A stretch of DNA of 27,374 nucleotides from a virus: the IMG/VR virus record IMGVR_UViG_3300005511_000061, positions 1 through 27,374 of that record. The stretch is one strand, 5' to 3'. Positions 1 to 27,374 of this stretch are shown piece by piece. The notes under the pieces are model-generated. The model saw only the letters and a program-made list of their open reading frames with translations, did no database searches and was not told the origin of the DNA. Every line of letters begins with the position of its first letter. Positions within the stretch are counted from its first letter, which is position 1. The position numbers and the translations under genes are program-made.

Positions 1-8758: not shown

Positions 8759-9247
8759 TTATGCCGGCTCCTTGACCGGCCCGATCTTCGGTGAAGCGCC
8801 AAGCCCGTTCTTAGGCAGCTCCGTCACGACCGGATCGGGGCCGAGCAGTGCCGGCTGCTCGATGCCCGCCGGCTTGGTCGCATCGTGCGGGCTCTCACCC
8901 GGCTTGATCTCGCCGTAGCCGAGGTTTTCCTGCACCCGCTCGTCATCAGGAGCTTTCTTCGTGCCGTCCAGCTCAGCTTGGCGATCCGCGATCTCCTGCT
9001 TCAACTGTTCGGCCCGGTCAGGGTCGATCTTGCCGTTCTTGAATGCCTCGAATTTCTCCGGATACATCTCGCGGTAGCGCTTGCCGGTCTCTGGGCTCTT
9101 GTCGTCTGCCGGGAATGCAATGACCTTCCCATCGGGATATGAAAGCTCGATGATGTCCATCGTGCGCTTGTCGTCATCGTTCGAGTCGTTGATGGTTACG
9201 ATCGGAACTTCGATCGTGCGAAACACCACGTCGGTCGATTGAATCAT
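8759..9247 (-). CDS. Conserved phage structural-region protein, unknown function (162 aa)
   Basis: 162 aa, ATG preceded by an AGGGGG-type ribosome site. The N-terminal 70 residues hold short strands (TIEVPIVTIND; MDIIELSYPDGKVIAFPADD) followed by KRYREMYPEKFEAFKNG. The C-terminal half is acidic and Pro/Gly-rich, probably disordered (GYGEIKPGESPHDATKPAG). The first half aligns by eye with the first 90 residues of the next upstream gene product (FPA then Y-x-E then K-F/R-F at similar spacing), so the two may be paralogues. It lies between capsid and adaptor genes. A head-associated or assembly role is inferred from context only. Confidence 0.6.
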   Translation of the reverse strand: MIQSTDVVFRTIEVPIVTINDSNDDDKRTMDIIELSYPDGKVIAFPADDKSPETGKRYREMYPEKFEAFKNGKIDPDRAEQLKQEIADRQAELDGTKKAPDDERVQENLGYGEIKPGESPHDATKPAGIEQPALLGPDPVVTELPKNGLGASPKIGPVKEPA

Positions 9248-9256
9248 GATAGCCCC

Positions 9257-9955
9257 CTAGGCTGCCTGTTCATCGGCGAGACCAATGGCGATCTCGTCCG
9301 CACGTTTAACCAGCGTCGAATGCGAGGGGTTCCCCTTCGGGCGCTCGCTGATCTTTTCTTCGATCCAATCCTTGATCTGATCGGAGGTCCACGACGCGAA
9401 TTGTGAATCAGTAGACGGCGACTTGTCGGATCGGAGCTCGGCGACGGTACGACGAAGCTCTTCAAGTTCGGCCGCCATCTTCGTTACGTTGGCAGAGCCA
9501 GAAGCGTTGTCGAGATAGGCCTGAGCCTGGTTCTTCAGTTCGCGGCCACCCTGCCCGAGGTTTTTCAGCGGCTGGCCGTCGAGAGCTGCAAGAGCCTCCG
9601 CAGTGTAGATGCTGAGCGCCTTGAGCTCGGAGCGCTTGGCCTGCGTCAGGAACGGCAGCTCATCGACCGGCGTGCCTTCGGCAATCTGCTGGGACTTGGC
9701 CTTGAAGCGCTTGTATTGGTCTGCCCAGCGCTCTGCATAGGTAATCCTGATGGTGTCGCCATTGTCGTCGACAGCCTCGCCGCAAATGGTGTGAGCCGGG
9801 AACACACTTATCTTGTTGCGGTCGCCTGCGAAACGGACCTCGACCACCTCCATATCGTCGAAGATCGGCCGGCCCGCCTCTCGGCTCTTGGTGTCGTTCT
9901 TCGTGGTGTGGATCTTGAAGATGGGGACAACGAGTGGATCGGCTTTGTTGAGCAC
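9257..9955 (-). CDS. Conserved phage structural-region protein with C-terminal helical domain (232 aa)
   Basis: 232 aa from a GTG at 9955 with GGAGA six bases upstream. The open frame continues upstream, but that part overlaps the next gene and is low-quality, so it is rejected. Order: strands VVPIFKIHTTKND and MEVVEVRFAGDRNKISVFPA; helix TYAERWADQYKRFKAKS (72-88); a conserved segment LPFLTQAKRSELKALSIYTA / EALAALDGQPLKNLGQGGRE (100-139) resembling a helix-hairpin-helix; a short coiled coil MAAELEELRRTVAELRSD (160-177); and a C-terminal helical block (ASWTSDQIKDWIEEKI to KRADEIA). Such proteins recur near the capsid genes of Hyphomicrobiales podoviruses. Function unknown; a nucleic-acid or protein contact in the head is possible. 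Confidence 0.6.
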   Translation of the reverse strand: MLNKADPLVVPIFKIHTTKNDTKSREAGRPIFDDMEVVEVRFAGDRNKISVFPAHTICGEAVDDNGDTIRITYAERWADQYKRFKAKSQQIAEGTPVDELPFLTQAKRSELKALSIYTAEALAALDGQPLKNLGQGGRELKNQAQAYLDNASGSANVTKMAAELEELRRTVAELRSDKSPSTDSQFASWTSDQIKDWIEEKISERPKGNPSHSTLVKRADEIAIGLADEQAA

Positions 9956-9990
9956 TGGATTTCTCCGTCTGAGGGAATGCAAAGGGGGAA

Positions 9991-10008
9991 GCGGGGCCGC
10001 AGCCCCGC
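9991..10008 (-). terminator. Perfect 7-bp GC stem-loop after the capsid-accessory gene
   Basis: GCGGGGC-TGCG-GCCCCGC on the leftward strand, 12 bases after the stop of the 95-aa capsid-accessory gene, followed by TTCCCCCCTTTGC rather than a clean T-run. It is a strong hairpin but a weak intrinsic terminator. It may reduce read-through or protect the capsid mRNA 3' end, giving more head protein than tail protein. Confidence 0.5.
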
Positions 10009-10019
10009 CTGGTCGTCGT

Positions 10020-10307
10020 TTAGATCGCGTTGGACTCGATCCAGAACCGATCGCCCGTGGACACAGCACCTGAACGGGTGGTGTACGCACCGGCACCACC
10101 GGCGACAGTCATCGCAGGCTCGGTCAGGACCGACGCCGTAGCATCGGCAATGCCCGCAGATGCCTGCACGAAGACGTACATGCGCCCGTTCTGCGCACGG
10201 ATGGTCGTGCCGAGCGGGATGCGGCTGTAGTTGTAGCTGTCCGTCGATTTGTAGACGGCCGAAGTGTCGATGCCGAGGCTCGGCGTGACGGGAATAGATG
10301 CAACCAT
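10020..10307 (-). CDS. Small capsid-accessory (possible decoration) protein
   Basis: 95 aa, ATG with GGGAG eight bases upstream. Beta-rich: IPLGTTIRAQNGRMYVFVQA, then SAGIADATASVLTEPAMTV, and a final GAVSTGDRFWIESNAI. The pattern 'LGT-x-R-x-x-x-G-x-x-Y-x-F-V-Q-A ... GDRFW' is common in small proteins encoded next to major capsid genes. Role inferred as head decoration or accessory protein. It is followed leftward by a GC hairpin. Confidence 0.6.
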   Translation of the reverse strand: MVASIPVTPSLGIDTSAVYKSTDSYNYSRIPLGTTIRAQNGRMYVFVQASAGIADATASVLTEPAMTVAGGAGAYTTRSGAVSTGDRFWIESNAI

Positions 10308-10320
10308 TTTATTGGCTCCC

Positions 10321-10578
10321 TTAGGTGTAACTGATGGATGAAAGCTCCACAGCCTCCGGGAAATCTCCCAGAATTACCGATGGAGTTGGCACCGTTACCG
10401 GGCTGGTCAAAGTACCGGTCTTGAAGGCGAGCTCGCCTTCGTAGATAGCCAGTACGTTCGCCTGCTCCGGAGACGGCGGATTTGCTGCGAGATACCGATA
10501 AAATAGCGCTTTCGGCGGCCCTAGAGCCGCCTTCAACGCCACGATATCGGCGTATGTGCCAACCGTGATGATCATCAT
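10321..10578 (-). CDS. Small unknown protein downstream of the major capsid gene
   Basis: 85 aa (84 if the second ATG is used), with GAGG just before the start and only 5 bases after the capsid stop. N-terminal helices (GTYADIVALKAALGPPKALFYRYLAA), split by a Gly-Pro-Pro, precede an extended C-terminus rich in Thr, Val and Pro. No domain recognised. Tight packing between the capsid and the accessory protein suggests a virion or assembly role. Confidence 0.5.
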   Translation of the reverse strand: MMIITVGTYADIVALKAALGPPKALFYRYLAANPPSPEQANVLAIYEGELAFKTGTLTSPVTVPTPSVILGDFPEAVELSSISYT

Positions 10579-10583
10579 TTACC

Positions 10584-11606
10584 TCACGACGCCGGGACGC
10601 TGTCGTACAAGCGCCAGCAGAACAGCGGGTTGGTCATGGTGAGCTCGCCCATCCAGCCGATGAACTGCGCAAGCGCATCCTGGTTGATCGGCTTCTGGCC
10701 ATCGCCCTCGAACAGCTTGTCGAAGTTGCGGCTGGCGTTGTACCGGAGCCGGAGGCTGTCGGTGTCCAGACCGTAGGTGGTATTGGCGGGCATGTTGGAG
10801 CCGATACCGCCATCCATGACGATTTCCGCACGCTTGCCGCCGCCGATGTACTCCAGCGAGGAGAAGCCCAGCTTGCCGAGCTCGCTCGACGAGTTGGTGG
10901 TGCGCTGGATCGCCAGCGTGGCCGCGTCGTAGGCCTCATAATGCTCCGGGCTCATCAGGAGCAAATCCGCATAGCGACGGCCACGGGAGCGGGCCGTCAT
11001 GACGCGGTTGAGGATCGGACGGATGGTCGTGGATGTCGCCTGCGTTCCGATGGTCGGAAACTGCGTGTGGATGTCGTAGGTCGTGGTACGCCAGATCGCA
11101 TTGGCGCCGCGGTCGATGCCGCCATAGGTGCCGGAGTTGGTGACGATCGGAACCGCCGCCGCAAGGCCGGTAATCTGCTTGCCGCCGTTGGCCGTGCCAT
11201 CCGAGTGGATGCCCTGGTCCATAGCATCTTCAAGCGCGCCTTCCGCTGCCATCATGTAGGACTTGAGGACTGGCTTGAGCTGGTTCGATCCCTGGTTGTT
11301 CAGGATCTCTTCCATCGTCAGGCTGATCGGGACGGCCACCATCTTGGGGGTGTAGTAGGCGTCGTTGAACAGCTCGATCGGCGGATTTTCCAGGAAGTCA
11401 TAGCCGGAATACCACTGGGCATCCTGCTTGGCGATCTGGAGGGTTTCGCGGATGCGGGGGCCAGAATAGGACTCCCACAGACCTTTGCGACGAAGCACAG
11501 CGAGAAGCGCATTGCCGTTTGAAACGAGATCCTGCCAAGCAGGCGCCCGCTCCTCAAGTGCCATCGAAAGCACCTGCTGGTAGTTTGCGACCGGATTAAT
11601 GGCCAT
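10584..11606 (-). CDS. Major capsid protein
   Basis: 340 aa, ATG with AGGAG about nine bases upstream. It follows the scaffold gene, as in P22-type phages. Recognisable segments: an N-terminal helix region (YQQVLSMALEERAPAWQDLV), LLAVLRRKGLWESYSGPRIR, the 'ETLQIAKQDAQWYSGYDFL' region with WYSGYD typical of this capsid group, YYTPKMVAVPISLTMEEIL, LMSPEHYEAYDAATLA, and C-terminal WRLYDSVPAS. Length fits the HK97-fold capsid proteins of small podovirus-like prophages. No protease gene is seen, consistent with scaffold-assisted assembly without proteolysis, although this was not tested. Confidence 0.85.
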   Translation of the reverse strand: MAINPVANYQQVLSMALEERAPAWQDLVSNGNALLAVLRRKGLWESYSGPRIRETLQIAKQDAQWYSGYDFLENPPIELFNDAYYTPKMVAVPISLTMEEILNNQGSNQLKPVLKSYMMAAEGALEDAMDQGIHSDGTANGGKQITGLAAAVPIVTNSGTYGGIDRGANAIWRTTTYDIHTQFPTIGTQATSTTIRPILNRVMTARSRGRRYADLLLMSPEHYEAYDAATLAIQRTTNSSSELGKLGFSSLEYIGGGKRAEIVMDGGIGSNMPANTTYGLDTDSLRLRYNASRNFDKLFEGDGQKPINQDALAQFIGWMGELTMTNPLFCWRLYDSVPAS

Positions 11607-11616
11607 TTGTTATCTC

Positions 11617-12780
11617 CTACCCTGCCTGCCCAAAGGCTCGGTCCAGGGCTTCATCGAGTGATCGGGTGACGCGCTTCTTCGCTGCGGGGGTTGAGCCTGC
11701 TGAAGGGGCGCCGTTGATGGACTTCTGGCCCTTGTCGGGATGAACCGGGGGCTCGGGTGCAGCGGATGAGGCTGCGGGGGCAGCATCCTTGGCCTGGCCG
11801 GCGGGCGCGGGGTTGAGCCGTTCCGCCAGTTGGTAGGCTTCAGGAAGGTCTTTCGCGCGGCCCGACTTCATGAAGAAGGCGATGTCGTCCGCCAGTTCTT
11901 CGAAGCGCGGGTTCTCCGCAGCAAACTTGTTGATCTCGGTCAGCGTCGCCTGTTCGCGCTGCTGCTCAATGGTCTGGGTGACACCACCGACCTGTTGCTT
12001 GATCGCAGCCAATTCCTGCCGCAACTCGCGGATCACGGCGTCCTGCTGGCTCGCCTGCTCTTCCGGCTTCTGGTTCAGCACATGCGCGGCCACGTCACGA
12101 AGCGACAGGCCCATGTTGTTGCAGACCTCGTTCAGCCCCTTGATCGGGTCGGAGCGAAGCAGGCCCTCGAGCGCGGTATACTTGGACAGCGCCGTCTTCA
12201 CGTCAGTACCGCTCTTGGCGGCCATCTCGTGAAACTCGGCCAGTCCCTGGTCGCGCTCGGCCGACTGCTTGTATTTCTGGAAGCCGTCCGTCAGTTCCTT
12301 GATCGCGCGCTCGGTCTCCCGGCGCACGGGCTCCGGCGTCGTCGCCCATTCCTTCTTGGCATCATCAGAGAAGCGCGTCGGGGCTTCGCTGGCCGTGAAG
12401 CTCGGCTTGGAAGGCTCGGCCTGCTTGCCCGCATCCTGAGCCACGGCAGCCGCGGCGTCGGGCTGTTTGGGAGCGAACTTGCCGCCCTCGCCTCGTACAG
12501 GCGCTTCCTTGACTGGTTCAGCCTTGGCGTCGGCTTTCGGGTCTACCTTCGCATCCGCTTTCGGCTCGGCCTGCTTGGCCGCGCTTTTGGCGATGGCACG
12601 ATCAATGCTGTCGTCGAGCGATGCGGGCTTGGCCGGGACCTCTGCCTTGGCCTGAGCCTCAGGCGGGATCTGCGAGCCGAGCGGTGAGTTAAATCCGGGC
12701 GCGTTCTCGTTGATGACGGCACCGCCAACATCGGCATCTGGCGCGGGTGCGCTATCAGCGACAACTGCTGCATCGGTCAT
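11617..12780 (-). CDS. Capsid scaffolding protein
   Basis: 387 aa, highly charged, Ala/Lys/Pro/Glu-rich, mostly disordered or helical. The N-terminal 150 residues are low complexity (AKADAKVDPKADAKAEPVKE-like repeats). Residues about 150-300 are helical with a coiled-coil stretch (QQDAVIRELRQELAAIKQQV). The C-terminus is a basic amphipathic helix (KKRVTRSLDEALDRAFGQAG), as expected for the capsid-binding end of a scaffold. A related segment, SLDDSIDRAIAK, occurs at residues 54-65. It is immediately upstream of the capsid gene. It would direct procapsid assembly and leave before or during packaging. Confidence 0.75.
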   Translation of the reverse strand: MTDAAVVADSAPAPDADVGGAVINENAPGFNSPLGSQIPPEAQAKAEVPAKPASLDDSIDRAIAKSAAKQAEPKADAKVDPKADAKAEPVKEAPVRGEGGKFAPKQPDAAAAVAQDAGKQAEPSKPSFTASEAPTRFSDDAKKEWATTPEPVRRETERAIKELTDGFQKYKQSAERDQGLAEFHEMAAKSGTDVKTALSKYTALEGLLRSDPIKGLNEVCNNMGLSLRDVAAHVLNQKPEEQASQQDAVIRELRQELAAIKQQVGGVTQTIEQQREQATLTEINKFAAENPRFEELADDIAFFMKSGRAKDLPEAYQLAERLNPAPAGQAKDAAPAASSAAPEPPVHPDKGQKSINGAPSAGSTPAAKKRVTRSLDEALDRAFGQAG

Positions 12781-12807
12781 GGTATCATCCTGTCTGAGAG
12801 GGTGCGG

Positions 12808-13116
12808 TTAGAGGACGCGAGCGGCTGCCCGCTCCACGGCCCGGTCAATGCCCGCAGCACGTTCTGCCTTGGACACCTTCGGCCGTGGTCGATTGATCTT
12901 TTCAGTTCCGACTTCGGTCAGGCCATTCGCGCGCGTGACCTTCCGAAACTCGGACTTCGACGTGTAAAACCTGCCGTCAACGTGCTCACACGCCTGCATC
13001 TCGTCGCTGATGAGCATCGGGAAAGGCAGGTCTGATCGCGCCGGTGCCGGCCGAACGTCCTCTGATCCGCCCTTCTCGACGATCCTGCCGTTGCGGATGA
13101 CCCAAGTGCCGCGCAT
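12808..13116 (-). CDS. Small conserved protein between portal and scaffold genes
   Basis: 102 aa, ATG sharing one base with the portal stop (TAATG). It begins MRGTWVIRNGRIVEKGG and contains RSDLPFPMLISDEMQACEHV, then DGRFYTSKSEFRKVTRANG. The ending is basic and helical (KAERAAGIDRAVERAAARVL). The 'S-D-x-P-x-P-M-I-x-D ... G-x-x-Y-x-S-K' pattern recurs in small proteins between portal and scaffold genes of many podovirus-like phages. No enzymatic motif is seen and the function is unknown. Confidence 0.65.
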   Translation of the reverse strand: MRGTWVIRNGRIVEKGGSEDVRPAPARSDLPFPMLISDEMQACEHVDGRFYTSKSEFRKVTRANGLTEVGTEKINRPRPKVSKAERAAGIDRAVERAAARVL

Positions 13117-15491
13117 TACGCCGGCTCCTTGCTCTTGGCCGCTTGGGCTTTGATTGCAGTGCTATCAGCCGTTGCCTGCACACTTGCATCGGTCGACCGT
13201 ATGGCGTTGTCGGTCTGCGTCTCGGTGTGCTCGATCTGGGCCTTGGTAGTCTCAACGGTCGCTGCCGTCTTGACCTTCACGCCCTCGATCTCGAGCCGGA
13301 GTTTTTCGAGCTGAAGCAGGCCAATATCCATGGCCTGGTCATGCTCTTGCGCCTTCCGCTGTTCTTCGGCGCCAAGGTTTGCCAGCTTTGCGTTCAGCTC
13401 GCTCTCCTTGCGCTTTTCGTCTGCGGCCTTGTTGGCAAGGTCAGTCTGGAGCCGCGTGGCCTCACGCTCCTGATTGGCCTTAGCCTCTGTGTCCTTGCGC
13501 TGCTGTTCCAACTGAGCGGCCTGCTGCTCGCGCTCGTGGCGCTGCTGCTCGACCTGCATGGCCTGCTGCGTCGCCTGAGCGTCAGCCTGAGCCTTCGCCT
13601 GTGCCGGGTCCGGCGGCTTCGGCTGCTTGGCCATCGTCGCCATATCGTCGGCGAACTCCTCGATCACGCCCTCCAACTGGCGGCCGGCGCGGAACTGACC
13701 CGCCACGTATTTCAGGGTTTCGGCCATCAGCTTGGAGGCCTGAGGAACAGCCTGCACGAGCGGAATCGCCTGCCCCATGAAGCCGCCGACTGCCGTGATA
13801 AACTCGGTCGCGCGCTGCTTCTGCGCGTTCTCGTCCGGCGCGATGGTCGAATCCGTCTCGATGTCCAGCACGAAGGGCCGCGTCTTCTGGTCACGAAGCA
13901 GCTTCATGACCTTCTCGACGGTCGCAATCTCGTTCAGCTCGTCGATCTGCTCCTTGAGCCCCTGCGCCTGCTGCTGGGCCTGCTGTAGCATCTGCTGCGC
14001 CTGCTCAGGGTTGGCCTTAGCCTGCTGCATCATCTGTGGATCGGCCTTGGCCTGCTCGACCTTGGCGATGATCGCCTTGATCTGCTGCTCAAGCGGCTTG
14101 ATCTTGGCCTTGATGTCCGCATCGGTCTCGATGTCAAGCTGCGACATTTCGAGCATGGTCTTGGACGTGAAGTTCTCGGCCATGATCTCGGCGCTGATCC
14201 GCACCAAATCCCGCGCAAACCGCGCCAGCTCGTTCTGCCGGTCCTTGATGCGCACCGAGCCGTACTGGCTCTTGAGCTGCTGAGCCGTGGCCGTCTCGCT
14301 GGCCTCGGTAGCGCCGCGCATGATGTCCGAAAGTCCCGTGATCTCGTAAACGTCGGCGATCAGTTGCTTGCGCAGTTCCACCAGCTGGACGATGGTCGTT
14401 GCTACCTGGTCAATCGGCAGCCAGACGATGGTATCCTTGGCTGAAGCGCCACCCAGCAGCGACCAGTTCGAGATCGGGATCAGGACCTGATTGCCGACCG
14501 TGGACTTGATCGCGGTCTCAATGGCATCACCGAGCTCGCCAGCACCGGCCGGGTAGAAGCCCCTGACCTGAAGAGCATCACTCAGCGCGCCGATGCGGGC
14601 CGTAAGCTCGTTGATCTCCTCCAGCTGGTCCTTGTAGAACAGCATGTCCGGCACGGGCAGCAGCGAACGGCGCTGTATCGTGCCATAGGCCGGCCTCGGG
14701 CACGGGAAGAAGCCTTCCAGCTCCAGATGCGGCTCGCCCTCATCAAGCGTCTCATCGACGCCCTCAGTGACCCAGACGACCTTGTTCTCGTACTTGTGCC
14801 AGATCTCCCAGACGCCGGCCTTCTTCTCGCCGTCGTCCTTGCTGTCGTCGGTCTTGCGGACCTCGTATGAGGCGTTCTTGTAGGCCCCGCCTGAGGTCTC
14901 CTTGAACCGATCCTCCATCTCGTCTTCGCAGAGCCAAGATCGCTTGGCCACCCACGGCATCTCCCGCCATGTGCGTGCCATCGGGTGGAGGAAGTCCTTG
15001 CGATCGGCGAAGTCGAGGCAGACGCGCTGCCCCTTGCCGTCCTCGTTCGCCTCATAGCGCACCCAAGCGCAGCCACGGGCAACAACAGTCAGGTCATCGC
15101 GCACCAGGCGCATGATGCCGTCAATGTCTTCGAGCTCGAACCCGACCGCTGTGCTGCGCTCCAATAGCTCGGAGGCCATGCGCGGGACCGGCTTGCGATC
15201 CTTGAACCGCGGCACGACGACAGGAATAGGAGGCCGGGAATAGATCGACGGGCCCAACACCTGAATATTGGCCCAGAACATCTGAAACTGACGGTCGCGG
15301 CTATCGCTCGCCAGATGGTTCAGGTTCGCATAGAGCTTGTCGAGGTTATCCGCCTTGGTCTGCCAGTCCTTGAAGTCGTGCTCGGCCTGCTCGATCATCG
15401 CCAGCCAAACGCGGGACGACTTCGGCTCGCGGTCCTCGCGCGCCTCCTCTCCCGCTTCGCTGTGGCCTTGGATGCCGGCAGTGTCGGTCAC
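13116..15491 (-). CDS. Portal protein (P22-like, with long C-terminal coiled coil)
   Basis: 791 aa, GTG start overlapping the terminase stop as GTGA. The N-terminal 450 residues are portal-like: AEHDFKDWQTKADNLDKLYA, FWANIQVLGPSIYSRPPIPV, the stem-region signature LPVPDMLFYKDQLEEINELT, and VYEITGLSDIMRGATEASET / ATAQQLKSQYGSVRIKD, which are typical of P22-type portals. Residues about 470-530 are Gln-rich coiled coil, then DIETDSTIAPDENAQKQRA. The last 170 residues are an extended Gln/Glu/Lys/Ala coiled coil (QVEQQRHEREQQAAQLEQQR) that would form the barrel reaching into the head. Unusually long stretches of low-complexity heptads make it larger than P22 gp1 (about 725 aa). It sits directly after the terminase, as expected. 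Confidence 0.88.
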   Translation of the reverse strand: MTDTAGIQGHSEAGEEAREDREPKSSRVWLAMIEQAEHDFKDWQTKADNLDKLYANLNHLASDSRDRQFQMFWANIQVLGPSIYSRPPIPVVVPRFKDRKPVPRMASELLERSTAVGFELEDIDGIMRLVRDDLTVVARGCAWVRYEANEDGKGQRVCLDFADRKDFLHPMARTWREMPWVAKRSWLCEDEMEDRFKETSGGAYKNASYEVRKTDDSKDDGEKKAGVWEIWHKYENKVVWVTEGVDETLDEGEPHLELEGFFPCPRPAYGTIQRRSLLPVPDMLFYKDQLEEINELTARIGALSDALQVRGFYPAGAGELGDAIETAIKSTVGNQVLIPISNWSLLGGASAKDTIVWLPIDQVATTIVQLVELRKQLIADVYEITGLSDIMRGATEASETATAQQLKSQYGSVRIKDRQNELARFARDLVRISAEIMAENFTSKTMLEMSQLDIETDADIKAKIKPLEQQIKAIIAKVEQAKADPQMMQQAKANPEQAQQMLQQAQQQAQGLKEQIDELNEIATVEKVMKLLRDQKTRPFVLDIETDSTIAPDENAQKQRATEFITAVGGFMGQAIPLVQAVPQASKLMAETLKYVAGQFRAGRQLEGVIEEFADDMATMAKQPKPPDPAQAKAQADAQATQQAMQVEQQRHEREQQAAQLEQQRKDTEAKANQEREATRLQTDLANKAADEKRKESELNAKLANLGAEEQRKAQEHDQAMDIGLLQLEKLRLEIEGVKVKTAATVETTKAQIEHTETQTDNAIRSTDASVQATADSTAIKAQAAKSKEPA

Positions 15492-16843
15492 ACGCGTATC
15501 CTTTTCCCAGTGCTCTCTCGGATCGGAGGGGGCACGAATTGGCCGGGCTTCGGAACCCGCTTGGGCTCCTCAATCACCTCGACCACGTTGCGCCATGACA
15601 GCGACAGATACCGGAACGCCGCGGATAGGTGCGCCGTCCAGTCGTGCACGTCAGTGGCCTTGAATGTCTTCTTCTCGTCGTCCCATTCGCGCCGGTACTG
15701 CTCCAGAGCGGCCAGGCCCTTATCCTCGCAGCGAGGGTGAAATACCGCCTTCTTGAGCGTTAGGCGCGCCGCATTGATGCCATCCAGGAACGAAGCCATC
15801 GGCACGAGCTGCGGCCGAAGGTGCAGCGATTCCATGGTCTCGACACGGGTTCGGCCCGTTCCCCACTCCTTGACCTTGGCATCATGCGGAACGAAGTCGA
15901 TACCGGGCTCGTAGGGCTTGGCGTGTACGATCTCAGCGTAGTGATCGACGCCAGCGCCGGAAGCCGTGTAGCAGTCGAATATCCGCGGCTGGCCATTGAC
16001 GACCTGAAACCACCAGATGCTCGTGTCGTCCCTCACGCCGATGTCCCAGGCTCTGTGAACGGGCCTATTGGGTAGCGGCTCAATCTCTTTGACCCGGCCC
16101 TCAGCCCGCAGCGCCATCATCTCGCGGGCGAAGTAAGCACCCAGGATCGCGGCATTGAACGAGCAGAGGTATTCCTGATCAAATTGCGCTTGCCCTACGT
16201 CCTCGCCGTAGAGCGCGATGTATTCCGCCAGCGATTCTTCAAGCTGGTCTGGGCTCAGCGCCCCTGTATCGTGAACCGTCGAGACTTCAGCAAACCACTT
16301 TGGATTCGCCTTAGCCATGTCGAACATAGCTTTGGCATGGTTCCGACCACGTGGCGTCGTAATGAACGCGGCCCAGCCATCGTTCTCCTCCACCATCGGG
16401 CGAATGTACCCCCACGATGACGGGTTGGAGAGCGCAAATTCAGAGAACACAACACCAGCAACGCCAGCGCCAACAAGACCATCGTAACGATCAGATCCGA
16501 TAACCTGCCAGGTCGATCCGATCTTGAACCGGATGAACATCTCGTTGTCGTTGGTGCTCTCCCGCAGCTCGGGCGGGAAGGCCTCATCTATTCTGCGCTT
16601 CCCCGTATGAGGGCTGACCGCTGTCCACACCGCCTTGCGGGCCTGTGCAAACTCTGGAAGGCAATGCCAATACGACGCCACGCGCTCATGGGCTGCGATG
16701 GCAGTTCGATGCAGTGCAACGTCATCCTTACCCCAACGGCGATGCGCTATCTCGATCGCTCTCTTGCCGCCCTTTTCCAGGTAGTTCCAAAGGGGCCGCT
16801 GGTAGTGTCTCGGCTCCCATTTGTTCGGCAGGCTAATCCGCAA
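15488..16843 (-). CDS. terL: Terminase large subunit (packaging ATPase/nuclease)
   Basis: 451 aa. ATPase: a variant Walker A, AHRRWGKDDVAL (R35-D41; the usual x-x-GK-S/T is GK-D-D), Walker B GVVFSEFAL with Glu135, and the coupling motif ITTPRGRNH (161-169). Nuclease: AWDIGVRDDTSIWW (Asp267), PHDAKVKEW (Asp321) and ATDVHDWTAHLSAAFRYL (Asp398/Asp401), as in RNase H-fold terminases. All expected catalytic acids appear present. The start is a TTG inside the end of the small-subunit gene, with GAGG about nine bases upstream; an ATG at 16820 is in another frame. The protein packages concatemeric DNA into the procapsid through the portal. Confidence 0.9.
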   Translation of the reverse strand: MRISLPNKWEPRHYQRPLWNYLEKGGKRAIEIAHRRWGKDDVALHRTAIAAHERVASYWHCLPEFAQARKAVWTAVSPHTGKRRIDEAFPPELRESTNDNEMFIRFKIGSTWQVIGSDRYDGLVGAGVAGVVFSEFALSNPSSWGYIRPMVEENDGWAAFITTPRGRNHAKAMFDMAKANPKWFAEVSTVHDTGALSPDQLEESLAEYIALYGEDVGQAQFDQEYLCSFNAAILGAYFAREMMALRAEGRVKEIEPLPNRPVHRAWDIGVRDDTSIWWFQVVNGQPRIFDCYTASGAGVDHYAEIVHAKPYEPGIDFVPHDAKVKEWGTGRTRVETMESLHLRPQLVPMASFLDGINAARLTLKKAVFHPRCEDKGLAALEQYRREWDDEKKTFKATDVHDWTAHLSAAFRYLSLSWRNVVEVIEEPKRVPKPGQFVPPPIRESTGKRIRV

Positions 16844-17120
16844 AGCGCCTGACCTCGACGACCAGAGAGCCGCCGTCTGCTCCCGTCACCTGCATTGGCA
16901 ACACCCGGCCTAGAAGCGCTGCGAACGCCTTGGGCTCGTTCTTCGCGAGGTATTTGCAATAGCCGGTCAGCTTGCCCTTGCCATTCATATCCTCACCCAC
17001 GGCCTCAGCAGCGCGAATGATCGCGTCCTTAAGCAGCGCCGTGGTTTTGTTGGGGACTCCCTTGATCCGCCCCTTCCCTGCATTTGGCGGCGCAGCACTT
17101 TTCACTACTTTGCTGGACAT
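16833..17120 (-). CDS. Probable terminase small subunit / DNA-recognition protein
   Basis: 95 aa, ATG start, overlapping the large-terminase start by 11 bases. The basic N-terminal segment KGRIKGVPNKTTALLKD resembles the AT-hook-plus-helix opening (GRPKGxxNK-T) of many small phage packaging proteins. The C-terminal part (FAALLGRVLPMQVTGADGG) is also typical of proteins directly upstream of this class of large terminase. It is short compared with classic small subunits (140-200 aa) and lacks an obvious full HTH. Position and motifs favour DNA recognition at pac. Confidence 0.65.
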   Translation of the reverse strand: MSSKVVKSAAPPNAGKGRIKGVPNKTTALLKDAIIRAAEAVGEDMNGKGKLTGYCKYLAKNEPKAFAALLGRVLPMQVTGADGGSLVVEVRRFAD

Positions 17121-17162
17121 ATCGGCTCAGGCGGTTTGAGCGCCTGCCTCCGGTCAGGTTGT

Positions 17163-17198
17163 GATTAGATCGAAAGACATGATTAGATCGAAAGACAT
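17163..17198. repeat. Perfect tandem duplication of an 18-bp unit upstream of the terminase operon
   Basis: GATTAGATCGAAAGACAT is repeated twice head-to-tail without spacer, 43 bases upstream of the small-terminase start and in the divergent gap before the moron island. On the leftward strand each copy contains TCTAAT, a fair -10 element. It may be a tandem activator site or double promoter for the late operon, or part of a pac region. Confidence 0.85.
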
Positions 17199-17208
17199 CG
17201 GCAGAGCC

Positions 17209-17220
17209 GCGCAATTGCGC
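17209..17220. promoter_or_regulatory. 12-bp perfect palindrome, possible operator
   Basis: GCGCAATTGCGC is self-complementary. It lies directly against the -35-like element of the rightward promoter for the 133-aa gene and 10 bases from the 18-bp tandem repeat. Could bind a dimeric regulator of the divergent region; regulator unknown. Confidence 0.4.
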
Positions 17221-17248
17221 TTACTTTTCGCGCAACCCTGAGTATGAT
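17221..17248 (+). promoter_or_regulatory. Candidate promoter for the moron island
   Basis: TATGAT (17243-17248) is a good -10. TTACTT (17221-17226) lies 16 bases upstream as a poor -35. Expected transcript start near 17255 leaves a 22-base leader with GGGAG before the TTG start of the next gene. Confidence 0.4.
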
Positions 17249-17276
17249 GCCGGCTTTACCCTAGGGAGATGCTCAA

Positions 17277-17678
17277 TTGCCTAAAGCCATTGCGAAGGAT
17301 TCCACACTTGCGTCGGTTTGGCCCTCGTTGGCTGATCAACGCGGTTATCTGGCCGGCGTCAGGCAGAAGATGGAAACGTGCCTGAAGGCACACGGGAATG
17401 CTCATGTGCGGATCGGTATCCGAGGCGCCGGCGTCCAGCCCTGCTATCGAATATTTTACAAGAACGAACACGGCACCGAAGTGATTTACGGCTCCTACTG
17501 GGACATCCACACGCCCCTTGAGACAGAAGACGCGATTACGGATAACTGGAGTACCGCCTCCATGGACTTCGCAGAACTGGATGCTTTCTTTGAAGAAAAG
17601 CATCCTGAAGCCTACGCTTCGAGGAAGCGGGCGCAACTCCTCAACGCTCAAAAGTTAATGGCTCAGAAGCGCCACTAA
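17277..17678 (+). CDS. Unknown moron protein (133 aa)
   Basis: 133 aa. The TTG start is chosen because GGGAG stands eight bases before it and no in-frame ATG is nearby; the ATG at 17269 is out of frame. The protein mixes strands and helices: HVRIGIRGAGVQPCYRIFYK, TEVIYGSYWDIHTPLETED, then an acidic helix DFAELDAFFEEKHPEAY and a Lys/Arg-rich end. No signal peptide, membrane segment or catalytic motif is recognised. It is the first of three plus-strand genes whose lower GC and opposite orientation to the flanking phage genes suggest independent acquisition. It could be soluble and act with the following membrane protein, but nothing in the sequence proves this. Confidence 0.65.
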   Translation: MPKAIAKDSTLASVWPSLADQRGYLAGVRQKMETCLKAHGNAHVRIGIRGAGVQPCYRIFYKNEHGTEVIYGSYWDIHTPLETEDAITDNWSTASMDFAELDAFFEEKHPEAYASRKRAQLLNAQKLMAQKRH

Positions 17679-17716
17679 GAACCGTCGCGTTTTCGTCTCA
17701 CAAAAAAGGGGAGCCT

Positions 17717-18085
17717 ATGACCGAAGGCGACGACAAAGGTCCGATCATCGATCAAGCAGACCTGGACAATATCGTCTACATTTCAGCTATCGTCGGAATT
17801 ATCGGCAGTATCGCGTTGTTCGTAATCTTCATCGTCACCGAATGGGGCAACGAGAAGTGGAATCTCGTTTTTGACCATTTCCCGGCGACTATCGGACTTC
17901 CCTTTGCGGCCGCAGCTTCCTTCCTTATCATCTCGTTGTTCAGGAGCACGGAAGGCCGAATAAAGTTTGGCGGGCTGGGATTCACGTTCGAAGGAGCGTC
18001 GGGCCCGATCGTTATGTGGGTCTTGTGCTTCCTTGCCATCGCGGTTGGGATCAAGCTGCTTTGGCCTCTTAAACTGGCTGCTTAG
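17717..18085 (+). CDS. Three-helix inner-membrane protein (122 aa)
   Basis: 122 aa, ATG with GGGGAG five bases upstream. Acidic soluble N-terminus (1-18), then membrane helices at about 19-41, 57-75 and 97-117. Between helices 2 and 3 is a distinctive loop, STEGRIKFGGLGFTFEGASG. A similar 'G-x-I-x-F-x-G-L-G-F-x-F-x-G-A-S-G-P' loop is, as I recall, found in small membrane proteins of accessory regions in many proteobacteria, but I cannot name a function. It probably forms a unit with the preceding gene (38-base gap). Candidate roles: superinfection exclusion, abortive infection or other lysogenic conversion. Confidence 0.7.
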   Translation: MTEGDDKGPIIDQADLDNIVYISAIVGIIGSIALFVIFIVTEWGNEKWNLVFDHFPATIGLPFAAAASFLIISLFRSTEGRIKFGGLGFTFEGASGPIVMWVLCFLAIAVGIKLLWPLKLAA

Positions 18086-18127
18086 TTGCTCGACTCTTAT
18101 CGGCGGATATTTTTCTTGGCTGCTTTT

Positions 18128-18235
18128 TCACCTTCGGCTTTCCTTCAGCGGCTCGTGAGGCGTCTTAAGCGCGCCCTTTAGCGCAGTCTCGAACCGAGTC
18201 TGAGCTTCCTTTTTGCTATAAGAGTCTTTTGGCAT
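18128..18235 (-). CDS. Tiny basic protein (35 aa) of the 'EAxxRFExALKGAL' type
   Basis: 35 aa from an ATG at 18235: MPKDSYSKKEAQTRFETALK, then GALKTPHEPLKESRR. Small proteins with this plan (Ser/Thr-x-x-E-A-x-x-R-x-E-x-A-L ... T-P-x-x-P-x-K) are, as I recall, widespread in alphaproteobacterial genomes and prophages, often beside toxin-like or unknown genes; this was not checked. The coding reading is much more protein-like than the other frames here. Its start codon shares the CATG at 18233-18236 with the start of the divergent HNH-like gene, so the genes cannot have separate leaders. The ribosome site is weak. A 20-codon frame beginning GTGAAAAAGCAGCC overlaps its stop. Confidence 0.45.
   Translation of the reverse strand: MPKDSYSKKEAQTRFETALKGALKTPHEPLKESRR
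18214..18222 (+). promoter_or_regulatory. Extended -10 promoter for the HNH-like gene
   Basis: TGCTATAAG matches an extended -10 element (TGnTATAAT, one mismatch). The transcript would start about 18229-18231, only 3-5 bases before the ATG at 18234, so the mRNA may be nearly leaderless. No convincing -35 is seen. It lies inside the 35-aa minus-strand gene. Confidence 0.35.
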
Positions 18236-19079
18236 GAGTGCCGTCCAGTCTCCAAAAGAGTGCATTTTCTGTGGATCCCGAACTACCCTCACTGGCGAAC
18301 ACCTTTGGGCGGATTGGCTTGGACCCCACCTCCCTGCGCCGTTAGGCGCCATCGGCCACATAACCAGCGACTTAGTATTTAATGTAGCTAATCAAAGGCC
18401 CCTACCTACGCCTAAGGAGGGAATGCTACACCGAAGGGGAAATTACAAAAATCAGAAACTCAAGCTCGTCTGCGAGCGATGCAATACCGGCTGGATGAGC
18501 CGGCTTCAAACTCAAGCCCGACCGACATTAGAACCCATGCTCGGTGACACTTGGCCAGATTTCACGGCGTGGAATCGACGAGGTCTAGCCGCGTGGGCAG
18601 CCATGTTCACGATGGTGTTTGAGTTCGCTGACCCCGCAACTCGAATAACATCGTTCACTGACAGGGAGCGTCTTAGACTATGGCAGGAACCGCCTCCCAA
18701 GTGGTACATTTGGCTAGGTCTTAGACAAGGACCGATGTGGCAAACTGGGGCCAACCACATCGCTTGGAGTAGGCCGACTGAAATCGAAGCGACCAATAGA
18801 CTGCCCGCCCTCAAAAAAGAGGTGCAGTGCACCGCTTGGGTCGTTGGCCCGGTATTCTTCCTGACGGCCAGTTCCAGTGTTGTCGGGTTCAAAGTGGACG
18901 AACTCGCTTTCGCCGCTAAGCATAAGCTCCGCGTCCTTTGGCCAAGCGACCAACTCCCCGTTGAACGTCCACCTGGCGTGCTGGACGACATCGACGCTCA
19001 CAACGCATTTGTTGGCCTGACACCGTCCAGCTACCCCAAGCACCTCATCAGACATGCTTGGGAGGTCAATCTTAGATAA
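18234..19079 (+). CDS. HNH-like Cys/His protein, putative nuclease (281 aa)
   Basis: 281 aa. The N-terminus has the metal-knuckle and HNH-like arrangement CIFCG (C10, C13), LTGEHLWADWL (E22, H23) and LVCERCNTGWMSRLQ (C80, C83, N84, W87). This is the 'CxxC ... EHxxPxWL ... CxxCNxGWM' pattern common in uncharacterised bacterial HNH-related proteins. The remaining 190 residues contain aromatic helices (LAAWAAMFTMVFEFADP) and strands (PKWYIWLGLRQGP; AWVVGPVFFLTASSSVVGFK) without a recognised domain. In this phage it is not beside the terminase in the usual packaging-HNH position or orientation, so a defence or conversion role is more likely than packaging. GC is visibly lower than the flanking late genes. 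The ATG at 18234 is the only sensible start before C10. Confidence 0.6.
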   Translation: MSAVQSPKECIFCGSRTTLTGEHLWADWLGPHLPAPLGAIGHITSDLVFNVANQRPLPTPKEGMLHRRGNYKNQKLKLVCERCNTGWMSRLQTQARPTLEPMLGDTWPDFTAWNRRGLAAWAAMFTMVFEFADPATRITSFTDRERLRLWQEPPPKWYIWLGLRQGPMWQTGANHIAWSRPTEIEATNRLPALKKEVQCTAWVVGPVFFLTASSSVVGFKVDELAFAAKHKLRVLWPSDQLPVERPPGVLDDIDAHNAFVGLTPSSYPKHLIRHAWEVNLR

Positions 19080-19277
19080 GCTGTTCTCGGGTGGGCCAGC
19101 CGGCGGCAAATCACGCTCGCAACGTCGAATTTGGATAATCCTGCACCGAAAATCCCCAATGAAAACCCTCTGGCCTAAACCATAGTTGTGGCAGGCCCGG
19201 CGGCAAGGGTTGCACCCAACATCGACACCGTTGACTGAGGAATGCCATGCCGCTGGGCGATTTGCATATTGTGGAGA

Positions 19278-19718
19278 CTACATAGACACGGCGTTTCTCA
19301 CCATCTTGCTGCGCCGAGGCCGCGGACGTCGTTTCCTACCTTTGGTCGGCTGCCGGCTCGGATTGTAGTAGCGCGTGTACCGAGGCGCGGCCTGCTCGTT
19401 GTGCTCGCCCCTCACGTGCCCAAAGAACATCCTGAGCATCTCCTCATCGGTGACGCGCTGTGCTTTGCCGCAGGGGTTCGCGGGCACACGGTAGACGCCG
19501 TGAATATCGGGGATCCCCGCCCAGTCTCGGGCATAGGTCATGAAGAACACGTAGCCGGTGAATTGCGGCACTTCCTTGCGATAGTCATGGCCGTCGACCT
19601 TCCAGGAACGCGCGTAGGTCGGTAGAAAAGCACCGTGGCCGCCCTTCTCGATGTCCCGGCGCGCAATGTGCTCCATCTTAGAAACCGTCTGCGCGACCGC
19701 CCAATATCGCTCCGTCAT
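19278..19718 (-). CDS. NusG N-terminal-domain protein, probable phage antiterminator
   Basis: 146 aa, ATG overlapping the LuxR-type gene stop as ATGA. Residues 5-80 follow the NGN fold: YWAVAQTVSKMEHIARRDIE, FLPTYARSWKVDG, and the core motif PQFTGYVFFMTYARDW (51-66; compare the P-G-Y-V-F/L-V of NusG/RfaH), ending with a VYRVPA strand. There is no KOW domain. Residues 113-146 form a very basic tail (KGRKRRPRPRRSK). NusG and RfaH bind RNA polymerase through the NGN. A phage protein with only this part could make polymerase resistant to terminators without linking it to ribosomes. It is the last early leftward gene before the moron island and the late operon, the right place for a late-gene antiterminator. 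Confidence 0.8.
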   Translation of the reverse strand: MTERYWAVAQTVSKMEHIARRDIEKGGHGAFLPTYARSWKVDGHDYRKEVPQFTGYVFFMTYARDWAGIPDIHGVYRVPANPCGKAQRVTDEEMLRMFFGHVRGEHNEQAAPRYTRYYNPSRQPTKGRKRRPRPRRSKMVRNAVSM

Positions 19719-19912
19719 ACCGTTGCTCCCAATGTCTTCCTGACCAATTCAACCACGTTGCGAACGCCCATCTTCTCGTAGATTGCTGCTCGATGGGTCT
19801 CGACTGTCCTAGCCGCCATTCGGAGCTCCGCAGCGATCTCTTTGTTGGTTTTGCCGACGGCAAGGAGTTCGCAGACCTGCGCTTGCCGCCTTGTCAATCT
19901 CTGATCGGGCAT
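19715..19912 (-). CDS. LuxR/GerE-type HTH DNA-binding protein (65 aa)
   Basis: 65 aa from the ATG at 19912, with AGGAG eight bases upstream; a TTG one codon earlier is also open. Almost the whole protein is a GerE helix-turn-helix: LTRRQAQVCELLAVGKTNKE, IAAELRMAARTVETHRAAIY, EKMGVRNVVELVRKTLG. There is no receiver or autoinducer domain, so it is a stand-alone DNA-binding unit, as in other phage late-gene activators of minimal size. It is coupled (ATGA) to the NusG-like gene, suggesting the pair acts together to switch on late transcription. Confidence 0.85.
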   Translation of the reverse strand: MPDQRLTRRQAQVCELLAVGKTNKEIAAELRMAARTVETHRAAIYEKMGVRNVVELVRKTLGATV

Positions 19913-19943
19913 CAATTAGCTCCTGAACGCGGCATTCTCCTGC

Positions 19944-20228
19944 TCACCACTTCACCGCGTCGGCGACACCCGGTGGCAGATCTTCCGCCAGATCATAAAC
20001 GCGCTTCCAAAGCGCATCGTCGATGGTGGATGCTCGCGGCGGGCTGGATCGGATTAGGCAAAAACCCTGAAATGGTTGGTTGCTCGGTGTCGGCATCGAG
20101 GAGTTCAACCGGCGTAGAAGATCCGCGGCGGCTTCGTTCGCTTTTGACGGCAACAAGCCGTAACTATCCCGGAGCGTCTGGGAGATGATGCGCTCCGCTT
20201 TGTCGCTATCGACGCGAATTTCCGTCAT
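19944..20228 (-). CDS. Unknown early protein (94 aa)
   Basis: 94 aa, ATG overlapping the stop of the preceding 108-aa gene as ATGA. Helical N-terminus (DSDKAERIISQTLRDSYGLL, then ANEAAADLLRRLN), a Ser/Pro linker, and an acidic C-terminal helix (DDALWKRVYDLAEDLPPG). No recognised motif. Good coupling and normal composition make it a real gene of the early operon, with unknown role. Confidence 0.6.
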   Translation of the reverse strand: MTEIRVDSDKAERIISQTLRDSYGLLPSKANEAAADLLRRLNSSMPTPSNQPFQGFCLIRSSPPRASTIDDALWKRVYDLAEDLPPGVADAVKW

Positions 20229-20551
20229 GCCAGCGATCCGTCAGTGGGGCGCGCAACAGGACCTGCCGTGGACTGCCTCGCGGCCTCTTGCTCCACCGCC
20301 TCCTCCCGCTTTAGGACATCAGGATCCGTTCGCTGCGGATTTGCATCGACAACCGCACGAAGTCTAGCGATGACGTCGGGCAGGAACTCCTTGCATATGA
20401 CGACGATAACATCTTCCTCTTCGTTCCAGGCGCGTTCCTGCTTGATGACGGCTTGGCCCCAGTGGTTTACATAGACGGCGGTTGCTCTCTGCTCCGGCAC
20501 AATCACATCCCCGTTTGTTGCACACCAATCAAAGCTCTCATTGTTCGACAT
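20225..20551 (-). CDS. Unknown early protein (108 aa)
   Basis: 108 aa from the ATG at 20551, with GGAG nine bases upstream. Earlier in-frame starts overlap the replication-type gene and are rejected. Strands in the middle (GDVIVPEQRATAVYVNHWGQ; EEDVIVVICKEFLPDVIARL) suggest a small alpha/beta fold. The C-terminal 35 residues are charged and probably disordered. It lies 28 bases downstream of the winged-helix initiator-like gene and is coupled to the next gene. No function recognised. Confidence 0.6.
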   Translation of the reverse strand: MSNNESFDWCATNGDVIVPEQRATAVYVNHWGQAVIKQERAWNEEEDVIVVICKEFLPDVIARLRAVVDANPQRTDPDVLKREEAVEQEAARQSTAGPVARPTDGSLA

Positions 20552-20579
20552 TGCACTAGGCTCCAGGTTGATTGCTGCA

Positions 20580-21425
20580 TTACGCAGCACTTTCGTTTCT
20601 CTTCGATGCGAAGAGGGCATACAGCTCCAGACGGTCGAGCGTGCCCGCCGCTTCCTTCGCTGTGATCTGATCGAGCTCGCTGGGCTCGAGGATTGACAGC
20701 TTCAGCCAGCCGTCTGCGCCGAGGCGCTGGGCAATCCTGTTCTGAATCACCTCGGTGCGCTCCGGTGTGCCCGGCCCGCTCGCTTCGGCGCCCTTGAGTG
20801 GGCGCGCTCCGCGGGCCTTCTGACTGTCCCCTCCCCGAGATATAGATAGTGGTACGGTTTCCGTACCTTGGGCAGTAGTGGTGGTTTCCGTACCGAGGAA
20901 ATCGCGTTCTCGGTGCGGTTTCCGTACCGAGGATTGACGATTTCCGTACTTCAGATTTTGTTTTTTGGAGGGCTTGGCTGTCCGAGCTGCGGCCGCCAGG
21001 ATCGGCGCATCCGCTTCGCTGACCTTCATCCACTCGTGTGTGCCGTCGCCCGGCAGGCCTTTTGCGTGGCGATACGTCAGCCGGTACTTGCTCGGCCTTC
21101 TGTACTCGGTCGATCCCGCAACCCCCTGCTCCGTCACCTCGACGAAGCCGAGAGCGACGACTTCCTGGATGGCCGGATAGATCGCTTGTCGATGGAGCCC
21201 GTAGCTCTCGAAGTCTTGGTAAGTAACGGGCAGCCTGCCGTTGTCGGTGCCGCCGTGATCCGCTAGCTCGATCTCCAACCGGTCCAGGATCCGGCGCGCT
21301 GACAGACTGAGTATGCAATACGCCGGCGAGCGGAGCATATCGATGCGACGCGGCGCGAATTGGCCTCCGATGGCTGTGCGGCGTTGTCTGCTCAATTGGC
21401 ACCGCCCGATTGTCCGCCCCAGCAC
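20580..21425 (-). CDS. Winged-helix protein, putative replication initiator (O-like)
   Basis: Up to 281 aa. The start is uncertain: GTG at 21425 overlaps the preceding gene by 34 bases, and TTG at about residue 11 is the main alternative. Residues 22-120 form a winged-helix region: QFAPRRIDMLRSPAYCILSL, ARRILDRLEIELADHGG, LPVTYQDFESYGLHRQAIYP, then a wing (GFVEVTEQGVAGSTEYRRPS). Residues 150-200 are low complexity, and their DNA carries the iteron-like repeats described separately. The C-terminus is helical (EVIQNRIAQRLGADGWLKLS to LDRLELYALFASKR). A DNA-binding head, a repeat-bearing linker and a helical tail mirror lambda O and P22 gp18, in which the origin is inside the initiator gene. A transcription-regulator role cannot be excluded. 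Confidence 0.6.
   Translation of the reverse strand: MLGRTIGRCQLSRQRRTAIGGQFAPRRIDMLRSPAYCILSLSARRILDRLEIELADHGGTDNGRLPVTYQDFESYGLHRQAIYPAIQEVVALGFVEVTEQGVAGSTEYRRPSKYRLTYRHAKGLPGDGTHEWMKVSEADAPILAAAARTAKPSKKQNLKYGNRQSSVRKPHRERDFLGTETTTTAQGTETVPLSISRGGDSQKARGARPLKGAEASGPGTPERTEVIQNRIAQRLGADGWLKLSILEPSELDQITAKEAAGTLDRLELYALFASKRNESAA
20851..20950. repeat. Iteron-like array (candidate replication origin) inside the initiator-like gene
   Basis: GGTTTCCGTACC occurs exactly at 20856-20867, 20883-20894 and 20917-20928, with a degenerate copy GATTTCCGTACT at 20939-20950. The first copy extends to a perfect inverted repeat, GGTACGG-TTT-CCGTACC (20851-20867), and the third nearly so (GGTGCGG-TTT-CCGTACC). 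Start-to-start spacings are 27, 34 and 22 bases. AT-rich patches flank the array (20839-20850 and 20954-20967). The copies fall in all three reading frames of the gene, so the DNA and not the peptide is repeated. Confidence 0.75.
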
Positions 21426-21643
21426 AAAAGAGCTGCGCGAACTGCCCCCTCCATCGAGACGAGCTCTATTGCGATTAGCGCTTCACCGACACCCTTGCGT
21501 CGCATCGCGACGGCCTGCGTCTGGAGTTGCCTCTGAATATACCGCTCGGCTGCCTCAGGCCGCATCGCGGCGGCGATTTCCGCTTGCCTCTCGATGAAGG
21601 ACACGCGGAATCTGAGCGGAAAGGGAAGGACTGCCGCCGTCAT
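21392..21643 (-). CDS. Small early protein with N-terminal 'PFP' (DUF6074-like by appearance)
   Basis: 83 aa, MTAAVLPFPLRFRVSFIERQ, followed by EIAAAMRPEAAERYIQRQLQ and AMRRKGVGEALIAIELVSME. The plan (V-x-P-F-P, basic residues, F-I-x-x-Q-A, M-R-P-x-A-A-E-R-Y, then a second helix and A-I/V-R-A) is one I associate with short alphaproteobacterial proteins, possibly DUF6074; not verified. Helical, soluble, function unknown. Its 3' end overlaps the long version of the initiator-like gene. Confidence 0.65.
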   Translation of the reverse strand: MTAAVLPFPLRFRVSFIERQAEIAAAMRPEAAERYIQRQLQTQAVAMRRKGVGEALIAIELVSMEGAVRAALLCWGGQSGGAN

Positions 21644-21691
21644 GGATCAATCGCATCCTCAAGGCTGGGATCGATCCAGAGCGCTAGCGCT

Positions 21692-22054
21692 TCAACCCAC
21701 TTTGCCCCCTTGATCCCGCAGGATAGCAATCGTCTGGCTATGAAACGCCTCGTCGTTCGTCTCCAGGAGGCGTTCGAGCCGAGATATTCTGTCACGAAGC
21801 TCTTGAAGCTCATTTGTGCCTGCGTCACCACGGCGCTCGGCCGTAGCCAAAGCGCGCAATTGCTCAACTTCAGACGCCCGGACGCTCACGCGCTCGTCGC
21901 GGTACCAGATGTCTCTCACGCGAGAGTCCGACCATCCCTTGAGGCGCCGGCTCAGGCGTCGAAACACCGCCTTGATACTCTCGTCGGCTGCACGTTCGCC
22001 CGCGATCTCTCGCAGCAACTGTGCAGCCTCCGTCAAAGTCGTTTGACGCCCCAT
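21692..22054 (-). CDS. Unknown early protein, possibly DNA-binding (120 aa)
   Basis: 120 aa from the ATG at 22054, chosen because a strong GGAGGT lies seven bases upstream; the frame is open to 22132 but without such a site. Helical: TLTEAAQLLREIAGERAADE, VFRRLSRRLKGWSDSRVRDI / WYRDERVSVRASEVEQL, and a C-terminal coiled coil (ELQELRDRISRLERLLETND). The basic middle part (RRLSRRLKGW-S-x-S-R-V-R-D-I-W) looks like a helix-turn-helix and is common in small Hyphomicrobiales proteins. First gene after cro in the early operon. Role unknown; a regulator or replication accessory protein is plausible. Confidence 0.6.
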   Translation of the reverse strand: MGRQTTLTEAAQLLREIAGERAADESIKAVFRRLSRRLKGWSDSRVRDIWYRDERVSVRASEVEQLRALATAERRGDAGTNELQELRDRISRLERLLETNDEAFHSQTIAILRDQGGKVG

Positions 22055-22096
22055 CTTTCTGACCTCCGACGTTTTGTCGGATTTTTCCGATCGCAT

Positions 22097-22127
22097 CCGT
22101 GCCACTCCTGTTTCCAGGAGAGCACGG
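22097..22127 (-). promoter_or_regulatory. GAAA-loop RNA hairpin in the early-operon leader (candidate antitermination or processing site)
   Basis: In the leftward transcript CCGTGC and CTCCTG pair with CAGGAG and GCACGG around a GAAA tetraloop, leaving a small 1x2 internal loop (12 base pairs). There is no T-run after it, so it is not an intrinsic terminator. A second short stem, TCGGA-AAAA-TCCGA on that strand, follows at 22077-22090. Both lie in the 150-base gap between cro and the next gene, where lambdoid phages carry nut-type sites. Confidence 0.5.
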
Positions 22128-22204
22128 AGCAATCGTCACGCTTACGCTACGGACACTCTGCACGCGGACCCGTTCTGTTTGGCGACATCGGGGGACGCGA
22201 ACGT

Positions 22205-22621
22205 TTATTCGGCGCCGGATCTCTCCGGCTCGATTGAAGGATGTTCGGATGAAGACGAGACACCGCGCGCAATTCCCGGAGCGTCGGCCCCGAGATATTG
22301 ATCAGCTGGCGGCGATTGTTCGGTTTCGGGCTTGGGACGCCGAGATGATTCAGCGTCACGGCCCGCTGTACTATCGGGCGATGCAGTTTTCTGTTCACTG
22401 AGAAAGCTCTGCCTAATCACATTCCAGTTGCAGGCCTTGATCTGGCCGCAACTAGCTCTCTCGACTGCCGCCACGGCCCTGATCGACGGCTCCCGTTCGC
22501 CCGTTTCCCAGCGCTGCCAAGTTCTAGCCGGGTTTTTGCCGGCAACACCGCAGATGGCCGCAGCTGCCGCCAGGGAGAGGCCCTTCGACTTGCGCCATGA
22601 TCTGGGTGTTACCGTCTGCAT
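22205..22621 (-). CDS. Cro-like HTH regulator
   Basis: 138 aa. Residues 4-60 are an HTH of the Cro/YdaS kind: TPRSWRKSKGLSLAAAAAIC, GVAGKNPARTWQRWETGERE, PSIRAVAAVERAS. The 'G-K-N-P-A-R-T-W-Q-R-W-E-T-G-E' segment includes the recognition helix. Residues 75-138 are Ser/Pro/Glu-rich and probably disordered. It is divergent from the CI-like gene across a 105-base region containing two repressor operators, the classic immunity arrangement. There is no ribosome site before the ATG, and the promoter lies so close that translation is probably leaderless. Expected role: repress cI and open the lytic pathway. Confidence 0.75.
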   Translation of the reverse strand: MQTVTPRSWRKSKGLSLAAAAAICGVAGKNPARTWQRWETGEREPSIRAVAAVERASCGQIKACNWNVIRQSFLSEQKTASPDSTAGRDAESSRRPKPETEQSPPADQYLGADAPGIARGVSSSSEHPSIEPERSGAE

Positions 22622-22629
22622 CGGCGATG

Positions 22630-22658
22630 TATATAGCCGATCGGCTATGCCACCGCAA
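22630..22658 (-). promoter_or_regulatory. Early leftward promoter (cro promoter)
   Basis: On the minus strand TTGCGG (plus 22653-22658) is followed after exactly 17 bases by TATATA (plus 22630-22635). The perfect operator at 22633-22648 occupies the -10 and spacer, so bound repressor would block polymerase. Predicted start is at or within 1-2 bases of the cro ATG at 22621. Confidence 0.65.
22633..22648. promoter_or_regulatory. Repressor operator 1, perfect palindrome
   Basis: ATAGCCGATCGGCTAT, 16 of 16 bases symmetric, lying in the spacer and -10 of the early leftward promoter. Confidence 0.75.
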
Positions 22659-22677
22659 GACCCTCCAACCAGAAAAC

Positions 22678-22693
22678 TTAGCCAATCGGCTAT
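22678..22693. promoter_or_regulatory. Repressor operator 2, imperfect palindrome
   Basis: TTAGCCAATCGGCTAT differs from operator 1 at two positions. It lies 45 bp (centre to centre) from operator 1 and overlaps the -10-like TATAGA of the cI promoter. Confidence 0.65.
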
Positions 22694-22696
22694 AGA
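22691..22696 (+). promoter_or_regulatory. -10 element of the weak cI promoter
   Basis: TATAGA, with no good -35 at the usual distance. Start near 22703 would give a 24-base leader. Operator 2 ends inside it, so the repressor may control its own synthesis. Confidence 0.35.
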
Positions 22697-22726
22697 CGCT
22701 TCGCAGGCAATAAGCGAAGAAGCTAT

Positions 22727-23389
22727 ATGGCAGAAGCTCCCAACAGAATCGCCGAATGGCGCAAGAAAAGAGGCTTAACGCAGCAGCAACTTGCTGACGC
22801 GATCGGGTCTCATTGGATTACGGTATCCAAGCTTGAGCGGGGAAAGATCCAGTTCACTCACGAATGGGCCGACAAAATCGGGGAGGCACTACGGGTTGTC
22901 ACACCTCGCCTCACCTATTCCGACGACAAAAAAGCAATCATCTACGTTCAGAGCATCATCAAGGATGGGGAGGGCCACGCTCTTAAGTCCGAAGACGATC
23001 TTCCACTTGAAATCCGAACCCATTTGCGTGCCGGCGTCGAGGACTACTGGTGCTTGGTCGGAGATGACTCGCTGTATCCGGTATTTAGGTTTGGTGACGT
23101 GATCCTGCTGTCCGTATGCTCCGGAATAGACGACGATCCGTATGAAAACTATTTGGGTTCGCTTTGCCTGATAAGGCCGAAAGGTATCGAGAGGCACATA
23201 ATCGCGATCTTGGATCGGGCGCGCGCGAAGGGCAAATTTACAGCTAAGCCCCTCAACGGCCCACCAATCAAGGACTTTGAAATTGAAATTCTTGCCGTTG
23301 TTCGCCAGGCATTTTTCGCCCCCAAGCTAACACGTGAGCTCGTAAAAGAGTTGGAGCATGCGCTCAAACATAGCCGATCGGCTAAATAG
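22727..23389 (+). CDS. CI-like phage repressor (XRE HTH plus S24-like C-terminal domain)
   Basis: 220 aa. Residues 6-58 are a XRE helix-turn-helix: NRIAEWRKKRGLTQQQLADA, then IGSHWITVSKLERGK. Residues 105-175 resemble the LexA/CI S24 domain: DYWCLVGDDSLYPVFRFGDV with candidate Ser115, followed by GSLCLIRPKGIERHIIAIL. The general-base Lys expected about 40 residues later is not evident (H157 is nearest), and no Ala-Gly cleavage site stands at the usual distance, so self-cleavage is doubtful. Four matching operators surround the gene, and its own last codons are part of operator 3. The ribosome site is weak (GAAG). It would hold both the early operon and the xis/int operon off. Confidence 0.85.
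   Translation: MAEAPNRIAEWRKKRGLTQQQLADAIGSHWITVSKLERGKIQFTHEWADKIGEALRVVTPRLTYSDDKKAIIYVQSIIKDGEGHALKSEDDLPLEIRTHLRAGVEDYWCLVGDDSLYPVFRFGDVILLSVCSGIDDDPYENYLGSLCLIRPKGIERHIIAILDRARAKGKFTAKPLNGPPIKDFEIEILAVVRQAFFAPKLTRELVKELEHALKHSRSAK
23370..23385. promoter_or_regulatory. Repressor operator 3, within the cI 3' end
   Basis: ATAGCCGATCGGCTAA, one base from operator 1. It encodes the last sense codons of the repressor (HSRSAK). Its centre is 33 bp from operator 4, about three helical turns, allowing side-by-side binding. Confidence 0.7.
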
Positions 23390-23392
23390 AGA

Positions 23393-23421
23393 TAGACATA
23401 GCATAGCCGACCGGCTATATT
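23393..23421 (+). promoter_or_regulatory. Rightward promoter for the unknown-xis-int operon
   Basis: TAGACA (23393-23398), exactly 17 bases, then TATATT (23416-23421): each element is one base from consensus. Operator 4 covers the spacer and part of the -10, so this is a strong CI-repressible promoter. Predicted start near 23428. Confidence 0.7.
23403..23418. promoter_or_regulatory. Repressor operator 4
   Basis: ATAGCCGACCGGCTAT, one base from operator 1, directly in the promoter of the rightward operon. Confidence 0.75.
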
Positions 23422-23451
23422 TCTCCTCGTCATCAACTGACGGGGCCAACG

Positions 23452-23754
23452 ATGTTTATCTCACCAAACGACCGCCTACCCACTTTCCCTGAAATCAAGG
23501 CCTTCGATCCCGCCACCGCTTGGGATCGCCTGACACCCGCTCAGCAGCGCCAGATCGGCATCCTCGCCGTCCAGCTCGGCGTCGTCGGTGGCGTTCTCAG
23601 CTATGAGCACTCGCACCTGACCAAAGCCGAGGCCGGCAAGGTCAGCGTGATGGAGTCCGATCTTCTGACGGGCTTCACCGAGGCAATCGAACCGCTCTGG
23701 GGCCAGCTCTATGGCTGGACGCTCGATCAGCCGGAAATGCGGAGGGCTGCGTAA
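23452..23754 (+). CDS. Unknown protein, first gene of the CI-controlled rightward operon (100 aa)
   Basis: 100 aa, ATG with a weak GGGG ribosome site. Predicted helical and soluble: FDPATAWDRLTPAQQRQIGI / LAVQLGVVGGVLSYEHSHLT, then VMESDLLTGFTEAIEPLWGQ. No known domain. It is preceded by operators 3 and 4 and a strong promoter, so it is expected to be induced when repression fails. It is coupled to the next gene by a TAATG overlap. Confidence 0.6.
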   Translation: MFISPNDRLPTFPEIKAFDPATAWDRLTPAQQRQIGILAVQLGVVGGVLSYEHSHLTKAEAGKVSVMESDLLTGFTEAIEPLWGQLYGWTLDQPEMRRAA

Positions 23755-24377
23755 TGGCAACCGCAATGCAAACGGCGCCGGCCAGCGTCATCAACTTCGC
23801 CTGCCCGACCGCAGAGCCCATTCTCGAAAAGCTGATCGCCGACTTCCAAGCGGCCGGCCGCGAACTTAAGGCGGCTCTCGATGCCCAGGACAAAGTCGGC
23901 GAGCCGCCCAGCCTCAAGGTAAAAATCTACGGTGGCGAGAGCGAGGAGGTGCGCCTCAAGCGGGGCGACCTTCCCGAGCAAGTCATCCCTGGAGGCTCTT
24001 GGTACTATCGCAGCCTGGAAGACATCGAGCGCGACCATCGCCAGAGCATGGAAGAGGCTACGACAGACGAGCAACGCACGGCCGTCCAAGCGAAAATTGA
24101 TGAACTCCTCGCCGAATACCGCCGGCAGGAGCAGGCGCACGAGCGGTCGATCCCCAAGGGCTGCCGTGCCGCAGCGCGACGCGTCGAGAAGGCGCACCGC
24201 AGGCTCAGCAGGGCTGAGCTCGCCATCATCAACTATCGCCCGACTGACACGGCCGAAGCGATCGAACTGGTGACGTTAGCCGGCGACACCGATCGTAACT
24301 CGCTGTTTGCGCCGGACGAGACCGAACTTCGCCACATGATGGCGAATGCCGCCGCTGTGCTGCGATCGCAAGCCTGA
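23754..24377 (+). CDS. Unknown protein with central coiled coil (207 aa)
   Basis: 207 aa, ATG sharing one base with the previous stop. N-terminal helix (TAEPILEKLIADFQAAGREL), strand pair (LKVKIYGGESEEVRLKRGDL), then SWYYRSLEDIERDHRQSMEE and a long charged helix (QAKIDELLAEYRRQEQAHER; CRAAARRVEKAHRRLSRAEL). The C-terminus holds short helices. No catalytic motif seen. Part of a five-gene unknown set between cI and xis/int. Confidence 0.6.
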   Translation: MATAMQTAPASVINFACPTAEPILEKLIADFQAAGRELKAALDAQDKVGEPPSLKVKIYGGESEEVRLKRGDLPEQVIPGGSWYYRSLEDIERDHRQSMEEATTDEQRTAVQAKIDELLAEYRRQEQAHERSIPKGCRAAARRVEKAHRRLSRAELAIINYRPTDTAEAIELVTLAGDTDRNSLFAPDETELRHMMANAAAVLRSQA

Positions 24378-24393
24378 ACTGAGGGAGCAAACC

Positions 24394-25188
24394 ATGTTGC
24401 AGATCTCGACCACCAAACCTGCGACCGTCCGCGGCAAGGGAAAACCGCCGCCGGCCTCGAAGAAAAACGGAGCGAAGAGCCCTCCCATTATCGTGGCAGG
24501 AGTCCCGCCCCATCCGATCTATGGCACGCTCGAGATGGGAGATGACACCCTCCTGCGACAACCGGTCTTCATGCTCAACCATTGGCATAAGAAGGCCATC
24601 GACTTGCAGAACCAGTTTATCGAGGAGCATTCGATGGAGGCTGCTGACACCAGCCTCTACTATGCCGTCTGTTACCAAGCGGCGTGGGACGTCTTGAATG
24701 CGGCCTTCGTCGTGAAACTGAACAATGGTCGTGACGTTGCCGCCCTTCTCCAAATGATCGAGCGGCAATCCAGCGACAGCGGGGACTTCGAATGGCTCGA
24801 GTTGGAACAGATGCAGCGTTTCGCCGCTAGCGCCATGAAGGCTACGGCGCCGGAGCAACCGAAAAAGCGCCTAGGGCCGTTGGCGCGAGGTCGAAAGCTT
24901 ACCCGAGCCGGGCTGCTCTTCCGCTATCAGTCGTTCCTTGCTCAGGAGCTGGCGACCATCGGCTACGAGCTCTACGGTAATCCCCAATGGGCACTTTCGA
25001 ACATCCCCTTCGATGACGCAGTAACGAAACGTTGCAACGCCGACTTCAAGGACGGCAAGTTTCGACCGCGCCGACGCAGCCGCCGCAAGGATGATCCGTT
25101 TCTCGACGCTGGGAAACTCACTGCCCGCGCGCGTTCGGTTCTTGGCGCGTTGAAGATCGACAGCCAGACGGCCGAGGAGAGAACGTGA
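24394..25188 (+). CDS. Unknown protein with basic C-terminus (264 aa)
   Basis: 264 aa from the ATG at 24394, preceded by GGGAG; an upstream in-frame ATG at 24346 lies inside the previous gene and has no such site. The basic Pro-rich N-terminus (RGKGKPPPASKKNGAKSPP) looks disordered. The middle is helical with many aromatic and His residues (RQPVFMLNHWHKKAIDLQNQ; SLYYAVCYQAAWDVLNAAFV). The C-terminal 100 residues are strongly basic (KFRPRRRSRRKDD), suggesting nucleic-acid contact. Unrecognised; a DNA-associated role is only inference. Confidence 0.6.
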   Translation: MLQISTTKPATVRGKGKPPPASKKNGAKSPPIIVAGVPPHPIYGTLEMGDDTLLRQPVFMLNHWHKKAIDLQNQFIEEHSMEAADTSLYYAVCYQAAWDVLNAAFVVKLNNGRDVAALLQMIERQSSDSGDFEWLELEQMQRFAASAMKATAPEQPKKRLGPLARGRKLTRAGLLFRYQSFLAQELATIGYELYGNPQWALSNIPFDDAVTKRCNADFKDGKFRPRRRSRRKDDPFLDAGKLTARARSVLGALKIDSQTAEERT

Positions 25189-25523
25189 TCTCTGAGATTC
25201 CGATGTCACCGCCCTCCGATGACATCGGATCCCAGGCGGACGTGACGGCTCTGGCCCCGGGCCAGTCGCGTCCGCCAATCATTCGGCGCGACGTCATCAA
25301 GGAGCTGCAAGAGCTTCGAGACACGGTCGCGCTGCTCACCCTCAACCTTGCAGCCGCGGAGAAGACCCGCGATGCGGCCCTGACGAATGCCGCTCGATCG
25401 GCTGCTCAGGCCGACCGGTTTGAGCGTGCAGAGCGCCAGAGGACGATCGAGCTCGATGGTTGGCGAGCGCTAGCCGAGCAATATGCGGCGGTAGTTCAAA
25501 CGATGAGGAGAGCGTCGGCATGA
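25185..25523 (+). CDS. Unknown coiled-coil protein (112 aa)
   Basis: 112 aa, GTG start overlapping the previous stop as GTGA. Disordered first 35 residues (MSPPSDDIGSQADVTALAPG), then a continuous amphipathic helix from about 37 to 110 (ELQELRDTVALLTLNLAAAE, QADRFERAERQRTIELDGWR). Likely a dimeric coiled coil. It is coupled to the small membrane protein that follows, so the two may work together. Confidence 0.55.
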   Translation: MISEIPMSPPSDDIGSQADVTALAPGQSRPPIIRRDVIKELQELRDTVALLTLNLAAAEKTRDAALTNAARSAAQADRFERAERQRTIELDGWRALAEQYAAVVQTMRRASA

Positions 25524-25693
25524 GCGACTCTACCAAGGACGATCCAATCCACGACAAGCTCGATATCCTGACCCATTCCATGATGGAAAGCAGGGCAGAA
25601 AACACGCTGCACCGCGGTGCCGTCATCAGAACTCAATGGATCGCCTGCGCAGTTGTCGTGCTCGTCGTCCTGGTTACCGCGATTGCTTGGTGA
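25520..25693 (+). CDS. Small tail-anchored membrane protein (57 aa)
   Basis: 57 aa from the ATG at 25520, which overlaps the previous stop as ATGA; upstream in-frame starts lie within the previous gene. A soluble acidic N-terminus (SDSTKDDPIHDKLDILTHSM) is followed by a single membrane segment at residues 40-57 (WIACAVVVLVVLVTAIAW) at the very C-terminus. A basic residue just before it (R37) fits a cytoplasmic N-terminus. With the preceding coiled-coil protein it could form a membrane-linked complex. Function unknown. Confidence 0.6.
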   Translation: MSDSTKDDPIHDKLDILTHSMMESRAENTLHRGAVIRTQWIACAVVVLVVLVTAIAW

Positions 25694-25717
25694 CAGCAAA
25701 GCTTTCAGGAGGGCGGC

Positions 25718-26146
25718 ATGAGCCGCGACAAGCTAATCCGGGTCAAATCCCGGCCCGACCCGGGTCAGTGGGGGGACGATGAAGTTATCACCCTGCTGGA
25801 AGCGACCGCCCTGTTCTTCCCAGATGGCCCCCTCACCTTGTCGTCGCTTCGTAGCGCGGTCGCCTCAGGCACCCTTGAAATCGCGCGCGTGGCAGGCAAG
25901 GATTTGACGACACCTCGCGCCATCCGAAAGCTGGTTAAACCCACATGCCGGGCCGTAAAGCCAAGCCCCCTCGCCTCTGGTTCAGAGAAGACGAAGGCGT
26001 CTGGGTCATCCTCGACCGAGGAAAGCAAATCCGCACAGGTTGCGGCCGAGACGACCTTGAAGGCGCTTCGAAAGCGCTCGAAAGCTACATCGGCGGAAAG
26101 CACGCAACTACCGTCGGCGCGACCGACCCTCGTGTCCTCGCGATAG
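25718..26146 (+). CDS. Excisionase-like winged-HTH protein overlapping the integrase
   Basis: 142 aa, ATG with AGGAGG close upstream. Residues 22-75 match the excisionase/AlpA plan: EVITLLEATALFFPDGPLTL, SSLRSAVASGTLEIARVAGK, DLTTPRAIRKLV. This is the usual 'L-x-E-A-A-x-x-F ... L-R-x-A-V-x-x-G-x-L-x-x-x-R-x-A-G-K-x-x-x-T' signature found just before integrases in Hyphomicrobiales prophages. The last 65 residues are Ser/Thr/Lys-rich and are read in another frame from the integrase N-terminal region (202-base overlap). Expected role: directing the recombinase to excision. Confidence 0.7.
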   Translation: MSRDKLIRVKSRPDPGQWGDDEVITLLEATALFFPDGPLTLSSLRSAVASGTLEIARVAGKDLTTPRAIRKLVKPTCRAVKPSPLASGSEKTKASGSSSTEESKSAQVAAETTLKALRKRSKATSAESTQLPSARPTLVSSR

Positions 26147-27201
26147 CGGACGTTCTCACGTTTTACGAAACGAGGAAGCGGCCCAAGGGCAACGACCCGC
26201 GCGCGATGGAGCAGCATGAGTTGCTTCTGATCCGCCTGCTCGATCTCAACGCCTTCTTCGGCATGAAGGTCGTTGGTGACATCAAGGCCCAGTTCTGCCG
26301 CGACTTCGTCGACTGGTCGACCGGCGCGGAGAACGACAACAACAAGCGCGCTGGCATCGCGCCGCGCAGTACCGCCGTCTCGGACCAGACTGCGCGCCGA
26401 CGGCTTGAAGATCTGCGCGCCGCCCTCAATGCCTACCATGCCGAGCACGTGCTCAACTTCGTGCCTAAGATCATCCTTCCGGAGAAGGCTGAAGGCCGGC
26501 AGCGCTGGCTGACGCGCAACGAGGCCGCTCGGTTACTCGGCGCAGCCCTCGGTTATGTCTGGGACTCGGAGGAAGGCACCTGGAAGCGCGAGGGCGGGCG
26601 CCTGGTGCGACAGCCGCGCTGGGTCATCAACCGGCGCCGGCCGGCCGCGCGCTTCATCCTAGTGGGTCTCTACTCCGCCAGGCGTGAGGAGACGATCCGG
26701 CGCACGCAATGGCTGGCGACCACAACGCACCCCTGGATGAATCTGGGCGCGATGGTCTACCAGGGCCGTGGGACCGAGGAGCGCAAAACTAAGAAACGCC
26801 GGCCGCCGGCAAAAATCGCAAACCGGCTGCGGCCGCATTTGGTGCGTTGGCGGAAGCTCGATGCGCAGCGCTCCGCGGAACTGCGCGCGGCCGGCGTGAT
26901 GAAGGTCGGCGAGGAGATCCGTTTCGTCGTCAACCGCATGCACGACGGCAAACCGCTCGCCGGCAAGATCCGCTCAGCGTGGGAAGGAATTCTGGAGGAC
27001 GCCGGCCTCGGCGAGGACGTCGTGCGCCACTCGTTGCGCCACACCGCGGCGACCTGGCTGATGCAGCAAGGCACCGACCGCTGGCAGGCCGCAGGCTGGC
27101 TCGGCATGACGTTGGAGCAGCTGGAGAACGGGTACGGGCACCATCACCCGGATTTTCAGGAGGAGGCAGCGGAGGCGTTTGGCGGGCAACGCAAGCTCTG
27201 A
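25945..27201 (+). CDS. int: Tyrosine-type site-specific integrase
   Basis: 418 aa. Residues 1-60 form an arm-type N-terminal region, 62-175 the core-binding SAM-like domain (LAIADVLTFYETRKRPKG; RRRLEDLRAALNAYHAEHVL), and 185-410 the catalytic domain. Likely active residues: Arg247 in LYSARREETI, Lys in ERKTKKRRPP (about 281-284), His362 and Arg365 in RHSLRHTAATWL, Trp385 in AAGWLGM in place of the second His, and nucleophile Tyr397 in LENGYGHHHP. The catalytic set seems complete. The start lacks a clear ribosome site and lies within xis. The gene is at the phage end, so attachment DNA is expected just beyond 27201; none was identified. Confidence 0.9.
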   Translation: MPGRKAKPPRLWFREDEGVWVILDRGKQIRTGCGRDDLEGASKALESYIGGKHATTVGATDPRVLAIADVLTFYETRKRPKGNDPRAMEQHELLLIRLLDLNAFFGMKVVGDIKAQFCRDFVDWSTGAENDNNKRAGIAPRSTAVSDQTARRRLEDLRAALNAYHAEHVLNFVPKIILPEKAEGRQRWLTRNEAARLLGAALGYVWDSEEGTWKREGGRLVRQPRWVINRRRPAARFILVGLYSARREETIRRTQWLATTTHPWMNLGAMVYQGRGTEERKTKKRRPPAKIANRLRPHLVRWRKLDAQRSAELRAAGVMKVGEEIRFVVNRMHDGKPLAGKIRSAWEGILEDAGLGEDVVRHSLRHTAATWLMQQGTDRWQAAGWLGMTLEQLENGYGHHHPDFQEEAAEAFGGQRKL

Positions 27202-27303
27202 CGCGCTAGTCAGATTGTCCCCGCCCGAAGATGGCCATGCAGGAAGATTCAAGCGGCAAGTGCTTGATTTATCTAGCCTGGATGAAACGATGAAAAAAAT
27301 ACG

Positions 27304-27332
27304 TAGACAATGTCGTTACGGTTCCCTATAAG
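27304..27332 (+). promoter_or_regulatory. Strong promoter downstream of the integrase
   Basis: TAGACA, 17 bases, TATAAG: each element is one base from consensus. Start expected near 27339, about 19 bases before the ATG at 27358. No repressor operator overlaps it, so it is probably active in the lysogen. Confidence 0.5.
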
Positions 27333-27357
27333 CGCGTGGGCTGAGAAAGGTACCTTA

Positions 27358-27374
27358 TGACGACCGAAGACGAC
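27358..27374 (+). CDS. Start of an unidentified gene (first codons only)
   Basis: ATG with GAAAGG ten bases upstream and a good promoter in front; the visible codons read MTTED. Too short to identify. It may be the first host gene after the prophage or a constitutive prophage gene outside the repressor circuit. Confidence 0.35.

Follow-up and report, generated by a model that had tools for sequence, protein, structure and literature searches.

A candidate iteron origin inside the gene of a winged-helix initiator-like protein with relatives across the Rhizobiales

The winged helix of staphylococcal pSK41 Rep binds four boxes in the middle of the rep gene, where the linker encoded by the boxes is dispensable and a separate C-terminal domain serves the host machinery (PMC5703833). 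Iterons of the RepA_N group are inverted repeats that converge on a poly-A tract (PMC7145576), and PLEs show covariation between the DNA-binding domain and the origin (PMC8263062). The lambda O gene is a phage initiator gene that contains four iterons (PMC7466680), and RepC of the repABC replicons provides an alphaproteobacterial example of an origin lying inside the gene of its initiator (PMC3155836).

Here we analyze the 27,374-base IMG/VR virus contig IMGVR_UViG_3300005511_000061 (positions 1 to 27,374; this whole stretch is referred to as the window), in which an initiator-like gene contains an array of four repeats. The best reading of this locus is a new, Pfam-less initiator-like family with an in-gene iteron origin built like those of pSK41 Rep and lambda O. 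We infer origin function from the evidence below, and place the probability that the array is an iteron replication origin inside its own initiator's gene at about 0.8.

The initiator-like gene and its repeat array

The record has a GC content of about 60% and carries portal, terminase large subunit and integrase genes. A repressor-like gene is divergent from an early operon, of which the initiator-like gene is part. The true start of this gene is probably the TTG at 21395, since it matches MSRR...GQF in homologues and overlaps the stop codon of the DUF6074 gene. An AlphaFold2 model divides the protein into two confident domains joined by a linker.

20580..21395, minus strand: initiator-like gene of 271 aa, counted from the probable TTG start at 21395
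21392..21643, minus strand: DUF6074 gene, directly upstream of the initiator-like gene and overlapping it
20976..21353, minus strand: winged-helix DNA-binding domain (predicted), residues 15-140, pLDDT mostly >90
20772..20954, minus strand: linker encoded by the array DNA, residues 148-208, pLDDT <50 over most of its length
20586..20765, minus strand: C-terminal helical module, residues 211-270, confident, shared with HTH_36 "replication initiation O-like" proteins

The array-encoded linker is thus predicted to be disordered and to tolerate any peptide. A Pfam scan finds no family for the protein, which has a marginal PHROG match to phrog_270 "replication initiation protein" (E 0.009). When the model is compared with known structures, RepA_N initiator domains occupy VIA-align ranks 1, 2, 6 and 10 (Z 6.8-8.1). 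This fold match is weak and close to background, the best Z being 8.1 and unrelated winged helices such as LexA and CodY scoring 6-7; TubR (Z 5.8) and ORC folds, also in the structural list, have background Z and were discarded.

The C-terminal module shares 49% identity over 55 aa with the HTH_36 protein of locus L044, which has hits to phrog_1032 replication initiation (1e-25) and to phrog_391 O-like (1e-20); the set of HTH_36 proteins to which it belongs gives replication-initiation or O-like PHROG matches of up to 1e-28. The module is missing from most homologues of the initiator-like protein. Five Bradyrhizobium loci (L043, L044, L046, L047 and L048) encode HTH_36 O-like initiators with this same module, and several of these carry in-gene repeats of their own, such as CACCATGCCGCACCAGGCCCGG in L044.

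Other genes of the early region merit mention. The DUF6074 neighbour recurs in many homologous elements (phages, islands and a plasmid) and possibly encodes a replication accessory protein. A 131-aa gene follows the initiator-like gene (20225-20620), and its relatives lie just upstream of the initiator gene in two other loci (L090 and L092). The early operon also includes a NusG-like (PF02357) protein at 19278-19718, a possible phage antiterminator, beside a gene for a 66-aa LuxR-type HTH protein at 19715-19915.

The array occupies 20851-20950, wholly inside the initiator-like gene. As the original prediction had it, three exact copies of GGTTTCCGTACC (20856-20867, 20883-20894 and 20917-20928) and one degenerate copy, GATTTCCGTACT, with two mismatches (20939-20950), lie within 95 bases; elsewhere in the 27,374-base record the repeat does not occur, even allowing one mismatch. 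On the minus strand the sites take the form GGTACGG-AAA-CCnnnnn, site A starting AGTACGG, and their centres are 22, 34 and 27 bp apart.

20953..20967, minus strand: A-rich patch CAAAAAACAAAATCT, preceding site A and conserved in most homologues
20934..20950, minus strand: site A (degenerate), AGTACGG-AAA-TCGTCAA
20912..20928, minus strand: site B, GGTACGG-AAA-CCGCACC, near-perfect palindrome with one mismatch
20878..20894, minus strand: site C, GGTACGG-AAA-CCACCAC
20851..20867, minus strand: site D, GGTACGG-AAA-CCGTACC, perfect palindrome
20833..20849, minus strand: constant box CTATCTATATCTCGGGG, directly after site D

Two further properties claimed at the outset are borne out. Two copies extend to inverted repeats around a TTT centre, perfect at 20851-20867 (GGTACGG-TTT-CCGTACC) and with one mismatch at 20912-20928, and the flanks are AT-rich, with GC of 0.28 at 20940-20964 and 0.40 at 20840-20864. 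To gauge chance, we recoded the gene 20,000 times with synonymous codons drawn from the phage genes. The eight commonest outcomes, together 19,977 of the draws, never contain more than one exact copy, and three exact copies are absent among the outcomes listed, so the array is not a product of chance. As a single strand the array has a stable fold (z -4.4), which its palindromes explain; we did not adopt a role as RNA or hairpin, since structure by itself needs no uniform word in all four sites, and an Rfam search gives no match. DnaA boxes near the array are fewer than expected by chance, and GC skew does not switch at the array.

Homologues, conserved scaffold and rival roles for the array

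Relatives of the initiator-like gene are present in viral contigs (L004, L005, L020, L052 and L053) and, among bacterial genomes, in 25 of the 266 from Bradyrhizobium, 19 of 397 sampled across the order and 17 of 392 across the family. Three plasmid records carry relatives too, including the closed 31.5-kb pVL1_6 of Methylobacterium indicum. Some of the weaker genome matches represent only the C-terminal module or a distant winged helix that lacks a clear array. A tblastn search with three family members gives no match in 50,697 phage records, and a search of viral contigs for the box pattern yields no match with the stricter pattern, while the second pattern leads to L052 and L053.

Across Bradyrhizobium, other Rhizobiales, viral contigs and the Methylobacterium plasmid, the homologues keep four palindromic sites with centres about 22, 34 and 27 bp apart. 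Anchored on the box, the alignment is almost gapless and runs in the order AAAACAAAA, site A, site B, spacer, site C, site D, CTATATCTCGG; in 21 elements the spacings are 22-25 bp, 33-35 bp and, mostly, 27 bp. The repeat word itself varies among elements, with GGTACGGAAACC, GTGGGGAAACCC, GTGATGGAAACCGGCAC, GGGTGGAAACCACCC, GGGGGCGAAAGCGCCCC and GGTCCACATTTTGGAC as examples. Within an element the word is uniform: the arms of sites C and D agree at 11.5 of 14 positions in the same element and at 8.3 between elements, a difference that none of 10,000 permutations reaches. The expectation that the 12-mer would be kept while frames and peptides vary therefore holds for the number, spacing and palindromy of the sites and fails for the exact 12-mer, each element having a word of its own.

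The locus L014 was found through its palindromes alone: a distant winged-helix gene (4377-5100, 33 bits to the family profile) lies directly upstream of four same-word palindromes, GGTACGGAAACCGTACC-like and then CTATCTAGAACTACC, in an array that runs past the 3′ end of the gene. In L007 (2912-3343), an HTH gene resembling a replication protein has GGTACGGAAACCGTACC and a half-site in its 5′ end. Palindromes of the form GGTACGG(A/T)3CCGTACC occur at six places in L009 (1616-3951; IMGVR 3300028548_007493), and L013 is similar; two of those in L009 stand directly before a Shine-Dalgarno sequence and ATG, and the set looks like an operator/promoter family unrelated to the initiator-like gene. In the more distant L038 and L040, the region 3′ of the stop codon contains irregular repeats (such as AAGTTACATACGGTGGAACTGC) together with a TATATCT box, in a layout unlike that of the main family.

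The array need not be coding. In at least nine loci it lies wholly or partly outside any reading frame: a stop codon precedes it in L032, L034, L049 and L050 and falls inside it in L035, L037 and L107, and in all seven of these the array is intact (in L032 the A-rich patch overlaps the stop codon and site A is unclear); repeats are also present after the stop in the more distant L038 and L042. If the array is an origin, it can therefore move into and out of the reading frame of its initiator. In the window, the four copies are read as YGNR, VRKP, GTET and GTET; the centres of the sites fall at codon phases 0, 1, 2 and 2, so that all three frames are used, as first proposed. The box reads LSISRGG, TIDISG or YCLYLG in three different frames.

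That the repeats reflect constraint on a peptide, with T-E-T motifs recurring in the linker, has a point in its favour: in coding members, sites C and D usually share one frame and read (S/G)xETxTT. The frame argument alone is for this reason weaker than it looked, its main support coming from sites A and B, from the box and from members whose array is non-coding. However, a peptide constraint is contradicted by arrays kept outside reading frames, does not account for sites A and B in different frames or for copies that synonymous recoding did not reproduce, and would act on a stretch predicted to be disordered. We regard it as extremely improbable. The uniform, element-specific word and the arrays outside reading frames indicate that selection acts on the DNA and not on the peptide; the claim to this effect stands, as the array persists in homologues while frame, peptide and coding status change.

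The core of the box, C[T/G]ATAT, is invariant in all 22 homologues counted, at a fixed distance from site D, and in the 266 Bradyrhizobium genomes every match with up to two mismatches falls at a locus of the initiator-like gene family; those matches with three mismatches that were inspected proved to be unrelated ordinary sequence without arrays and were rejected. An invariant box at a fixed distance could also mark a promoter, with the array as operator or activator site and the winged helix controlling transcription of downstream genes from CTATAT as the -10 element. The box resembles the -10 element of alphaproteobacterial promoters, and the fold is also that of transcription factors, as the LexA and CodY matches illustrate. 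Yet no conserved gene lies 3′ of the box, where the elements compared have in turn a terminase, ParB plus a methylase, a resolvase, an S49 peptidase or host-type genes. Moreover, a promoter search finds no sigma-70-type promoter, the -35 position would coincide with the variable site D, the phage holds no second operator copy, and the C-terminal module belongs to replication initiators. Taken together, these points make a regulatory role for the array unlikely.

Gene neighbourhoods also bear on whether the array might be a centromere, with the winged helix acting at this partition site in the manner of TubR or ParR. The structural list does include TubR (Z 5.8), a ParB-like gene lies downstream in L004, and pVL1_6 has a ParA-family gene. 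On the other hand, no partition NTPase gene recurs near the homologues, most of which are chromosomal, sit beside an integrase and need no partition, and the C-terminal module is again of the initiator type; a centromere thus appears very improbable. Upstream, many elements have integrase, AlpA-like and DUF6074 genes. On pVL1_6, the initiator-like gene and a non-coding array share one closed circular replicon with helicase and primase genes, and no other initiator was recognized there.

Covariation of the winged helix with the repeat word

We then scanned every variable winged-helix residue against every half-site base, all against all, in 25 elements. The top pair, by a wide margin, is residue 68 with half-site base 5 (z 12.2), followed by wing residues 93-96 with half-site base 3.

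21192..21194, minus strand: codon for His68, where the predicted recognition helix begins; residue 68 covaries with half-site base 5
21108..21119, minus strand: wing residues 93-96, covarying with half-site base 3

The recognition helix and the wing are the parts by which winged helices contact DNA. His68 pairs with C or T at base 5 and Asp68 with G, a rule that holds in 26 of 26 elements read by hand and in 23 of 25 by automatic site consensus; six of the 26 (L124-L128 and L130) were added once the rule had been formulated, and the ambiguous L131 was excluded. A tree built without the covarying residues shows about five changes in both traits, with only one independent pair on strongly supported branches, so that the covariation rests on related sequences and may in part reflect shared ancestry. 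The pairing of residue 68 with base 5 and of the wing with base 3 suggests that each initiator-like protein most likely binds its own array.

Origin model and comparison with known initiators

As the best explanation of these observations, the original prediction of a candidate phage origin is supported, with origin function proposed from sequence and predicted structure. In our model, dimers or tetramers of the winged-helix protein would bind sites A-D, and the bound complex would open AT-rich DNA on one flank, at the A-rich patch or at the CTATAT box. Recruitment of the host helicase or primase would fall to the C-terminal module or, where this is missing, to a partner protein, and the excised phage would replicate. 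The constant box may serve as a melting element, a host-factor site or an activation promoter.

On a broader scale, we see about an even chance that these are element-private origins of a widespread, undescribed family of alphaproteobacterial initiators. The scaffold would be fixed (spacing, A-rich patch, CTATAT box and optional C-terminal module), while residue 68 and the wing would read a word that can be exchanged. If so, words and domains would change together, so that many replicons are compatible with one another and their specificity code can be read. Unannotated genes of phages, plasmids and satellite-like elements in nitrogen-fixing and related bacteria would gain a function, and dozens of naturally occurring initiator/origin pairs would become available in which the DNA word is partly predictable from the protein. 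Comparison would then be a way of testing initiator-iteron specificity and incompatibility, and compatible replicons for use in rhizobia could follow.

Among the described systems, RepC shares the class of host. Its origin is iteron-free and A+T-rich, in contrast to the iteron array found here, and the initiator-like family members scanned have no match to the RP-C domain.

Lambda O, proposed at the outset as an analogue, is a fair one (PMC7466680), and staphylococcal pSK41 Rep is closer (PMC5703833). The C-terminal module occurs on O-like HTH_36 proteins, whereas the N-terminal domain lacks a clear O-like family match: over the DNA-binding domain, the homologue L052 matches phrog_391 O-like at 9e-5 and the window protein matches only phrog_270. 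The lambda origin has a single AT-rich tract, in place of the two short AT patches seen here, and no P-like helicase loader was recognized among the window genes scanned, several of which have no family match.

The RepA_N structures named in the comparison are the N-terminal domain of pSK41 Rep (4pql/4pt7), pTZ2162 (5kbj/4pta) and the PLE satellite RepA (4ro3). The 26 family members tested have no Pfam RepA_N match at E 0.1, and a profile search of PDB sequences returns no RepA_N chain at E 1. The family departs from RepA_N initiators in its alphaproteobacterial hosts, in the constant CTATAT box that follows the array, in arrays that may fall outside the gene, and in the absence of a C-terminal domain from many members. 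The layout is nonetheless of the RepA_N type, with inverted-repeat iterons that converge on an A tract, lie centrally in the gene and encode a linker. Like pSK41 Rep, the window protein has a predicted N-terminal winged helix, four mid-gene sites, an array-encoded linker and a separate C-terminal domain. Sequence comparison does not clearly place the gene in either family, and we consider it, with its array, a candidate in-gene iteron origin that would work in the manner of pSK41 Rep and lambda O.
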